Of a DNA stretch of 64,000 nucleotides, positions 1 to 64,000 are shown in pieces. Every line of letters starts with the position of its first letter. Positions within the stretch are counted from its first letter, which is position 1. Made by a program: the position numbers and the translations under genes. Origin of the DNA: Pyrococcus kukulkanii (GTDB lineage: Archaea; Methanobacteriota_B; Thermococci; Thermococcales; Thermococcaceae); assembly GCF_001577775.1 (NCBI RefSeq), contig NZ_CP010835.1, positions 1,116,001 through 1,180,000 of the forward strand. The letters are read 5' to 3'. Below the pieces are notes generated by a model that saw only the letters and a program-made list of their open reading frames with translations, made no database searches and was not told the DNA's origin.

Positions 1-660
1 TTAACGGGGGAGAGCATAGAGGCCAAGAATCAGATGTTCACTACCCTCGATACGACGACGAGGAGGTTCAAGGTCAACGGAAAGATGCTACTCATAACCG
101 ACACCGTTGGTTTCATCGACAACCTCCCTCCCTTCATCGTTGAGGCGTTTCACTCAACGCTTGAGGAGATAGTCAAGGCCGACATAATAGTCTTAGTCCT
201 CGATGCAAGTGAGCCATGGCCCGAAATTAGAAGGAAGTTCTTTGCCTCTCTTGACGTTCTCAGGGAGCTTAAAGCGCTAGACAGGCCAATGATAGTAGCG
301 TTGAACAAGATAGATTTAATTCCAAGGGAAGATACCGAAGAAAAAGCTCTCCTGCTTAGGGAACTAGTAAATGGTAGGGCCAATCTCATAGATGTAGTCA
401 AAATATCGGCAAAGGAGAAAAGGCTTGAAGAACTTTACAGTGCAATAGAAAAAGCTATAGTACTCTCTCCAAAGTTCCAGGAGTTTGAGATTACCGTTAA
501 AGATCCAGAGAAAGTTGGGAAAGTCATAGCAATGATACATTCCGTTGGAGAGTTACTTGATGTGGATTACGGGGAGGGGGCAAGGATAAGGGCATACATC
601 CAGACCGGAATGATAAGGCACCTCACCAAGTTAGGAGTTGAGGTCAAGAGAGTAGCCTGA
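1..660 (+). CDS. hflX: HflX-family GTPase, C-terminal part (cut by window start)
   Basis: The reading frame is open from the first base, so the N-terminal half of the protein lies outside the window and about 219 residues are visible. Visible are the end of the G1/G2 region with the family-typical FTTLDTTTR (switch I), the G3 motif DTVGFID and the G4 motif NKID, followed by a C-terminal extension. HflX proteins are ribosome-associated GTPases of about 400 residues that split or rescue stalled ribosomes in bacteria; the archaeal role is less clear. The methionine at base 34 is internal to the G domain and is not the start. The 3' end overlaps the convergent phosphate permease by 17 bases. Confidence 0.9.
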   Translation, partial: LTGESIEAKNQMFTTLDTTTRRFKVNGKMLLITDTVGFIDNLPPFIVEAFHSTLEEIVKADIIVLVLDASEPWPEIRRKFFASLDVLRELKALDRPMIVALNKIDLIPREDTEEKALLLRELVNGRANLIDVVKISAKEKRLEELYSAIEKAIVLSPKFQEFEITVKDPEKVGKVIAMIHSVGELLDVDYGEGARIRAYIQTGMIRHLTKLGVEVKRVA

Positions 661-1597
661 AGTGAAGGAACAGGAGCGTTAAGGCATAGGCAAAGGCTAC
701 CCCCAGGATTGGAGCGAGAATCCAGCCGATGGCAATATCAACGACTGTCCCCTTTCTGACTTTTTCACCGGCCCCCAAGCTAACCCCTATTATTCCACCA
801 ACTATGGCTTGGCCAGAGCTAACAGGTAGTCCAAAGAAGTTGGCTAAGCTTACGGATATTGCGGAACCAAACTGAGCTGAGAAGGCGGTAACTGGATCTA
901 AGCTCGCTATCTTTTTACCAACGGTGTTCATAACACCATAGCTGAACGTGATCGTACCTAAGGAAAGACTAAGTGCCCCAAAAACTCCAGCGATCCTGGG
1001 ATCGAATAAATCTGTAGCTAAGAGGGGACCGACGGCATTAGCAACTTCATTTGCTCCAAGATTGAATGCCATGTAGGCTCCTCCGGTTATAGCGACCCAT
1101 TTATAAACAATTTCAAGCCTCTTAATGCTCTTTATTCTTCTAAAAACCCTAGAGTACATCCTAAAGAGCAGAAAACTGAAAACTCCAGCCAATATTGGAG
1201 AGGCTATCCAGGCAATGATAATCTTGAGTAGATTTGCCCAGTTAACTGTTAAACCTAAAGCTATGGCAACACCGATGGAACTACCCACTATAGCCTGAGC
1301 GGTAGATACTGGTAATCCTCTAATAGTTGCAAGTGTCATCATCAAACCCGCAGTTAGTAAAACAACAAGGACCATCTCTGGAGTTAGTTGGACTATTCCC
1401 CTTCCAACGGTCTCCATTACTTTATCCCCTTTAAGGTACGCTCCCAGGGTTGTGAAAATTATAACTATCAAGGTAGCCTGCCTAAAGCTTAATACACCAG
1501 ATCCTACTGAAGTTCCCATTACGTTTGCCGAACCGTTTGCACCTATGTTCCATGCAAGATAGAAAGTTACTGCTAACAGTGAAATCACTAACCCCAT
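644..1597 (-). CDS. pitA: PiT-family inorganic phosphate permease
   Basis: Polytopic membrane protein of about 317 residues with the two inverted-repeat signatures of PiT transporters: GANGSANVMGTSVGSG near the N-terminus and NLGANEVANAVGPL in the second half, separated by a charged loop (RRIKSIKR). It should import phosphate (or sulfate) with Na+ or H+. The ATG at 1597 is preferred over a GTG at 1606 because AGGTGA sits 5 nt upstream and overlaps that GTG. A TATA-like CTATAAACTATA lies near 1618-1632, so the gene probably has its own promoter. The PhoU-like partner often found beside PitA is not here; a small winged-helix gene lies upstream on the same strand instead. Confidence 0.9.
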   Translation of the reverse strand: MGLVISLLAVTFYLAWNIGANGSANVMGTSVGSGVLSFRQATLIVIIFTTLGAYLKGDKVMETVGRGIVQLTPEMVLVVLLTAGLMMTLATIRGLPVSTAQAIVGSSIGVAIALGLTVNWANLLKIIIAWIASPILAGVFSFLLFRMYSRVFRRIKSIKRLEIVYKWVAITGGAYMAFNLGANEVANAVGPLLATDLFDPRIAGVFGALSLSLGTITFSYGVMNTVGKKIASLDPVTAFSAQFGSAISVSLANFFGLPVSSGQAIVGGIIGVSLGAGEKVRKGTVVDIAIGWILAPILGVAFAYALTLLFLHFRLLS

Positions 1598-1672
1598 TAG
1601 TTTCACCTATATACTCTATATAGTTTATAGAGTCCAAGTTAAAAAAGGGAAGATAATTAATAAAGTTTAAGG

Positions 1673-1876
1673 TCAGCTTGTATAATCCCCAAGAGTCTTC
1701 GCTTTAACTATTATCTCACTCTTGTAAGAGATTTCAACAAGGCCGTCATTTTCAAGCTGCTTAAGGGTTTGAAGGAGTTTAGGCATAGAAGTTTCAAGTT
1801 CAGAACTCAGCTTCTTTAAGCTTATAGCCTTCTTCTTTGTGGCCAAAACTTTATACACAAACTCCTTGGAATGCAT
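1673..1876 (-). CDS. Small winged helix-turn-helix protein
   Basis: A protein of 67 residues (70 if the GTG at 1885 is used) with the length and pattern of a winged-helix DNA-binding domain: a helix (FVYKVLATKKKA), a turn, the recognition-like helix SMPKLLQTLKQLENDG and a beta wing (LVEISYKSEIIVKA). GGTG is placed 6 nt before the ATG at 1876. It lies just upstream of pitA on the same strand, so a role in phosphate-related regulation is possible, but that rests on position only. It could equally be a solitary MarR/ArsR-like fragment. Confidence 0.65.
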   Translation of the reverse strand: MHSKEFVYKVLATKKKAISLKKLSSELETSMPKLLQTLKQLENDGLVEISYKSEIIVKAKTLGDYTS

Positions 1877-1938
1877 GCAGAACACCGAATAATAGTTTGA
1901 AAAGGAGGTTAATTAATATTTTTGGACAACTATGTCCA

Positions 1939-2478
1939 TCATGATTCTGGAACCCCCTCCTTGAACCACCTAGTCATGTTGTTAATGGCGCTGACAGCTT
2001 TTGTGTTGTTGAAGGGCAAGATGTACTGGCCGGCACTTATGATCAAGATTACACCCTTGTTCTTCATGGCCTCTTTTACAAGCTTCGGGATAAGCTTTGG
2101 ATCTATCTCTCCCTCAATTATCGCGTACAGCTTGCCATCATAGAATATTCCGACTAAAGGAACCCCTTGAACACCGATCAAATGGGAGAAGTTGTAGTAG
2201 ATTTGGAGGTTCTTTTCGTTGCTACGGACTTCATAGAACGTTAAGCTACCGTTACCAAAGTATTCGGGCAGTAGCTTTTTCATCTTCTGGCAGTGAGGGC
2301 AGGTATCTAGACCGTAGATGTAGAAGTGGAACTTTGACTTGTCCAATCCCTGAAGCCAGTCCTGTGTTGTCGTGCTACTTGGGGTTTGAGTTTGAGACTG
2401 AGTTTGGTTTGAAGATATGCACCCGAGGGAAAAGGATACAAGTAAAAGCACGAGCAGAGTGACCTTAACGAACTTCAT
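1939..2478 (-). CDS. Thioredoxin-fold lipoprotein
   Basis: The N-terminus is a lipoprotein signal (MKFVKVTLLVLLLVSFSLGC, lipobox FSLGC) followed by a Ser/Thr/Gln-rich linker. The rest is a thioredoxin-like domain with the redox motif CPHC in YGLDTCPHCQKMK and the cis-Pro-like segment GVQGVPLVGIFY. It is expected to be membrane-anchored outside the cell and to act in thiol-disulfide exchange, in the manner of other thermococcal extracellular oxidoreductases. The ATG at 2478 directly precedes the signal peptide. The exact substrate is not visible. It is a monocistronic-looking gene on the minus strand. Confidence 0.8.
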   Translation of the reverse strand: MKFVKVTLLVLLLVSFSLGCISSNQTQSQTQTPSSTTTQDWLQGLDKSKFHFYIYGLDTCPHCQKMKKLLPEYFGNGSLTFYEVRSNEKNLQIYYNFSHLIGVQGVPLVGIFYDGKLYAIIEGEIDPKLIPKLVKEAMKNKGVILIISAGQYILPFNNTKAVSAINNMTRWFKEGVPES

Positions 2479-2518
2479 TTTAAATCCCTACACCGGATAG
2501 CAATGCCCCTTAATATAT

Positions 2519-2893
2519 CTATCCCAAGAAATCAAGCAAGGTTTTTGCCTTCATTTTCTTTTTAAGCTCGTTGTACGCTTCACTTCCATCGCACTCTGGA
2601 GCATAGGAGAGCCCTGCCTCTTCTAGAAGGAACCTCATAATTCCAAAGGCCATGACAGCTTTTCTGCCCTCCATCTCAACGGCAACGAAGGGAACTCCGT
2701 TTCTTCTCCCGTACACTACATCAAAGTTTATCCCGTCGCATATGTCCACATCTATAAAGCTCACTTTCTCCCCAGTTTTTGTTTTTCGAGTTAGGGCCCC
2801 AGAGAACTTCCGCTTTAACTTTTCAATTGCCCTTACTACTTTAGCGAGATCCTCCTCTGAGAGTTCCTCTCTTAACCTTATCCTCTCTATCAT
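2519..2893 (-). CDS. Conserved hypothetical protein
   Basis: About 124 residues; I do not recognise the family. It begins with a charged helical stretch (IRLREELSEEDLAKVVRAIE), continues with a mixed alpha/beta part containing DVDICDGINFDVVYG and VPFVAVEMEGRKAVMAFG, and ends in a lysine-rich helix. No membrane segment or signal peptide is visible. The ATG at 2893 is preferred over the GTG at 2911 because GGTGGTG lies immediately upstream of it. The upstream membrane protein gene on the same strand ends at 2911, so the two may be co-transcribed. Confidence 0.6.
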   Translation of the reverse strand: MIERIRLREELSEEDLAKVVRAIEKLKRKFSGALTRKTKTGEKVSFIDVDICDGINFDVVYGRRNGVPFVAVEMEGRKAVMAFGIMRFLLEEAGLSYAPECDGSEAYNELKKKMKAKTLLDFLG

Positions 2894-2910
2894 CCCACCA
2901 CCGGGTATCA

Positions 2911-3657
2911 CTAACCCTGGGGACTTAAATCTTTAAAGAAAACCAAGGTCGCACGAGAAAGCATGACGGCCAGCGGTGCAACGATTAGGAGTCCAAGGAG
3001 CAGTCCCACGACCTTTAGGTTGACCGTTATTAGTGTCATCGGAATTGAGAGGAGTAAAGTTAAGCCTCCATATTTCACGGCGTACTCTAGATACTCTCCT
3101 CCACTCAGGGCCAAGTTCAGGCTTTTTCCAATGGCCTCCTCGGCCTTTACACCCTGCAGAATGATAAGGTACGGCGTGGCATAAAGGAAGTAGCCAATGC
3201 CAATGACAACGGCAAATGCAAATATAAGCCCTGGGGGACCGAGGAATACCAAGGTTCCGACTCCAAGCGAGACCAGAAAGAGGAGGAGGCCAAACTTCAA
3301 GAACTCCAGGAAATATTTGTTAGCCGTGTTAAGGAAGCCATCCCATGAAAACTCATTCCCGTTTATCGATCCCAAGAATCCGGCCGAGAGGTAAGCTGAG
3401 ATTACCGCAACGAGTAGTCCAAAAAGGAGGGAAAGGGGAGTAGAAAGACCACCTCCTGGAGGAGAAACGAATGACCAAAGCGTTGGAAGGGCCTCGGGGA
3501 GCGTTATCCTAATTCCCACATAATTTCCATGAAAATTCACAACCCTAACAACACTATCAAGGGAAATAATGCTGGCAATGACTGGGATCACCATTATCCC
3601 AGGATTTCTCAATGTATACTCCCATCCCTCATTTAACAACCTGAGGAATTCCACCAT
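2911..3657 (-). CDS. Polytopic membrane protein of unknown function
   Basis: A 248-residue protein with about six hydrophobic segments (for example around residues 20-35, 76-97, 118-140, 140-165 and 200-235) and no signal peptide or recognisable catalytic motif. The general pattern (cytosolic N-terminal helix ending in NPGIMVIPVIASII, repeated Gly-rich TM helices) resembles the multi-pass DUF4013/glpQ-associated membrane domains, but I cannot assign it firmly. The start has GGTGG 4 nt upstream of ATG at 3657. Its 3' end lies 18 nt before the start of the next minus-strand gene, suggesting a two-gene unit. Confidence 0.65.
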   Translation of the reverse strand: MVEFLRLLNEGWEYTLRNPGIMVIPVIASIISLDSVVRVVNFHGNYVGIRITLPEALPTLWSFVSPPGGGLSTPLSLLFGLLVAVISAYLSAGFLGSINGNEFSWDGFLNTANKYFLEFLKFGLLLFLVSLGVGTLVFLGPPGLIFAFAVVIGIGYFLYATPYLIILQGVKAEEAIGKSLNLALSGGEYLEYAVKYGGLTLLLSIPMTLITVNLKVVGLLLGLLIVAPLAVMLSRATLVFFKDLSPQG

Positions 3658-3812
3658 ACAACCACCTAGAGTTAATTAAAGTTACCTCTTAAAAGGATAT
3701 CGAAGTACTGACAATTATCCTGCCTGAATAAGAGTATACATTTGATCACTGTCCTATTCTGTTAGCCCATAATTTTTTAAGCATTTGACGAAGCTACTAA
3801 CGGTGATCGTCG

Positions 3813-5222
3813 ATGGTTCAAATAATCGACACAACGTTTAGGGATGCCCACCAGTCCCTTCTTGCAACTAGATTGAAAACTGAGGACATGCTTCTAATCG
3901 CCGAAGATATGGATAAGATAGGCTTCTACTCGATGGAGGTCTGGGGAGGGGCGACTTTCGATGTTTGTATTCGCTATTTAAAGGAGGATCCCTGGGAGAG
4001 GCTCAGGGCTTTAAGGGAGAGGATAAGGAAGACAAAGTTACAGATGCTACTTAGGGGAAAGAACCTCGTCGGCTACAAACACTATCCAGATGAAGTTATC
4101 GTGAAGTTCATCGAGAAGGCGTACGAAAATGGGATAGATATCTTCAGGATTTTTGATGCACTTAACGACGTGAGGAACATGGAGCTTGCCATAAAGACCG
4201 CCAAAAGTGTCGGTGCAGAGGTTCAGGGAGTTATAGCCTATACTACTGGGCCCGTATTCACCCTCGAATACTATCTGCAGAAGGCCGAGGAGCTTATAGG
4301 GCTAGATGTTGATGTAATAACCATAAAGGACATGGCGGGCCTCTTAGCTCCCCAGATGGCATACAATCTCGTTAGGGGAATAAAGCTGAGCTATGGAGTT
4401 CCAGTGAATGTTCACACCCACTCAACTACCGGCATGGCAGTGGCAACGTACCTCAAGGCGGTGGAGGGAGGGGCCGATTTTATCGATACTTCAATAAGTC
4501 CCCTAGCGTTTGGAACCGCCCAACCTGGGATTCAAACAATCTATCACGTCCTTCCAGAAAAAGACAGGCCAAACTTGAATCTTGACATCATTAGGAGCGT
4601 TTCAAAGTATCTAGAGAAAATCCTGGAGGAGAAGTATTCGTGTCTGCTGAGCAAGAAAGTTTTACAAGCAAATCCCGAAGTTCTGACCTATCAAGTTCCT
4701 GGGGGCATGATGTCAAATTTGATTGCCCAGCTCAGGGAAATGAATGCTCTAGACAAGCTAAATGAAGTGCTGGAAGAGATACCCAGGGTTAGGGAAGACT
4801 TAGGATGGCCTCCGCTGGTTACTCCCGCAAGCCAGATAGTTGGAACCCAGGCGGTGTTAAACGTTCTCTTTGGGAGGTACAGAATGCTAACCAAGGAGGT
4901 CAAGGCATATCTCCTGGGTAAGTACGGCAAGCCTCCGGCCGAGATCAGGAAAGATCTACTGGAAAGGGTTAAAGATGAAGGAGTTAGGGAGGAGGATAAG
5001 GGGTTGGAAGAGTGCAGGATGGAGCTAATTGAGATGGGGTTCATAAGGGAGAGCGAGTGTGAGGAGGATGTGCTAACTTACTGCCTCTTCCCTCAGGTTG
5101 CCATCGAGCTCTTCAAGGCGAGGAGAAAGGGAATTAATGGAAATGCCATCCCTAGGGAGGCTAAAAAGTTTAAATTGTTCATCAATGGAGTTGAATTCGA
5201 CGTGGGTATATTGGAGCAGTGA
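3813..5222 (+). CDS. oadA: Carboxyltransferase subunit (oxaloacetate decarboxylase alpha / pyruvate carboxylase B type)
   Basis: 469 residues beginning IIDTTFRDAHQSLLATR, the hallmark of the HMGL-like carboxyltransferase TIM barrel: the Asp of FRDAHQS and the HTHST histidines bind the metal, and TIKDMAGLL carries the conserved lysine. A PYC_OADA-type conserved domain follows (about residues 290-460). The C-terminal biotinyl domain with its MKM-type lysine is absent, so a separate biotin carrier protein must supply it. In Pyrococcus such a subunit may serve a methylmalonyl-CoA/oxaloacetate decarboxylase complex, which would fit the methylmalonyl-CoA genes at 57.7-59.5 kb. The start has GGTGATC upstream. 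The stop codon lies inside the C box of a candidate sRNA. Confidence 0.88.
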   Translation: MVQIIDTTFRDAHQSLLATRLKTEDMLLIAEDMDKIGFYSMEVWGGATFDVCIRYLKEDPWERLRALRERIRKTKLQMLLRGKNLVGYKHYPDEVIVKFIEKAYENGIDIFRIFDALNDVRNMELAIKTAKSVGAEVQGVIAYTTGPVFTLEYYLQKAEELIGLDVDVITIKDMAGLLAPQMAYNLVRGIKLSYGVPVNVHTHSTTGMAVATYLKAVEGGADFIDTSISPLAFGTAQPGIQTIYHVLPEKDRPNLNLDIIRSVSKYLEKILEEKYSCLLSKKVLQANPEVLTYQVPGGMMSNLIAQLREMNALDKLNEVLEEIPRVREDLGWPPLVTPASQIVGTQAVLNVLFGRYRMLTKEVKAYLLGKYGKPPAEIRKDLLERVKDEGVREEDKGLEECRMELIEMGFIRESECEEDVLTYCLFPQVAIELFKARRKGINGNAIPREAKKFKLFINGVEFDVGILEQ

Positions 5223-5276
5223 TGAAGGGATTAGCCCCGCTGAGGTAGTGATGAGGCTGGCCCATCGCCGAGCTCC
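5213..5276 (+). ncRNA. Candidate C/D box sRNA overlapping the oadA stop codon
   Basis: Box order and spacing fit an archaeal C/D sRNA: C box GTGATGA (5219-5225), D' box CTGA (5240-5243), C' box GTGATGA (5248-5254) and a variant D box CCGA (5268-5271). The flanks GGAGC (5213-5217) and GCTCC (5272-5276) can form a perfect terminal stem. Guides are about 14 nt (AGGGATTAGCCCCG) and 13 nt (GGCTGGCCCATCG). The oadA stop TGA is part of the C box and the RNA runs into the 3' end of the convergent DUF72 gene. The D box departs from CTGA, which lowers certainty. It would direct rRNA 2'-O-methylation with L7Ae, Nop5 and fibrillarin. Confidence 0.65.
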
Positions 5277-5977
5277 CTCTTAAACCTCATTGCATCCTCA
5301 CACATATTTGAATTGTTGAAGTACACGAAGCTTTCCTCAACGTGGAAGGCAAGAACTTTGTCCCTTATTTTCCTAAGCTCTTCATCGCTGTACCTATGCG
5401 AATAAATTATCCTGCCGTTCTCGTACCTACCGTGGAGCCTATAATAGTTTACATCCCCGCGGTGGAGGGGGACGGCAACTAGGGGATCTACAACGTCAAT
5501 AACACCAAACTCCCTAACGAACATCTTCCTCCCCTTTTCGCTCCATCCCCTCAGCTCGACCGCTATCTCAACATCCCTTTCTATCTTTGAGAAGAACTTC
5601 TCGGCGTTGTCAAAGCTCTCATCGCTCTCCTTAAAGCTCCTGGGGAGCTGAATTAAGATGAATCTGGCGTTAAGTAGCTTTGCTTCATGTAGCGTTATCC
5701 TCCAGTAGTGCAGGACTTCGGAAGTGGGCCTAAGCAGGCCAACGTTCTTACTAGGTCTAACGTTGCTCCTCCTCCAAGTCGGACTATTAGGGGGATGCGT
5801 GATCCCCTGAAATGCCTTAATCGAGAACACGAAATCCTCCGGGGCTTTCTTCCTCCATCTCTCAAGTGTCTTGTCTTGGAGTATCCTGTAAAAGGTTTGC
5901 TGTATCTCCACAGTTTTGAAGTCTTGAAAGTACTTTTCCTGTCTCTCGCAAAAGCCACACGTTCCAACGAATATCAT
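5231..5977 (-). CDS. DUF72 family protein
   Basis: About 248 residues with the DUF72 pattern: an N-terminal IFVGTCGFCERQEKYF strand-loop, a VEIQQTFYRILQDKTLERWRKKAP segment-like region, FVFSIKAFQGITH, and near the end YYRLHGRYENGRIIYSHRYSDEEL followed by VYFNNSN. DUF72 proteins are TIM-barrel-like and of uncertain biochemical function. The start is at the ATG at 5977 (or 5983); the longer reading to 6094 would run through a GC-rich spacer with no homology. The last few residues are encoded inside the candidate sRNA at 5213-5276, so the C-terminal tail may be under RNA rather than protein constraint. Confidence 0.8.
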   Translation of the reverse strand: MIFVGTCGFCERQEKYFQDFKTVEIQQTFYRILQDKTLERWRKKAPEDFVFSIKAFQGITHPPNSPTWRRSNVRPSKNVGLLRPTSEVLHYWRITLHEAKLLNARFILIQLPRSFKESDESFDNAEKFFSKIERDVEIAVELRGWSEKGRKMFVREFGVIDVVDPLVAVPLHRGDVNYYRLHGRYENGRIIYSHRYSDEELRKIRDKVLAFHVEESFVYFNNSNMCEDAMRFKRELGDGPASSLPQRG

Positions 5978-6019
5978 AACCATCCCAAAAGGATTTTGAA
6001 CTTTCCTTAATATCACTTT

Positions 6020-6092
6020 TCGGGCCGATGACGAAGGTGGGCACTCGCCGATTTGATGAGGTTGTGGGGGGAGGAGCCAGAGGCCCTCCCCC
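6020..6092 (+). other. Possible structured RNA or leader hairpin
   Basis: GC-rich spacer between two divergent genes. GGGCC (about 6023-6027) can pair with GGCCC (about 6081-6085). The segment between has C/D-like boxes ATGACGA, CCGA and TTGATGA, but no convincing D box. A competing hairpin, GGGGGAGG paired with CCTCCCCC around a 10-nt loop, lies at its 3' side. It could be a degenerate sRNA or a structured leader of the peptidase gene. Evidence is weak. Confidence 0.3.
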
Positions 6093-6136
6093 AAAGATTA
6101 TTAAGCGATGGGGTAAAAGAGAGTTAGGTGAGCCTA

Positions 6137-7189
6137 ATGAAGACGGAGAGAGCGAAGGAGATACTCCTCCAACTTCTCAAGATACCCTCTCCTTCGGGGA
6201 GAGAGGACAGGATAGCCCTCTATATAATGGAATTCCTTCACAAGCTTGACTATGACGTTCACATAGAGAGCGACGGCGAGATAATTGATCTTGTTGTTAA
6301 TCCAGAAGCGGAATTATTTTTCGAAGTTCACATGGACACAATAGAACCCAGGGTGGAGCCATTCGTGAGAGGAAACATAGTCTACGGGACGGGAGCCAGC
6401 GACATAAAGGGTGGAATAGCCTCAATCCTTCTAATGCTTGAGCAACTGAAAAAGGAAGGCAGGGGTTTGAACGTTGGAATAGTTTTCGTTAGCGACGAGG
6501 AGAAAGGAGGAAGGGGCTCTGCTTTATTCATGGAGCGCTACAAGCCGAAGATGGCGGTGGTTCTTGAGCCTACAGATTTGGAGGTTCACATAGCACATGC
6601 AGGAAATATAGAGGCGTACTTTGAAGTTGATGGAAAAGAGGCGCATGGAGCGTGCCCCGAGAGCGGTGTGAACGCTATTGAGCAGGTCTTTGAGATGTTG
6701 CAGAAGCTTAAGGACCTCGAACCCTTTAAGGTGAAGGGGAAGTACTTCGATCCCCATATCGGGATACAGGAGCTGATGTGCGAGAACCCCTACTACTTAA
6801 TCCCCGCGTTATGTAGGGGAAGACTCGAGGCGAGGCTTCTGCCGGATCAGGAAGTTGAGGATGTCCTAGACCTAATTGATCCTATTCTCGATGAGTACAC
6901 GCTGAAGTACGAGTACACGGAGATATGGGATGGTTATGAGCTTAGCGAGGACGAGGAAATAGTTCAGATAGCAAAGCAGGCCATGGATGTCGTTGGTCTC
7001 GATGAGTTCGGGGCAATGAGGAGCTGGACCGATGCGATAAATTTCACGTACAACGGGACTAAGACGATAGTGTTCGGCCCAGGAAACCTAGATATTTCGC
7101 ACACTAAATTTGAAAGGATTGACGTAAGGGACGTCGTCAAGGCCAGCGAATTCCTTATGGCAATAAACGATATTTATGGATCACATTAG
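6137..7189 (+). CDS. M20-family metallopeptidase/deacylase (LysK/ArgE/DapE-like)
   Basis: About 350 residues. Dizinc motifs are visible: VHMDT (His and Asp), YGTGASDIKGG (bridging Asp), SDEEKGG (catalytic and metal Glu), VVLEPTD and a final ISHTKFER (His). It resembles the archaeal [LysW]-lysine/ornithine carboxypeptidases and acetylornithine deacetylases, but no lysW or other arginine/lysine biosynthesis genes are nearby, so the substrate is open. A dimerisation domain lies between about residues 170 and 280. GGTG ends 6 nt before ATG 6137, which supports that start over the GTG at 6128. Confidence 0.82.
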   Translation: MKTERAKEILLQLLKIPSPSGREDRIALYIMEFLHKLDYDVHIESDGEIIDLVVNPEAELFFEVHMDTIEPRVEPFVRGNIVYGTGASDIKGGIASILLMLEQLKKEGRGLNVGIVFVSDEEKGGRGSALFMERYKPKMAVVLEPTDLEVHIAHAGNIEAYFEVDGKEAHGACPESGVNAIEQVFEMLQKLKDLEPFKVKGKYFDPHIGIQELMCENPYYLIPALCRGRLEARLLPDQEVEDVLDLIDPILDEYTLKYEYTEIWDGYELSEDEEIVQIAKQAMDVVGLDEFGAMRSWTDAINFTYNGTKTIVFGPGNLDISHTKFERIDVRDVVKASEFLMAINDIYGSH

Positions 7190-7227
7190 TAAAGCTTATA
7201 TTTTTCTATGATTTTAATATTATCCTG

Positions 7228-8482
7228 ATGAGAGATATAATAGTAGTAGCCCTTGTATTTACAATTTTACTATCCTCAAATATAGTAGCGGGGTATTAAA
7301 GTGGCATGTCCTGAGGAAGTTGATATAGGTAAAGATATCGTGTGCACTATACAGGGTGAAGGTAAAATCGAAAGGTTTGAGCTAATTAGGATAAATGAAG
7401 TGCCAGTTAAGTATATTCCAATTATCCTTAAAAAAGAGAACAAAGAAGTTCTAGCGTCAATAATTGGGGAGAAGGATATCAAGCTTGAGCCTCCCCTTCT
7501 GGTAGAAATAAGTCCTAATAATTTAATATACTCATACGCTTCATCGACTGTATTTGAAGGTTACAAATGGGCGTTTTACAATAAGAATTTCAGATTAACT
7601 TTCAGGATAAATAACGAAACAGCAAGCGTTAACATAATCATTAAGGGAAGTGTCGAGCCATATTTGAAGGAAGCAGTTGTTATTATTTTAGTAGTTGGAT
7701 TAATCTATGGCCTCATAGTGCTAATAGGCACAATAAAAGGCAATAATAAAGGAGACAAACATTTAACAGGGAGGTATAATAGGCTTCAATATTTTTCTTC
7801 CATAATTGGGTACATATGGCTGTCTTTCCCATTTAGTGCCTTTCTTTTTTACCTTATGGGCACTCCTGGGAGAGAAGATGAAGATTTTGCTCTTTCTATA
7901 TCAATAGTCCTCCTTTTAGTCTCAATTTTTAACCTTTATCCGAACAAAAAAGAACTCAAGAAAAGAAAGCTTGCAGAAATTACTGGAATAGAGTGGTTGC
8001 CAGCTTCATTATTCTTACCCAGCTTAATTTTGGAGAGCACTCCTCTTTTCATGATATCCCTCCTCGGGTTCATTCTGGCGTACATACTTGACAAGTTGGA
8101 GAGCATTAATAGGGAAGTAGCAATAGGAGGAATAATATCAACCCTCGCGTGGCCTTTTATTTTGTATGCAATGTTTCCAGGGGATCCTCCCATCTTCCTT
8201 CTTTTAGTTTTGGTTGCATTTTACTATGCCCTACTTTTATCTGAAGTAAATAGTAGGAATGAAATTGAACTTAGCTTTGAAAACTTAACCGAAGACTTAA
8301 TCGCGAATATTCAGGATAGTAGTAGGAGTTCTGTTTTGGGGCCTCCCCCTACAGCTCAAGAGCTTATTGAAATATTTGACAAAATAATTAAGGAGATGAG
8401 ACTAGATGAGGAGAATTGGAGTTCTAATTATAATTTTAATACTCCAGATGGCATTAATTCCCGTTTTAGGAGAAGAATTTAA
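7228..8482 (+). pseudogene. Membrane protein, first of two tandem paralogs; frameshifted near its start
   Basis: A signal peptide is read from ATG 7228 (MRDIIVVALVFTILLSSNIVAG) and stops at TAA 7297. The body continues in the +1 frame (KVACPEEVDIGKDIVCTIQG). The downstream paralog has signal and body joined (GEEFKIVCPSRNEGEQIEC), so one base appears gained or two lost near 7297. The body has a short extracellular Cys-containing domain (about 110 residues), a TM segment, a cytosolic loop, then several TM segments (PFSAFLFYLMGTP onward) and a cytosolic tail. The tail overlaps the next gene by 77 bases, which suggests a second shift near the 3' end. Family and function are unknown. An intact body without a signal could be translated from GTG 7301. 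Confidence 0.6.
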
Positions 8483-9421
8483 GATTGTGTGTCCAAGTAG
8501 AAATGAGGGCGAGCAGATAGAATGCCTAATTGAAGGAAGCGGAGAAGCAGTTATAGAACTCTTTGCAGTTAATGGAAGAAAAATGGAAAATATTGTCATA
8601 GTTAAGTCTAAAGATAACAGAACTGTTATTGGAGAACCTGTTGAGTTACCTGCAAAGGTAATCTTTAATCCTCAGTATATCCTTATGGATCTCCAAGAAC
8701 AATTAGCCTGGGATGATCTTTCTTCATTTCAATGTATGCTCTGTGATAAAGTGAACTATTTCACATTTAAACTCAACAATACAACACTTACCGTTAGCAT
8801 ATACGTTGGAAGTTCAGGAATAGCGCATCTTGAACTCCTATTTATGGCCCTTCTATTTATTCTCCTCTTAATTCTGGGAGCATTATATTCAAAGTACAAA
8901 AATGGAGTACTTGAAAAGAAAGTTTTGTCAGAGGTCTTGTTATATCTAGCTCACTATTTTTTGCAAATTTTACACTCCTTGTAGCTACCCTTGTATTTTA
9001 TATTCTTGGGTCTCCCATGAGGATGATGAGTGATTTCCTAATCTCCATCCTATATTTTTTCCCAATTTTCTCAATTATATCCCTGCTATCTTTCAAAGAT
9101 AAAGTAAAGCGCAGAAGGAATATAAGAGAAGTAATAGAGATTATATTTGTCTGCTATTCAATTGCCATGCTATCCCTTATTGGAAGAGATATCCTAGTGG
9201 TAGCGCTTGGAATACCGGTTTTAATTGCCATGTTCAGTCTATATAAGATGAAAACTACCACTACAGCAGTATTCCTCTTCTGGAATTTTCTCTTACTATA
9301 CATATTAAAACCGTCTTTCTCTATTTACCTACCTTATATGGGGCTGATGGTGCTACTTGAAGTTACTCTGTATAGGGTTAAAGACTTAAGGTATGAAAGA
9401 TCATCCCTAGATCCCCCGTAG
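8406..9421 (+). pseudogene. Membrane protein, second tandem paralog; split by a frameshift near 8950
   Basis: The first part (8406-8984) has a signal peptide (MRRIGVLIIILILQMALIPVLG), a Cys-containing extracellular domain (VCPSR, CMLCD) and one TM segment, then stops. The frame two bases on, joined around 8940-8960, reads SLFFANFTLLVATLVFYILGSP and continues through the part starting at ATG 9017 to 9421. That junction aligns with the PFSAFLFYLMGTP region of the upstream paralog, so this was one gene of about 335 codons. A T6 run at 8957-8962 is the likely slippage point. The protein is hydrophobic with at least five TM segments. No function is recognised. Confidence 0.6.
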
Positions 9422-9445
9422 CAGAAGAATTAATCAAAAAATTTA

Positions 9446-10786
9446 TCAAATAATAAGTCTGATTTTTTCGAGAACTTCTTGGGGGTTCCTTCCAAAGATA
9501 ATAATCATTGGCTCCTTTCCTATGTCGCCTAAGTGGTATATTACATCTGGCCTACTCTTTGCCCTCTTTATTGCAGTTTCAATACCCCAGGGTATCGTGG
9601 CCCCTTCCTTCTCTTTAATCTCAATTGGCTCTTCCCTTCTGTCGTAGAAGGAAACCTCAAGCCCCTGCTCCTTGGCGATCTCAATTGTCTCCTCGCTGTA
9701 CTTCACATTTATCGCACTCCTGTACTCTGGGTAGAACTTCATGTACGTGAGAACGGCTCTAGCTAGGTGATCGCTTGCCCCGAATTCTACTGGGCCTACC
9801 GCCTTAACCGAGTTTCCATACCTTACTATCCTTCCCTTAACTCCAGCAACATCTTCGATGCTTCTGGCGTAGGGAAGCGGTAGGGAGTAGACGAAGTTCG
9901 TGCCAACCTCTGGGATAAGATTGATGGGATTCATGCTCTCAAACTTCCTGACTGCCTCGCTCAATTCCTCGTAAATTCTCCACTTTTCAGCGGGAATTTC
10001 TATCCACGAGGACTGGTTTACGGGACAGTGGCCGTGGCCTATTCTGTGTCCAGTTGCAATTCCCAGGGTTATGAACTTCTTTGCCACTCCTATCGCATCT
10101 TCTAGTCCAAGTCCCTTGGCGAGGTTGGCGGTTATTGCGGCTGAGAAGGAACACCCGGTTCCGTGTGTACAACCTTCTACCTTAGGAGCCCTGTACTCCC
10201 TAAAGGTGCCGTTGTGGTACAGAACGTCTATCGCGTAGTCTCCGGAGAGGTGGCCTCCCTTTACAATTACTGCTTTCGCTCCAGTCTCTTCAGCTATTTT
10301 CTTTGCCGCCTTTCTCGCATCCTCCACGGTTTTTATCTCCATTTCACTGAGCTTTTCAGCCTCAAATCTGTTTGGCGTTACCAATGTAGCCAGTGGAAGG
10401 ATGTATTTAACCAAGGCATCAATGGCATCTTCCCTCAGGAGAGGAGCTCCGCTCTTTGCTATCATCACAGGATCAACGACGAGGGGAAACTCGTACTTCT
10501 CCACGGTCTTTGCGACGGCCTTTATTATTTCAGCGTTGCTCAACATTCCTGTCTTTGCTGCGTCAACTCCTATGTCCTCCGCAACCGCTTTTATCTGCTC
10601 CGCAACGACCTCGGGAGGTATGTCGTGGATGGCTGTTACCGAGGTTGTGTTCTGGGCGGTGACTGAGGTTATTGCAACCAATCCGTGAACGCCGAATGCC
10701 GTGAACGTCTTCAGATCAGCCTCGATCCCTGCTCCTCCCCCGCTGTCGCTACCGGCAATTGTTAACGCGGTCTTAACGAGCCTCAT
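9446..10786 (-). CDS. thiDN: ThiD-ThiN fusion: HMP(-P) kinase / thiamin-phosphate synthase
   Basis: The 446-residue protein has an N-terminal ribokinase-fold HMP-P kinase (about residues 5-260; AGSDSGGGAGIEADLKTF, VDPVMIAKSG, KGGH, EGCTHGTGCSFSAAITANLAKG with the anion hole and catalytic Asp region) and a C-terminal ThiN domain (about 265-446; INLIPEVGTNFVYSLPLP, GASDHLARA). ThiN-type domains join HMP-PP and thiazole phosphate to make thiamin phosphate in archaea that lack ThiE. The start has GGAGGTG 5 nt upstream. It is the last gene of the tenA-tenA-cytX-thiDN operon; a thiE remnant lies between cytX and this gene. Confidence 0.92.
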   Translation of the reverse strand: MRLVKTALTIAGSDSGGGAGIEADLKTFTAFGVHGLVAITSVTAQNTTSVTAIHDIPPEVVAEQIKAVAEDIGVDAAKTGMLSNAEIIKAVAKTVEKYEFPLVVDPVMIAKSGAPLLREDAIDALVKYILPLATLVTPNRFEAEKLSEMEIKTVEDARKAAKKIAEETGAKAVIVKGGHLSGDYAIDVLYHNGTFREYRAPKVEGCTHGTGCSFSAAITANLAKGLGLEDAIGVAKKFITLGIATGHRIGHGHCPVNQSSWIEIPAEKWRIYEELSEAVRKFESMNPINLIPEVGTNFVYSLPLPYARSIEDVAGVKGRIVRYGNSVKAVGPVEFGASDHLARAVLTYMKFYPEYRSAINVKYSEETIEIAKEQGLEVSFYDRREEPIEIKEKEGATIPWGIETAIKRAKSRPDVIYHLGDIGKEPMIIIFGRNPQEVLEKIRLII

Positions 10787-10875
10787 CTCAACACCTCCTC
10801 GCCAACCTTCTTTAACTCCTCAATTACCTTTCTAACATCATTAACTTCCATAACAGCCGATGCCTTTCCTATCAC
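10783..10875 (-). pseudogene. thiE 3' remnant (30 codons)
   Basis: An open frame from a GTG that overlaps the cytX stop (10873-10875) to a TGA that overlaps the thiDN ATG. It encodes VIGKASAVMEVNDVRKVIEE plus LKKVGEEVLR. From memory this resembles the last 25-30 residues of thermococcal ThiE (SAVMxxxDVRKxxEEL...EEVL). The rest of thiE, including its catalytic barrel, is missing, so the gene appears to have been deleted internally with its tail left in the operon. A separately used 30-residue peptide cannot be excluded. Confidence 0.6.
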
Positions 10876-12122
10876 CTCAACCACCTATCCAGGATGTAGT
10901 ACAGAACTGCCGAAGTTACGAATACAGGAATGCTTGCTCCAATTTGGTTTCCAATTGAGCTAAGCCCAGGAACGTGAACTCCCATTAAGCTTTCCATCGT
11001 TAGGCCCATATATAATAGGAATCCTATAATCCACGCAATAACACCTGAAACCTTTATCGACTCATCTGAAAGGAGCTCACCAGCATCGTACTTCTTTCTA
11101 ACTATGAAATAATCTGTTATCATTATTGCAGCCAATGGCACGAAGGCTCCACCAATTAGTAGTAGGAATGCCTCGTACTTGTCTATTGGAAATATCAAGG
11201 CCAAAATCGTCCCCACAGCACCGACAAGCATGACATGTAGCTTGGCATTCGCCCTTGGATTAACGTTCTTCCACGTTATTGAGGCCGAGTAGATGTCCAT
11301 AAACGTTGTGTTGAGTGTTGAAACTAGGACTATTAGCATCGCCGGTATTCCGAGGCCGTATGCAGCTATTATGCTTATGGGGTCTGGCTGTTTAATTGCG
11401 ACATTGCTCAGGGCACCCAGGAAGTAACAGAACGCTGAACCTGCCAAGTGTCCGAGGTAAGTCCCCCAGGCGGCATCTTCCTTCGTCTTCGCGAACCTTG
11501 CATAGTCAGCTATCGTAGGAGCCCAGCTCAGGGGCATCGCAATTACCAAGTCTAAAGCTATGAGGAGAGGTAAACCTCCTTCCCCAGGCTTGCTCCAAAG
11601 CTCCGAGAATGAGTATCGGGAGAATATCACGTACAGTAGCCAGACGCTGAGAACCCCCAAGAGTGCCACTGATATCTTTTCCAGCCACCTCCAGTTCTCT
11701 GGCCCAACGAGCGTCCACGCTGTGACAAGAACACCCAAGATGATCACCCAGGCAGAATATGTCCCTGGGAAAATAGCATCTAGGGCCTTGGCACCTACAA
11801 GTAGCATTATCGCCGTCCATCCTATGAGCTGGAGGTAGTTGAGAATCGATGGTAGCACTGAACCTCTTCCCCCAAGGGGGCCCCTTGATAAAACCATGGT
11901 AGGAAGTCCGGTTTCCTGACCCTCCACAGCTATCAAGCTCATGACGGCGTTACCCAAGAGGTGTCCAATGAGTATTACGAGAAGGGCCTGCTTAAGCGAA
12001 AGGTAAGGGGTTAACAGTGCCCCAGCCCATATCACTGCTATTCCAAAGTCCGCTCCAAACCATATTGAAAAGTTGCTCCAAAAGTCGAATATTTTATCCT
12101 TAACTGGCTTTATCTCGTACAT
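10872..12122 (-). CDS. cytX: CytX-type NCS1 permease (hydroxymethylpyrimidine transporter)
   Basis: About 416 residues with roughly twelve membrane segments and the NCS1 purine/cytosine-permease pattern (WFGADFGIAVIWAGALLTPYLSL near the N-terminus, MPLSWAPTIADYARFAK in the middle). CytX proteins sit in thiamin salvage operons and are thought to import HMP or related pyrimidines. The ATG at 12122 has GGGGGTG about 7 nt upstream and lies just after the tenA-like stop; the GTG at 12128 would overlap that ribosome binding site. Its context between tenA genes and thiDN supports HMP uptake. Confidence 0.85.
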   Translation of the reverse strand: MYEIKPVKDKIFDFWSNFSIWFGADFGIAVIWAGALLTPYLSLKQALLVILIGHLLGNAVMSLIAVEGQETGLPTMVLSRGPLGGRGSVLPSILNYLQLIGWTAIMLLVGAKALDAIFPGTYSAWVIILGVLVTAWTLVGPENWRWLEKISVALLGVLSVWLLYVIFSRYSFSELWSKPGEGGLPLLIALDLVIAMPLSWAPTIADYARFAKTKEDAAWGTYLGHLAGSAFCYFLGALSNVAIKQPDPISIIAAYGLGIPAMLIVLVSTLNTTFMDIYSASITWKNVNPRANAKLHVMLVGAVGTILALIFPIDKYEAFLLLIGGAFVPLAAIMITDYFIVRKKYDAGELLSDESIKVSGVIAWIIGFLLYMGLTMESLMGVHVPGLSSIGNQIGASIPVFVTSAVLYYILDRWLR

Positions 12123-12124
12123 TC

Positions 12125-12748
12125 TCACTCACCCCCAATATCCCAGAATAATAACTCAAACCTCGAAACCTCAAGGAATACCTCCTTGGCCTTTCTTCTC
12201 TCAAACTCTCCGTGCTCCTCCGCAAGTTCGTTAAGAATTGACTCAAGTTTTCTCACGTACTCTCCAAATTCCTCAGAGCTCCAATGGTCTATAAACTCCT
12301 GGTATGGGCTCTTGTCTTTTTGATGGCTCTTAACCCAGGACCAAGCCTCATAGTACGCTTTCTCTTCACAATAAAATGCCGTGAACCCCTCTAAGAAGCT
12401 TCCCAAGCTTGCAACGTTTAGGAGATAGTTGACATAGGCCTTCGCCCTCCAGTCAATCTCTCCTTTTAGTGAGATGCCAAGTTCTCCAGCCTTGGACTCA
12501 AACATCTCAAGCTCCTTCGATATGTAGTAGATCGACTCCGCGAAGAATTGGAGGAGATCGTCGGGAGCTTTAGCCATTAAGATAGCCATGAACCTCAACG
12601 CATTCTTCACGAAGTAGTAGTCGTTTACAAGCCATTTGGCAAAGTTTTCCTGAGGAAGCCTGTTTTCCGCTATCTTAATGAGGAAATCATGGGGCAAGAA
12701 CTCGTTCCAGATAGGCTTTGCTTCCCTTAAAAGCTCCTCAGAAAACAT
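12125..12748 (-). CDS. TenA-like protein (divergent, TenA_E type)
   Basis: An all-helical 207-residue TenA/thiaminase-II fold: PIWNEFLPHDFLIKIAENRLP at the start, WLVNDYYFVKNALRF, and FYCEEKAYYEAW in the segment where canonical TenA has its active-site Cys. Here the LLPCFW context of the neighbouring TenA is replaced, as in TenA_E proteins, which act on formylated or other aminopyrimidine salvage intermediates. It starts at ATG 12748 with GGAGGGG upstream, overlaps the upstream tenA by 11 bases and abuts cytX. The pair of dissimilar TenA proteins suggests two successive steps in salvage of degraded thiamin. Confidence 0.82.
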   Translation of the reverse strand: MFSEELLREAKPIWNEFLPHDFLIKIAENRLPQENFAKWLVNDYYFVKNALRFMAILMAKAPDDLLQFFAESIYYISKELEMFESKAGELGISLKGEIDWRAKAYVNYLLNVASLGSFLEGFTAFYCEEKAYYEAWSWVKSHQKDKSPYQEFIDHWSSEEFGEYVRKLESILNELAEEHGEFERRKAKEVFLEVSRFELLFWDIGGE

Positions 12749-13382
12749 CTCTACCCCTCCAAGCCATTTCCCAGAATGCTAACTCAAACTTGCTTCCCGT
12801 GATGAATATCCTTTTCATTCTCTCATAGTCCCCAGGATTTCCATCTATGAGCTCCCTCAGCCTTTTAACAAGCCCTAAGTACTCGTCGCTCAGGTAAACC
12901 TGGGCCCACTCCCTGTAAATCTCATTTTCATTATTCTTGAGGGCGTCTTTGTGATATTCAGCTATTTCGGCATAGCTCCAGAAGCACGGCAACAACGCAG
13001 TCAACCCTTCAACCCACCTCCCCTTATACGCCGTGGAGAGCATGAAGTCCATGTAGGCGGAGTTTACTAAAGTTGGCTCGGTTTTTATTGCATCCTCGAG
13101 CGTAAACCCTAGCCTGCTAAGCAACTCCTCGTAGTTCTTCATCTCCGTGGTTATCTCCTCCCTCGCCAGCTCAAGTATCTCGGCCATTATCGGGTACTCA
13201 GCTTTAGATGCTATAACCGAGAGGGCCCTAGTTAGACCCACGAGGTAGTTGAAGTCCTGAAGAACGTAGAACTTGAACTTCTCGATTGGTAAATCGCCCC
13301 TGTAAAGGCGAACGACGAAGGGATGCTCAAAAATCCTCCTCCATATGGCATCGGCCTCCTTCCTGAGCCTCTGGGTCACCAT
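12738..13382 (-). CDS. tenA: Thiaminase II / aminopyrimidine aminohydrolase
   Basis: About 214 residues of TenA fold. The catalytic Cys lies in GLTALLPCFWSYAEIA. Other conserved features are the FYVLQDFNYLVGL helix (active-site Asp/Tyr) and the C-terminal SKFELAFWEMAW with the conserved Glu. The enzyme hydrolyses aminomethyl-HMP to HMP for thiamin salvage. The ATG at 13382 is chosen because GGTGG lies just upstream; the GTG at 13391 is less well placed. It is the first gene of the thi operon. A TATA element (AGGTTATAAAATT on the minus strand, near 13405-13417) precedes it. Confidence 0.88.
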   Translation of the reverse strand: MVTQRLRKEADAIWRRIFEHPFVVRLYRGDLPIEKFKFYVLQDFNYLVGLTRALSVIASKAEYPIMAEILELAREEITTEMKNYEELLSRLGFTLEDAIKTEPTLVNSAYMDFMLSTAYKGRWVEGLTALLPCFWSYAEIAEYHKDALKNNENEIYREWAQVYLSDEYLGLVKRLRELIDGNPGDYERMKRIFITGSKFELAFWEMAWRGRDVF

Positions 13383-13402
13383 TGTGTCCACCGAAAATCC
13401 CT

Positions 13403-13420
13403 AACTTCAGAATTTTATAA
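13403..13420 (-). promoter_or_regulatory. TATA/BRE element of the thi operon
   Basis: The minus strand reads AAAAAGGTTATAAAATTC, an A-rich BRE followed by a TATA box, 20-35 nt upstream of the tenA start at 13382. It is the only good promoter-like element in this spacer, so it should drive tenA, the tenA-like gene, cytX and thiDN as one transcript. Confidence 0.5.
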
Positions 13421-13472
13421 CCTTTTTGTTGAATTTTAAAACTTGGTTATACATCAAAGCAAAAAATAACGA

Positions 13473-14009
13473 TCAGCGCTCATACACCCCAACAATCACA
13501 GCCTCAGCTATAACGTGTCCTTTCATGGCCTCTTCCAGTTCCTTTCTAGTAGATCCTGGGGTCAAATTTAGGGTTGTATCGAGGGCGTAAACTCTGAAAT
13601 GATAGTGGTGAAGTCCATGTCCTGGGGGAGGGCATGGGCCATCATAGCCTATTCTTCCGAAGTCATTAATCCCCTGAACCATCTTTACTGGAGACTCCAC
13701 TTCACCCTTCTTGGGAATACCCTCGGGGATCTTCTCAACGGGGGGAATATTCCAAGCTATCCAGTGAGTAAAAGTTCCCCCAGGTGCATCAGGGTCATCG
13801 ACTATTATGACGAGAGATTTTGCATTCTCAGGGATGTTTGAGATATATAATGGTGGATTAATATTCACTCCATCGCATGTGTATTTCTCGGGTATCTGGG
13901 AGTTGTTTTCAAATGCTGATAATACTTTCATTTTTTCTTGATTCCCCTCTATGCATCCAGAAATAAAAATCGAGAATAGTAATAAGAGCGACAATAAAAC
14001 TCTCTTCAT
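13473..14009 (-). CDS. PEBP/YbhB-family lipoprotein
   Basis: The 178-residue protein has a lipoprotein signal (MKRVLLSLLLLFSIFISGC) and a phosphatidylethanolamine-binding-like domain: SQIPEKYTCDGVNINPPL, VIIVDDPDAPGGTFTHWIAWNIP and GYDGPCPPPGHGLHHYHFRV, the conserved anion-binding DPDAP, HW and GP/HHYHF elements. The prokaryotic members (YbhB/YbcL) have unclear ligands. It should be anchored on the outer face of the membrane. It lies 2 nt after the DUF257 gene at 14012 and is probably co-transcribed with the DUF257 pair. Confidence 0.87.
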   Translation of the reverse strand: MKRVLLSLLLLFSIFISGCIEGNQEKMKVLSAFENNSQIPEKYTCDGVNINPPLYISNIPENAKSLVIIVDDPDAPGGTFTHWIAWNIPPVEKIPEGIPKKGEVESPVKMVQGINDFGRIGYDGPCPPPGHGLHHYHFRVYALDTTLNLTPGSTRKELEEAMKGHVIAEAVIVGVYER

Positions 14010-14011
14010 AA

Positions 14012-14686
14012 CTATTGCCCCCCGAAGACATCCCTAATAGGGATCATGATTTTCTTTGTTCTTGCTTTCATGGCCCAAGGATCTTTAATAACATTTACGA
14101 TGAGTGTTTCCCTATCCTGCTCAATCCTTAATACTGAAGTCACTATGTCCTCAATTATGGGAAGAGGCTTTGTCATTAATTCGTCCATTAAGGGGTGTTC
14201 GACAAAATAAAATGCTATCCTTTGGTGGTTCGTTATGTAATCTCTAATAGCACTAAGTATTGTGCTTGATTCTACTGGCATGTCATTCAATATAAAAAGC
14301 CTGTCAAGACCAAAGACCAAGTCGTAAAATTTTTCTCGTGGTGTTACATTAGCAAATGCTTCTCTGTACATACTCAGATATACCCTCAAATCGCTCTCAA
14401 ACGGAACCTTCGCCGTTATTTTTCCAAGATCTTCAACTCCTCCAATTTTCAAAATGTTAATTTTCTCATAACTCAAAATATCATTACCAAGTAACTTCAA
14501 ATGTTGGGCATATACTGGAAATGTATCTAGGATGTCCTCAATCAATATAGGAACGCCCTTCTCTTTTGCAACATCTATTATGACCTTTAATAGAACTTCT
14601 ACCCCCATATACGAAGAATTTTCAACAATTACAGTTTCTCCGAACTCTTTTTCGCATATTAAGGAACGTAGAACTTGGATCGTCAT
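14012..14686 (-). CDS. DUF257 family protein (copy A)
   Basis: A 224-residue RecA/KaiC-like alpha/beta protein of a family largely confined to Thermococcales. Visible are FGETVIVENSSYMGVEVLLKVII in place of a P-loop (no GKT/S), an ILIEDILDTF strand and KINILKIGG. The absence of a Walker A lysine argues against normal ATP hydrolysis. It overlaps the other DUF257 gene by 4 bases (ATGA) and is followed at 2 nt by the PEBP lipoprotein. The function is unknown. Confidence 0.65.
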   Translation of the reverse strand: MTIQVLRSLICEKEFGETVIVENSSYMGVEVLLKVIIDVAKEKGVPILIEDILDTFPVYAQHLKLLGNDILSYEKINILKIGGVEDLGKITAKVPFESDLRVYLSMYREAFANVTPREKFYDLVFGLDRLFILNDMPVESSTILSAIRDYITNHQRIAFYFVEHPLMDELMTKPLPIIEDIVTSVLRIEQDRETLIVNVIKDPWAMKARTKKIMIPIRDVFGGQ

Positions 14687-15342
14687 AAATCTTCACCTAT
14701 ATCTACTGTTATTTCTCTTCCAACAAAATCTGGATTTGTTGCCTTTAATATCCTAACATGGGCATTTGTTGCAATTGGTATTACCTCAACAACTGTACTT
14801 GCAATTCTACTGAATTCGACCCTGACTGGGAATGGCAATGTTAGAAGGACATCTTTGTTGACTAAATAAAATGCTTTCCTGTGGGTATTTCCTAGGAATT
14901 TCTGTATTTCAAAGATGGACATGTACATTTCCATGGGGTTGGTCATCGATTTAAACAACTCTTCTATTCCAAGAACGATATTAATATACTTTCCAAGGAC
15001 CTCAGATATCTCTTTAAAGCTTTTTGCATATTCTCTAAAATAGACACGTGGTTCCGAAGTTTTCTTTATTTCTGCAATTACATTCCCAATTTTTCTCTTT
15101 CCACCTGTTTTTATTACGTAAACATCATCAAAGTTGTATTTGACTCCTAGTATCTTTAGTCTTGTCTCTAAGATTGCCAATGCATCAAAGTTATCGTCGA
15201 TCAAAACTTTAATATTCTTCATCTTTGCGTATTGAATTACCTTTAGAACCATAAACTCTGGAACGAAAGAGGGAGGGTACTTTACTAGAACTGTCTCTCC
15301 AAATTTTGGTATATCCAGGAGTTTCATTATAACATCACTCAA
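14683..15342 (-). CDS. DUF257 family protein (copy B)
   Basis: A 219-residue paralog of the neighbouring DUF257 gene: FGETVLVKYPPSFVPEFMVLKVI, KVLIDDNFDALAILETRLKILG and VYVIKTGGKRKIG correspond to the same positions. It also lacks a Walker A motif. The start is probably the TTG at 15342, which has GGTGGTG 4 nt upstream; an ATG at 15327 would be much farther from it. It is first in a three-gene unit with copy A and the PEBP lipoprotein. Confidence 0.65.
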   Translation of the reverse strand: MSDVIMKLLDIPKFGETVLVKYPPSFVPEFMVLKVIQYAKMKNIKVLIDDNFDALAILETRLKILGVKYNFDDVYVIKTGGKRKIGNVIAEIKKTSEPRVYFREYAKSFKEISEVLGKYINIVLGIEELFKSMTNPMEMYMSIFEIQKFLGNTHRKAFYLVNKDVLLTLPFPVRVEFSRIASTVVEVIPIATNAHVRILKATNPDFVGREITVDIGEDL

Positions 15343-15398
15343 AAGACACCACCATAACGTATAGAAAATTGTAGAAATAAAAAATGTTGCGTTGAGAT

Positions 15399-16595
15399 TT
15401 AGCTCTCTCTGAATAGGCCATATTTCTTGGGATCGTAGAACGGTGGAGTTACTGTCACTGCCTTCTTCTTGTTTCCTCTAATCTCGATCTCTATCTCAAT
15501 TCCTGGCTTCGCATATTCCTCCTTAACAAAGGCTATTCCGATTCCTATCCCCAGGAGTGGGGAAAGTGTACCACTAGTTACTTCACCTATAAGCTCCCCA
15601 TTTGCATACACTTTATATCCTTCCCTTGGGATGCCCTTGTCTACCATCTTGAAGTGAACAAGTTTCCTCCCTAGGCCCCTTTCCCTCTGCTTAAGGAGGG
15701 CATCCTTTCCAATAAACTCCTTGTCCCAATAAATTGCAAACTCAAGGTTTGCTTGAAGAGGTGTTACCTCGTCAATATCCGTACTTAATAGCTGGAGTTC
15801 CTTGGTCTCATTTCCGTAGAGGGTATAACCAGCCTCAAGTCTCAGAGTGTCCCTAGCTCCAAGACCCGCTGGCTTTATACCATACTTTTTACCCTCCTCA
15901 AGAATCCTCTCCCATACGTGGAGGGCTTTTTCAGGTTCGCCTCTCTTGCTTTCATCTGGGTGATATGGATTTGCATCCTCGATGTAAACTTCAAAGCCAT
16001 TCTCGCCAGTGTAGCCACTTCTCGACAGGAGCATCTTTATACCATCAAGCTCAACCCACCTTGCCTGGAACCACCACATCTCATTTATATCTATCCCAAA
16101 GAGGTCCTTTGCAAGATCCCTAGCTTTTGGCCCCTGAACTGCAAACATTGCTATGTCGTAAGTCTTTAGTTCAATCTCAAGGTCAAGTTTTGTGAACTGC
16201 TCTATAGTTCTCTTTAAGTATGTAAACCAAGCGTAAAGCTTCTCAAATGCATCTGCATCGCATACCATGAAGTACTCGTTATTGCCCATATTGAATACAA
16301 GAGTTTCGTCCTTTATTGCTCCCCTCTCATTCAGAACCAATGTGTAGGTTCCGCTTATGGCCGGAGGCTTGCTTATATCATTAGTGGTTACGTACTGCAG
16401 GAACTTAAGGGCATCCTTTCCTCTAAATACTATCTCTCCCATGTGAGAAACATCAAATACACCAACTGCATTCCTCACAGCCAAGTGTTCCTCTTTTATG
16501 CTTGAATACCATATTGGCATCTCCCAACCTGCGAATTCTTCAATTTTCTTTGCGTGTTCTTTATGCCAGTCAAAAAGGTGAACTCTCTTTGCCAT
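15399..16595 (-). CDS. gcvT: Glycine cleavage system T protein (aminomethyltransferase)
   Basis: 398 residues, the usual length of Pyrococcus GcvT. The folate-binding domain includes [19 protein letters not shown], the catalytic [11 protein letters not shown] (Asp) and [14 protein letters not shown]; the C-terminal domain includes [20 protein letters not shown] and [17 protein letters not shown]. It transfers the aminomethyl carbon of glycine to tetrahydropterin. No gcvH or gcvP is in the window. ATG 16595 has GGGGGTGATC upstream, and a TATA-like AAATTATATTACC lies about 30 nt farther up. Confidence 0.95.
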
Positions 16596-16750
16596 TTCGA
16601 TCACCCCCTTAAGCTATTTCAATTAGGTAATATAATTTTTGTGTCTAAAATTTCGTGGTTATAATAGTAGTGAGCCGAAGATACTCCGAAAGTTTCAGTC
16701 AAATGTACAACCAATAAGCTCATAAGGGATCTAAGGGCAATAGCTTGAAG

Positions 16751-17290
16751 ATGAAAGCGGAAATTCCTTTCATAATCTTCAAAACAAAGAAGGGCATGTT
16801 TGCAATGGATTTATATCTTATAAACAGGGTAGAGAAGTTCGAGAGGATAGCGACGCTAATCAGAAGGGCCGAAAATATTAGGCAAGCTTCATTCGTTCCA
16901 GAAGAGGCAGAGAGATGGGAGGAAGAGTTTGAAGGCTTTCTCAAAAGACTACTTGAAATAACTAGGATTAGGTCGGGGAAAATTATGAACAAGAGGCTCG
17001 GTAAGATGCGACGATGGAATATATTTAGACTTCTCGGTATTCCAACTGGTCACTCAAGACATATTTCAGAAGAAGAAAGACTTGCTAGGGACAATCGAGA
17101 GGCTCTTCTTGCCTTGAGCATATTAGAGAACATTATAAAAGGAGATATTAGTGTTATTGGATATGGAGTGGCTGAAATTGAAATAAAGGGGAAGAAAGTT
17201 TACATAAATGGCAGGGTAGATCCTGTTTACACTGAGTTAATAAAAACAGATATGAGAGCAGCAATGGCTCTCCTTGAACTTGTTAGATAA
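16751..17290 (+). CDS. Conserved hypothetical protein
   Basis: About 179 residues; not recognised. It is rich in charged helices (FERIATLIRRAENIRQ, EERLARDNREALLALSILE) and ends in a small beta unit (VIGYGVAEIEIKGKKVYINGR). No TM segment or catalytic motif is visible. The start is uncertain: ATG 16751 or TTG 16745, with no clear ribosome binding site. The spacer 16596-16744 holds only the gcvT promoter and nothing else I can see. The 3' end overlaps the convergent prolidase by 8 bases. Confidence 0.6.
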   Translation: MKAEIPFIIFKTKKGMFAMDLYLINRVEKFERIATLIRRAENIRQASFVPEEAERWEEEFEGFLKRLLEITRIRSGKIMNKRLGKMRRWNIFRLLGIPTGHSRHISEEERLARDNREALLALSILENIIKGDISVIGYGVAEIEIKGKKVYINGRVDPVYTELIKTDMRAAMALLELVR

Positions 17291-18329
17291 GTTCTCTTTC
17301 CGTTTTTGTAAGCCTTTTTGCTCCACTCTTTGTTATAACGATTGTGTCCTCTATCCTTACGCCTCCAAATTTTGGAATGTAAATACCAGGTTCAATTGTT
17401 ATCACCATTCCTTCTTTCAGAATTGTCTCGTCATATTGACTTATTCTGGGCCATTCATGGATTTCGAGGCCAACACCATGACCAAGTGAATGGATAAAGT
17501 ACTCCCCATATCCGTATTCCTTGATGATATCCCTAGCTATTGAATCTAATTCTTTGGCAGTCATTCCTGGCTTAGCTGCCTCAACAGCCTTTTTTTGAGC
17601 TTCAAGAACTATTTCGTATATCTCCTTCTGCTTATCGCTAGGAGATCCCACTACTATGGTTCTTGTTATGTCTGAATTATAATGGTTGTATAAAGCCCCA
17701 AGATCTATAACTACAAGATCACCTTTTTCGATTCTCTTATCACTTGCTACTCCATGAGGCAACGCCGATCTGTAACCACTAGCTATGATTGTGTCAAATG
17801 CTGGTTTCTCGGCTCCGTTCATTTTCATGAGATATTCAACCTTTGCTGCTACTTCTCTCTCCCTTTTTCCTTCAGTAACCTCTTCAATTGCTGCCATAAC
17901 AGCTTTGTCGGCAATTTCACAGGCTTTTTCAATTATCTCAAGTTCTTCCCTGCTCTTTATTATCCTAAGCTCCTTTATAGTGTCATCGATCTTTTTGAAC
18001 TCTTTTATCTTAGCTTTTTCCTTGAGATCAGCGATAAATGAATAAGAAATCGTCCCTTCAACTCCAAGAACTTCAATGCCTTTTAGTTTCTCATATAATT
18101 CATCCATTCTTTTGAACTTCTCGACATCCACTATACTTTCCTCTTTTGCCATTTCGTACTCTAACTCGGGAACATACAAGGTTGGTCCAGCCTTAGTTAC
18201 TAGGAGGTATCCTCCAGCAAGGGGCGAGGCCCCAGAAAAGTAATAAACGTTTGGAGCTTTTGTAAGGAATATTGCATCAAGATTGTTCTTTTCTAGTGAT
18301 TCAATTAACTTTTCAACTCTTTCTTTCAT
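17283..18329 (-). CDS. pepQ: Xaa-Pro dipeptidase (prolidase)
   Basis: 348 residues from ATG 18329, matching the length of P. furiosus prolidase. The pita-bread fold shows the dinuclear metal ligands: VVIDLGALYNHYNSDITRT (two Asp), HSLGHGVGLEIHE (His), TIEPGIYIP (Glu) and GVRIEDT (Glu). It cleaves dipeptides with C-terminal proline in the cytosol during peptide catabolism. The GGGGGGC just before ATG 18329 supports this start over one seven codons upstream. Confidence 0.95.
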   Translation of the reverse strand: MKERVEKLIESLEKNNLDAIFLTKAPNVYYFSGASPLAGGYLLVTKAGPTLYVPELEYEMAKEESIVDVEKFKRMDELYEKLKGIEVLGVEGTISYSFIADLKEKAKIKEFKKIDDTIKELRIIKSREELEIIEKACEIADKAVMAAIEEVTEGKREREVAAKVEYLMKMNGAEKPAFDTIIASGYRSALPHGVASDKRIEKGDLVVIDLGALYNHYNSDITRTIVVGSPSDKQKEIYEIVLEAQKKAVEAAKPGMTAKELDSIARDIIKEYGYGEYFIHSLGHGVGLEIHEWPRISQYDETILKEGMVITIEPGIYIPKFGGVRIEDTIVITKSGAKRLTKTERELI

Positions 18330-18427
18330 CTCATGCCCCCCGTGTGCCATATACCATACCTATAAAAATGTTTTTGTTTTCCTAAACTTTTAATACCAAC
18401 CTAAGGGAACCTTATACAGGTGTTGCA

Positions 18428-19138
18428 ATGTTCGGATGGCGGGGAAGATTTGGGCTTATAGTGCCATCTTCAAATACCACTATGGAGATGGAATTTCATA
18501 GGTACATTCCGGAAGGAATCTCCCTTCACACAGCCAGAATGCCTCTGAGGAATGTAAATGAGGAAGAGTTAACTAAGATGGCAACATTTGCCACTGATGC
18601 TGCAAAATTGCTCGCCGATGCTGGAGTCGAGTTGATAGTGTTTGGATGCACGAGTGGATCTTTTATTGGAGGGAGGGATTTTGAAAAGGAAATTGAAATG
18701 AAGATTGAGGAAGAGGTCAATATTGAAACTTTTACAACAAGTACGGCAGTTATTGAAGCATTGAATGTTCTTGATATTCAATCGTTGCTAGTGATAACTC
18801 CTTATATTGAAGAGATAAATCAAAAGGAAAAGGAGTTCCTAGAGGCTAACGGATTTGAAGTTCTTGATATAAGGGGGCTTGGAATAGAGGACAATCTTGA
18901 AATAGGAAAGTTAGAGCCATACACCGCATATAGGCTTGCAAAAGCTACGTTTATAGATGAGGCAGATGGAATCTTTATCAGTTGCACTAATTGGAGAACC
19001 TTTGAAATAATAGAAAAACTTGAAAGCGATCTTAGGGTTCCTGTAGTAACAAGCAACCAAGCGACATTATGGATGGCATTGAGAGCCTTAGATGTGAGTG
19101 ATGAATTACCGCTTGGACGATTATTTAGGGAATACTAA
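18428..19138 (+). CDS. Maleate isomerase / arylmalonate decarboxylase-type (Asp/Glu racemase fold) protein
   Basis: 236 residues with the AMDase/maleate cis-trans isomerase pattern: FGLIVPSSNTTMEMEFHRY at the N-terminus, Cys74 in FGCTSGS and Cys186 in ISCTNWRT as the paired active-site cysteines. The likely reaction is a cofactor-independent isomerisation or racemisation of a small dicarboxylate; the substrate cannot be read from sequence. GGTG lies 6 nt before ATG 18428. The next gene, RNase Z, starts 1 nt after its stop. Confidence 0.82.
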   Translation: MFGWRGRFGLIVPSSNTTMEMEFHRYIPEGISLHTARMPLRNVNEEELTKMATFATDAAKLLADAGVELIVFGCTSGSFIGGRDFEKEIEMKIEEEVNIETFTTSTAVIEALNVLDIQSLLVITPYIEEINQKEKEFLEANGFEVLDIRGLGIEDNLEIGKLEPYTAYRLAKATFIDEADGIFISCTNWRTFEIIEKLESDLRVPVVTSNQATLWMALRALDVSDELPLGRLFREY

Positions 19139-19139
19139 A

Positions 19140-20048
19140 ATGATCGAGGTAATATTCTTAGGTACTGGGGGGATTAAGCCTACTCCTGAAAGAAACGTCC
19201 CTGGGATAGCTATTAAGATAGGAAGAGAGATAATTCTTTTTGATGTTGGAGAGGGAACATTGAGACAAATGGAAATTGCAGGCCTAAGTCCAATGAGAAT
19301 AAATAAGATATTTATAAGCCACTTTCATGGAGATCACTATCTTGGAATACCTTCGATTATCCAGACAATGAACCTTTGGCATAGACGGAAGCCCCTCTAT
19401 ATATATGGACCCCCAGGAACGGCATTTTTTATAAATAATCTCCTCTCTAGTGGATATTTCAGACCAAGTTTTGAGGTGATTGCCATAGAGTTGATGGAGG
19501 GAGAGGAAGTTAAGGAGAAGGAGTATAGAATAAAGCCTTTCCAAGTTTCCCATGGAATTCCTGCGTTTGGTTATATATTCAAAGAAAGGGACAAGAGAGG
19601 GAACTTTAATATGAACAAGATAAAGGCCTTAGGATTAAGACCGGGTCCTTGGATGAGGGAGGTTGAAAAGAAGGGCAGAGTTGTCATAAATGGAATTGAA
19701 ATAAAGCTTGAGGACATCACAGGGCCCAAGAAAAAGGGGGCAAAAGTAGTATACACCGGAGATACTGAGCCGGTTCCCCTGGGGGACATCGCCAAAGATG
19801 TAGATCTCCTTATTCACGACGCAACTTACATCGATGAGGAGGATAGGAAAGAGAGCTACCATTCAACGGTTAAAGAAGCATGTGAGGTCTGGGAGAGTGG
19901 AGTCCTTGTTCTGTTTCATAGGGCTCCAAGGTATAAGTATGTTGAATATAAAAGAGAAGCCCTAAAGATTTGTCCAAAAGCCTATGTTCCACGAGATTTT
20001 GACAGGGTTTTGGTGGGTAATGGAAATGTCGTATTTAAGGTACGTTAG
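19140..20048 (+). CDS. rnz: Ribonuclease Z (tRNA 3' endonuclease)
   Basis: 302 residues from ATG 19140, typical for archaeal RNase Z. The metallo-beta-lactamase motif HFHGDH is at residues 61-66, followed by GIPSIIQTM, the FSHG-like VSHGIPAFGYIF, VVYTGDTEP and a final LFHRAPRYK. It removes the 3' trailer of pre-tRNA before CCA. The frame extends upstream to 19098 but that part lies inside the preceding gene. It is followed with overlap by the TraB-like gene. Confidence 0.95.
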   Translation: MIEVIFLGTGGIKPTPERNVPGIAIKIGREIILFDVGEGTLRQMEIAGLSPMRINKIFISHFHGDHYLGIPSIIQTMNLWHRRKPLYIYGPPGTAFFINNLLSSGYFRPSFEVIAIELMEGEEVKEKEYRIKPFQVSHGIPAFGYIFKERDKRGNFNMNKIKALGLRPGPWMREVEKKGRVVINGIEIKLEDITGPKKKGAKVVYTGDTEPVPLGDIAKDVDLLIHDATYIDEEDRKESYHSTVKEACEVWESGVLVLFHRAPRYKYVEYKREALKICPKAYVPRDFDRVLVGNGNVVFKVR

Positions 20049-20679
20049 AGTTGTTGGCACAGTTCATGTCCTACCTGAGAGTGTTAAGGAAGTGAGAGAT
20101 GTTATATTGGGGGAAAATCCAGATGCTGTTGCGATAGAGCTTGATTATGGTAGATTAGTTGCCCTCCTTCATAGGGAGGAATTAAGATTAACACAGGCAT
20201 TAAGGCTCGGAAAGATCGGAATTTTGAGTTATATACTTCAAGAAGTTGAAAAATTCTTGGGTAAAGATTTTGGAGCTTTACCCGGAGAGGAAATGATCGA
20301 AGCCTACGAACTTGCAACGTCTCTAGGTATACCGGTTTATCTAATAGATCAACCAGTTCAAGTCACGCTTAAAAAATTACTCTCTGCTCCAAGACTTGAA
20401 AAATTAAGAGGTATTGCAGAAGTACTTGCACTACCTCTTTTAAGTAGGGAGGTCGAAATAGAAAACTATACTGCCTTAGAACAAGAATTTAAGAGGAAGT
20501 ATCCCTACTTCTATAAAGTTCTTGTTGAGGAAAGGAACAAGGTAATGGCTAAAAATATTATGATGATTGTTGATTCCCTATTATTGAGAAAAAGGAAAGT
20601 TAAAGTTGTGGCAGTCGTTGGTCTAGGACACAAAAAGGGAATAGAAAGGTTACTCAGTCGCTATACTCCAAAGCGCTAA
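20026..20679 (+). CDS. TraB-domain protein
   Basis: About 217 residues with the TraB/PrgY signature VVGTVHVLPESV near the N-terminus, the conserved PDAVAIELDYGRL, SLGIPVYLIDQPV and the C-terminal VVAVVGLGHKKGIERLL. TraB-family proteins are linked to pheromone shutdown in enterococci and are predicted metal-dependent proteases; the archaeal role is unknown. The ATG at 20026 is placed 8 nt after GGTGGG and inside the end of RNase Z; ATG 20020 is an alternative. Confidence 0.82.
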   Translation: MSYLRYVRVVGTVHVLPESVKEVRDVILGENPDAVAIELDYGRLVALLHREELRLTQALRLGKIGILSYILQEVEKFLGKDFGALPGEEMIEAYELATSLGIPVYLIDQPVQVTLKKLLSAPRLEKLRGIAEVLALPLLSREVEIENYTALEQEFKRKYPYFYKVLVEERNKVMAKNIMMIVDSLLLRKRKVKVVAVVGLGHKKGIERLLSRYTPKR

Positions 20680-20926
20680 GTAGCATGTCCCTGTATATTT
20701 CAAGCTTTTTGAATTCTTTTTGACTGATTGCGTCCATCCTGCTAATTTCCTCATAAAATTCCTCCAGTTCCTTAAGGACTTCTTCTATATCACCAAAGGA
20801 GCTATTGGCGATTTTCTTCAATTTACCCCTTAGAAAAGCCATGACTTCTTTTGGCCTACCTAGATATGCCCAATAAAGTCCTTCCCTAAGAACCGCCTCT
20901 AAGATCTCAACGTTCGGTTTCTCCAC
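20654..20926 (-). CDS. Small helical hypothetical protein
   Basis: 90 residues, predicted to be all-helical (ILEAVLREGLYWAYLGRP, FGDIEEVLKELEEFYEEISRM, FKKLEIYRDMLLSALEY). Not recognised. The start is a GTG with GGAGG just upstream. Its 3' end overlaps that of the TraB-like gene by 26 bases in convergent orientation, and it stands alone on this strand. Confidence 0.55.
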   Translation of the reverse strand: MEKPNVEILEAVLREGLYWAYLGRPKEVMAFLRGKLKKIANSSFGDIEEVLKELEEFYEEISRMDAISQKEFKKLEIYRDMLLSALEYSD

Positions 20927-21014
20927 CCCTCCTTGCCATGTGGATCACCAAAGAATGCTCCAAGATGAAGTGTAATATAAAAATTTTTGAAAAATGGTCA
21001 GAAAAATGACAAAA

Positions 21015-21221
21015 TTAGCTGGTTTCATCGTAGACTACTCCAGCAAACTGACCATCTTCCATAGTTACAAAGCTGACTTTTATCTTTTTGCCAGTTTTTG
21101 GATCAACAATAACAAAGTCGGGCTTCTTAAGGTACTCGCTTGAGGGAATCCTCATAACAACGTCATAATGCCTTTTGAGCTCCCTCAAGAATATTTCCGG
21201 GTTCTTCTTAATAACAACCAT
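21015..21221 (-). CDS. Small hypothetical protein
   Basis: 68 residues; not recognised. It has an N-terminal helix (IFLRELKRHYDVVMRI), then VIVDPKTGKKIKVSFVTMEDGQ, a beta-rich half ending in FAGVVYDETS. GGGGGTGG lies just upstream of the ATG at 21221, a strong ribosome binding site, so it is probably translated. Confidence 0.6.
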   Translation of the reverse strand: MVVIKKNPEIFLRELKRHYDVVMRIPSSEYLKKPDFVIVDPKTGKKIKVSFVTMEDGQFAGVVYDETS

Positions 21222-21311
21222 CTTTCCACCCCCATAAATATCTACTACTCAATAGTATAAAAGAGTTTCCATAGCCATTTGTTAAAAATATGTTAGACAA
21301 TCAACGAAGAA

Positions 21312-21860
21312 TTAATCCTTCGAAACATCAGCTGCCTCAAAGAGTTCACTCACAACAATTAGCGGGTATAGGTAATATCCCTCCTTGTTGATGTTTTCTT
21401 TGGCCCCTTCTTCCCTGTCAACCACAACAAATATTCCTACCACCTCTGCTCCGTTTTCTTTAAGAATCCTCGCAGCCCTAAGAACACTTCCTCCCGTTGT
21501 TGTAACGTCTTCTACTAATAGAACTTTATCTCCTGGCCTTACTTCACCCTCAATTTGTTTTCCAGTTCCATATTCTTTTTTCTTCTTCCTCACGATTAAA
21601 AGGGGTTTCTCAGTTTCTAGTGCAAGAGCGGTAGCTATTGGAACGGCACCGAGTTCTGGTCCTGCAACTTTATCATATTGTAGTCCAAGTTCATTAGCCT
21701 TCCTAGCTATTAGTCTAGCTATAATTTTCAGTGCTCTAGGATTCGTTATTAGTTTCTTAATGTCTATGTAGTAGTTGCTTTCTTTTCCAGACGTCAGTAT
21801 GAAACGCCCAAACTTTATGCATTCCTCATCGATTATCATTTTTATTAACTCCTCCTTCAT
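21312..21860 (-). CDS. pyrE: Orotate phosphoribosyltransferase
   Basis: 182 residues with the class I PRTase PRPP motif [13 protein letters not shown] (about 113-125), preceded by the OPRTase-specific [20 protein letters not shown] and [14 protein letters not shown]. It makes OMP from orotate and PRPP in pyrimidine synthesis. It starts at ATG 21860 with GGTGAT upstream. No other pyr gene is adjacent. Confidence 0.95.
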
Positions 21861-21890
21861 ACTATCACCGCAATTTAATCCTCAGAAAAA

Positions 21891-21900
21891 TTTTATAAAT
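21891..21900 (+). promoter_or_regulatory. TATA box of the rpl21e-rpoF unit
   Basis: AAAAATTTTATAAAT at 21886-21900 is an A-rich BRE followed by a TATA element. Transcription would begin near 21920-21925, leaving a leader of about 80 nt before rpl21e at 22002. Confidence 0.6.
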
Positions 21901-21923
21901 GCTCTATTTCAACCAAGCTTGAA

Positions 21924-21950
21924 GCAGGGGTAAAGACCCCGAAGGTTTTG
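21924..21950 (+). promoter_or_regulatory. Leader hairpin resembling 23S rRNA upstream of rpl21e
   Basis: GCAGGGGTAAAGACCCCGAAGG: GGGG (21927-21930) pairs with CCCC (21937-21940) around TAAAGA. The AAAGACCCCG core is the same as a segment near the 23S peptidyl-transferase region (GGAAAGACCCCGUG). It may be an rRNA mimic for feedback by a ribosomal protein, or chance. Confidence 0.3.
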
Positions 21951-22001
21951 GGAGTAAAGAGGGCGCTTTATGTTGGATAATGCCGTTAGGAGGGATTTGA
22001 T

Positions 22002-22295
22002 ATGGTTCAGAAGGCTCACAGCTTTAGAAGAAAAACTAGGAAAAAGCTTAGGAAGCATCCTAGGAGGAGAGGTCTTCCACCACTCACAAGGTTCCTCCAA
22101 GAGTTTGAGGTAGGTCAGAGAGTTCACATAGTCATAGAGCCCAGCTACCATAAGGGCATGCCTGATCCGAGGTTCCATGGGAGAACAGGCACAGTTGTCG
22201 GCAAGAGGGGAGATGCTTACATAGTTGAAGTCCCTGACGGTAACAAGGTAAAGACGCTCTTCATACATCCAGTTCACCTTAGACCCCAGAAGTGA
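22002..22295 (+). CDS. rpl21e: Ribosomal protein L21e
   Basis: 97 residues, the standard length. It is highly basic at the N-terminus ([19 protein letters not shown]), then [19 protein letters not shown] and [21 protein letters not shown], an SH3-like KOW fold characteristic of archaeal/eukaryotic L21e of the large subunit. GGAGGG lies upstream of ATG 22002. rpoF follows 6 nt after the stop, an arrangement common in archaea. Confidence 0.97.
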
Positions 22296-22301
22296 AGGGC
22301 C

Positions 22302-22664
22302 ATGATAGGGAGGAAAAAGCTTGGTCAGAAGTACATTACAATAGCTGAAGCCAAGGAAATACTCCTAAAAAGACATGAGGAAGGATTAAAGGCTGGGATA
22401 GAAGAGCCTCTATACTACGAGGCGAGACTCGCTCTTGAGCATGCAGAAAAATTTGCCAAGTTACCGGCTGAGAAAGCTAGAGAAGTCGTTGAAGAGCTCA
22501 GAAAAGAGTTTGAGTGGATGAGCGATTGGCTAGCAGCAAAAATAGTTGACATAATGCCAGAAGACAGCTTTGACTTGAGGGTTATATTTGCCAAGGAAGA
22601 GTATCAACCAACACAAGAAGAGATAAAAAGGATACTTGAGATACTTGACAAATACAGGGAATAA
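22302..22664 (+). CDS. rpoF: DNA-directed RNA polymerase subunit F (Rpb4 homolog)
   Basis: 120 residues of the archaeal RpoF/Rpb4 family: YITIAEAKEILLKRHEEGL at the N-terminus, LEHAEKFAKLPAEKAREVVEE, and the HRDC-like C-terminal VDIMPEDSFDLRVIFAKEEY. It forms the stalk of RNA polymerase with RpoE. It is translationally coupled to rpl21e at 6 nt spacing. Confidence 0.95.
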   Translation: MIGRKKLGQKYITIAEAKEILLKRHEEGLKAGIEEPLYYEARLALEHAEKFAKLPAEKAREVVEELRKEFEWMSDWLAAKIVDIMPEDSFDLRVIFAKEEYQPTQEEIKRILEILDKYRE

Positions 22665-22760
22665 TTCCTGGGAGTTCTTTTTCTATCCCCCTCTTTATTC
22701 TCCTCGTGAATGAAAACAGTTTTATATCACCTTCTTTCTATTAATACCTGGGTGATATTG

Positions 22761-22982
22761 GTGGAAATCTTCACTATAGGCATTAAAGTTCCTTGTGATA
22801 GAAAAGGCGTAATATTAAGGAAGCTTGCTAATCTTGTTGAGGGGAGGATTAAGAAAGCTAAGCTACTCCCCCCAGACAATTTTGGGTATAATGAGATAAT
22901 AATAAACCTCGAGACCAAAAATCCCCAGAAGGTAATTACGGAAATAACAAAGATAGGGAAAATCGAATACTTAGGCCATTAA
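22761..22982 (+). CDS. Small conserved hypothetical protein
   Basis: About 73 residues from GTG 22761. An alpha/beta pattern (FTIGIKVPCDRKGVILRKL, NFGYNEIIINLET, VITEITKIGKIEYLG). Not recognised. The frame runs up to ATG 22710, but a TATA-like TTTTATATC lies at about 22719-22727, so transcription should start near 22745 and the GTG behind GGGTGAT is the likely start. It overlaps the convergent gene by 12 bases. Confidence 0.5.
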   Translation: MEIFTIGIKVPCDRKGVILRKLANLVEGRIKKAKLLPPDNFGYNEIIINLETKNPQKVITEITKIGKIEYLGH

Positions 22983-23585
22983 CAGGTTCTCTATAATCTT
23001 TACTGCTTCAGCGATTCTCTTTTCTGGCTTTTCATCGCTTTTAGGAAGTTCCAAGTTTATGACTACTTTTTCTTCATTCCCCTCTTCTTCTATTTCATAA
23101 ATCTCTGGTTCTTCTATATCCACGCTCTCAAAGAATGCTTCAAGTTCAGGAGTTAAAATTTTCCTGTTGCTACCGTAAACTTCTACCCTCACAAGATCGT
23201 CCCTTGATGAGACTACGACAGCAACTTCATACTCGCCGATCTTTTTTGTGAATTTAATGGCCTCGCCATAGCCTATTGACTCTTCTTTAAATCCCATCTC
23301 GCTAAGAGCTCTCCTAATTCTCTCTATTTTGCTCTTCATTCTCCTTAAAATCCTCTCCCTAAGCTTAGTACTCTCCTCAACAGCTCTCTTAATAGCCTCG
23401 CCAACTTCCTCTATATCTCCTTCCCAAATTCCAACGAGCTTTATACCCGAACTAGTGGCCCTTATTTCAAGCTTAATCTCGCTAGTATTAAACTCAGAAA
23501 GATCATCTATCCTAAGCTCACCAAGCCGGAGAATCTCAAACTCAAGTTTAACGGTTCTACCAAAAGTGCTCCCCTTAAATTTCAT
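22971..23585 (-). CDS. Conserved hypothetical protein
   Basis: About 204 residues; not recognised. The N-terminal half is beta-rich (VKLEFEILRLGELRI, IKLEIRATSSGIKLVG), then a long basic helix (STKLRERILRRMKSKIERIR), a second alpha/beta part (KIGEYEVAVVVSSRDDLVRV) and an acidic C-terminal region. It is probably cytosolic. ATG 23585 follows GGGTGATGCCCTCC; an upstream ATG at 23597 is possible. It is divergent from GGGP synthase. Confidence 0.6.
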   Translation of the reverse strand: MKFKGSTFGRTVKLEFEILRLGELRIDDLSEFNTSEIKLEIRATSSGIKLVGIWEGDIEEVGEAIKRAVEESTKLRERILRRMKSKIERIRRALSEMGFKEESIGYGEAIKFTKKIGEYEVAVVVSSRDDLVRVEVYGSNRKILTPELEAFFESVDIEEPEIYEIEEEGNEEKVVINLELPKSDEKPEKRIAEAVKIIENLLMA

Positions 23586-23665
23586 GGAGGGCATCACCCA
23601 CTGGAGGAGAGGGAGGATTATTTAAAAACGTTGCTAATGAATGAAAGTTGGTGGTGTTCGTGAAA

Positions 23666-24415
23666 ATGGGGAGAGTAGAGAGATACATTCACGAAAAGCT
23701 TGAAGAGAATAAGTTGCACTTTGTTTTAATAGACCCCGACGATACTTCTCCTGAAGAGGCCTCAAAAATTGCAGAACTTTGCGAAGAGGTCGGTGTTGAC
23801 GCAATAATGGTTGGAGGTTCAATTGGAGCTGAAGGAAGCGTTCTGGATAACGTTGTTAAAGCCATAAAGGAGAGCTCTTCCCTTCCAGTCATCCTATTTC
23901 CAGGATCACACGGAGGGATTAGCAAATATGCAGATGCAATATTCTTCATGAGCCTCCTAAACTCAAGGAACCCATTCTTCATTACAGGAGCCCAGGCTCT
24001 TGGAGCATTCACAGTAAAGAAGTTTAGATTGGAGCCAATTCCAATGGCATATATTATAGTCGAGCCTGGGGAAACAGTTGGATGGGTAGGGGAGGCAAAG
24101 CCTATCCCAAGGCACAAGCCGAAGATAGCTGCCGCATATGCACTGGCCGGCCAATATTTGGGGATGAGGATAGTTTATCTGGAGGCAGGAAGCGGGGCCC
24201 CCGAGCCAGTTCCTCCGGAAATGGTTAGGGTCGTGAAGTCGGCTATTGATGTCCCCTTAATTGTTGGAGGAGGAATAAGGAACGGGAATCAGGCAAAGGA
24301 ACTCATAAAAGCCGGAGCCGATATAATAGTGACCGGAACAGCTATTGAAAGGGCTAAGTCCCTTGAAGAGGCTAAAGTTAGGCTAAAACATCTTAGAGAG
24401 GGGATTAGGGTTTGA
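23666..24415 (+). CDS. Geranylgeranylglyceryl phosphate synthase
   Basis: About 249 residues of the PcrB/GGGPS TIM barrel: LHFVLIDPDDTSPEEA (metal-binding Asp), IMVGGSIGAEG, VILFPGSHGGIS, YIIVEPGETVGWVG, VYLEAGSGAPEPVP, IVGGGIRNGNQA and IVTGTAIE for phosphate binding. It forms the first ether bond of archaeal membrane lipids from glycerol-1-phosphate and GGPP. The start could be ATG 23666, GTG 23660 or a more upstream codon near GGTGGTG. The next gene starts within its stop codon. Confidence 0.93.
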   Translation: MGRVERYIHEKLEENKLHFVLIDPDDTSPEEASKIAELCEEVGVDAIMVGGSIGAEGSVLDNVVKAIKESSSLPVILFPGSHGGISKYADAIFFMSLLNSRNPFFITGAQALGAFTVKKFRLEPIPMAYIIVEPGETVGWVGEAKPIPRHKPKIAAAYALAGQYLGMRIVYLEAGSGAPEPVPPEMVRVVKSAIDVPLIVGGGIRNGNQAKELIKAGADIIVTGTAIERAKSLEEAKVRLKHLREGIRV

Positions 24416-24825
24416 AAGGTTCTTACATCCTATTATTATACCTTCCCCAAAATGTAGAGATAAAAACGAAGGCCAAAATGTTCGCCCTAAAAAGAGGGTA
24501 CTACGCTTATGTTGGCTCGGCAATGAATTCGCTCGAGAAGAGAGTTAAGAGACACTTTAAGAAAGAGAAGAAGCTTCACTGGCATATAGATTATCTAACG
24601 GTCAGAGCTAAACTGCTGAAGGCATATTTAATACCCTCAAACGTGAAGCTTGAAGAAGAGCTGTCCATGGAGATGGCAAAAATTGGAAGGGTGATCAAGG
24701 GATTTGGAGCATCAGATTTAAAAGTTCCAGGGAATCTTTTCTATTTTAACTATGATCCGGAATATCTGATTGAAGAGCTTCTCCGGAGTTTGAGATTGAA
24801 CTATCTAACATTTCCGACCTACTAG
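24412..24825 (+). CDS. GIY-YIG family (DUF123) protein
   Basis: 137 residues. YILLLYLPQ and RGYYAYVGSAMNSLEKRVKRH form the GIY-YIG-like core, with LHWHIDYLTV and the late Glu in KLEEELSMEM; this is the DUF123 subgroup that is sometimes fused to endonuclease III. A nuclease role is inferred from the fold only. It starts with TTG 24412, which overlaps the GGGPS stop (TTGA), and ends near 24825 with a divergent spacer. Confidence 0.78.
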   Translation: MKGSYILLLYLPQNVEIKTKAKMFALKRGYYAYVGSAMNSLEKRVKRHFKKEKKLHWHIDYLTVRAKLLKAYLIPSNVKLEEELSMEMAKIGRVIKGFGASDLKVPGNLFYFNYDPEYLIEELLRSLRLNYLTFPTY

Positions 24826-24858
24826 AGAGATAAATAGCAATAAAAAGGAAAAAGATCG

Positions 24859-26664
24859 TTATAGAGATGCCCAAATTGAGAAACCCTCATCAAGATACCT
24901 CTTAAGCAACTTACCGACAGGTGAGCTCTTTGAAACTTTCACTACCCCCTTCTTGCTCGGAGTCGCCGTGAAGACGTAATCATTACCTGCATAAAACCTC
25001 AAGGGCTTCCTTGCATAGTCGGGGGAAACTCTGAGGACTATACTCTTCTTCTTTTCCTCTATTTCTACAGGGATTTTTTCTTTGACCTCTGGCTGTTTCT
25101 CCGCAAAGCTCTTTACGTCAATACTTATTCCAAGTCTCTTCTCTAACTCTTGTATCCTCTTCCCCTTCTTCCCTATTATTGTCGGGATGTCAAACTCATC
25201 CGCGTATATAACGGCCTTGTGCGGGCTGACGAGTTCAACCTCAGTGTACACATCTGGCAGGAACCTCTGTATTTCCTGCTTAAGCCTCTTCTCCGCAAGC
25301 TTTAGAGCTGGTGCCTTCTCCTCCTTCTTTATTGGAACAACGCTGACCTCTTCACCGAACGTATAGATTTCGTACTCTAGCTGGCCAGTTTCAAAGTCCC
25401 TGACCTCTATTACGGGCCTTGCAAGATCCTCTTCCTTCATTCCGGTAGGCACCTTTACTTTGTACTCGAGCGTTAGAACCTTGGCGACTCTACCAGCTTT
25501 GATGAATATCACAGTATCAACTATCTGGGGGATCATACCTAGCTCTACCCTGCCGATAAACCTCTGAATTGCATCTATGGGCTTGGTCGCGTGAACAACT
25601 CCAACCATTCCAACGCCCGCGAGTCTTAGGTCGGTGTAGATTAGGAAGTCGCTAGTTTTTCTCATCTCATCGAATATAGTGTAGTCCGGTCTGACGAGTA
25701 GGAGTACGTCCCCAGTCTTCTCCATGCTTCCGTTAAGGGCAGTGTACTGAGTTATCTCCTCGCTAACTTGGAGATCCCTGGGTTTCTCCATTGTCTTAAC
25801 TATCTTGCCCATTGAAGCATACCACTCCGCTAACGCCTGGACGAAAGTTGTTTTACCTGCTCCTGGGGGCCCTGCGACTAAAATTCCTTCAGCTTTCTCC
25901 TTTAACCTCTCAAGGAGCTTCTCGCTTAGGTTGTAATCCTCGATACTAAGCTTCTTCACCGGCCTTACCGCGGTAATCTCAATTCTATCCGAGAATGGGG
26001 GCCTAGCTATGACGATTCTGTAGCTCCTAAGCTGAACGACCGTTGCTCCCGGCTCGTCAAGCTCTATAAAGCTCTCTGGATCTCTCCTCGCTCTCTCCAC
26101 TATGTCATCGGCTATCTCCTCAAGCTCTTCTTCAGTTAATGGTTTATCTCTTATCGAGACTAATCTCCATTCTCCCGGCCTTCCCTTCTTAGCCAGAGGC
26201 TTAACTCCTGCCTTTAAGTGAACGCTCATTGTTTCCTCATCAAAGAAGTCCTCCAACCTAGTCTTCGGCTCCCTTCTGCTCTCAAGGTATATCACCTCAA
26301 TCCCCTTGGCTATCGCTATGTCCCTCTGGACTTGATCTCCAGTTATTAGGACAGCGTTAAGCTCCCTTGCAACCTCCCTCACCATGTGATCAATTTCTCC
26401 TGCCTTTGCTCTTCTTATCTGCCATAACTCGGGTCTCTCGCCGTAGAACTCAAGCAGTATCTTGCCTTTGTCGGCCATTTCTCTAAGTCTCTTGAGTTCT
26501 TCGAGTCCAGTATGTCCTATTGCCTTTCCTTCATTAGCTTGATGCTCTATTTCAGCAATGACTGCTTCGGGCACTACGACCTTTACTTTCTCCTTTACTC
26601 GCTTTAAATACTGGGTGAGCCTGCCATCCACGATCACGCTCGTGTCTGGAACTATCACCCTCAC
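24859..26664 (-). CDS. PIN-domain ATPase with KH domain (PINA type)
   Basis: About 601 residues. An N-terminal PIN nuclease-like domain (VIVPDTSVIVDGRL, AVIAEIEHQ, VLITGDQVQRDIA) is joined to a secretion/T4P-type ATPase core with Walker A GPPGAGKTT (about 265-272) and the Walker B region PDYTIFDEM. A KH domain follows (IPTIIGKKGKRIQELEKRLG). PINA proteins are hexameric and reported to act on Holliday junctions in other archaea. The start is probably GTG 26664, five bases after GAGGTGA, rather than 26697. Confidence 0.85.
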   Translation of the reverse strand: MRVIVPDTSVIVDGRLTQYLKRVKEKVKVVVPEAVIAEIEHQANEGKAIGHTGLEELKRLREMADKGKILLEFYGERPELWQIRRAKAGEIDHMVREVARELNAVLITGDQVQRDIAIAKGIEVIYLESRREPKTRLEDFFDEETMSVHLKAGVKPLAKKGRPGEWRLVSIRDKPLTEEELEEIADDIVERARRDPESFIELDEPGATVVQLRSYRIVIARPPFSDRIEITAVRPVKKLSIEDYNLSEKLLERLKEKAEGILVAGPPGAGKTTFVQALAEWYASMGKIVKTMEKPRDLQVSEEITQYTALNGSMEKTGDVLLLVRPDYTIFDEMRKTSDFLIYTDLRLAGVGMVGVVHATKPIDAIQRFIGRVELGMIPQIVDTVIFIKAGRVAKVLTLEYKVKVPTGMKEEDLARPVIEVRDFETGQLEYEIYTFGEEVSVVPIKKEEKAPALKLAEKRLKQEIQRFLPDVYTEVELVSPHKAVIYADEFDIPTIIGKKGKRIQELEKRLGISIDVKSFAEKQPEVKEKIPVEIEEKKKSIVLRVSPDYARKPLRFYAGNDYVFTATPSKKGVVKVSKSSPVGKLLKRYLDEGFSIWASL

Positions 26665-26764
26665 GTCTCTCACCTCAGCCAAAGGTGAAATAGTCACTTT
26701 ATTAGGGTTTCCTCAGAAAACTTTTAAATACCAAAGGTTATTAAAAAACCTGGGGGTGGTAAAG

Positions 26765-27364
26765 ATGACACTAGTGGAAACAATTAGAATGATAAAAGAG
26801 GCAGAGGAAAAGGCATTGAAGGATTACAAAGAGCTCCTAAAAGAACTTAAAAGGCCAGAAGATGCCGAGCTTAGGAGAGTTATACTTAGACTTGCTGTTG
26901 ATAAGATATTTCACAAGGAATTAATGGAAGCAATTGAGAGGGCTTACAGAGAGGCCTCAGTGCTCTTGAAGGAGCATATAGAACCCTTCTACCCAGAGCT
27001 TGAGCCAATAAGAGAGTCCGTGATGGAGTTAGATCAAGGATTAGCTCTGCTCCCAGGAGTGCCTTCCCTGCTACTACCGTTAGACTTCGGAAAAGTTGGT
27101 TACAGAATACCGCCTGAAGAAGTCCTTGAAGAGTTGATAAAATCTTTTCCAGAAATCTCGATAATACCTCAAGACAAATTAGATAGAATAATAGAAAAAT
27201 TAAATGACGTCGTTGAAATGGAAAAGGAAATGCAAAACGGGTACAAGAAGTTAGAAAACAGAGCAAAGCATCCCGTAATTAGGGAGCTGTCAAAAGCAGT
27301 ACTCCATAATGAAGAGCAACATAATGCGATCTTAAGCAAAATCATTGATAAGTTCAAAAAATAG
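26765..27364 (+). CDS. Helical protein, possibly ferritin-like
   Basis: 199 residues, nearly all helical. The order MIKEAEEKALKDYKELLK, FHKELMEAIERAY, and a closing HPVIRELSKAVLHNEEQHN gives E...ExxH-like pairs reminiscent of ferritin-like/rubrerythrin folds, but the spacing is not clear enough to assert a di-iron site. A Pro/Leu-rich insert (LLPGVPSLLLPLDFG) sits in the middle. GGGGGTGG precedes ATG 26765, and TTTTAAATA at about 26722 is a likely TATA box. Confidence 0.6.
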   Translation: MTLVETIRMIKEAEEKALKDYKELLKELKRPEDAELRRVILRLAVDKIFHKELMEAIERAYREASVLLKEHIEPFYPELEPIRESVMELDQGLALLPGVPSLLLPLDFGKVGYRIPPEEVLEELIKSFPEISIIPQDKLDRIIEKLNDVVEMEKEMQNGYKKLENRAKHPVIRELSKAVLHNEEQHNAILSKIIDKFKK

Positions 27365-27458
27365 CCCGCTTCTTTAACTATTCTCTAATTATCTTTCATC
27401 CTCCCACTAGAGGGTCTTAGTAAAGCTTTTTAACTTAAACCCAGACTCCTGAGTTAGT

Positions 27459-28700
27459 ATGAAAGTAAGTAGTGGTCTTGAAACACTTGATCAAATATTG
27501 GGGGGCGGATTTGAAAAAACGCACAACATTGCAATAGTTGGGAGTATTGATAATGACCATGTGTTACTTCTTCATCAATTGGTTATGTCATTTTTATCAC
27601 AGGGATATAAGGTGCTCCTCATAGAGTTTAGGCAGGAGGTTAATTCACTTGTTAAATGGTTAGAGTCGTACGGGATAAATTACAACAAGTCCATTAAAGA
27701 AGGAAAGTTGAAGATATTAGATGGGTTTTCAAACTTGTACTCACCAACTCACATAGCTGGAACTAATATCCTACCAAACCCTATGGATCTTAGTATAACA
27801 ACAGCAATAATCCGGGATAGCGTTGTTAAGGATGCATATGATTTTGTTGTAATAGATGACCTAACTTCCTTATACACCCTTCAAACTGATCAGAAGGCAT
27901 ATATAAGGGTTGTAGTAAGGCTTGTTAATTCAATAAAAAGATTCGGAGCTTCGACGTTGGCTTCGTTGAACTCCGACGTTTTATCTACTCAAGATCTCTC
28001 CATGTTGCTAATACCCTTTGAGTACGTCTTAGAAACAAAAAACGAAACGATTACGATAAGAAGATCCTTCTTACCCCTAAAAATAAATCAGACATCAATT
28101 CCATATATCAGGAGCAATATTGGCATAATACCTGCCCAAGATGCATTTAAGAGTGTGGATAGGGTTAAAGAAGCTCTAATATTAGACAATACGGGAGCGT
28201 TGATAATGGGCGGTGTTAGGGTTCAGATAGTAGAAGAATACTCAGAAGCGGCCCTAATAGAGTTTATATACCAATTCTTAGGCCCTGAACATGGAAGAGA
28301 GTTTTTATATAGGTGGGGAAAGTATGAAATGATGAATTTTCCTATTAATCAGGATGTTATCAAGAACCTTCCTAAGATAGAAGCAATAAAGAGAATTCTT
28401 GAGGACAGTTTTGAATTTACAAAGGCCACTGGTGGGGGAATATTAAGGATTCTTGATATATCAGAGGATAGGATAGTGATAGAAGGAAAGAACTTGTTCC
28501 CTGGCTTAAGAAACTTTCCGTATCCAGCTCATTTAAACTATGTGGGGGTCCTTACTAGGCTCGTAGAAAAACTTACAGGGGAAATTTGGGAAGGTGAAGA
28601 AGTAGAATGTGAAAGTCAAGGACATAAAAGGTGCCTCTTTGTAATTAAAAGGCTATCCAAGGGTGACATTAAAGGGAACCTCAAGGGTTCCAAAAAGTGA
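27459..28700 (+). CDS. KaiC-like RecA domain fused to a V4R domain
   Basis: 413 residues. The N-terminal part (about 1-235) has a KaiC/RadA-like layout: SSGLETLDQILGGGFEK, KVLLIEFRQEV, FVVIDDLTSLY. The P-loop position reads GSIDNDHVLLL with no GKT/S, so ATP hydrolysis is doubtful. The C-terminal part (about 250-405) is a V4R domain, ending in ECESQGHKRCLFVIKR with the paired cysteines and preceded by TKATGGGILRILD. V4R domains bind small molecules in sensory and enzyme contexts. A sensor or regulatory role is inferred. No partner gene is obvious. The 3' end overlaps the convergent gene by 48 bases. Confidence 0.72.
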   Translation: MKVSSGLETLDQILGGGFEKTHNIAIVGSIDNDHVLLLHQLVMSFLSQGYKVLLIEFRQEVNSLVKWLESYGINYNKSIKEGKLKILDGFSNLYSPTHIAGTNILPNPMDLSITTAIIRDSVVKDAYDFVVIDDLTSLYTLQTDQKAYIRVVVRLVNSIKRFGASTLASLNSDVLSTQDLSMLLIPFEYVLETKNETITIRRSFLPLKINQTSIPYIRSNIGIIPAQDAFKSVDRVKEALILDNTGALIMGGVRVQIVEEYSEAALIEFIYQFLGPEHGREFLYRWGKYEMMNFPINQDVIKNLPKIEAIKRILEDSFEFTKATGGGILRILDISEDRIVIEGKNLFPGLRNFPYPAHLNYVGVLTRLVEKLTGEIWEGEEVECESQGHKRCLFVIKRLSKGDIKGNLKGSKK

Positions 28701-29126
28701 GTTGGCATACAGCCCTCCTGTTGCCCACCAGATTACATCTCCTGTTCTATTCTCAAGCAATGCTCTAACAAATTCCGTTGGGACATTCGAGTAATATATT
28801 GTGAAGTTAATTGGAATTGTTACCTTGTCTCCTGGGGTTAACGTTATTGTTCTGTTAATGGTATACTCTCCTATGTATATGTCCTCAGCGTAAAGTTCAA
28901 TCTTAATGCCATCTATGGAGACCCTCTTATTCGTGGGATTAAGAACTTCAACGATTGCAACGATTTTTGCACTATCCGTGTCAACGTGAGACACGTACAC
29001 ATCAACTAAGCCAACTTCGCAGTCATTAACAGGGCCTAAGGCTATGTACCTAAATATAAAGTAGCCAAAGTTAACTAGTGGGACAGAGATCAGCAAGAGG
29101 ATTAAAATTGTAACACTACGTCTCAT
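28653..29126 (-). CDS. LEA14-like membrane-anchored protein
   Basis: 157 residues with an N-terminal hydrophobic anchor (VTILILLLISVPLVNFGYFIF) and a beta-sandwich LEA14/WHy-like domain: VGLVDVYVSHVD, IVAIVEVLNPTNKRVSIDGIK (the conserved NPT/NPN motif), YIGEYTINRTITLTPGD and VTIPINFTIYY. Such domains are found in stress-related proteins; here it would face outside the cell. The start overlaps the end of the upstream gene by 11 bases, so the two are probably translated together. Confidence 0.7.
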   Translation of the reverse strand: MRRSVTILILLLISVPLVNFGYFIFRYIALGPVNDCEVGLVDVYVSHVDTDSAKIVAIVEVLNPTNKRVSIDGIKIELYAEDIYIGEYTINRTITLTPGDKVTIPINFTIYYSNVPTEFVRALLENRTGDVIWWATGGLYANSLFGTLEVPFNVTLG

Positions 29127-29574
29127 GTTCCTCCACCTTCAATCTAAGTCCCGTGTGTTCCTGCTTTATCCTTTCAACGATGTTTAGTATGGAGTCTGTA
29201 ACTTCTTTTAACTTGTTTGCAAGATCTTCCAACTCTTTTACAACTTCTTCAAATGTTTTCTCCATTTGCTCCACTTCTTCCATTGCTAACGCTAACTTCT
29301 CCTCTTCCTCCTTTCTGTAAACTTCTATGTGGAGAGTTTCGGGATACCACTTTATTTTTTCATCTTCAATGTCAAAGTCAAGGGACACCCTTATTACGTC
29401 CTCTTTCTTGACGTTCATTTCTTGAAGTTTTTCGAAGATGTACTTGTTAATTTCTGCACTAGCCCTTACGACTTCTTCAGGAGACACTTTTCCCCGGGTT
29501 GCTGCAAAAAGGACTTTCCTAACTTTATTAGCATAACCACTCGCTCTCACGAATCCCGTTAATAGCTTGGGCAT
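29116..29574 (-). CDS. Conserved archaeal protein (DUF2258-like)
   Basis: About 152 residues. It begins MPKLLTGFVRASGYANKVRK, a pattern I associate with the archaeal DUF2258 family, continues with KVSPEEVVRASAEINKYIFE and an Ile/Glu-rich strand, and ends in a long coiled coil (EEVEQMEKTFEEVVKELEDL). The ATG at 29574, with GGTGAGG upstream, is preferred over 29640, which would overlap the divergent adenylate kinase start. Function unknown. Confidence 0.65.
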   Translation of the reverse strand: MPKLLTGFVRASGYANKVRKVLFAATRGKVSPEEVVRASAEINKYIFEKLQEMNVKKEDVIRVSLDFDIEDEKIKWYPETLHIEVYRKEEEEKLALAMEEVEQMEKTFEEVVKELEDLANKLKEVTDSILNIVERIKQEHTGLRLKVEEHET

Positions 29575-29632
29575 AAACCTCACCGTAGTATTTTTAGATT
29601 TTGAAATATAAATTCTTGTTGGTGCTTTCGCA

Positions 29633-30295
29633 ATGAACATCCTTATCTTTGGCCCTCCTGGAAGTGGTAAGTCTACACAAGCCAGAAAAATAACCGAAAG
29701 GTACGGCTTAACTTATATTGCCTCAGGCGACATAATAAGGGCAGAAATTGAGGCAGGAACGCCACTTGGAAAGGAAATGGAGATGTATCTTTCTAGAGGC
29801 GATCTTATCCCAGACACGATAGTAAATACGTTAATAATATCCAAGCTAAGGAGGGTGAGAGAGAACTTCATAATGGATGGTTATCCCAGGACGCCAGAGC
29901 AGGTAATAGCCCTTGAAAACTACCTCTATGATCATGGGATAAAGGTAGATGTGGCAATAGACATCTACATTACGAAAGAGGAAAGCATTAGGAGGATTTC
30001 GGGAAGGAGGATCTGTAAGAACTGTGGGGCAGTCTATCACGTAGAGTTTAACCCCCCAAAGATCCCTGGGAAGTGCGACATCTGTGGAGGGGAGCTAATT
30101 CAGAGGAAAGATGACCGCCCAGAAATCATCGGCAAAAGGTACGATATATATTCAAGGAACATGAAGCCAATTATAAAGTTCTATCAAAAGCAGGGTATCT
30201 ACGTAAAAATTGATGGGCACGGAAGCATAAATGAAGTTTGGGAGAGGATAAGACCCCTCCTCGATTATATTTATAACCAAGAGAGACGGCGATGA
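29633..30295 (+). CDS. adk: Adenylate kinase
   Basis: 220 residues of the long, bacterial-type adenylate kinase with a Zn-stabilised lid. The P-loop GPPGSGKST starts at residue 7; DGYPRTPEQ is the NMP-site signature; the lid carries Cys128, Cys131, Cys148 and Cys151; DDRPEIIGKRYDIYSR contains the catalytic arginines. It interconverts ATP + AMP and 2 ADP. The stop TGA overlaps the candidate C/D sRNA that precedes tgtA. Confidence 0.95.
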   Translation: MNILIFGPPGSGKSTQARKITERYGLTYIASGDIIRAEIEAGTPLGKEMEMYLSRGDLIPDTIVNTLIISKLRRVRENFIMDGYPRTPEQVIALENYLYDHGIKVDVAIDIYITKEESIRRISGRRICKNCGAVYHVEFNPPKIPGKCDICGGELIQRKDDRPEIIGKRYDIYSRNMKPIIKFYQKQGIYVKIDGHGSINEVWERIRPLLDYIYNQERRR

Positions 30296-30345
30296 TTTGA
30301 CTCCGGAAAATCTGAGTGATGATGAAGTCCAGCCCGAATGAGCCG
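30288..30345 (+). ncRNA. Candidate C/D box sRNA between adk and tgtA
   Basis: C-like box GATGATT (30291-30297, one mismatch to RTGATGA) contains the adk stop codon. D' box CTGA is at 30312-30315, C' box GTGATGA at 30316-30322 (an overlapping ATGATGA follows), and the D box is either CCGA (30334-30337) or absent. GGC (30288-30290) and GCC (30342-30344) could close the RNA. The imperfect C and D boxes make this weaker than the two minus-strand cases. Its 3' end touches the tgtA ribosome binding site. Confidence 0.48.
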
Positions 30346-30355
30346 AGGTGATAGA

Positions 30356-32089
30356 ATGTTCAGATTTGAAATAAAAGCTAGGGACGCCGCTGGAAGGATA
30401 GGGAAGCTTGAAGTTAATGGAAAAAAGATAGAGACTCCAGCAATAATGCCCGTGGTGAACCCAAAGCAGATAATCGTTGAGCCCAAAGAACTCGAAAGAA
30501 TGGGTTTCAAGATAATAATCACGAACTCCTATATTATATACAAGGATCCAAAGTTAAGGGAGAAAGCCCTAGAAAAAGGAATACATAAGTTACTAAACTA
30601 CGACGGCATCGTTGAGGTTGACTCAGGATCATTCCAGCTCATGAGATATGGAAAAGTCGAGGTAACGAACAGGGAGATCATAGAGTTTCAGCACAAGATA
30701 GGGGTCGATATAGGAACTTTTCTTGATATCCCAACACCTCCAGACGCGCCCAGGAAGCAGGCTGAGGAGGATCTAAAATTAACATTAGAGAGGGCGAAGG
30801 AGGCTGAGGAAATAAAGGAAATACCAATGAACGCTACTATTCAAGGTTCAACTTACACCGACTTAAGGAGGTACGCTGCGAGAGTGTTAAGTGGGATGAA
30901 TTTTGAGATACACCCCATAGGAGCCGTTGTGCCCCTTCTCGAATCTTACAGGTTTAGAGAGCTCGTTGATGTTGTAGTATCATCAAAGATAGGCCTCAGG
31001 CCTGATAGGCCAGTGCACCTGTTTGGAGCTGGACATCCTATAATCTTTGCCCTCGCAGTAGCTATGGGCATTGACCTTTTTGATTCGGCAAGCTATGCCC
31101 TCTACGCAAAGGACGACAGATACCTAACTCCCCAAGGGACGAAGAGGCTTGATGAGCTAGAATACTTCCCATGCTCCTGCCCAGTCTGCTCTAGGTACAC
31201 TCCCCAGGAACTGAGAGAGATGCCAAAGGAGGAAAGAACAAGACTACTTGCGATACATAACCTATGGGTCATAAGAGAGGAGATCGAAAGAGTGAAGCAG
31301 GCAATAAAAGAGGGAGAACTATGGAGGCTTGTTGATGAGAGGGCTAGAGCCCATCCAAAGCTGTACGCCGCGTACAAGAGACTACTCGAGCACTATTCGT
31401 ACCTTGAAGAGTTCGAACCTATAACGAAGAAATCGGCGTTCTTCAAGATTAGTCAGGAGAGCCTAAACTGGCCGGTAGTTAGGAGAGCAAGGGAGAGAGC
31501 AGAGGGAGTAAAGAAGAAATTTAGAGAAACGATGAAGCATCCAATATTTGGTGAAATCCCGAAGTATCTTAGCCTCACATATCCCTTCGCTCAAAGTGAG
31601 GCTGAAGAAGATTTTGAAATCGTAAAGCCGACAAAGGAGAATGTGCTAGACTACATAAAGGCGATAGCCGAGTATCAGTTCGGAGAGAACGCCTCTAAGG
31701 CGTTTGAAGGGGCACAAGTTGAGCTGGCAAGGACAGGAATGCCGAGGCAGGTAAAGCTAAACGGGAAGAGATTAGCAACGGTTAGGGCGGATGATGGACT
31801 ACTAACGTTGGGAATAGAGGGGGCAAAGAGATTGCACTCAGTACTTCCATACCCTAGGATGAGGGTAGTCGTTAACGAGGAGGCCGAGCCATTTGCAAGA
31901 AAAGGTAAGGATGTCTTTGCGAAGTTTGTTGTCTTTGCTGATCCTGGGATAAGGCCCTACGACGAAGTGCTGGTCGTGAATGAGAAGGACGAATTATTAG
32001 CAACAGGCCAGGCCCTCCTTTCCGGGAGAGAGATGATAGTTTTCCAGACAGGAAGGGCCGTTAGGGTTAGGAAGGGAGTAGAGGGATAA
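30356..32089 (+). CDS. tgtA: Archaeosine tRNA-guanine transglycosylase
   Basis: 577 residues from ATG 30356 (GAGGTGAT upstream), typical of ArcTGT. The catalytic barrel has VVNPKQIIVEP, VDSGSFQLMRYG (Asp), DIGTFLDIPTPPDAP and VHLFGAGHP; the Zn site is CSCPVCSRYTP. A C-terminal half with a PUA domain (LDNG-like RVVVNEEAEPFARKGKDVFA) binds the 3' end of tRNA. It replaces guanine-15 with preQ0 in the D-loop as the first step to archaeosine. Confidence 0.95.
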   Translation: MFRFEIKARDAAGRIGKLEVNGKKIETPAIMPVVNPKQIIVEPKELERMGFKIIITNSYIIYKDPKLREKALEKGIHKLLNYDGIVEVDSGSFQLMRYGKVEVTNREIIEFQHKIGVDIGTFLDIPTPPDAPRKQAEEDLKLTLERAKEAEEIKEIPMNATIQGSTYTDLRRYAARVLSGMNFEIHPIGAVVPLLESYRFRELVDVVVSSKIGLRPDRPVHLFGAGHPIIFALAVAMGIDLFDSASYALYAKDDRYLTPQGTKRLDELEYFPCSCPVCSRYTPQELREMPKEERTRLLAIHNLWVIREEIERVKQAIKEGELWRLVDERARAHPKLYAAYKRLLEHYSYLEEFEPITKKSAFFKISQESLNWPVVRRARERAEGVKKKFRETMKHPIFGEIPKYLSLTYPFAQSEAEEDFEIVKPTKENVLDYIKAIAEYQFGENASKAFEGAQVELARTGMPRQVKLNGKRLATVRADDGLLTLGIEGAKRLHSVLPYPRMRVVVNEEAEPFARKGKDVFAKFVVFADPGIRPYDEVLVVNEKDELLATGQALLSGREMIVFQTGRAVRVRKGVEG

Positions 32090-32140
32090 CCAAAACCTTA
32101 TTACCAATGACCTAAAAAAAGGAAGGATGGTGATAAAGTT

Positions 32141-32440
32141 ATGGATCTGAACTTAATGGGTATAACTGGTGACGTTGGAGTTGGAGCTGTTGTTGGGTTT
32201 ATAATAGGGTACGCGCTCAAAAAGTTCATGAAGATCGTCATGGCCCTAATTGGAGCATACGTCTTAAGCCTTTTCTGGCTACAGCAGAAGGGAGTTATAA
32301 CGATAAATACCGACGCATTGTTCAACTTAACAAAGCAGGCCGCTCAAACGACTTTAAGCCTCGCAGATAAGGCAATAGGCATACTCCCAGGGAGTACTGC
32401 TTTTATTGCGGGGTTCTACCTCGGGTTTAAGAAGGGTTAA
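32141..32440 (+). CDS. FUN14-family small membrane protein
   Basis: 99 residues with Gly-rich membrane helices: GDVGVGAVVGFIIGYALKKF, IVMALIGAYVLSLFWLQQ and a C-terminal STAFIAGFYLGFKKG. The glycine zipper pattern and FxxGFxxGFKxG end match the FUN14 family, whose archaeal function is unknown. It starts at ATG 32141 with GGTGAT upstream and overlaps the convergent phosphodiesterase gene by 4 bases. Confidence 0.8.
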   Translation: MDLNLMGITGDVGVGAVVGFIIGYALKKFMKIVMALIGAYVLSLFWLQQKGVITINTDALFNLTKQAAQTTLSLADKAIGILPGSTAFIAGFYLGFKKG

Positions 32441-33546
32441 ATTAAGGGTTCCCCCTTCATATCTCCCCTCTTTTGAACTCCAAAGAACTTCAAGATCGTG
32501 GGGGCTATATCGTAGAGGCTTGCTTCCTCTCTCTTTACATCCAAACCCCAGACTATAAGTGGGACTTTCTTTACCCTCTCGTTTAGCGAGCCGTGCATCC
32601 CTCTAACCCAGTAGCTTGTTCCCTTAATTCCCCTGCACTCCCTGTGGTGACAGAACCAGTAACCTTCCTTGGCAGAAACTATTAAGTCCCCGCTAACGGG
32701 CACATCAAGGTAGGGGAGATCCTCCCTAAAGAAAACCGCCTTAACTCCTGGGGCCCTCCTTAAAAGCTGATAGGCTTCCTCCCTCTCCTCCGGGTTCTTT
32801 AGGTAAACGTGAACTCCTCCACCCGAGGAAACCCTAAGAACGTCAATTCCATTATTCCTCAAGTACTCCTTTAGGTTAACCCAGGTATGAACTTCCTCCT
32901 GCCCATGATCCGCAAATATTATGAAAGCATACTCATCCTTAAGCCTCTCCCAGAGGGTTCTAACGGCTGAATCGACGATCTCAACGGCTTTGAGAGCTCC
33001 CTTGCTTTCAGGCCCGTAATCATGTTGCATCCCATCTATTGAGGCAAAGTGAACCAACAGTAACTCCGGCTTGCACTCTTCATACAGGTAGAGGGCAGAG
33101 TTCAGAACCCACACATCCTTCTTCCAGTCCCTCCCATGCCTCCTGTAGAGCTCGTCCCCGGCAAAGAAAGGCGGGAAAATTCTGACGTCAACGTTGCTGA
33201 AGGGAGGCATTGTATAGCCGGAAACGCTCGCCACTCTTACCCCCTTCTGCCTTAGCAGGTCTTGAATTAGGGGAGCCTTTATGACCTTATGAGGGTTAAA
33301 GGCGACTTCATAATCATAAAACTTAACCCTAACACCGCTCAGCCTGTCGTAATAGCCGTTCTCAACTACCCAATGAATCCTGGGCTCAACCCCTGTCATT
33401 ACGGTGGTGTGAACTAAATCAGTAAGGGTAGGGAATATAGATTCAACTTCAAAAAAGTGGCCTTCCTCGGCGAGCTCACTCAAGAACGGCATGTACTTGA
33501 GGTTGTACACTCCGTTTCCGTCAAGACTTATCAGAGCAAGCTTCAT
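32437..33546 (-). CDS. Alkaline phosphatase superfamily phosphodiesterase/nucleotide pyrophosphatase-like
   Basis: 369 residues of the type I phosphodiesterase/AP superfamily: LALISLDGNG (metal Asp), FPTLTDLVHTTVMTGVEP with the Thr nucleophile context, LLLVHFASIDGMQHDYGP (metal Asp/His), FIIFADHGQEEV (Asp-His) and a final GMHGSLNERVKKVPLIVWG. It probably cleaves phosphate or phosphodiester bonds; substrate unknown. No signal peptide is seen. ATG 33546 follows GGTGAAAGC, and that ribosome binding site overlaps the 3' stem of the C/D sRNA upstream. Confidence 0.85.
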   Translation of the reverse strand: MKLALISLDGNGVYNLKYMPFLSELAEEGHFFEVESIFPTLTDLVHTTVMTGVEPRIHWVVENGYYDRLSGVRVKFYDYEVAFNPHKVIKAPLIQDLLRQKGVRVASVSGYTMPPFSNVDVRIFPPFFAGDELYRRHGRDWKKDVWVLNSALYLYEECKPELLLVHFASIDGMQHDYGPESKGALKAVEIVDSAVRTLWERLKDEYAFIIFADHGQEEVHTWVNLKEYLRNNGIDVLRVSSGGGVHVYLKNPEEREEAYQLLRRAPGVKAVFFREDLPYLDVPVSGDLIVSAKEGYWFCHHRECRGIKGTSYWVRGMHGSLNERVKKVPLIVWGLDVKREEASLYDIAPTILKFFGVQKRGDMKGEPLI

Positions 33547-33550
33547 GCTT

Positions 33551-33612
33551 TCACCTCAGCCGGTAGGTGGCTCATCACACTTCAGCCGGGAGTAGTTCAT
33601 CATCGTCGGTGA
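33551..33612 (-). ncRNA. C/D box sRNA (canonical boxes, terminal stem)
   Basis: Read on the minus strand: TCACC stem (33612-33608), C box ATGATGA (33604-33598), 11-nt guide ACTACTCCCGG region, D' box CTGA (33585-33582), C' box GTGATGA ending at 33572, guide GCCACCTACCGG, D box CTGA (33559-33556), then GGTGA (33555-33551) pairing with the 5' TCACC. All four boxes match consensus and both guides are 12 nt, as usual for Pyrococcus sRNAs. It lies in the divergent spacer directly upstream of the phosphodiesterase gene. It should guide 2'-O-methylation of rRNA or tRNA. Confidence 0.85.
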
Positions 33613-33645
33613 CCTTTTTAGCCCTTGATTTCATAAACTTAACCG

Positions 33646-34659
33646 ATGGGAGCAAGGGAGGCACTGCCAAAGTACTTCGCTATCCTTGAAGGTGAAGATA
33701 TTCCGAACTTCCTCTTGACGAGAAAAGTTGAGGTCAGCTTTGATGACAACACTAATCTCCAAGAGCTTTGGGAAGTTCATGATGAGGGCATGGACAGGCT
33801 GAAGGAGAATGATTTAAGCGAGAACCCCAGGAAAAATTTACTCGATTTAAAGGCTAAAATAGCCGATAGGATACTTGAGAGCTGTCACCTCTGTGAGATA
33901 AGGTGTGGGATAAATAGGAAGGAGAGCATTGGCTACTGCAGGGTTAAGGAAAGCTTAGTTGCGAGCGACTTCCTGCATTATGGAGAGGAACCCGAGCTAG
34001 TTCCCTCATACACTGTTTTCTTCTCAGGATGTAACTTCCGTTGCATTTTCTGCCAGAACTGGGATATAAGCCAGTTCAGGGTTGGCATCGAGATAATCCC
34101 AGAGTACATGGCCTTAAAGATCGAAAGGGCCTATAGATTCGGAGCAAAGAACGTGAACTTCGTTGGCGGGGAGCCCACCCCTAACCTCCCCTTCATTCTA
34201 GAGACGTTAAGGCACGTTAGGGTTCCAATCCCGGTTATTTGGAACTCAAACATGTACATGAGCGTTGAGGCGATGAAGCTCCTTGACGGCGTTGTTGATG
34301 TATATCTGGGAGACTTTAAGTACGGGAACGATGAATGCGCAAGAAAGTACTCAAAGGTTCCAAGGTACTGGGAGGTAGTTACGAGGAACTTCCTCCTCGC
34401 GAAGAATCATTTTAGGGCAGAGTTCCTGATAAGGCATCTCGTGATGCCAAATCATTTAGAGTGTTGCACCAGGCCTATACTAAAGTGGATAGCGGAGAAC
34501 CTTGGTAGGGATGTTAGGGTGAACGTCATGTTCCAGTATAGGCCAGAGTATAGGGCTCAAGAATATAAGGAGATTGCAAGGATGCTGACGCTTGAAGAGA
34601 TGGAAGAAGCTGAGAAGATAGTGAGAGAAATAGGACTGAAAAATGCACTTGTTGGATAG
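33646..34659 (+). CDS. Radical SAM protein (PflA-like)
   Basis: 337 residues. The radical SAM cluster Cys129, Cys133 and Cys136 are in FFSGCNFRCIFCQNWDIS; GGEPTPNLPFIL is the SAM-binding motif. A separate N-terminal set of cysteines (ESCHLCEIRCG, Cys80/83/87, and Cys98) suggests an additional metal site. The family is close to pyruvate formate-lyase activating-like proteins of archaea with unknown targets. It starts at ATG 33646 and is followed by a DUF192 gene 24 nt after its stop. Confidence 0.85.
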   Translation: MGAREALPKYFAILEGEDIPNFLLTRKVEVSFDDNTNLQELWEVHDEGMDRLKENDLSENPRKNLLDLKAKIADRILESCHLCEIRCGINRKESIGYCRVKESLVASDFLHYGEEPELVPSYTVFFSGCNFRCIFCQNWDISQFRVGIEIIPEYMALKIERAYRFGAKNVNFVGGEPTPNLPFILETLRHVRVPIPVIWNSNMYMSVEAMKLLDGVVDVYLGDFKYGNDECARKYSKVPRYWEVVTRNFLLAKNHFRAEFLIRHLVMPNHLECCTRPILKWIAENLGRDVRVNVMFQYRPEYRAQEYKEIARMLTLEEMEEAEKIVREIGLKNALVG

Positions 34660-34683
34660 TTCCTCTTAAGTGGTGACATAAGA

Positions 34684-35025
34684 ATGTTAGTCAATGAAAC
34701 CAAGGGGCTCATGTGGGAAGGGGAGGTTAGGTTTGCGGACAACTTCATTAAAAGGTTCCTGGGACTAATGTTTCAAAAGCCAAAGTACGCCCTCATATTC
34801 GTACTGCCCATGGAAACCAGAATTAACGCCTCAATACACGGCTTCTTCATGAGGGAAGCTATAGACGTTATATTCTTAGATTCAAAGAGGAAAATAGTTG
34901 ATCTTGCCGTATTAAGACCCTGGCATTTGTACACTCCTAAAAGACCTGCGAAATATATCATTGAAGGACCAAAAGGCATGATCCAAACCCTTAAAGCTGA
35001 AGTTGACGATGTAATTAAATGGTAG
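34684..35025 (+). CDS. DUF192 family protein
   Basis: 113 residues with the DUF192 pattern: [61 protein letters not shown]-type core, and [12 protein letters not shown] at the end. The fold is a small beta barrel of unknown function. GGTGAC lies upstream of the ATG. It is downstream of the radical SAM gene in the same direction. Confidence 0.85.
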
Positions 35026-35133
35026 AATAATTACATAATTGAGCAAAAACATTATTATGTACAATTTTCCAAACCTCCTAAGTTTTGAGAGAGAACCAAA
35101 TTATTTAAAAGTCCGAGCCGAGATTGAGGAGCG

Positions 35134-37725
35134 ATGGGAGAAATAAGGTGGGCCACCAAGGAGTACACCGATGAAGAGATATATTCAATCCTCGATCCCG
35201 TGGTTAGGGAGTGGTTTAAGAGGAAGTTTAAATCGTTCACTCCACCACAAAGGTACGCCATAGTTGAGATACATAAAGGAGAAAACGTCTTAATTTCATC
35301 GCCCACCGGTTCAGGTAAAACACTCTCCGCATTTCTGGCTATAATAAGCGAGCTCATATCCCTGGGGAGGAAGGGAGAGCTTGAGGATAAGATATACTGC
35401 GTGTACGTCTCTCCGCTAAGGGCCCTAAACAACGATATAAGGAGGAACCTTGAGGAGCCTCTAGCTGAGATCAAGAGAGTAGCCCAGGAACTCGGAGAAG
35501 AAATACCGGAGATAAGGGTGGCTGTAAGAACCAGCGATACCACAAGCTACGAAAAGAGCAAGATGGTCAAAAAGCCCCCACACATACTCATCACAACTCC
35601 CGAAAGCCTGGCTATAGCGTTAAATGCTCCAAAGTTCAGGGAGAGGCTTAAGGATACAATGTGGGTTATAGTTGACGAAGTTCATGCTTTGGCGGAGAAC
35701 AAGAGGGGTTCCCACTTGGCCCTAACCCTAGAAAGGCTTAGGGAGCTAACAGGGAAGGATTTCGTGAGGATAGGCCTGAGTGCCACCATACATCCCTTAG
35801 AGGAAGTTGCAAAGTTCGTGTTCGGTTTTGAAAATGGGAAGCCAAGGCCAGGGTTAATTGTAGATGTCAGCTTCGCAAAGAGAACAAAGATAACCGTAGA
35901 GAGCGTGGTTGAGGATCTAGTCTATACTCCGGCGGATGTGCTTAGCCAGGCCCTCTACAGAAGGATAGGGGAGCTCGTCAAGAACAGGAAAACTACCTTA
36001 ATTTTTACGAACACGAGGAGCGGAACAGAGAGGGTTGTTTACCATTTAAAAAAGATGTTTCCCGAATGGGCAGATAAAATAGAGGCTCATCACTCCTCTT
36101 TATCTAGAGAGGTTAGACTAGAGGTTGAGGAAAGGCTAAAGCGGGGAGAACTTAAGATTATTGTTAGCTCAACGAGCCTGGAGCTCGGGATTGATATAGG
36201 GAGCATTGACCTTGTAATCCTAATTGGATCCCCTAAGAGCGTTAACAGGGCCCTCCAGAGGATAGGGAGGGCTGGACACAGGCTTCACGAGGTAAGTGAG
36301 GGGGTTATCTTAGCACTCGACAGGGATGACCTAGTTGAGGTTACTGTTTTAGCCCACAACGCAAGGAACAGGAGACTCGACAGAATTAGGATACCAAAGA
36401 ACCCCCTAGATGTTTTAGTTCAACATGTCCTGGGGATGGCCCTAGAGAGAGTTTGGGATGTTAACGAGGCTTATAACGTGGTGAAAAGAGCATATCCATT
36501 CAAAGACCTGCCCTTTGAGGACTTCATGAACGTTCTTAAGTATCTAGCAGGAGAGTACGCCGGCTTAGAAGAGAAGAAGGTCTACGCAAAGATATGGCTT
36601 GAAGACGGAAAGTTCGGAAAGAGGGGGAAGATGACGAGGGCAATCTACTACATGAACACTGGGACAATTCCTGATGAAGCGAAAATAGACGTCTTCACGG
36701 TAGATAAGAGGTACATAGGAACCGTTGAGGAAGAGTTCGCGGAGCACCTGATGCCAGGAGATATATTCGTTTTGGCAGGAAGAACTTACGAGTTCGTTAA
36801 GAGTAGGGGCAACAGGATATACGTCATACCCAGGGAAGGTGCAAAACCAACGATACCCTCATGGTTCTCGGAAATGCTACCTTTAAGCTTCGACCTAGCT
36901 CTGGATATACAGAGGTTTAGGAGAGAGGTAAAGTCTTTATTAGGTAATAAGAGGGCAAAATCATTCCTTATGAAGAAGTACAGGATTGATGAAGTTACAG
37001 CAAAGGCGATACTCTCCTACTTCAGGGAGCAGGCCAAGTACTCAATAATCCCAGACGATGAAACGGTTTTGGTGGAGGCAGTCAGGGATAGAAATGTTGT
37101 CAAGTACTTCTTCCACACCCTCGTCGGCAGAAGGGCCAATGATGCCCTGAGCAGGGCTTTTGCTTATATTATAAGCAAAAAGAAGAGGTGCAACGTTGGG
37201 GTCGCGATAACGGATAACGGCTTCATGCTCAAAGTTCCCGAGGATAAAGCCCTAACCCAGGAAGAAATTCTCGAATTATTTAAGCTGGAAAACCTTAGGG
37301 AAACCCTAAAGAGAGCCTTGGACAATACAGAACTGTTGAAGAGGAGGTTCAGGCATGTAGCGAACAGGGGATTACTAGTTCTGAGGAGGTACATGGGAAG
37401 GGAGAAGAGCCTAAGCAGACAACAGATTAACGCCCAAACCCTCCTGAACTTCCTCAAGAAGAATTATCCAGACTTTCCACTGCTCAAGGAGGTGTACAGG
37501 GAGATTATGGAGGACAAGATGGATGTTGAAAACGCTGAACTCTTTCTACGTTGGATAAGGGATGGTAAAATAAGGGTCATTATTAGGGAGCATGAGTATC
37601 CAAGCCCATTCGCGTTCAACTTAGAGGTCGTTGGGGCTAGCGACGTTGTCCTCATGGAAGATAGAAGGGAGCTGATAAAGCAACTGCACCAGAAGATAAT
37701 GGCAATAATTAGTGATATCACCTAA
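35134..37725 (+). CDS. lhr: Lhr-family ATP-dependent helicase
   Basis: 863 residues of the Lhr-core type. Motifs: FTPPQRYAI (Q motif), SSPTGSGKT (Walker A, about 56-63), VSPLRALNND (Ia), TTPESLA (Ib), VDEVHAL (Walker B, DEVH), GLSATIHPLEE (III), IFTNTRSGTERV (IV), SSTSLELGIDIGSIDLV (V) and QRIGRAGHR (VI), then a winged-helix and an Lhr-C domain. Thermococcal Lhr proteins unwind RNA:DNA or DNA and are linked to repair or RNA handling. It is a plus-strand gene with GAGGAG upstream of ATG 35134. Confidence 0.92.
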   Translation: MGEIRWATKEYTDEEIYSILDPVVREWFKRKFKSFTPPQRYAIVEIHKGENVLISSPTGSGKTLSAFLAIISELISLGRKGELEDKIYCVYVSPLRALNNDIRRNLEEPLAEIKRVAQELGEEIPEIRVAVRTSDTTSYEKSKMVKKPPHILITTPESLAIALNAPKFRERLKDTMWVIVDEVHALAENKRGSHLALTLERLRELTGKDFVRIGLSATIHPLEEVAKFVFGFENGKPRPGLIVDVSFAKRTKITVESVVEDLVYTPADVLSQALYRRIGELVKNRKTTLIFTNTRSGTERVVYHLKKMFPEWADKIEAHHSSLSREVRLEVEERLKRGELKIIVSSTSLELGIDIGSIDLVILIGSPKSVNRALQRIGRAGHRLHEVSEGVILALDRDDLVEVTVLAHNARNRRLDRIRIPKNPLDVLVQHVLGMALERVWDVNEAYNVVKRAYPFKDLPFEDFMNVLKYLAGEYAGLEEKKVYAKIWLEDGKFGKRGKMTRAIYYMNTGTIPDEAKIDVFTVDKRYIGTVEEEFAEHLMPGDIFVLAGRTYEFVKSRGNRIYVIPREGAKPTIPSWFSEMLPLSFDLALDIQRFRREVKSLLGNKRAKSFLMKKYRIDEVTAKAILSYFREQAKYSIIPDDETVLVEAVRDRNVVKYFFHTLVGRRANDALSRAFAYIISKKKRCNVGVAITDNGFMLKVPEDKALTQEEILELFKLENLRETLKRALDNTELLKRRFRHVANRGLLVLRRYMGREKSLSRQQINAQTLLNFLKKNYPDFPLLKEVYREIMEDKMDVENAELFLRWIRDGKIRVIIREHEYPSPFAFNLEVVGASDVVLMEDRRELIKQLHQKIMAIISDIT

Positions 37726-38605
37726 TTGCTATTACCTTACCTGCATGTAACTTCTCAAAATTGTTTCCAAATTTCTTCAAGAACATATTTTCTGCTCGAA
37801 GGCCTGTGCAATGTCCAGTGTAGACTTTTTTGATTCCTAATCTCTTTAAAGCATTCACCGTGTTATTTATTCTTTCTTCATTGGCATTTATCAAATGAAA
37901 TCCCCCTACTACTGCATAAACCTTTTTAATTCCACTTATCTTCATAGCTTTCTTCACCATGCTAACTATCCCAGGATGAGAACATCCCCCAATAATTACC
38001 AATCCCTTTTCCGTGTTTATTGCCAGTCCTATCTCATCATTTATAGAATCAGGCACTATCTTACCATCCTTGAGTGTGTAAAGACCTAATGTCTGACTCT
38101 TTTCGAATTCAACTTTTTCATCTTCTGCAATTTCCCCTAAGGTGAATACCCCTGGCACTAGCCTAATAGGTTCTCTTGTCAGTATCCATATTCCCCCTAA
38201 CTCCTCTATGGCCTCTTTGGAACCGCCACGTAACGGTGGGATCCCCGCATAAATGAACTCAGGCTCAAGGGCAAAGCTTATTTTGAATATTTCGGGATGA
38301 GCAAATATTGGAATTTCCTTATTTATCTCCTTCATAAGACCCAGTAAACCACCTGTATGATCAAAATGGCTATGAGAGAGAACTATCATGTCCACAGTTT
38401 TGGGTTCAATACTTAAGAGTTTCATATTAAACAGGATAGGCTCCGCATATGAGCCAGTATCAAAGAGTATCCTCCTACGCATATGCCCACTTCTAATTTC
38501 TATTAAGAAGGAAATTCCATGCTGCGCCCAGAATGGACTATTGTAGCCCGCGTAGTCTTCAGCAAGCACATAGATTATTAATTCGTTAACTTTCCCAATT
38601 TCCAT
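37718..38605 (-). CDS. MBL-fold metallohydrolase (methanopterin-synthase-like)
   Basis: 295 residues with the metallo-beta-lactamase signature LSHSHFDHTGGL, a first Asp in ILFDTGSYAEP, GGCSHPGIVSMVKKA and VVGGFHLI, and a final VYTGHCTG. It resembles the archaeal group annotated as 7,8-dihydropterin-6-yl-methyl-4-(beta-D-ribofuranosyl)aminobenzene 5'-phosphate synthase, a name based on weak evidence in the family. GGGAGGT lies upstream of ATG 38605. It lies directly downstream of the H/ACA sRNA on the same strand. Confidence 0.82.
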   Translation of the reverse strand: MEIGKVNELIIYVLAEDYAGYNSPFWAQHGISFLIEIRSGHMRRRILFDTGSYAEPILFNMKLLSIEPKTVDMIVLSHSHFDHTGGLLGLMKEINKEIPIFAHPEIFKISFALEPEFIYAGIPPLRGGSKEAIEELGGIWILTREPIRLVPGVFTLGEIAEDEKVEFEKSQTLGLYTLKDGKIVPDSINDEIGLAINTEKGLVIIGGCSHPGIVSMVKKAMKISGIKKVYAVVGGFHLINANEERINNTVNALKRLGIKKVYTGHCTGLRAENMFLKKFGNNFEKLHAGKVIAIR

Positions 38606-38634
38606 AATATTCCATACCTCCCGAATATAGAAAG

Positions 38635-38693
38635 TGTCCCCTCCCCGACCGCCCCCCGGTCACCTTTCGCGGGGGTGTGAGAGGGGAGGGGTC
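38635..38693 (-). ncRNA. H/ACA box sRNA (single hairpin with K-loop)
   Basis: The minus strand, from 38693: GA-CCCCTCCCC, then TCTCACA, CCCCCG, CGAAAGGTGAC, CGGGGG, GCGGTC, GGGGAGGGG, ACA (38637-38635). The outer stem CCCCTCCCC/GGGGAGGGG is perfect, the inner stem is CCCCCG/CGGGGG, and the apical CGA...UGA segment fits an L7Ae-binding K-loop. The pocket lies 15 nt from the ACA box (14-16 nt is typical). TTTAAAATTG at about 38713-38724 is a TATA-like element at the right distance. It should guide one pseudouridine in rRNA; the pocket sequences TCTCACA and GCGGTC define the target. Very GC-rich against its surroundings. Confidence 0.88.
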
Positions 38694-38717
38694 ATTTAAT
38701 AGTTAACTTAAACAATT

Positions 38718-39803
38718 TTAAATTATTGCCTCTGTTGTTTGCTTATTAAAAATATGAACCTTTTGCATGTTAATTTTAAATTTTATTTTTTCACCTTCTT
38801 TTATGTTTTTGTTTGTCTTTGCCTTTATTGTAACGTTTCCGATCTTAATATGAAGTATCCGTTCACTTCCAAGATTCTCAATAATCTCAACAATGCCCCT
38901 TAAATCTCCCTCCCCAACAATAACGTCTTCTGGCCTTATTCCAAATATTATGGTCTTTTCAACAATGTTGGCTTCCTGGAGCACTTCAAACTGGTCCGGG
39001 AGTAGCTTGAGCTTGAATTCTCCGAAGTCTATAAAACCGTCCTCTCTTACAGTACCCTCAATGAAGTTCATTGGTGGTGTTCCTATGAATCCTGCGACGA
39101 ATGTGTTTTTTGGTTTTTCGTAGACTTCTTCTGGTGTTCCTACTTGTTGGAGAATGCCCTTGTTCATTACTGCAATTCTATCACCCATGGTCATTGCTTC
39201 TACTTGGTCGTGGGTGACGTAGATTGTTGTGACTCCTAATTGTCTTTGGAGCTTTTTTAATTCAGCCCTCATCTTCACCCTTAACTTTGCGTCAAGATTA
39301 CTCAAGGGTTCGTCCATCAGGAAGACTTTTGGTCTTCTCACGATTGCCCTCCCCAGGGCTACTCTTTGCCTCTGTCCTCCGGATAATTCCCTTGGCTTCC
39401 TGTTCAATAGTTCAGTAAGCCCCAGCATTTCAGCAACTTCCCTAACCCTCTTGTCGATTTCTTGCTTGGGTAATTTCCTAAGCTTGAGGGGGAATGCTAT
39501 ATTATCATAAACACTCATGTGGGGGTATAATGCATAGGATTGGAATACCATTGCCACATCCCTCTCCTTTGGAGGAACGAATACCCCCCTTTCAGCGTCA
39601 GCAACAACCTTGTCACCGATTATAATCCTACCCCTTGAAGGCTCCTCAAGCCCAGCAATCATCCTCAAAGTCGTAGTCTTACCACAACCCGACGGGCCCA
39701 AGAGAACCAAAAACTCACCATCCCCAACCTCCAAACTCAAATCCCTAACCGCAACAAACCCACCAAAGATCTTCCATACTCCTTCAAGCTTTACGCTTGC
39801 CAT
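38718..39803 (-). CDS. malK: Maltodextrin ABC transporter ATPase
   Basis: 361 residues: Walker A GPSGCGKTT, Q-loop VFQSYALYPHM, signature LSGGQRQRVALGRAI, Walker B VFLMDEPLSNLDAK, switch His in YVTHDQVEA, and a C-terminal OB/TOBE regulatory domain (FGIRPEDVIVGEG). It powers sugar uptake with MalEFG. The ATG at 39803 follows GGTGAAAGAC and is preferred over the GTG at 39812. It lies 34 nt after the amylopullulanase stop and is the last gene of the mal operon. Confidence 0.93.
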   Translation of the reverse strand: MASVKLEGVWKIFGGFVAVRDLSLEVGDGEFLVLLGPSGCGKTTTLRMIAGLEEPSRGRIIIGDKVVADAERGVFVPPKERDVAMVFQSYALYPHMSVYDNIAFPLKLRKLPKQEIDKRVREVAEMLGLTELLNRKPRELSGGQRQRVALGRAIVRRPKVFLMDEPLSNLDAKLRVKMRAELKKLQRQLGVTTIYVTHDQVEAMTMGDRIAVMNKGILQQVGTPEEVYEKPKNTFVAGFIGTPPMNFIEGTVREDGFIDFGEFKLKLLPDQFEVLQEANIVEKTIIFGIRPEDVIVGEGDLRGIVEIIENLGSERILHIKIGNVTIKAKTNKNIKEGEKIKFKINMQKVHIFNKQTTEAII

Positions 39804-39836
39804 GTCTTTCACCTCTAAAAATGGAAATATGGAAGA

Positions 39837-42800
39837 TCAAAGCCTTCTCTTTAGTAGGATTAATAATGCCAATCCGAGGATTGCTCCAGGCCCGCATATC
39901 CCTCCTTTAGTCGGTGATTGGGAAGATGGAGTTGGGGAGGTGCTTGGTGTAGTCGTTGAAGTCTGCGTTGTCGTAGTTTTCGTCTCTGTTTTTGTTTCCG
40001 TTTTTGTCTGGGTTGGAGTTTCCGTTCTTGTTGGTGTTGAAGTTTTCGTCTCTGTTTTTGTTTCCTCTGGTTTCTCTGGAGGTTTATATGCTCCCTTTAT
40101 TACTGGGATCATCAAGACCGTTGCGAGCTTCTTCTCCTTTACATCGTAACTCTTGAGTTGCTCTTCCTGGGTTGGCTTAAATCCTGGGGGCACTAATAGA
40201 TCTACCACTCTTGGCGCTAGACCGTCTATTACCGCTTGTGGCTCTGCTCCTCCTAGCTTCCACTGTTCAGCCTCAACAGCCACTGGTCTCCACTTATCAG
40301 GCCCATAACCATCTTGGCTTCCAACTAAGACCGCTAAGTATAGGCCGTAGGTAGCGTTAATCGTGAGGAATTTCTTTGGCAACTCCACCACTATTGCATT
40401 TCTAGTTGGATCAGCTGAGATCCTCATCTCCCCTTGGTACACGGTTCCATTCGGAAGGACGATTAAATTCCCGTAGTCCCACCCTGCAATTCTAAGGGCT
40501 AAGTCCCAGGGATGGTTTGGATCTAAGTCAACATTGCTTCCTGGCCCGTCGGGGTACATTTTTATTGCGGAGGTATTTCCTCCTGGTCTGAAGTCAAAGT
40601 ACACCTCTATAATCTGAAGGCTGAATTCATTCGGGGCATTCCATGGGTTATCTCCAAGCTCCTTGAAGTAGAACTCTAGTTTCCAGTATTCCTTCTCTTC
40701 CTTCATCGTAAACTTGAGAAGATCCAGGTGGTGTGGTACAAAGACTTTGTCGGTTGCGTAAGTGTAGGTTCCTGGGCCATGATCATCTCCTTCTGGATCA
40801 ATTATCACTATCGCTGGTTTTATCATTGGAATGGCCTTTACCGTTGCTAATTTCTTCTTCTCCAGATCATAGCTCTTGAGTTGCTCTTCCTGGGTTGGCT
40901 TAAATCCTGGGGGAGCAAGTAAGTCCATAACCCTTGGTGCTAGGCCGTCTATCACGGCCTGTGGTTCTGCCCCTCCTAGCTTCCATTGTTCGGCTTCAAC
41001 CGCTACCGGCCTCCACTTGTCTGGTCCATAACCGTCCTGGGATCCAACTAATACAACTCCCCACAGTCCATAGCTCTCGTTGAGCTTTATGAATTTCTTC
41101 GGAACTACCACGACTATCTTATTACTCGTTGGGTCTGCAGAAATCTTCATTTCTCCTTGGTACGCGGTTCCGTTTGCCAAAACTATGATATTTCCATAGT
41201 CCCAGCCGGCTATTCTGAACGCAACGTCCCATGGGTGATCTGGATCCAAGTTAACATTACTCCCAGGACCATCGGGATACATCTTTATCGCTGAGGTGTT
41301 TCCTCCATGCTTAAAGTCGAGGTAAACCTCTATAATCTGGAGGCTGAATCCATTTGGAGCATTCCATGGGTTATCTCCAAGCTCCTTGAAGTAGAACTCC
41401 ATGACGTAGGAATCGGTCTGCTCAAGTAGTCTGAATCTAAGTAGGTCTAGGTGATATGGCACGAAGACCTTGTCCGTTGCATAGGTGTAAGTCCCTGGCC
41501 CGTGATCATCTCCCTCAACGTCCTTTATGTCAACTAACGGCACGCCTTTCACTTGTACTGGAAGCTTAACTTCCACTGGAGTTGTGATGACCTCGAGTTC
41601 TCCATCCTTAACCGTAGAGACTGCGAAGTAGAAGTCTTCGGGAGTTTCTATATATTCAAATGGGAGTATGACGTGAACCATGTTGTTCTGAATTAGGACT
41701 TTGGCTTCTCCTGCCTTCTCGTACCCTTCGTATCCTGTTGCTTTGTACACTTCCGCTTTTCCGTCTTTGACTAAGATGTGCTTGGTTATCATCAATCCAA
41801 CGCTATCCTTTGAGAACGGGAACATTGAGTACCTGAATTCCTTTGGTTTTTCTTGAAGGAGCGTGAACGTGTTTCCTTCTCTCTTTTCATTTTCGTAAAT
41901 GGATATTTCGAGTTCAGTTAAGTTAGTCCCGCTAATTACGAAGTGCATACCGTTCGAATCAAAGTATATGCACACCTCTTTTGCCAGTGGAGATAGGCTT
42001 GAGAACTTTTCCGTTTTGTTCTCGGTAAGTCCCACTAATGCCCTAGTGAAGTACGGCTTTCCATCTGGATAATAATTCCCGTAAAGGTACGAGGGTGGCT
42101 CTAGACCAGCTAACTTGTACATCTCGTAAAGGTAAACCTTGAAGTATCTGTCGAACGTGTAGTCTTGACCGCTATCTTGGTCGTTTCCGTACCACCAGAA
42201 CCAGTCGCTTCCCTCCGCAAGTAGAAGGTATGTATAAGCTTTCTCCCAGTTTTCCTGACTCATTTTGTCTTTTTCCTTCATCAAAGCTTTTCTAGCTAAG
42301 TACAGCCAATACCATGCATAGTTTTCCTGGGGTTCCCCTATCCACGTTGAGAGCGTCCCATCTATCCAGCTCGATTCTGGCCAGTACATTTCCTCCTTTA
42401 CTCCAGCCATATCGTACAACTCTCCAAGGGACTTGGCCTTCTTTAGTGCCTCAACTTTATCTCCTGTGAGATCTAGCCTTTCGAGCATCTTTGGTGTAAG
42501 CTTGTTGGCCTTATCACCATACATCTGAATGTACTCGGAGGGAGTTACAGTCCTTATTAGTCCCTTTTTCTGTAGCTCGGTTAGTTTCTGGTACAATGTT
42601 TCAAGGAATAACTTTCCATCGTACGGATAGTGCTCCCAGGGGTTCTCACCGTCAAGCGTTATCACGTAAACAAGAGAGCCGTCATAATTCAACTTCTGGA
42701 TCTTTAGGAGGTCATTTATGAAGTCCTCAACGGCTTTGTCCTGGTTCATTCCTGAGTACGTAAAGCCTACCTTGTCGCTCAGAATGTGATCCCTAGGGAA

Positions 42801-43903
42801 TAGGTAGATTTTCTTTCCGTTGAACTCTGCAACCCAGGGCTTGTAATAGTTTTCGGGGCTGTACTTTATGCCAAGCCTCTGGAGGACTAGTTGATCCGTC
42901 ATCACCCATTGCCATCCGTTTTCTGCTAATATCTCTAAGGTCTTATCATTGAGGGCACTTTCCGCCGCCCATCCTCCCCTAGGCGTTACTTTTCCTCCGC
43001 CCAGGTACTTTTTGTAAAGCTCATTCGCAACTTTAACCTGGTCATCGAAATCCTTGTACCAGCCAAAGTCATTGAGAATTGGTCCTATTGGATGGGCAAA
43101 TGGTACGGTCGTTACTTCAACGTTACCGTTCCCGAGTAGTAGGTTTATCTCCTCGTGCATCCTAAAGGTATTGTTGAGGAGCCACATTTGGTGCTTTAGA
43201 ACCGTCTTAAGGTCATCTCTTGTATATCCCCCAATGTCAACCTTCTCGTATAAAGCCTTCAGATCTGGGTGTTCCATGATGTAGTTGTAGTCTATCCATG
43301 CCAAGTTAAAGAGAACTGCCAAGTCAATATAATCCTGTTCTGTAAATCCTTCTGTAACCTTTATTTTTTGTTCTTCTAGTGGTAAATTAGCGTATTTTGC
43401 CTTTAATCTTATCATCTTGCTCCTAAGTTCGCTGTATCTCTTCCAGATTTTCCTTATCGGATTACCACTACTATCCGTTACTGGTTCCCCGTTCCATGGT
43501 ATCGTATGGTCGAAGAATCCTCCAGGAGCTTGAAGCATGAACCACTTTTCTTCAACTGTTAGCGGTTCGCCGTTTGCTATTTTTTCCGAGATTATCTGGT
43601 AGGTATCCTTTGAACCGTTCATATATTGGGCTATCTGGTATATTAGGGTTCCTGAAAGGTCTATCGTGGCATGTACCTCTGGATATTTGCTCAGATAATA
43701 TGCCATCTTCCAGTAGTTGTTTGCTGCATGTAGCCTAACCCAGGGTCTTGTGAATATCCCTTGAATTGGGTCGTAATAGTAGGGCTGGTGCTGGTGCCAG
43801 ACTATTATAACGTTTAATGGCTTTGGGTCTTCAGCCCTTACTGGAACTGCTAGGGTACTAAAGAGGACTAAAAAATTGCAAATATGGAGAGTAGTTTCCT
43901 CAT
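39837..43903 (-). CDS. apu: Amylopullulanase, GH57, with a frameshift in the signal peptide
   Basis: About 1355 codons if read through one frameshift. From ATG 43903 (GAGGTGA upstream) comes MRKLLSIFAIF, then a stop; adding one T to the T6 run (43870-43875 on the minus strand) gives a normal signal peptide ending PVRA and joins VIIVWHQHQP, GH57 conserved region I, to the long frame. The next ATG, 43706, would lack region I. Region III GGWAAES carries the nucleophile Glu (codon 42960-42962), and TLDGENPWEH the acid region. Two repeated C-terminal beta-sandwich modules follow, then a Thr/Ser-rich linker and a GICGPGAILGLALLILLKRR membrane anchor. It degrades starch and pullulan outside the cell. 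Confidence 0.85.
40131..41520 (-). repeat. Tandem duplication of the amylopullulanase C-terminal module
   Basis: Two copies of about 700 bp encode near-identical modules, each starting with GDDHGPGTYTYATDKVFVP and ending in GFKPTQEEQLKSYD. Copy boundaries are about 40131-40810 and 40850-41520. The copies share GDNPWNAPN, GSNVxLDPxHPWD, IAGWDYGN and SQDGYGPDKWRPVAVEAEQW. The domain resembles the glucodextranase-like C-terminal module of thermococcal amylases. Confidence 0.8.
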
Positions 43904-43913
43904 TCCATTCACC

Positions 43914-45260
43914 TCATTCCTTTAATCCTCCCAACGTGAGCCCACTTCTCACGTAGTTTTGGGCTAGGAGGAACATTATAAACACGGGTAATGCGAATAT
44001 CAAAGCTGCAGCAGCGAATTGGTTCCACGAAATTGATCTCAAGTTGGCAAGCATTGTGTACAACCAAACTGTAAGCGGATAGTTCTCTTGGTTAAGTAGC
44101 AAGTTTGCTAGAATGAGCTCTGTCCATCCTCCTATGAAGGCAAATATTGCAACGGTTGCTATTCCTGGGAGGGCTAGGGGTATAAGAACGTGTCTTATAA
44201 TCTGTAGGTATCCTGCCCCATCTACTAGCGCAGCCTCGTCAAAATCTGGTGGTATCGAATCTAGGTAAGACTTTAGGAGCCAGGTGTTAAACGGAACACC
44301 TCCCGCTGCGTAAATTACTGGGAGGACAAAAATGTTATTAGTTAAGTGTAGCTTAACCAGCATACCATACAGAGCCACTAGCCCAGCTATTCCAAGTCCC
44401 CCTGCTACCTGGGTGAACATTAAATAAAAGTACAAGACGTGTTCTCTTCCAAAGAACTTGAGCCTTGAGAATGCATAAGCAGACGGTATTACAAAGAGCA
44501 ATGTTAGAATTACCGTGAGGCTCGCTATCAATAAACTCCTTTTCATATAATCTAGGACTTCTCCTCCTACTTTTGCTAGCCTAATAAATGCAAAATTTCT
44601 TGCTGAGAAAACACCATCCTCGGTCGTTATGATGCCTCCATCTTTCAATGTTATCTCAATGTTCCGAGCTTCATATGTATTTTCACTGATCTTTGTGAAC
44701 TTCGAGAGATCTATGGGGACTTCTTTGGGATTTTCGACAGTTATAGCTATTCTCTTGGCGAATATTTTCAGATTCTTAACGGCTCCGACGCTTTCTATTT
44801 TCCCTGCTTTTAATTTTATGTACTCCCCCCCAACTATAATCTGTACATCATCTTTTTCGGATCTTTCTTCTCCTCCTTTCCTCTCTAATATCGAGGCATC
44901 TATGAGGGTAAATCTGCTCGAGTAACTTCCTGTAATTATTACATCTTCGAGTACAATCTGGTATCTATTTAGAGAGTCTTTTATTGTTCCACTTTTTGCA
45001 TTAATTTCAAAGTTTGTAGTTTTTATTAACCCCTCCATGTGGCCAAAAAGCAGATCTTTGTAGTTAGAAAGAGTTATCTTGTCTGGAATTAAGTCAATTT
45101 CTGTCGTTGCTAGTGCCCCAGAAGGTTTAAGCGAAAGTATTACCATATAGTATACCGGGAAGAGTAGGAGGGCTAGGACGATTAGGGCTAATAGGGTTGC
45201 TATAAGTGACTTGATTACTTCATCTTTTCTCTTCTGTGGAAACTTTATTTTAAATTTCAT
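43914..45260 (-). CDS. malG: Maltodextrin ABC permease MalG, with a large extracellular insert
   Basis: 448 residues against about 280-300 for typical MalG. The N-terminal TM helix (LIATLLALIVLALLLFPVYYMVIL) is followed by roughly 190 residues rich in beta strands (residues about 60-240), then the usual five helices with the EAA loop EAALVDGAGYLQIIRHVLIPLALPG and a C-terminal RSGLTLGGLKE. The insert should lie outside the membrane near MalE. The start overlaps malF by 4 bases. It lies 10 nt before apu. Confidence 0.92.
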   Translation of the reverse strand: MKFKIKFPQKRKDEVIKSLIATLLALIVLALLLFPVYYMVILSLKPSGALATTEIDLIPDKITLSNYKDLLFGHMEGLIKTTNFEINAKSGTIKDSLNRYQIVLEDVIITGSYSSRFTLIDASILERKGGEERSEKDDVQIIVGGEYIKLKAGKIESVGAVKNLKIFAKRIAITVENPKEVPIDLSKFTKISENTYEARNIEITLKDGGIITTEDGVFSARNFAFIRLAKVGGEVLDYMKRSLLIASLTVILTLLFVIPSAYAFSRLKFFGREHVLYFYLMFTQVAGGLGIAGLVALYGMLVKLHLTNNIFVLPVIYAAGGVPFNTWLLKSYLDSIPPDFDEAALVDGAGYLQIIRHVLIPLALPGIATVAIFAFIGGWTELILANLLLNQENYPLTVWLYTMLANLRSISWNQFAAAALIFALPVFIMFLLAQNYVRSGLTLGGLKE

Positions 45261-46165
45261 CCCTTAGCACCCTCCTGGAGCCTAGTTATCTTCATGTTAA
45301 TGAACATGTAAATCGCCAGTACAATTGTTGCTATTAGCAAAATTGCAGCTGCTCTCCCATAATGTGGTACCGAGCTTCCGAATGCCTTTCTGTATCCATA
45401 TAGGAGGAGAAATCTGTCCTCAAACAATCCAGCGTTGAATATAAATGGCACTAGGAAGTATTGAAAGCTTGCTGCTGATGTCAAAATAGTGGCAAAGGCG
45501 ATGGGCTTGATAACGATAGGGAGAACAACTTTAGTTAACCTTTGCCAGTAATTTGCTCCATCGATGATAGCGGCTTCAATTAGTGTGTCAGGAACACTCT
45601 GGAGGGCTGACGTTATCACCGTCATCATAAACGGATAGGCTAACCAGACCTCGATTACGTTAAGTGCAATAAATCCCCACGTCACACTTGTCGTCCAGTT
45701 TGGAGGATTTGTGACCCCTATATCTCTCAACCAGATGTTTATAGGACCTACAACGGGGTCAAACATAAAACGCCATACCATAACTGAAAAGAGCAAGGGT
45801 AAGGCCCAGGGAATAATTAACAGAGCCCTATAAAGGAACTTCCCCTTCACATACTTACTGGTGTATAAAACACTCAGGAGAACGCCCACTAATACCTTTA
45901 AAGTTACGCTAGTCGCTACAAACAGCCATGTCCATCGAAAGGCAGATCTAAATTTTGGATCGCTTAATGCCCATTTAAAGTTCTCTAAGCCTACAAATCT
46001 TAGTGGCTCGGCTTCAGGAGCTTGTATTGGAAAATTGCCCAATTTTGCGTTTGTGAAAGCAATATAGGTAGAGTACAGTATTGGATATATGTTAAAGAAT
46101 AAGAAGGCTGCCATACCTGGCAGTATCAAGGTGAGCGCTGCCATTACCATGGTTTTTTTGTTCAT
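45257..46165 (-). CDS. malF: Maltodextrin ABC permease MalF
   Basis: 302 residues with six predicted membrane helices and the EAA loop EAAIIDGANYWQRLTKVVLPIVIK, which contacts MalK. It lacks the large periplasmic P2 domain of enteric MalF; in this operon a large insert is on MalG instead. It starts at ATG 46165 with GGAGGTG upstream and overlaps malG by 4 bases. It forms the translocation pore with MalG. Confidence 0.93.
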   Translation of the reverse strand: MNKKTMVMAALTLILPGMAAFLFFNIYPILYSTYIAFTNAKLGNFPIQAPEAEPLRFVGLENFKWALSDPKFRSAFRWTWLFVATSVTLKVLVGVLLSVLYTSKYVKGKFLYRALLIIPWALPLLFSVMVWRFMFDPVVGPINIWLRDIGVTNPPNWTTSVTWGFIALNVIEVWLAYPFMMTVITSALQSVPDTLIEAAIIDGANYWQRLTKVVLPIVIKPIAFATILTSAASFQYFLVPFIFNAGLFEDRFLLLYGYRKAFGSSVPHYGRAAAILLIATIVLAIYMFINMKITRLQEGAKG

Positions 46166-46227
46166 TTTTCACCTCCTCCTGGGATGACATTGGAAAATTT
46201 TAGTAGAACAGAAGAAAAGAAAAATAA

Positions 46228-47583
<1,356 letters not shown>

Positions 47584-47593
47584 TCAAGGTAGG

Positions 47594-47618
47594 TATCATT
47601 CTCAGTGATATATATGCC
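47594..47618 (-). promoter_or_regulatory. malE promoter with a TGM-like operator
   Basis: The minus strand reads CATATATATCACTGAGAATGATA. The TATA element (about 47608-47618) overlaps TATCAC-TGAGA-ATGATA (47610-47594), a one-mismatch match to the Thermococcales glycolytic motif TATCAC-N5-GTGATA bound by TrmBL1/Tgr. Position between TATA and the start of transcription fits repression in the absence of maltodextrin. Confidence 0.75.
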
Positions 47619-47689
47619 TTACGCCTTGTTGCTCATAAATCGACATATGCACTAAAGGAGGCAATTATCAAATAAAAAACTAAAAAGGA

Positions 47690-48365
47690 TGTGAGTGGTT
47701 GGTTTCAACTGAGACTTCCTTTATTTCAGTTGAAGGTGTTAGAGGGCTGTGATTGTCTCATACTTCTCAAATTCCAGTATTCCCACGTGATGCCTTTAAG
47801 AACTGACTCTATGTAAGTACCAGCTGGAACACTCGCTACAATGAACAAGTTGAGCCATCCTGGACATAACATTGATCCAAGGGTTTCGTCGTTTCTGAAC
47901 TCCAAAAGCTTAGCTCTGAGACACTACCTGTTAACCATAAGTCTCTAAATTAGTGTTTATAACTTCAAAAATAGCTAGATTGTTAGATATTCAAATATTC
48001 CATTTGATCAGCTCTATCAGCTCTTTCTGTTATGATTTCAACATAATTCTCATAGTTGTGTAGTTATTCCTGATGAGATGATAAACTCAGCGCTCTTGTC
48101 GCTCCAATAACCAATCTCTGCAACCATAATAATTTTGTTATCAAGACTTTTCATGGAATATCTCCAAACCTTTCTCCACTAACTGTGAGAGTGTTTTCAG
48201 CCCATAAATTGTGGTTATGTTATCACATAGGGCTCCATACACACTAGGTCAATTATAGTAGTGAACAGTGAACTTGGTTGCTCCTTGAACAAGTCTGCGG
48301 AATGTCTCCCATGTTCCAAAGTTATAACTTTAAACTCCTTTGATACCCAGCCTCTAGACACTTCC
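47690..48365 (-). pseudogene. Decayed gene between malE and neopullulanase
   Basis: A 680-bp stretch with no intact gene. On the minus strand, protein-like fragments in alternating frames appear in order: FGTWETFRRLVQGATKFTV (about 48251-48322), NITTIYGLKTLSQLVEKGLE, NKIIMVAEIGYWSDKSAEF (about 48053-48146), NYENYVEIITERADRAD and WLNLFIVASVPAGTYIESVL with TWEYWN (about 47729-47905). The last resembles the PAGTxIE...TWE part of CBM20 starch-binding modules. It looks like a degraded secreted starch enzyme. A short frame at 48215-48457 is not a gene. Confidence 0.5.
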
Positions 48366-48371
48366 ATAAAG

Positions 48372-50357
48372 TTATAACTCCTTGATAATAATACTAGAAA
48401 ATGGTCCCAGTTGCATATCAACATTATCAAATGATCCACTCTGGAATAGTACTTCAAAGGAAGGTGGTAACCTTAGATGTTGGCTTTCCTTTGAATAGTT
48501 AATTGCTACTAAGATGTTTTCGTTCTCTAACGCTCTTTTATAAATTAACAATCCATCTTTGAATTTAACCGGTTCAAAAATACCTTTTTGCAAAGCTTTG
48601 CTTCTCCTTCTTAGTCTTATCAACTCTTTTGTGGTCTTGAGAATTTCTTTATCCCATTTCTCAGTATTCCACTCCATAGGTGTCCTTGAGATTTCCATGG
48701 AAGGAACGTCCATGTTCTTTAACCCAACTTCGTCGCCATAATATATGGCTGGAATCCCCTTGTAAGTCATAAGGAATGTTAGAGCACAAAAGTACTTTCT
48801 CTTATCTTCAACGAGTCCTAAAAAGCGCTCCACATCGTGGTTGTCAAGGAAGGTGTACATAGTATATTCTGCTGGTCCATAGTAAACACTCAAAAGCTCA
48901 AGCAAGTTAAGAAATTCTTCTGCAGTAATTTCATTATAGACAAAGAATCTCAAAATACCCTCGTACAGGAGATAATTCATTGTTCCATGGAATTTGTCAA
49001 AGAGCCACAAACGGGCATCATCCATAACCTCTCCCAAAAGATATGCATCCTTTGGTACATCTTTCCTAATCTCCCGCCAGAGATCAGGAGGAACACCATG
49101 GGCGACATCTAACCTCCATCCATCTGCTCCTCTATCAAGCCAGTATTTCATCACGGTGCGTATGAAATCTATAACCTTTGGATTTTCATGATTTAAACGA
49201 GGCATTAACCAGACCGAGAAGAAGCTCTCATAGTTCCATTTGAGTTCCTTAAGCTTCTGATATTTCTCAAGCAAAGGTTTATTGGAGTGCAGAATTTTTA
49301 AGAAGTTTTCAGAAACTACGGGGAAATCAAGAATGCGATAAAAGTTTTTGTACTTGCTCCTTTTCCCCTTTTCAAGGATATCTTGGAAATAGGGATGGAA
49401 AAAGCTCGTATGATGGAATACTCCATCGAGAATTAGTTTGATGTCTCTCCTTTTTAATTCATTAACAAGTTGCTTGAATGCTCTATCCCCTCCAAACCTC
49501 TTAGCAACATGGAAATAGTCAATAACGTCATACCCGTGGTACGTCATTGACTCGAAGATTGGAGTTAGGTAAAGTGCATTGATGCCGAGTTCCTCGATGT
49601 AGTCAAGTTTCTTTATAATACCTTCAAGATCCCCTCCGTGATGAGTGATTACACTAAGTTTTGACGTACAATTATGCGAGTCATCCTTTGGATTTCCATT
49701 AGCAAAGCGGTCAGGCATTATTTGATAAAACACTCTCTCAAAAATCCAGGCAGGTGGCGTAAACCTTTCCATCTGCTCGCTAAAATCTACCTTAAAGTCT
49801 CCGTAATCAATAATTTCATCTGCTGTGTAAATCTCGAAATAGTACTCAAGTTCCTCTTTTTTGGGCAATACTGCTTCAAAATATTCGAAGGATTCATCTC
49901 GTGCTTTTCTTCTCATTTCATATTTCTTATCTGAAACTAAAAACACCCTTTTAACAACGTCTTTTATGGCTCTAAAGCGGATGTATATTGAGTCCTCTAA
50001 AGAGTATGTATAAATTAGAGATGGATAATGATAGAATTTCTCTCCTGATAAAATTTTAGCAACATTAACAGTTTTTTCAAATTTGTATGAAAGCCTTCTA
50101 TACACAGTTTTTTCAATATTTTCAAAATCCAATGTTATGTTTCCATCAATGGAGAAAGCATAATACCAGATCCCTTCTGGAAGTTCGATTGTTATGGTCC
50201 ATCTATTCCCCTTTTCTTTCATCCGAAAGCTTCCTTCATTAAATGCATTGAAATTTCCTAAGAGGTAGGCATAGCTTCCCCTCTTGGGCGTGCTGAACTT
50301 TACTTTTGCAACTTTGCCCAGGTATTTATCATTTTTAAAGCTGAGAATCTTGTACAT
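48372..50357 (-). CDS. Neopullulanase / cyclomaltodextrinase, GH13
   Basis: 661 residues. An N-terminal CBM-like domain of about 190 residues precedes the GH13 barrel: DGVFHH (region I), DGWRLDVAHG (region II with the nucleophile Asp), LLGEVMDD (region III acid), YTFLDNHDVERF (region IV), then a C-terminal beta domain. No signal peptide is present, so it is probably cytosolic and acts on imported maltodextrins and cyclodextrins, complementing the secreted amylopullulanase. GGGGGTG precedes ATG 50357. A TGM-like operator lies 21-37 nt upstream. Confidence 0.9.
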   Translation of the reverse strand: MYKILSFKNDKYLGKVAKVKFSTPKRGSYAYLLGNFNAFNEGSFRMKEKGNRWTITIELPEGIWYYAFSIDGNITLDFENIEKTVYRRLSYKFEKTVNVAKILSGEKFYHYPSLIYTYSLEDSIYIRFRAIKDVVKRVFLVSDKKYEMRRKARDESFEYFEAVLPKKEELEYYFEIYTADEIIDYGDFKVDFSEQMERFTPPAWIFERVFYQIMPDRFANGNPKDDSHNCTSKLSVITHHGGDLEGIIKKLDYIEELGINALYLTPIFESMTYHGYDVIDYFHVAKRFGGDRAFKQLVNELKRRDIKLILDGVFHHTSFFHPYFQDILEKGKRSKYKNFYRILDFPVVSENFLKILHSNKPLLEKYQKLKELKWNYESFFSVWLMPRLNHENPKVIDFIRTVMKYWLDRGADGWRLDVAHGVPPDLWREIRKDVPKDAYLLGEVMDDARLWLFDKFHGTMNYLLYEGILRFFVYNEITAEEFLNLLELLSVYYGPAEYTMYTFLDNHDVERFLGLVEDKRKYFCALTFLMTYKGIPAIYYGDEVGLKNMDVPSMEISRTPMEWNTEKWDKEILKTTKELIRLRRRSKALQKGIFEPVKFKDGLLIYKRALENENILVAINYSKESQHLRLPPSFEVLFQSGSFDNVDMQLGPFSSIIIKEL

Positions 50358-50377
50358 ATAGCACCCCCTAGGAGTTG

Positions 50378-50394
50378 TATCACTGTTAGTGATT
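50378..50394 (-). promoter_or_regulatory. TGM-like operator of the neopullulanase gene
   Basis: TATCAC-TGTTA-GTGATT at 50378-50394 is one base from the consensus TATCAC-N5-GTGATA. A TATA-like TTTTTTAAGA lies about 20-30 nt farther upstream (near 50413-50424), so the operator sits at the expected start of transcription, the arrangement used for repression by TrmBL1. Confidence 0.72.
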
Positions 50395-50574
50395 AATCCT
50401 TACCTGCTAAAATCTTAAAAAATTTAGGGTTTTGGAAATCTTAAATAAGCCAATTTTATAAAAAGCAAAGTGCTGGAAATCCTGAAGAGCAGTTGTGGGA
50501 CTATTAAAGCGACGTGTTAAAGGTATTCCAAAGCTTATTAAATGGTAATAATAAACTTAAATTTGGCGATACCT

Positions 50575-51420
50575 ATGGATCCGCTTAGTGGGTTCCTTGG
50601 CTCGCTGATATGGTGGTTCCTATTCATGTACATCCTACTGTGGCCTCAGATGCAGTATAGGCAACTCCAGCTTGCAAGGGCAAAATTGCTTGAAAGGCTA
50701 TCAAGGAAAAGGAACTCCACTGTTATAACCCTGATTCACAGACAAGAGAGCATTGGACTGTTTGGAATTCCAGTGTATAAGTTCATCAGCATCGAGGATA
50801 GCGAGGAGGTTCTGAGGGCAATAAGAATGGCACCTAAAGATAAGCCTATAGATCTGATAATCCACACTCCAGGAGGATTAGTCCTTGCAGCGACTCAAAT
50901 AGCTAAGGCACTAAAGGATCACCCTGCCGAGACCAGGGTTATAGTTCCCCACTACGCAATGAGCGGTGGTACTTTGATAGCTCTAGCGGCAGATAAGATA
51001 ATAATGGATCCCCACGCCGTTTTGGGTCCAGTAGATCCTCAGCTTGGTCAGTATCCTGCTCCAAGTATACTTAGAGCTGTGGAAAAGAAGGGCGCTGATA
51101 AAGTAGATGATCAGACTCTTATACTGGCCGATGTTGCGGAGAAAGCGATTAGGCAGGTAAGGGATTTCATATATGACCTGCTGAAGGATAAGTACGGTGA
51201 AGAGAAGGCAAAAGAATTAGCCCAGATTTTAACCGAGGGTAAGTGGACTCATGATTATCCAATAACGGTCGAAGAAGCGAGGAAACTAGGTCTAAATGTT
51301 TCAACGGATGTTCCTGAGGAGGTCTATGCCTTAATGGAGCTGTACAAGCAACCGGTGAGACAGAGGGGAACGGTAGAGTTTGTTCCATACCCTGTGAAGC
51401 AGGAAAGTGGAAAACAGTAG
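50575..51420 (+). CDS. SDH-family membrane serine protease (ClpP/SppA-like)
   Basis: About 281 residues from ATG 50575. An N-terminal TM segment (GSLIWWFLFMYILLWPQM) leads into a ClpP-crotonase fold: IDLIIHTPGGLVLAATQIA (oxyanion Gly-Gly), VIVPHYAMSGGTLIALAADKI (nucleophile Ser), HAVLGPVDPQLGQ. This matches the serine dehydrogenase proteinase (SDH_sah) family of membrane-bound peptidases. The longer reading from 50542 adds an unlikely N-terminus. It is convergent with nip7, which ends 1 nt after its stop. Confidence 0.85.
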   Translation: MDPLSGFLGSLIWWFLFMYILLWPQMQYRQLQLARAKLLERLSRKRNSTVITLIHRQESIGLFGIPVYKFISIEDSEEVLRAIRMAPKDKPIDLIIHTPGGLVLAATQIAKALKDHPAETRVIVPHYAMSGGTLIALAADKIIMDPHAVLGPVDPQLGQYPAPSILRAVEKKGADKVDDQTLILADVAEKAIRQVRDFIYDLLKDKYGEEKAKELAQILTEGKWTHDYPITVEEARKLGLNVSTDVPEEVYALMELYKQPVRQRGTVEFVPYPVKQESGKQ

Positions 51421-51921
51421 TTATCTCCTAAGAAACTCACCAACATCCGCTAGGTTCTTTATGAACCTTCTTTCTTCTTTTGGATTTACTATTCCCAACC
51501 CTATTACATCTCCCCATTCGTTCATCACAACTATTTTCTTGCTTCCTTGCCATTTTATTTCTTTAACGGCCTTTTTAGGTGCATCCTTTCCCGTTGTAAA
51601 GAGGAATGACGCTTTGGGCCCCAGGATTGCGTAGTTCTTTTCTATTTTAATGAAGCTGAAGAATTCGATGTTTGGGTAAAACTTTTCGACGAGGTTTTCA
51701 TCGACTTTTATAGTTCCAACAAACGTTCCAGCTCCATACGGTCTTATCCTGAGGTTCTCTATTACCCTCCACACATCCTCATTTACGGCATAAACATCTC
51801 TATACCTACCCTCAACGATTATAAAAAATTCGTGAAGAAGCTCTCCGTACTTTTCAGCTTCCTTCAAAATTAAATCAAGCTCCCAGGAAGAGGCTCTCCT
51901 AACTCTAATCTCACCACTCAT
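51421..51921 (-). CDS. Nip7-like ribosome biogenesis protein (PUA domain)
   Basis: 166 residues, matching the archaeal Nip7 homologs. The N-terminal alpha/beta domain has [21 protein letters not shown] and [12 protein letters not shown]; the C-terminal PUA domain has [40 protein letters not shown]. Nip7 binds U-rich RNA and acts in large-subunit assembly in eukaryotes. It starts at ATG 51921 inside the end of the acidic-protein gene (11-base overlap). Confidence 0.85.
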
Positions 51922-52090
51922 CCTCTTCCTCTTCCCACTCTTCTTCCTCTTCCTCGTACCATTCCTCTTCTTCCCACTCTTCCTCTTCCCAGTCCTCCCA
52001 GTCTTCCTCTTCTACCCAATCTTCTTCCATCTCTTCAAGGAGTTCCTCTTCCTCCTCGAACTCCTTTTTAACTTTCTTCTTTGGCTGCAT
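51911..52090 (-). CDS. Extremely acidic Glu/Trp-rich small protein
   Basis: 59 residues from ATG 52090 (GAGGG upstream): a lysine-rich head ([11 protein letters not shown]) followed by a tail of about 50 residues composed mostly of Glu with Asp and seven Trp spaced every 3-8 residues. By count 33 Glu, 4 Asp and 7 Trp. No fold can be predicted. It is directly upstream of and overlaps nip7, so translation is coupled; a role in RNA or ribosomal-protein binding is inferred only from that. An ATG five codons upstream is possible. Confidence 0.65.
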
Positions 52091-52111
52091 ACTGGGATCC
52101 CTCATTTGTGA

Positions 52112-53640
52112 TTATTTCTTTCCGGTTATAAATGTTTCTGAGAAATAGAAGTCTGGGAATAGCTCTTCTTCCTGAATATAGGACTTTCCAAGCTTTAACG
52201 CTGTATAAGCCTTTTCGAGTTCTCTTCCTAAGTAGAAAGCATGTCGTGGGGAAATTTTGAATTTCCCTAGAATTGTATCAATTATCGAATTTGGCTCGTC
52301 TCCCCTTATTGTTAAAACTAACCTTGTTCCCTCGTACGCATTTACCCATATTTTTCCATCTTCGATAAATATCCTGAAGTATACTTTCTCGATTTTTACG
52401 GGCTTGCTCTTTGCCCTAACGATATTCTCAGATTTTTCAAATCTTATGTTCTTCCTACGTTTTTCTTTCAGGATTAGGAGGGATAGCCCAACATCTTTAA
52501 GTCCTCCTAAGAGAACCATATCTAGCCCCCTCCTTAGTTCCCTTAGGCTTCCTCTGCATTTTGGACTCACTTCAGTCGTCAGGAGTAGGGAGATATTCAA
52601 TTCCCCTGCTAGACCTGCTAATATTACATTTATCCCTGGGCTATCAGCGTCGGTCATTTCAGTTACGTTCCCAACCCCTGATAGTAGAATATCCTTGGGA
52701 TTTCTCTCCCTGTAAAGGTATAGGGCCGTAACCGAGCGGGAGAAGTTAGGATAATGTTCTAGAATCGGATCAAGGATTATAACCTTATATCCAAGGTCTT
52801 TGGCTTTTTCTTTTAATTTTTCTAAGGAATTAACTCTCTCCTCTGGGTTTGTAGGAAATTCTCCCGTTTTCATATTAGTCGGTATTAGAACGACGGGTTT
52901 TTCCGTTACGAGATCTTCAACGTTGCTCCAGTCTATGCTCAATATTAAATCGACAACTTCTATGCCTTTCTCAAGTTCCTTCGTGTTAAGCGAGTCAATG
53001 GATATTGGAGCCTTGATTTTCTCCCTTATCTCGGGTATCATCTCAAGGAACTCTAAGTTTGTTTCCCCACTTACCATCCCAAGGTCAATTATATCTGCTC
53101 CTTCTTTCAGATAATATTCTGCCCTCTTGATGACATCTTCCATGCTGAGCCTTGGGGCATCTACTATCTCTCCCAAAATCCTAGTTGGAAAATCTAAGCC
53201 AATGGGCAAATCCCCAATTAAGAAGTTCCATGGCTTCTTTAGGGCTTTCCTTATATATTTTTATTTGAGACTTTATTCTTAATGTCCTGCACCCTCTTAA
53301 GGGCATCTTGGGAGAATAATTCATCCGCTGGCACTTCCTTACTGAGCTTGAAGCCCTTTCTTATAGCCCTGAGCACAACTGGCAAATCAACGGCATTCTT
53401 TGGCCCTTTATATGTTGGTATTCCTATTCTGTCCTCTATTTCTTGCGTTGATCCTCTGACAAGCCCAGGAACTAATATAATATCATACCCCTTTACCTTG
53501 ACCTTCTCTAAGTAGTCAGCTATCATCTTAGGAGTTAGAAAAGCTGCAACGGTAACGGGAGTTACAAAAACGTCACATCCTTTTCCGTATTTCCTAACTA
53601 TGGGTTCGGCAAGCCTGCCAGTTACTAGGAGTATCTTCAA
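52112..53640 (-). pseudogene. Dihydropteroate-synthase-like protein, split by a frameshift
   Basis: The upstream frame (53640-53251, TTG start) encodes MKILLVTGRLAEPIVRKYG ... QDIKNKVSNKNI, the N-terminal domain of archaeal DHPS-like proteins. The second frame (53209-52112) encodes the pterin-binding barrel (AEYYLKEGADIIDLGMVSGET, PISIDSLNTKELEKG, ILLSGVGNVTEM). The link RKALKKPWNFLIGDLPIGLD is open back to the N-terminal frame across AAAAATATATAAGG near 53245, so a single-base change separates the halves. The protein would be about 505 residues. The family is implicated in archaeal pterin synthesis. The second half lacks a good start of its own. Confidence 0.7.
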
Positions 53641-53641
53641 A

Positions 53642-55109
53642 TTATGGGCCCTCCTTCATTCCGAGGGCTTCTAGGAATTTTTCGGTTATGGCTTCCTCCA
53701 CGAGCCTTAGAAGTGATGTTTTGTCCTTGGCAAGCTTAAATATGCCTAAGGGGATTCTAGCTCCCCCTGCCTGTGCATGCCCTCCTCCACTTCCTATCTC
53801 CCCAAATGCTTCCTTCATTATTGCTCCTATGTTTATTCTGACATCTCTTGTTCTTGCTGATATCTCTATCCTGTCGTCTACTATTCCAAAGACAAGTACT
53901 GTTGTTATTCCCTCAAGCCTTAGGAGAAAATCTGCTGCCTCAGCTATCGCATCCCTGTTTGCTATGAACCCCACGTTGCTAATAACAACGTTTTTATATA
54001 TCTTTCTGTTTAGTATCGCCCTTGCTAATATCTCTGCTGTTTCTGTGCTTATATCAGGAAACTCTATTTTATCAAGGAGATCATAGTTCACCTTTCCTGT
54101 TAAAAATTCTATTGCCTTTATATCTACCCTGCTTAGCTTGGAGAATTTTTTTTGTATCAATGTACATGCCGTAGAAGAGGGCCGTTGCTAAGGTGTCGTT
54201 AATCGGTATCTCCAGTGCTCTTAGGTACTCGGCCATGATTGATGAGGTGGCATTGACTTCGGGCCTTATATCTATTAGGCAGTTGGGGTGTAGTTTATCT
54301 CTTAGATTTTGGAGAATTTGGTGGTGATCAATAATTATTTCGACTTTTTTGAGATCGCTTTCGTCTAAAATCGTTATATTGCCATTTGGTTGAGCGTCTA
54401 CTATTGCTATGGCTGAATGTCTTTTTATCTCATAGCTTCCCTTGGAAACCCTTCTAAATTCCATTCCCAAGACGTTGACCATGGCCCTGTTTTGGTGGTG
54501 GGTTATGTCGCCTCCATAAACGATTTGTGTCTTAAGACCGACGGTCTGAGCGATTAATGCTAACGCTGATGCGCTTGCCATTGAATCTGGGTCCGGATTA
54601 TCGTGCATCACAATTAAGAGTGTATCACTTCTCTCTTTTATCTCGTTAAGCTTGTTTAGTAGCTTCCTTGCATTCTTAGTCTCGCCAACTCTCTCTATCG
54701 TTTCAACGACCGCCCTAACTATTGCAGTTCTTGGGTTTATTATGTAATCAATTTTAACCTCGGTCTCATATTGTTCTTTTAGTGTATTCTCTATGTCCTC
54801 AACGGAGACATCTTCGGGCAATATAACAAGAACTGAAACATCTTTATTGTTACTTCTAACAACATGGAGTGTTTTTGCTATTGTTTGGATGTCAGTAGTG
54901 GTTATTATTACTAGGTCTGCTCTCTCTATATGAGCTTTAAGGAGTGTGGCTGTATAAGAGAAGTCGCCTTGAACAACTTGAAGTCCACTCTCAGCTAGCG
55001 TTTGGGCCCTAATTACATCCTTTTCTATTATCGTTACATCGAACTCTCCCATTAGGGCTTCGGCAATGGCCCTTCCCAATACCCCTCCACCGAGGACGAG
55101 GACCTTCAT
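53642..55109 (-). pseudogene. TrkA-N / DHH-DHHA1 phosphoesterase-like protein, split by a frameshift
   Basis: The first frame (55109-54081) has an N-terminal Rossmann TrkA-N domain (VLVLGGGVLGRAIAEAL) and a DHH domain (VMHDNPDPDSMASASAL, AIVDAQPN, IIDHHQILQ). It derails after GMYIDTKK into a nonsense tail. The other frame (54160-53642) resumes FSKLSRVDIKAIEFLTGKV and carries the DHHA1 motif GSGGGHAQAGGAR. The A8 run at about 54149-54156 needs one A fewer to restore one protein of about 488 residues. DHH proteins hydrolyse nanoRNA or cyclic nucleotides. ATG 55109 has GGAGGGT upstream. Confidence 0.75.
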
Positions 55110-55228
55110 GACCCTCCACCTAGTCCAACAATGTTTAAATATGAGCCTCTAATGTATTTAAATGCGTGTTCCTAAACTAACCCAAAACATGCTGATGGTT
55201 GGCATATATATACCTAATGGTGAGGAAG

Positions 55229-56932
55229 ATGGAAATACCCGAGATTAAACCTTCCATTGAAAATACTGTGTGTCTTTCAGGGGATGAGGTTCTTAGCACT
55301 CTCAGGGATCTCTTAAGCTCTCCAAATGTCAGGGGGGTCTACGCTAAGATCTTTGGTAAGGATGAAAAAGAGAGTTACCTTATAGAGGTGCTTACTGATA
55401 AATCAAGACTCTTGGCTATTGAGGCGACTTACGTCCAAAAAAAGGTAAAGAAATCCGGTGAAGAAGCGATTAGAAAACTTGCCGAGCTTGCAGATATTCC
55501 CCTGATAGTAACTGCCTACGCTCTAGATGATCAGACATTCAAGCTTGTTCTGGCAAGTAATATTGACGTGTATTCAAGGACCCCTGCAGTTCCACTTGCC
55601 GAGGTCTTCAGAAGAAAGGCGAAAGAAACAATAGGGGAAGCTATCACTGAGGCCAAAGAAGAAAAAGAAGAAGAAATAAAGCAAATAATTAAGAAAACTG
55701 AAGAGATTAAGGAAGAAAAGGGCGCTAAAAAGCCCGAAGTAAAAGAAGAAGTTATATTAAATATTAAGGGAAAAAATAACACTGAGATTCCAGAGAACCT
55801 TAGGAGGAAAGTTGAAGATGCGTTGATGGATTATGTGAGGATAGTAAAGACTGATATAGCTTCAAATATCCCTGGAGCCCAACTTAAATCTGTAAAGATA
55901 GAGGGGGAAGTTGGAGAGGGAACACTATCTATGGTAGGTGAATTTTATATAGTAGCGGAAAATGGAGATCCTGAAATCATGAAAAGAAAAGGTTTATTCT
56001 TACTTCACAAACACGTGCCAAAAATCGGGAGGCCTACTAACCTAAAGCCAATAATCAGGGACTTTAAGGTGAACGTCGTCGTTGGAGAAGAGATAGCGTC
56101 TATGGAAGCTAGAGAGAGGGAAGATGTGACATTGTGGAGGTTAACTCGGCCCCCTACAACTCAATTAGCTCCAAACCTGTACCTCACAGTGGATTCAAAA
56201 TTTAAACAGTATTTCGTTGGCTTTGCAAAGACGCTCTTGAAGGAAATTGAAGGCGATGGTGTGCTTGTTGACAAATTAGAAATTGAGGTCTTTGGTGGGG
56301 TGAGAGAATTTGAGATTAACATATATCTCGAAGGAAAATCTAAGGACATTGATGAACCCAGGTTACAAGCAAGAATTCTTAGCATAGCTAAGAGGCATGC
56401 CTCGGAGCTAACTAAGATCGTTGGAAAGTACGTATGGATAAACCGGGTAAATGTAACTCTAACTAGACCACTTGAACAAGAACTCTCAGCTAAAGCAGCT
56501 GAAATACTTAAAAAGAAAGAGGAAATTGAAAGAGAAGTTGAAAAAATGTTAAAGGAAGCTGGGATAGAGGAATTGGGTTATCTTTTAGAAGATAAGAAAA
56601 AAGAGATGGAAAGAACCCTTATAACCTCTAGGATCAACTCTGCAGTCCAAGATTTGAAGCAAAGGATGCAGGATGAACTAAAAGCGATACCAAGAGCAAA
56701 TTTGAGGTGGCTTAAGGTTAATTATGAGACTAATGGCAATATAATAGAGGTACTAATTGAGGCCAGCCTCGCCAAACTTGAGGAGGAGGGATTGTTTGGA
56801 GCATTGGTAAGTGTTAGTGATGATGAGATAAAGAGAAGGGCTACTGAGATGATTACAAGAATTCTTAGAGATGTTTCACGGGATCATCAGGTGCAGATAA
56901 GGATAAAGAAACTAAACATACTTGTTAGGTGA
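55229..56932 (+). CDS. Conserved hypothetical protein with coiled coil
   Basis: About 567 residues; not recognised. An N-terminal alpha/beta domain (about 1-140; VCLSGDEVLSTLRDLLSSP, YLIEVLTDKSRLLAIEA) is followed by a Glu/Lys-rich linker, two similar alpha/beta segments (IVKTDIASNIPGAQLKSVKI and FVGFAKTLLKEIEGDGVLVD-like) and a long coiled coil (LSAKAAEILKKKEEIEREVE). The C-terminal part ends VQIRIKKLNILVR. No membrane segment. ATG 55229 follows GGTGAGGAAG; upstream starts exist. The C/D sRNA on the other strand begins at its stop. Confidence 0.6.
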   Translation: MEIPEIKPSIENTVCLSGDEVLSTLRDLLSSPNVRGVYAKIFGKDEKESYLIEVLTDKSRLLAIEATYVQKKVKKSGEEAIRKLAELADIPLIVTAYALDDQTFKLVLASNIDVYSRTPAVPLAEVFRRKAKETIGEAITEAKEEKEEEIKQIIKKTEEIKEEKGAKKPEVKEEVILNIKGKNNTEIPENLRRKVEDALMDYVRIVKTDIASNIPGAQLKSVKIEGEVGEGTLSMVGEFYIVAENGDPEIMKRKGLFLLHKHVPKIGRPTNLKPIIRDFKVNVVVGEEIASMEAREREDVTLWRLTRPPTTQLAPNLYLTVDSKFKQYFVGFAKTLLKEIEGDGVLVDKLEIEVFGGVREFEINIYLEGKSKDIDEPRLQARILSIAKRHASELTKIVGKYVWINRVNVTLTRPLEQELSAKAAEILKKKEEIEREVEKMLKEAGIEELGYLLEDKKKEMERTLITSRINSAVQDLKQRMQDELKAIPRANLRWLKVNYETNGNIIEVLIEASLAKLEEEGLFGALVSVSDDEIKRRATEMITRILRDVSRDHQVQIRIKKLNILVR

Positions 56933-56987
56933 TCAGCACTCAAGATCTTCATCATAACTCAGGACCTGCCGAGGTCATCATCTCAGC
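56929..56987 (-). ncRNA. C/D box sRNA (canonical) overlapping a stop codon
   Basis: On the minus strand: C box ATGATGA (56981-56975), 12-nt guide CCTCGGCAGGTC, D' box CTGA (56962-56959), C' box ATGATGA (56955-56949), 12-nt guide AGATCTTGAGTG, D box CTGA (56936-56933). All boxes are consensus and both guides are 12 nt. The TGA stop of the PP-loop gene (56980-56978) is part of the C box. A short TGA/TCA terminal pairing is possible. It would direct 2'-O-methylation. Confidence 0.85.
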
Positions 56988-57574
56988 CCAACTACCCTTG
57001 ACTGAACATGCCTTGGTGGAAAGATATCCCTGGGGTTTATTCCTTTTTCCCTTAATGCGTGTCTCAGTTCGGTCTCGTAGTCGCCTTTTTCAAGCTTTTC
57101 ACTCTCTTCCTCCTTTACAATGAATATCTCGTTGACGAGCTCTCTTATCGTTTTGTATCCAAGCCCCAGGAGGGGCCTTATGTATGCAACATTAAACCTA
57201 TCCTCAAGCGAACGGGCCTTTCCTAGGTCTAAGAATGGAACCCTGTCATCCCTCCTTGTTCCATCGCTAATCCTCTCTACTTCTTCCCTAGAGGCTATCA
57301 GCTCCAGGGCCCTCTCATGGATGTATTGAATTGCCCTCCCCGGCCTCCCATCCTCGATACACATTCTCACTGCTTCCTCTAGGATCTCCCTGGGGACTTT
57401 AACTACTTCGTGCTCAAATCCAAGTATCTCTGCAGTTTCCTTTGCGAACTTCCAGTTATCGAGAAGGCCGAACGTCACTGTGACAAGCTTAACCTCATAC
57501 CCCATCCTTGAAAGTATCCATGCTGCCAGTGAAGAATCCTTCCCCCCGCTGAATAAGTGGTAGACTTCCTTCAT
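56978..57574 (-). CDS. PP-loop ATP pyrophosphatase family protein
   Basis: About 198 residues with the PP-loop FSGGKDSSLAAW near the N-terminus, LVTVTFGLLDNWKFAKET, and DGTRRDDRVPFLDLGKARSLE, an adenine-nucleotide alpha-hydrolase (N-type) fold. Members adenylate a substrate for thiolation or amidation; this subgroup has no assigned substrate. The start is the ATG at 57574 (or 57577); the frame upstream to 57652 is not protein-like. Its stop codon is used by the C/D sRNA. Confidence 0.8.
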   Translation of the reverse strand: MKEVYHLFSGGKDSSLAAWILSRMGYEVKLVTVTFGLLDNWKFAKETAEILGFEHEVVKVPREILEEAVRMCIEDGRPGRAIQYIHERALELIASREEVERISDGTRRDDRVPFLDLGKARSLEDRFNVAYIRPLLGLGYKTIRELVNEIFIVKEEESEKLEKGDYETELRHALREKGINPRDIFPPRHVQSRVVGLR

Positions 57575-57705
57575 CATGCTCAAACCTTTTACCCTTGAGA
57601 TAAAGAGATTATCCTTGCAAAAGTTGGGATAAAATGTCCAAAATCTTGACATTTAGCAACGCTTAAATACTATTTCATGGAAATGAAAAATTGTGGGTGG
57701 GAAAA

Positions 57706-58137
57706 ATGGTTGAGAGGTCGAAGGTGAGGGTTCTCATAGCCAAGCCAGGTCTTGATGGTCACGATAGAGGTGCAAAGGTTGTTGCAAGGGCGTTGAGGGA
57801 TGCTGGTTACGAGGTTATTTACACCGGAATAAGGCAAACTCCAGAACAGATAGTTGAGGCTGTAGTTGAGGAGGACATAGACGTTCTAGGGATAAGCATA
57901 CTCTCAGGAGCTCACATGGTTTTAATCCCAAAGATATTAAAATTACTCGAGGAGAGGGGGATAAGGCCCAATGATGACATACTGGTAGTTGCTGGTGGAA
58001 TAATACCTCCAGATGACGCTGAAGAACTTAAGAAGATGGGAGTAGCTGAGGTTTTTGGCCCAGGAACTCCTCTTCAGGAGATTATTGAGTTCATAGACAA
58101 GAACGTCGAGAAGCTTAAGAAGTTCCGCTCAAGCTAA
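57706..58137 (+). CDS. Methylmalonyl-CoA mutase small subunit (B12-binding)
   Basis: 143 residues forming a stand-alone B12-binding domain: the D-x-H-x-x-G motif in [10 protein letters not shown] (Asp17, His19, Gly22), [12 protein letters not shown] (S-x-L) and [11 protein letters not shown] (GG). This matches the C-terminal subunit of split archaeal methylmalonyl-CoA mutases, which bind adenosylcobalamin. The catalytic large subunit is not in the window. GGGTGGG precedes ATG 57706. It is followed by meaB. Confidence 0.93.
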
Positions 58138-58179
58138 CTTTATATTTTATTAGTTTGGATAATTTCTCCAGTGATTAAA

Positions 58180-59127
58180 ATGATAGACGAGCTAATTGAG
58201 AGGCTAAGGAAAGGGGATAGGAAAGCAGTTGCAAGGCTCATAACCCTCGTTGAAAATGATGAGGAGAAGGCGAGGGAAATCGTGAGAAAAATTTACCCCT
58301 TAACTGGCAATGCTTACATAGTGGGCATTACAGGTCCTCCTGGGGCTGGAAAATCTTCCCTCCTTGATAAGCTGATAAGAGAAGCTAGAAAGGAAGGTTT
58401 GATTGTGGGAGTAATAGCCGTTGATCCAACCTCCCCCTTTACCGGTGGTGCTCTCCTTGGGGATAGAATTAGAATGCAGGGGCATGCTACGGATCCTGGG
58501 GTTTTCATAAGGAGCATGGCAACTAGAGGTTCTCTAGGGGGGCTTGCAAAAGCCACAAATGATGCGATAAAAGTGCTGGATGCCTACGGCTGTGACATCA
58601 TATTTGTCGAAACCGTTGGAGTTGGGCAGGTTGAAGTTGACATCGTCAAGACCGCCGATACCGTAGTCCTAGTTACCGTTCCGGGCCTTGGAGATGACGT
58701 TCAGGCTATAAAAGCTGGGTTGATGGAGATAGCCGATATATTCGTGATTAATAAGGCCGACAGGGAGGGGGTTGATGCTACTTACTTTGAGTTATCTCTC
58801 ACTTTAGACTTTGAGGCCGAGAAGTGGGAGAAGCTTGGTTGGAGACCTCCAATAATTGAAACGATTGCAACCACTGGTAAGGGGGTAAAGGAGCTCTGGG
58901 AGAAGATTAAGGAGCACAAGAAGTATCTAGAATCTTCAGGAAGGCTTGAAGAGAAGAGAAGGTTTAGGATTGAAGAGGAGATAAAGACGATAGCCTCGGG
59001 GATAATAGCGAGTAAAGTTGAGGCTTCAATAAAGAAGGGGGAGCTTGAGGATCTAATCAGAGAAGTGCTTGCTAAAAGGATCGACCCTTACACTGCCGCG
59101 GATCGGATAATTAGGGAGGTGATGTAG
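58180..59127 (+). CDS. MeaB/ArgK-type GTPase chaperone of methylmalonyl-CoA mutase
   Basis: About 315 residues with P-loop TGPPGAGKSS (about 51-60), VDPTSPFTGGALLGDRIRM, FVETVGVGQVEVD (Walker B region), and INKADREGVD (base specificity). It protects and reloads adenosylcobalamin on methylmalonyl-CoA mutase. It starts at ATG 58180 (GTGAT upstream) or the GTG at 58171, and ends directly against the epimerase gene, with no spacer. Confidence 0.92.
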   Translation: MIDELIERLRKGDRKAVARLITLVENDEEKAREIVRKIYPLTGNAYIVGITGPPGAGKSSLLDKLIREARKEGLIVGVIAVDPTSPFTGGALLGDRIRMQGHATDPGVFIRSMATRGSLGGLAKATNDAIKVLDAYGCDIIFVETVGVGQVEVDIVKTADTVVLVTVPGLGDDVQAIKAGLMEIADIFVINKADREGVDATYFELSLTLDFEAEKWEKLGWRPPIIETIATTGKGVKELWEKIKEHKKYLESSGRLEEKRRFRIEEEIKTIASGIIASKVEASIKKGELEDLIREVLAKRIDPYTAADRIIREVM

Positions 59128-59529
59128 ATGTTCAAGAAGATAGACCACGTGGGAATTGCCGTTAAGAACCTTGACGAAGCAATAAAGGTTTGGGAAGGCT
59201 TGGGCTTTAAGGTTGAGGAGGTTGAGGAGGTTCCGGATCAGAAGGTTAGGGTGGCAGTTATAAAGGTTGGAGAGAGCAGAATTGAGCTTTTAGAAGCAAC
59301 AAGTGAAGACTCTCCGATAGCTAAGTTCATCGAGAAGAGGGGGGAGGGAATACACCATCTTGCAATTGGGGTGGAGAATATAGAGGCCAAGCTTGAAGAG
59401 TTGAAGGAGAAGGGCTACAGGCTTATCGATGAAAAGCCAAGGATTGGCGCGGGAGGTGCAAAGATAGCCTTTGTTCACCCTAAGAGTGTTACTGGAGTAC
59501 TGTTAGAGTTGTGTGAAAGAAAAGAATGA
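59128..59529 (+). CDS. Methylmalonyl-CoA epimerase
   Basis: 133 residues of vicinal-oxygen-chelate fold: [20 protein letters not shown] (metal His), [21 protein letters not shown] (Glu), [15 protein letters not shown] (His) and [11 protein letters not shown] (Glu). It interconverts (R)- and (S)-methylmalonyl-CoA. GGGAGGTGATG upstream of ATG 59128 overlaps the end of the GTPase gene. Together with the two preceding genes it forms a B12-dependent methylmalonyl-CoA module. Confidence 0.95.
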
Positions 59530-59811
59530 CTATTCTTCCTTATTTCTCTTTACGTAGGGCTTTCCAATGGCTATCGTGAAGCCTTTAAATGAGTCGTCTT
59601 TCCTGTGGAACTCCATGGCTAGGGGCAGATTGTGCTCCTCGCTAACGACTATCCTTATCAATCTAGCCCTCGGATGGTTGTCGAGGTAGCTTTCCTTTAG
59701 AAAATCATAATCATCAAGGGCTTTTCCTATTTCCTCTTTGTTCATCTCGTAGATTTCCCTTGAATACAGACTGTGCTCCTTTATCTCTTTGATAGCCTTC
59801 TTCTTGTCCAA
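59530..59811 (-). CDS. Small conserved hypothetical protein
   Basis: 93 residues; not recognised. Charged helices in the first half (AIKEIKEHSLYSREIYEM, IGKALDDYDFLKESYL), then beta strands (ARLIRIVVSEEHNLPLAMEF, FKGFTIAIGKP). The start is probably TTG 59811, 3 nt after the Gpt-like stop and behind GGTGTG, so it is translationally coupled to that gene. It converges with the epimerase gene with zero spacing. Confidence 0.6.
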   Translation of the reverse strand: MDKKKAIKEIKEHSLYSREIYEMNKEEIGKALDDYDFLKESYLDNHPRARLIRIVVSEEHNLPLAMEFHRKDDSFKGFTIAIGKPYVKRNKEE

Positions 59812-59814
59812 AGT

Positions 59815-60462
59815 TCACACCTTGACCCAGAAGCCGTTCTCGAACTTAAAAATGTTCCTCTTTTCGGCCATCCTCAGGGCTTCTTCAAGTCTCCCTTTAG
59901 GAACTTCAATGCCGTGGAGTTGCTTGAACAGCTCTATAATTTCATCCGTTGTCAACTTATCTTTCTCCTCGAACAGGTTGTTAGTTAAGTTTATCATGTC
60001 CTCAACGAAGTTCCACGGGAATATTATCCAGGCCCAGTCAATGTCTTTAGCGTAGTAATCCGGAACGAACTTTGAGCCTTTTATGTTTAGGAGTGTGGCT
60101 GTCCTTATCTCTGCGGGGTTTCTGGTCTTCATGTACTCGTAGGCTAAGCTCATGCTCTCTCCAGTGTCGGTGATATCATCAACCACTAAAACTTTCTTCC
60201 CCTCGAAGTCGTACTGTGCACCGTACTTGAGTCTCGCCCTGCCATCAGGGGTCGCTGTTATCCCCCAGTGTTCAACTTTTATGCTTACGAGATCCTTAAC
60301 GCCGAGATAGTCACAGTAGAGCCTCGCAGCTATCCATCCTCCCCTTGCGAGGCCAACTATAACGTCCGGCATCCATCCGCTCTCTAAAACCTTCCATGCT
60401 CCAGCCTTGGCCCACTCTTCTATATCCTCCCAAGAAGCGAGGTATGCTGGAAACGACTTCAT
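59815..60462 (-). CDS. Gpt-like purine phosphoribosyltransferase
   Basis: 215 residues with the class I PRPP motif VLVVDDITDTGESM, an N-terminal PDVIVGLARGGWIAARLYCDYLG and an extended C-terminal domain (FPWNFVEDMINLTNNLFEE). It resembles xanthine/guanine phosphoribosyltransferases of archaea; the base specificity cannot be read here. GGGAGGG precedes ATG 60462. It lies downstream of the asparagine synthetase gene, with an AT-rich spacer that has its own TATA-like element. Confidence 0.88.
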   Translation of the reverse strand: MKSFPAYLASWEDIEEWAKAGAWKVLESGWMPDVIVGLARGGWIAARLYCDYLGVKDLVSIKVEHWGITATPDGRARLKYGAQYDFEGKKVLVVDDITDTGESMSLAYEYMKTRNPAEIRTATLLNIKGSKFVPDYYAKDIDWAWIIFPWNFVEDMINLTNNLFEEKDKLTTDEIIELFKQLHGIEVPKGRLEEALRMAEKRNIFKFENGFWVKV

Positions 60463-60508
60463 GGTGTCCCTCCCAAAAGAAGGGAGTGAGAAAATTTAAG
60501 AATTTTTC

Positions 60509-61393
60509 TCAGATAGCCGCTGGGATCCCAGGGATCCTGGGAAACGGTTGAACCTCTGCAATATGCTTTGCCCCAACTATGAACCTGACGAGCCTCTCAA
60601 TGCCAATGCCAGCTCCTGCACTCGGCTTTAGCTTTCCAGCCTTTGCAATCTCAAGGTACGGCCTGAAGGCCTCTTCACTAAGTCCTGCCTGCCTAATCTT
60701 TGATATTATCTTTTCATATTCCCACTCCCTCTCACCACCACTTGAAACTTCACCATAGCCATAGGGGAGCACAAGATCATAGTTTCTCCAGTAGCCGTCA
60801 ACTTCCCTATCGTAGAACTCCCTTGGTATGTTAACCACCCAGAAGGGCTCGTCCATCTCTCGGCTTGCCTTCTCGTCACTTCCAAACTCGTCTAGTATCT
60901 CCCTGTAATCAAAGACCTTGAAGTGTCTAGCCTTCGGGAACTCCCTTCCCGTCCACTCTTCAGCCTTTCTGAAGAGGCCGTGGATTAGTTCTTCAATTAA
61001 CTTCATAACATCCTTCATCTTCGCGCCTTCAATCTCGAAGTCAAGCTGTGTGAACTCATAGGCATGCTTTCCATCATCTTTGCTCCTGCTTTCCAGCCTG
61101 ATGTTTGGCGAGAGTATGAAGATCTTCTTTAGTCCCATGGCTATTGCTAGTTGCTTATGAAGTATCATACTATGCGTTAGCCTCATCTTGGTTCCGTAAA
61201 CTTCCACTTCTGCTGGCTTCATTCCCTCTTCCACTGGATCTGGCCACAATGGATCAGTTATTGGGCTGAGTATTATTGGGAGGAGCCATTTGAACCCCTT
61301 TCTAACGAAGAAGTCGGTCATGTAATCTAATACTCTAGTTTGGAGTTCCAATGCTGGGGCGACATTTCTTGACACTATTTCAACTGCATTCAT
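60509..61393 (-). CDS. Archaeal asparagine synthetase (AS-AR), aspartyl-tRNA synthetase-related
   Basis: 294 residues that match the catalytic core of class IIb Asp/Asn-tRNA synthetases without the anticodon-binding domain. Motif 2 lies around LESRSKDDGKHAYEFTQLD, motif 3 in GAGIGIERLVRFIVG, with the amino-acid site in HSMILHKQLAIAMG. From memory this is the family shown in P. abyssi to make asparagine from aspartate, ATP and ammonia. AGGTGAG lies 5 nt before ATG 61393. Confidence 0.9.
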   Translation of the reverse strand: MNAVEIVSRNVAPALELQTRVLDYMTDFFVRKGFKWLLPIILSPITDPLWPDPVEEGMKPAEVEVYGTKMRLTHSMILHKQLAIAMGLKKIFILSPNIRLESRSKDDGKHAYEFTQLDFEIEGAKMKDVMKLIEELIHGLFRKAEEWTGREFPKARHFKVFDYREILDEFGSDEKASREMDEPFWVVNIPREFYDREVDGYWRNYDLVLPYGYGEVSSGGEREWEYEKIISKIRQAGLSEEAFRPYLEIAKAGKLKPSAGAGIGIERLVRFIVGAKHIAEVQPFPRIPGIPAAI

Positions 61394-61535
61394 AATAGCT
61401 CACCTAATTTGATGAATGCAGAGGGAGTTTTATGTCATTTGTGCAACAGAATTTGTGAGTGGGTCAAAATTGGTCACTAAAAATAGTCGAAAACTAACAT
61501 ATATACAAAACATATGGGAAATTTTTGACAACTAT

Positions 61536-63437
61536 CTAAAGTTGACTACCTATATCGACACCTTTGATAACGACTAAGGGGCAGACTTCCATACACTCCC
61601 TGCAATGGGTGCATTTCTCTGGGTCAACAACTATCTTCATCCTCTTTCTATCAATTCTTATAGCCCTCTCCGGACACTTAGTTACGCATACTCCACAGCC
61701 CACGCACTCATAGGCCCTTCTCACGAGGAAGAAGGAGGCATAAGCTTCATCTAATGTTGGCGATAATATGTAGTTTGTTCCCCCATAGAACTCGTTCTCA
61801 CCCACAATTAAAAGTCCAGACCTTTCCGTAACTTCTCCAAGAATTGAAGCTACTTCCTTTATCCTTTTCAGGTTTATCTTTGTACTTATCTCAACTCTGT
61901 ACTTCTCTCCCTCCTCTTTTATGCTGAACTTTATGGGCTCCCACTTCCTTTCCTCTGGAATTTCTATACCGAGCTCATTAGCTAGAACCTTCTCCCTCTT
62001 CCCGAGCCTCCTCCATCTCCAGAAACCGTACGTTATCCACTCTTCTGGGAGGTTAAGTCTCTTCCTCCACTTTTCCAGCTCATTATACCACTTCTCCCAC
62101 AACTCTGGCTTTTCCCTTTTTAGCTTCTCTATTTCAGCTAAAGATTGGCTTGGGCAGAGGAAGCAGCCTATTCTGTCTATTCCCCTCTCGTATAGTTTAT
62201 TGTACTTCAAACCTCGGGAGAATATGTAGAGCCAGACTTCTAAGGCCGTCCAGTGAAATATAGGTGCTGCACCTATCTCGTTGGGAACCCAGATGTTTCT
62301 CCACACTCTCCCTTGCTTGTACCTCTTGAAGCTCTCGAACTTTCTCTGGCCGACGAACATAAGCACTCCCTGGGGGAAATACCTTTCTATAGCGAGCGTT
62401 ATCGGGCCAAGCTTGGTAACCTTGCAACACCATCTGTAGTCCATCCCAGGGGGAGAAAAAACATTTATTGCTCTCCAGAATGCATCCTTAGCATCTGCAA
62501 TGACGAACTTTATTCCCTTGGGCTCCAGCTCTCTCCTTATCTCCTCCACATTTTCAAGTGTTTCTGGAAACTCTATCCCTGTATTATTGAAGAAAACCGT
62601 GAACTCTTTAAACGTTTCAAGTGCCAATCCTAGGACAGCCAAGCTGTCTTTTCCTCCAGAGTAAGCTACCGCTACTGGTAACTTATACTTCTTTGAGACC
62701 TTTTTCATGAACTCCTTTGCTTCCTCAGCCTTCTCCTCTAAGGCAATTCTGTTGGCCCTTATCACATCTTCAATCGTTGCCTTTTTTCCTTCAATTCTCT
62801 TCCCGCTGCCCTGAGCTTTCCTCTTCATCTTAACCCCGGTTCCCCTCTCTCTCGATACTAGTCCTTTGTAGTCCTTTTTAGCTATTCCAACTCCAATAAC
62901 TTTCCCACTTTCGCTTACCACCACAACTTCATCGTTCTTCTTTATGCTCTCTTCAGCCTCAATTATACCAACTGGAAGGACGTTAGCTCCTTTCTTTACT
63001 GGTTCCACAGCACCTTCGTCAATTATCACCCACTTCCTCATTTTCTTCCCAAACTTTTCCCAGAGAAGTTTTGCACCCTCGAGCTTTAGGGCGGGTCTCC
63101 ACTCAAGCTTTATGGGGTCGAATATTATAAGTCCGAATATAAATCCGTCAAAAATTATCTCATAGGCATCATCTTCACTTGGAATCTTGTTGAGTAAAAC
63201 AATCTTGTCCTCTAAAATCTCCCTCAAATCAACTCCGTAGTGTCTCATAAAGACCTCCCTGATCAGCTCAATATCCCTCTTAAATGCAAACCTAACGTCG
63301 CCTGGAGGCGTTAAATCTATTCTAAAAACTCCCCTCTCGCCGTGAACACTACATTTGTCCGAGATTAGAGGAACGTTACATTTCTCACACCAATGTATCC
63401 AAAACCTCCCTAGGACAACTGGTCCTCTCTTTCTCAC
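61536..63437 (-). CDS. PAPS-reductase-family ATP pyrophosphatase fused to PUA and ferredoxin domains
   Basis: About 633 residues (642 if ATG 63464 is used). Order: an N-terminal zinc-ribbon-like part (WCEKCNVPLISDKC), a PUA-like region (EVVVVSESGKVIGVGIAKK), the CysH PP-loop VAVAYSGGKDSLAVLGLAL with RWCCKVTKLGP and CFLCPSQSLAEIE, and two 4Fe-4S motifs CVGCGVCVTKCP and CTHCRECMEVCP. It is probably not assimilatory sulfate reduction but an RNA thiolation-type or other sulfur transfer enzyme. TATA-like TTTAAAAAGG lies at the ATG, so GTG 63437 (GGTGGTTTG upstream) is the better start. Confidence 0.83.
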   Translation of the reverse strand: MRKRGPVVLGRFWIHWCEKCNVPLISDKCSVHGERGVFRIDLTPPGDVRFAFKRDIELIREVFMRHYGVDLREILEDKIVLLNKIPSEDDAYEIIFDGFIFGLIIFDPIKLEWRPALKLEGAKLLWEKFGKKMRKWVIIDEGAVEPVKKGANVLPVGIIEAEESIKKNDEVVVVSESGKVIGVGIAKKDYKGLVSRERGTGVKMKRKAQGSGKRIEGKKATIEDVIRANRIALEEKAEEAKEFMKKVSKKYKLPVAVAYSGGKDSLAVLGLALETFKEFTVFFNNTGIEFPETLENVEEIRRELEPKGIKFVIADAKDAFWRAINVFSPPGMDYRWCCKVTKLGPITLAIERYFPQGVLMFVGQRKFESFKRYKQGRVWRNIWVPNEIGAAPIFHWTALEVWLYIFSRGLKYNKLYERGIDRIGCFLCPSQSLAEIEKLKREKPELWEKWYNELEKWRKRLNLPEEWITYGFWRWRRLGKREKVLANELGIEIPEERKWEPIKFSIKEEGEKYRVEISTKINLKRIKEVASILGEVTERSGLLIVGENEFYGGTNYILSPTLDEAYASFFLVRRAYECVGCGVCVTKCPERAIRIDRKRMKIVVDPEKCTHCRECMEVCPLVVIKGVDIGSQL

Positions 63438-63514
63438 CAAACCACCTGCTAACCACTTCCACATAACCTTTTTAAATTTCCCCTGCTAAAACGGATTGAG
63501 TAGGAGGGATAACC

Positions 63515-64000
63515 ATGGCGCCAAAGATACTAGTGGAGCAGGTTGTCAAGAGAAAGGCGGTTGTAGTTAGGCCCGATGACACTATTCATAAGGTTGCGAA
63601 GGTCCTGTCGAGGAATAAAGTTGGTAGTGCCGTTGTTATGGAGAAGGATGACATCCTTGGCATAGTAACCGAGAGGGATATCCTTGACAAGGTCGTTGCT
63701 AAGGGCAAGGATCCGAGGCAGGTTAAAGTTAAGGAAATCATGAGCAAAAATCCGGTTAAGATTGAGTACGATTACGATGTTCAGGATGCAATTGAATTAA
63801 TGACTGAGAAGGGAGTTAGGAGAATCCTTGTGACGAAGTTTGGCAAGCCCATTGGATTTGTCACTGCAACTGACTTACTTGCAGCATTGACTTCTCAAAA
63901 TCATGAAGAGGAGGAAGAGAAAAGCGAGGAAGAACCTGAGGTTTACGGCATGTGTGAGCTCTGCGGTCAGTATGGACATCTCTACAAGGTTTACTATGAG
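63515..64000 (+). CDS. CBS-domain protein with zinc-ribbon tail (cut by window end)
   Basis: 162 codons are visible and the frame is open at the window end. Two CBS motifs: VVRPDDTIHKVAKVLSRNKV with VVMEKDDILGIVTERDI, and VKIEYDYDVQDAIELMTEKG with GKPIGFVTATDLLAAL, together one Bateman module that binds adenine nucleotides. An acidic linker (EEEEEKSEEEP) leads to CELCGQYGHLYKV, the first half of a zinc ribbon. GGAGGG precedes ATG 63515. It is divergent from the PAPS-reductase-like gene. Confidence 0.88.
   Translation, partial: MAPKILVEQVVKRKAVVVRPDDTIHKVAKVLSRNKVGSAVVMEKDDILGIVTERDILDKVVAKGKDPRQVKVKEIMSKNPVKIEYDYDVQDAIELMTEKGVRRILVTKFGKPIGFVTATDLLAALTSQNHEEEEEKSEEEPEVYGMCELCGQYGHLYKVYYE

What the first reader, a model, noticed from the sequence alone, without database searches (positions are those of the whole stretch)
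51911..52090. Glu/Trp repeat protein coupled to Nip7
Composition is extreme: a lysine-rich head, then about 50 residues of mostly Glu with seven regularly placed Trp. It overlaps nip7, an RNA-binding assembly factor. An acidic aromatic tail could mimic RNA or chaperone basic ribosomal proteins. I know of no described function.
Basis: inference. Interest (0 to 1): 0.58.

Follow-up and report, generated by a model that had tools for sequence, protein, structure and literature searches.

The report
Acidic tryptophan-ladder microprotein of Thermococcales archaea
A real but undescribed protein of about 50 residues, almost all glutamate with evenly spaced tryptophans, is found in nearly every genome of one order of heat-loving archaea; it is probably a floppy, negatively charged binder of other proteins, and its place next to the ribosome-factor gene nip7 is a local accident of one genus.

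Summary
The ORF is real: a 59-residue protein (33 Glu, 4 Asp, 5 Lys, 7 Trp; net charge about -32) starting at MQP, 52090-51911 (-), with its own TATA-like box and Shine-Dalgarno site, overlapping nip7 by 11 nt. Purifying selection is strong (pN/pS ratio 0.063 over six genus members). I found the family in 89 of 94 genomes of the order; the five without it are at most 86% complete. It matches no Pfam, NCBIfam or PDB entry, and 0 of 21 phylum genomes outside the order matched. The nip7 link holds only in the window's genus (8 of 94 nip7 loci). Elsewhere the gene is divergent from a gene of unknown function that precedes CDC48 (60 of 103 members), or lies near MFS/PALP or phosphate-transport-like genes. 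What travels with it: a lysine head, an acidic tail almost free of Lys/Arg, Trp every 4-6 residues, a C-terminal Trp (77 of 79 type-1 proteins). Trp spacing does not fit one helix face. Best reading: a disordered acidic-aromatic binder that shields a basic nucleic-acid-binding partner, as acidic histone-chaperone domains do; main rival, a DSS1-like binder of a ubiquitin-like fold. The partner is inferred, not shown.

The parts
51911..52090 (-). Acidic Trp-ladder microprotein CDS, 59 aa, [10 protein letters not shown]...EEEEDEW, stop included
   Evidence: conserved start MQP; pN/pS ratio 0.063
52091..52105 (-). In-frame upstream extension (MRDPS), probably not translated; overlaps the Shine-Dalgarno-like site
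   Evidence: not present in all relatives
52097..52103 (-). Shine-Dalgarno-like GAGGGAT
   Evidence: GAGG-type site at about the same place in relatives
52125..52132 (-). TATA-box-like TTTATAAC, inside the 3' end of the upstream gene
   Evidence: same place in genus relatives
51911..51921 (-). 11-nt overlap of the microprotein's end with the nip7 start
51421..51921 (-). nip7 (166 aa), downstream neighbour in this genus only
   Evidence: Pfam PF17833 and PF03657
52112..53640 (-). Dihydropteroate synthase-like gene (TIGR00284 type), upstream neighbour, in two frames in the window

Best explanation
The ORF encodes the window's member of an order-wide family of small, probably disordered proteins: a short PPKKKK-type basic head and a polyanionic tail that carries a tryptophan every 4-6 residues and, in the main form, ends in tryptophan. 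Shown here: it is a real gene under strong purifying selection, with a promoter-like box of its own at several unrelated loci, and the head, the near absence of basic residues in the tail, the Trp spacing and the C-terminal Trp are what is kept. Inferred: the tail works as a ladder of aromatic stickers on a negatively charged thread that lies in extended form over a basic surface of a folded partner and keeps it from unwanted nucleic-acid contacts, as the acidic domain of the histone chaperone APLF does through its aromatic anchors. The likeliest partners are abundant basic DNA- or RNA-binding proteins (histones, Alba, ribosomal proteins). In this genus it lies ahead of nip7 behind a TATA-like box inside the preceding gene; that coupling is probably incidental to its function. 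I put about 0.6 on the general class (disordered acidic-aromatic binder) and about 0.35 on the basic-partner shield.
For: Selection. Distribution. Tail: Lys/Arg after residue 14 in 3 of 2955 residues; 77 of 79 type-1 proteins end in Trp; among 32 non-redundant proteins Trp-Trp distances 4, 5 and 6 were seen 39, 39 and 36 times against 14.5, 12.5 and 10.6 in shuffles, and distances 1 and 2 never against 21.8 and 19.4. Not a helix stripe: mean resultant for Trp at 100 degrees 0.318 against 0.427 +- 0.039 for random placement; the excess is at 72-75 degrees, about every fifth residue. Own promoter: TTTAWA at -70 to -28 in 74 of 97 members against a mean of 4.4 in shuffles. Independence from neighbours: of 103 members, 60 divergent from the 258-aa gene before CDC48, 24 at MFS/PALP, 8 at nip7, 8 at phosphate-transport-like genes, 3 unassigned. 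Precedent: passages on APLF aromatic anchors in an acidic domain (PMC9328677).
Against: No partner was shown. AlphaFold2 on the single sequence gave two helices at mean pLDDT 80.6 and pTM 0.42, which does not say disordered, though a model without an alignment is weak evidence. The basic head does not obviously fit a pure anion mimic. If it were a general histone or ribosome chaperone, its absence from the 21 other phylum genomes searched would need explaining; that search is insensitive here, as it also missed the window's own genome.
Confidence: 0.35

Rival explanations
1. A DSS1/Sem1-like disordered adaptor: tryptophans in an acidic thread bind a ubiquitin-like fold (in archaea the SAMP modifiers, recalled) or the Cdc48/proteasome machinery.
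For: The disordered ubiquitin-binding motif of Dss1 is at least two aromatics, preferably Trp, in an acidic, extended context, and more Trp and more charge raise affinity (passages of PMC9381478). In 60 genomes the gene is divergent from the gene that precedes CDC48, and 42 of these loci also have moeA next to it.
Against: That paper gives two or three residues between the aromatics as best; here two between (distance 3) was seen 3 times and three between (distance 4) 39 times in 149 steps, with as many at 5 and 6. No DSS1-family match in 22 members at E up to 10. Not near CDC48 in the window's genus.
Confidence: 0.15
2. A partner of Nip7 or of large-subunit assembly.
For: Overlapping and co-directional with nip7 in all eight genus genomes in which nip7 was found.
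Against: None of the other 86 nip7 loci examined has an acidic ORF upstream, although the family is present in nearly all those genomes.
Confidence: 0.06
3. A free mimic of the acidic, aromatic-ending tails of single-strand DNA-binding proteins that dock on OB folds or polymerases (recalled).
For: 77 of 79 type-1 proteins end in Trp, nearly always after acidic residues.
Against: Type-2 members do not end in Trp; no OB domain is attached; the inner Trp are conserved as well.
Confidence: 0.1
4. A buffer for polyamines or other cations, with Glu and Trp giving salt bridges and cation-pi contacts.
For: Composition only.
Against: Fixed Trp spacing and the conserved basic head are more than a buffer needs.
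Confidence: 0.07
5. A low-complexity by-product or leader peptide without a protein function.
For: Simple composition.
Against: pN/pS ratios of 0.03-0.1; promoter-like box at several loci; near-universal presence in the order.
Confidence: 0.02

Closest known systems
DSS1/Sem1 (Rpn15), small acidic disordered protein of eukaryotes
   Same: Size, acidity, Trp in an acidic context (passages of PMC9381478; the rest recalled)
   Different: No Pfam match; Trp 4-6 apart, five to eight Trp in 70 of 79 type-1 proteins, a lysine head, ends in Trp; no homology shown
Acidic domain of the histone chaperone APLF
   Same: Acidic chain with aromatic anchor residues (passages of PMC9328677)
   Different: Part of a larger eukaryotic protein; here the tail is nearly the whole protein and histone binding is untested. 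One paper says archaeal histone chaperones have not yet been reported (passage of PMC10796010)
Acidic C-terminal tails of SSB-type proteins (recalled)
   Same: Acidic, with a hydrophobic or aromatic last residue
   Different: No attached OB fold; repeated inner Trp

Membership tests
DSS1/Sem1 | Sequence match to the family model | tested here: not met
   No such match among 22 members scanned against Pfam at E up to 10; the program's filters drop most weak matches
DSS1/Sem1 | Two Trp with two or three residues between them, in an acidic context | tested here: inconclusive
   Distance 4 in 39 and distance 3 in 3 of 149 Trp-Trp steps of 15 or less; 5 and 6 as common as 4
DSS1/Sem1 | Binds ubiquitin, the proteasome lid or RPA/BRCA2-type partners | not testable with these tools
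   Needs binding assays
Histone chaperone (acidic-aromatic type) | Acidic stretch with aromatic residues | tested here: met
Histone chaperone (acidic-aromatic type) | Binds histones and prevents non-native histone-DNA contacts | not testable with these tools
   Needs purified protein
Nip7-linked ribosome assembly factor | Conserved gene linkage to nip7 | tested here: not met
   8 of 94 nip7 loci, one genus only
Any curated family or solved structure in the libraries searched | Match in Pfam, NCBIfam or the PDB | tested here: not met
   only chance-level hits (best PDB hit Sec63 at E 1). PHROGs and PADLOC were not searched
SSB-type acidic tail | Acidic chain ending in an aromatic or hydrophobic residue | tested here: met
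   77 of 79 type-1 members end in Trp; type 2 does not
SSB-type acidic tail | Attached to an OB-fold domain | tested here: not met
   Type-1 proteins are 41-63 aa long in all

The most novel reading that the evidence does not exclude
This is the first archaeal acidic-aromatic chaperone or adaptor family: either the missing archaeal histone chaperone, or an archaeal counterpart in function of DSS1 that brings ubiquitin-like modifiers to Cdc48, beside whose gene it lies in most of the order.
Probability: 0.2. Interest if true: 0.85.

Novelty: new variant of a known kind. Interest (0 to 1): 0.55.

Why it matters
A protein kept in nearly every genome of an order that includes the main genetic model archaea (recalled), with an extreme composition, is absent from the family libraries searched here. 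It is small, has a built-in fluorophore set (seven Trp), and Thermococcus kodakarensis and Pyrococcus furiosus can be manipulated genetically (recalled), so its partner could be found by a pull-down. If it chaperones histones it would answer an open question about archaeal chromatin; if it binds ubiquitin-like modifiers it would bear on the origin of DSS1-like adaptors.

Tried and rejected
Functional coupling to Nip7: rejected as a general rule by synteny. Chance ORF: rejected. Amphipathic helix or coiled coil: Trp positions do not share a helix face, so the AlphaFold2 helices were not built on and no fold search was run. Family libraries and PDB: no relatives. Phage records: no match by tblastn. 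Phylum search: 57 of 115 genomes matched, all in the window's family f1; none of the 21 outside the order, but the same search missed the window's own genome, so its sensitivity is poor. 5'-leader GCCC box before the Shine-Dalgarno site: the helix I wrote shows no covariation, 62% of cells paired, and sliding the partner gives similar values, so I claim no structure. Rfam gave only chance-level matches in five loci. Papers: ten searches showed no description of this protein in their listings; the library lacks most subscription journals. Read, passages only: PMC10796010, PMC2890523, PMC9800685, PMC7531240, PMC4247193, PMC9328677, PMC9381478.

Full report
What is there. The ORF at 51911-52105 (-) exists. 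The protein has 59 residues with 33 Glu, 4 Asp, 5 Lys and 7 Trp. Its end overlaps the start of nip7 by 11 nt. A TATA-like TTTATAAC begins 42 bases before the start codon, inside the end of the upstream dihydropteroate synthase-like gene. The pattern TTTATAAC-N30-45-ATG has two matches in the window where 0.58 are expected, so by itself it proves little, but the box is at about the same place in the genus relatives printed.

Naming. Named Thermococcus MAG loci came, and one contig length (240,659) is shared by NZ_JACDNS010000002.1 and G090:C2, so the order is taken as Thermococcales. That the window's genus g1 is Pyrococcus I recall from genome sizes.

Is it coding? Codon comparison among six g1 genomes gave summed pS 0.889 and pN 0.056 (ratio 0.063), leaving out the last five alignment columns, which overlap nip7. 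Five g5 genomes gave 0.026; eight and ten Thermococcus-group (g3) genomes 0.101 and 0.105. One pair (G022-G039) gave 0.87 from very few synonymous changes. The synonymous sites drift, in many pairs to saturation, while the protein stays.

Distribution. By regular expression on fetched loci I collected 99 proteins in 86 of 94 genomes of the order. G073 and G085 and G068 have one that the expression missed, which makes 89 of 94; G089 has a second copy. The five without are G009, G045, G050, G051 and G061, 73-86% complete. G078 carries in addition a 28-aa remnant. Two forms occur: type 1 (79 proteins in 73 genomes; mostly M-x-PPKKKK) and type 2 (18 proteins in 18 genomes; MYPPKKKV or MYYPPKKKV, acidic end), with both in 6 genomes; two further proteins (G041, G067) start MPPKRRP and have few Trp. 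I call them relatives on the shared head, tail composition and shared loci; descent from one gene is inference. Outside the order none of 21 phylum genomes matched, with the caveat that this search also missed G000.

Neighbours. nip7 was found in 89 of 94 genomes. Among the 94 nip7 loci L001-L094 (four named MAG loci and two loci of G051 included), an acidic ORF (Asp+Glu over 25%, ending between -200 and +80 of the nip7 start) was found in 8, all g1. Of 103 members placed by script, 60 are divergent from a 258-aa gene without a Pfam match that precedes CDC48 (42 of these also next to moeA), 24 lie by MFS or PALP genes, 8 by nip7, 8 by a phosphate-transporter-like gene and an exported-protein-like gene (labels from my reading of the sequence, not from a family search), and 3 were unassigned; one of these, G073, shows the divergent arrangement. 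In G089 the MFS/PALP copy happens to be about 2 kb from nip7. The gene therefore changes neighbours, and a promoter-like box goes with it: TTTAWA at -70 to -28 in 74 of 97 members against 4.4 in shuffled upstream sequence.

What is conserved. In type 1: the basic head, a tail with almost no basic residues (3 Lys/Arg in 2955), Trp placed mostly 4-6 residues apart and never at distance 1 or 2, and Trp as the last residue in 77 of 79. The residue before Trp is Glu or Asp in 174 of 181 cases counted in 32 non-redundant tails. Trp positions are spread around a helix rather than on one face and are close to five-periodic. In g1 the Trp-acidic-Trp DNA pattern is unique to this gene in each of the eight genomes that match.

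How it may work. The pattern is that of evenly spaced aromatic stickers on a polyanion. Two described systems use this chemistry: the acidic domain of APLF, whose aromatic anchors bind histones, and Dss1, whose Trp pair in an acidic disordered chain binds ubiquitin. I prefer the first because the extreme charge suits a basic partner and because the order is rich in small basic DNA-binding proteins (recalled); I keep the second because of the CDC48 neighbourhood in 60 genomes. Neither partner is shown. A 2024 paper expects archaeal histone chaperones and says none has been reported. The AlphaFold2 single-sequence model shows two helices but has no alignment behind it.

Verdict. An undescribed (as far as the searches listed reach), order-wide, strongly selected microprotein family with a plausible class of mechanism and no partner yet.

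Noticed in passing
window 52112-53640 (-): The dihydropteroate synthase-like gene is split in two frames in this genome (residues 1-127 and 128-509 of the G010 relative map to different frames), while g1 relatives have one open frame of about 510. Sequencing error or recent frameshift.
   Followed up: partly
L148 1775-2551 and relatives: A conserved ~258-aa protein without Pfam or NCBIfam match, present in 91 of 94 genomes, lies directly before CDC48 in the loci read.
   Followed up: no
5' leaders of type-2 genes and g4 type-1 genes, e.g. L212, L169, L274: A GCCCC box followed by a G-rich Shine-Dalgarno sequence stands just before the start. In five genomes the pattern had nine matches: five before family genes, four inside other ORFs. 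No covariation.
   Followed up: partly
G078:C1:975046-975129 (L289): A 28-aa remnant of the family beside a PALP-like gene, apparently decaying.
   Followed up: no
L189 and L207 (G041, G067): Small acidic proteins starting MPPKRRP at the CDC48-side locus, with few Trp, possibly a third form.
   Followed up: no
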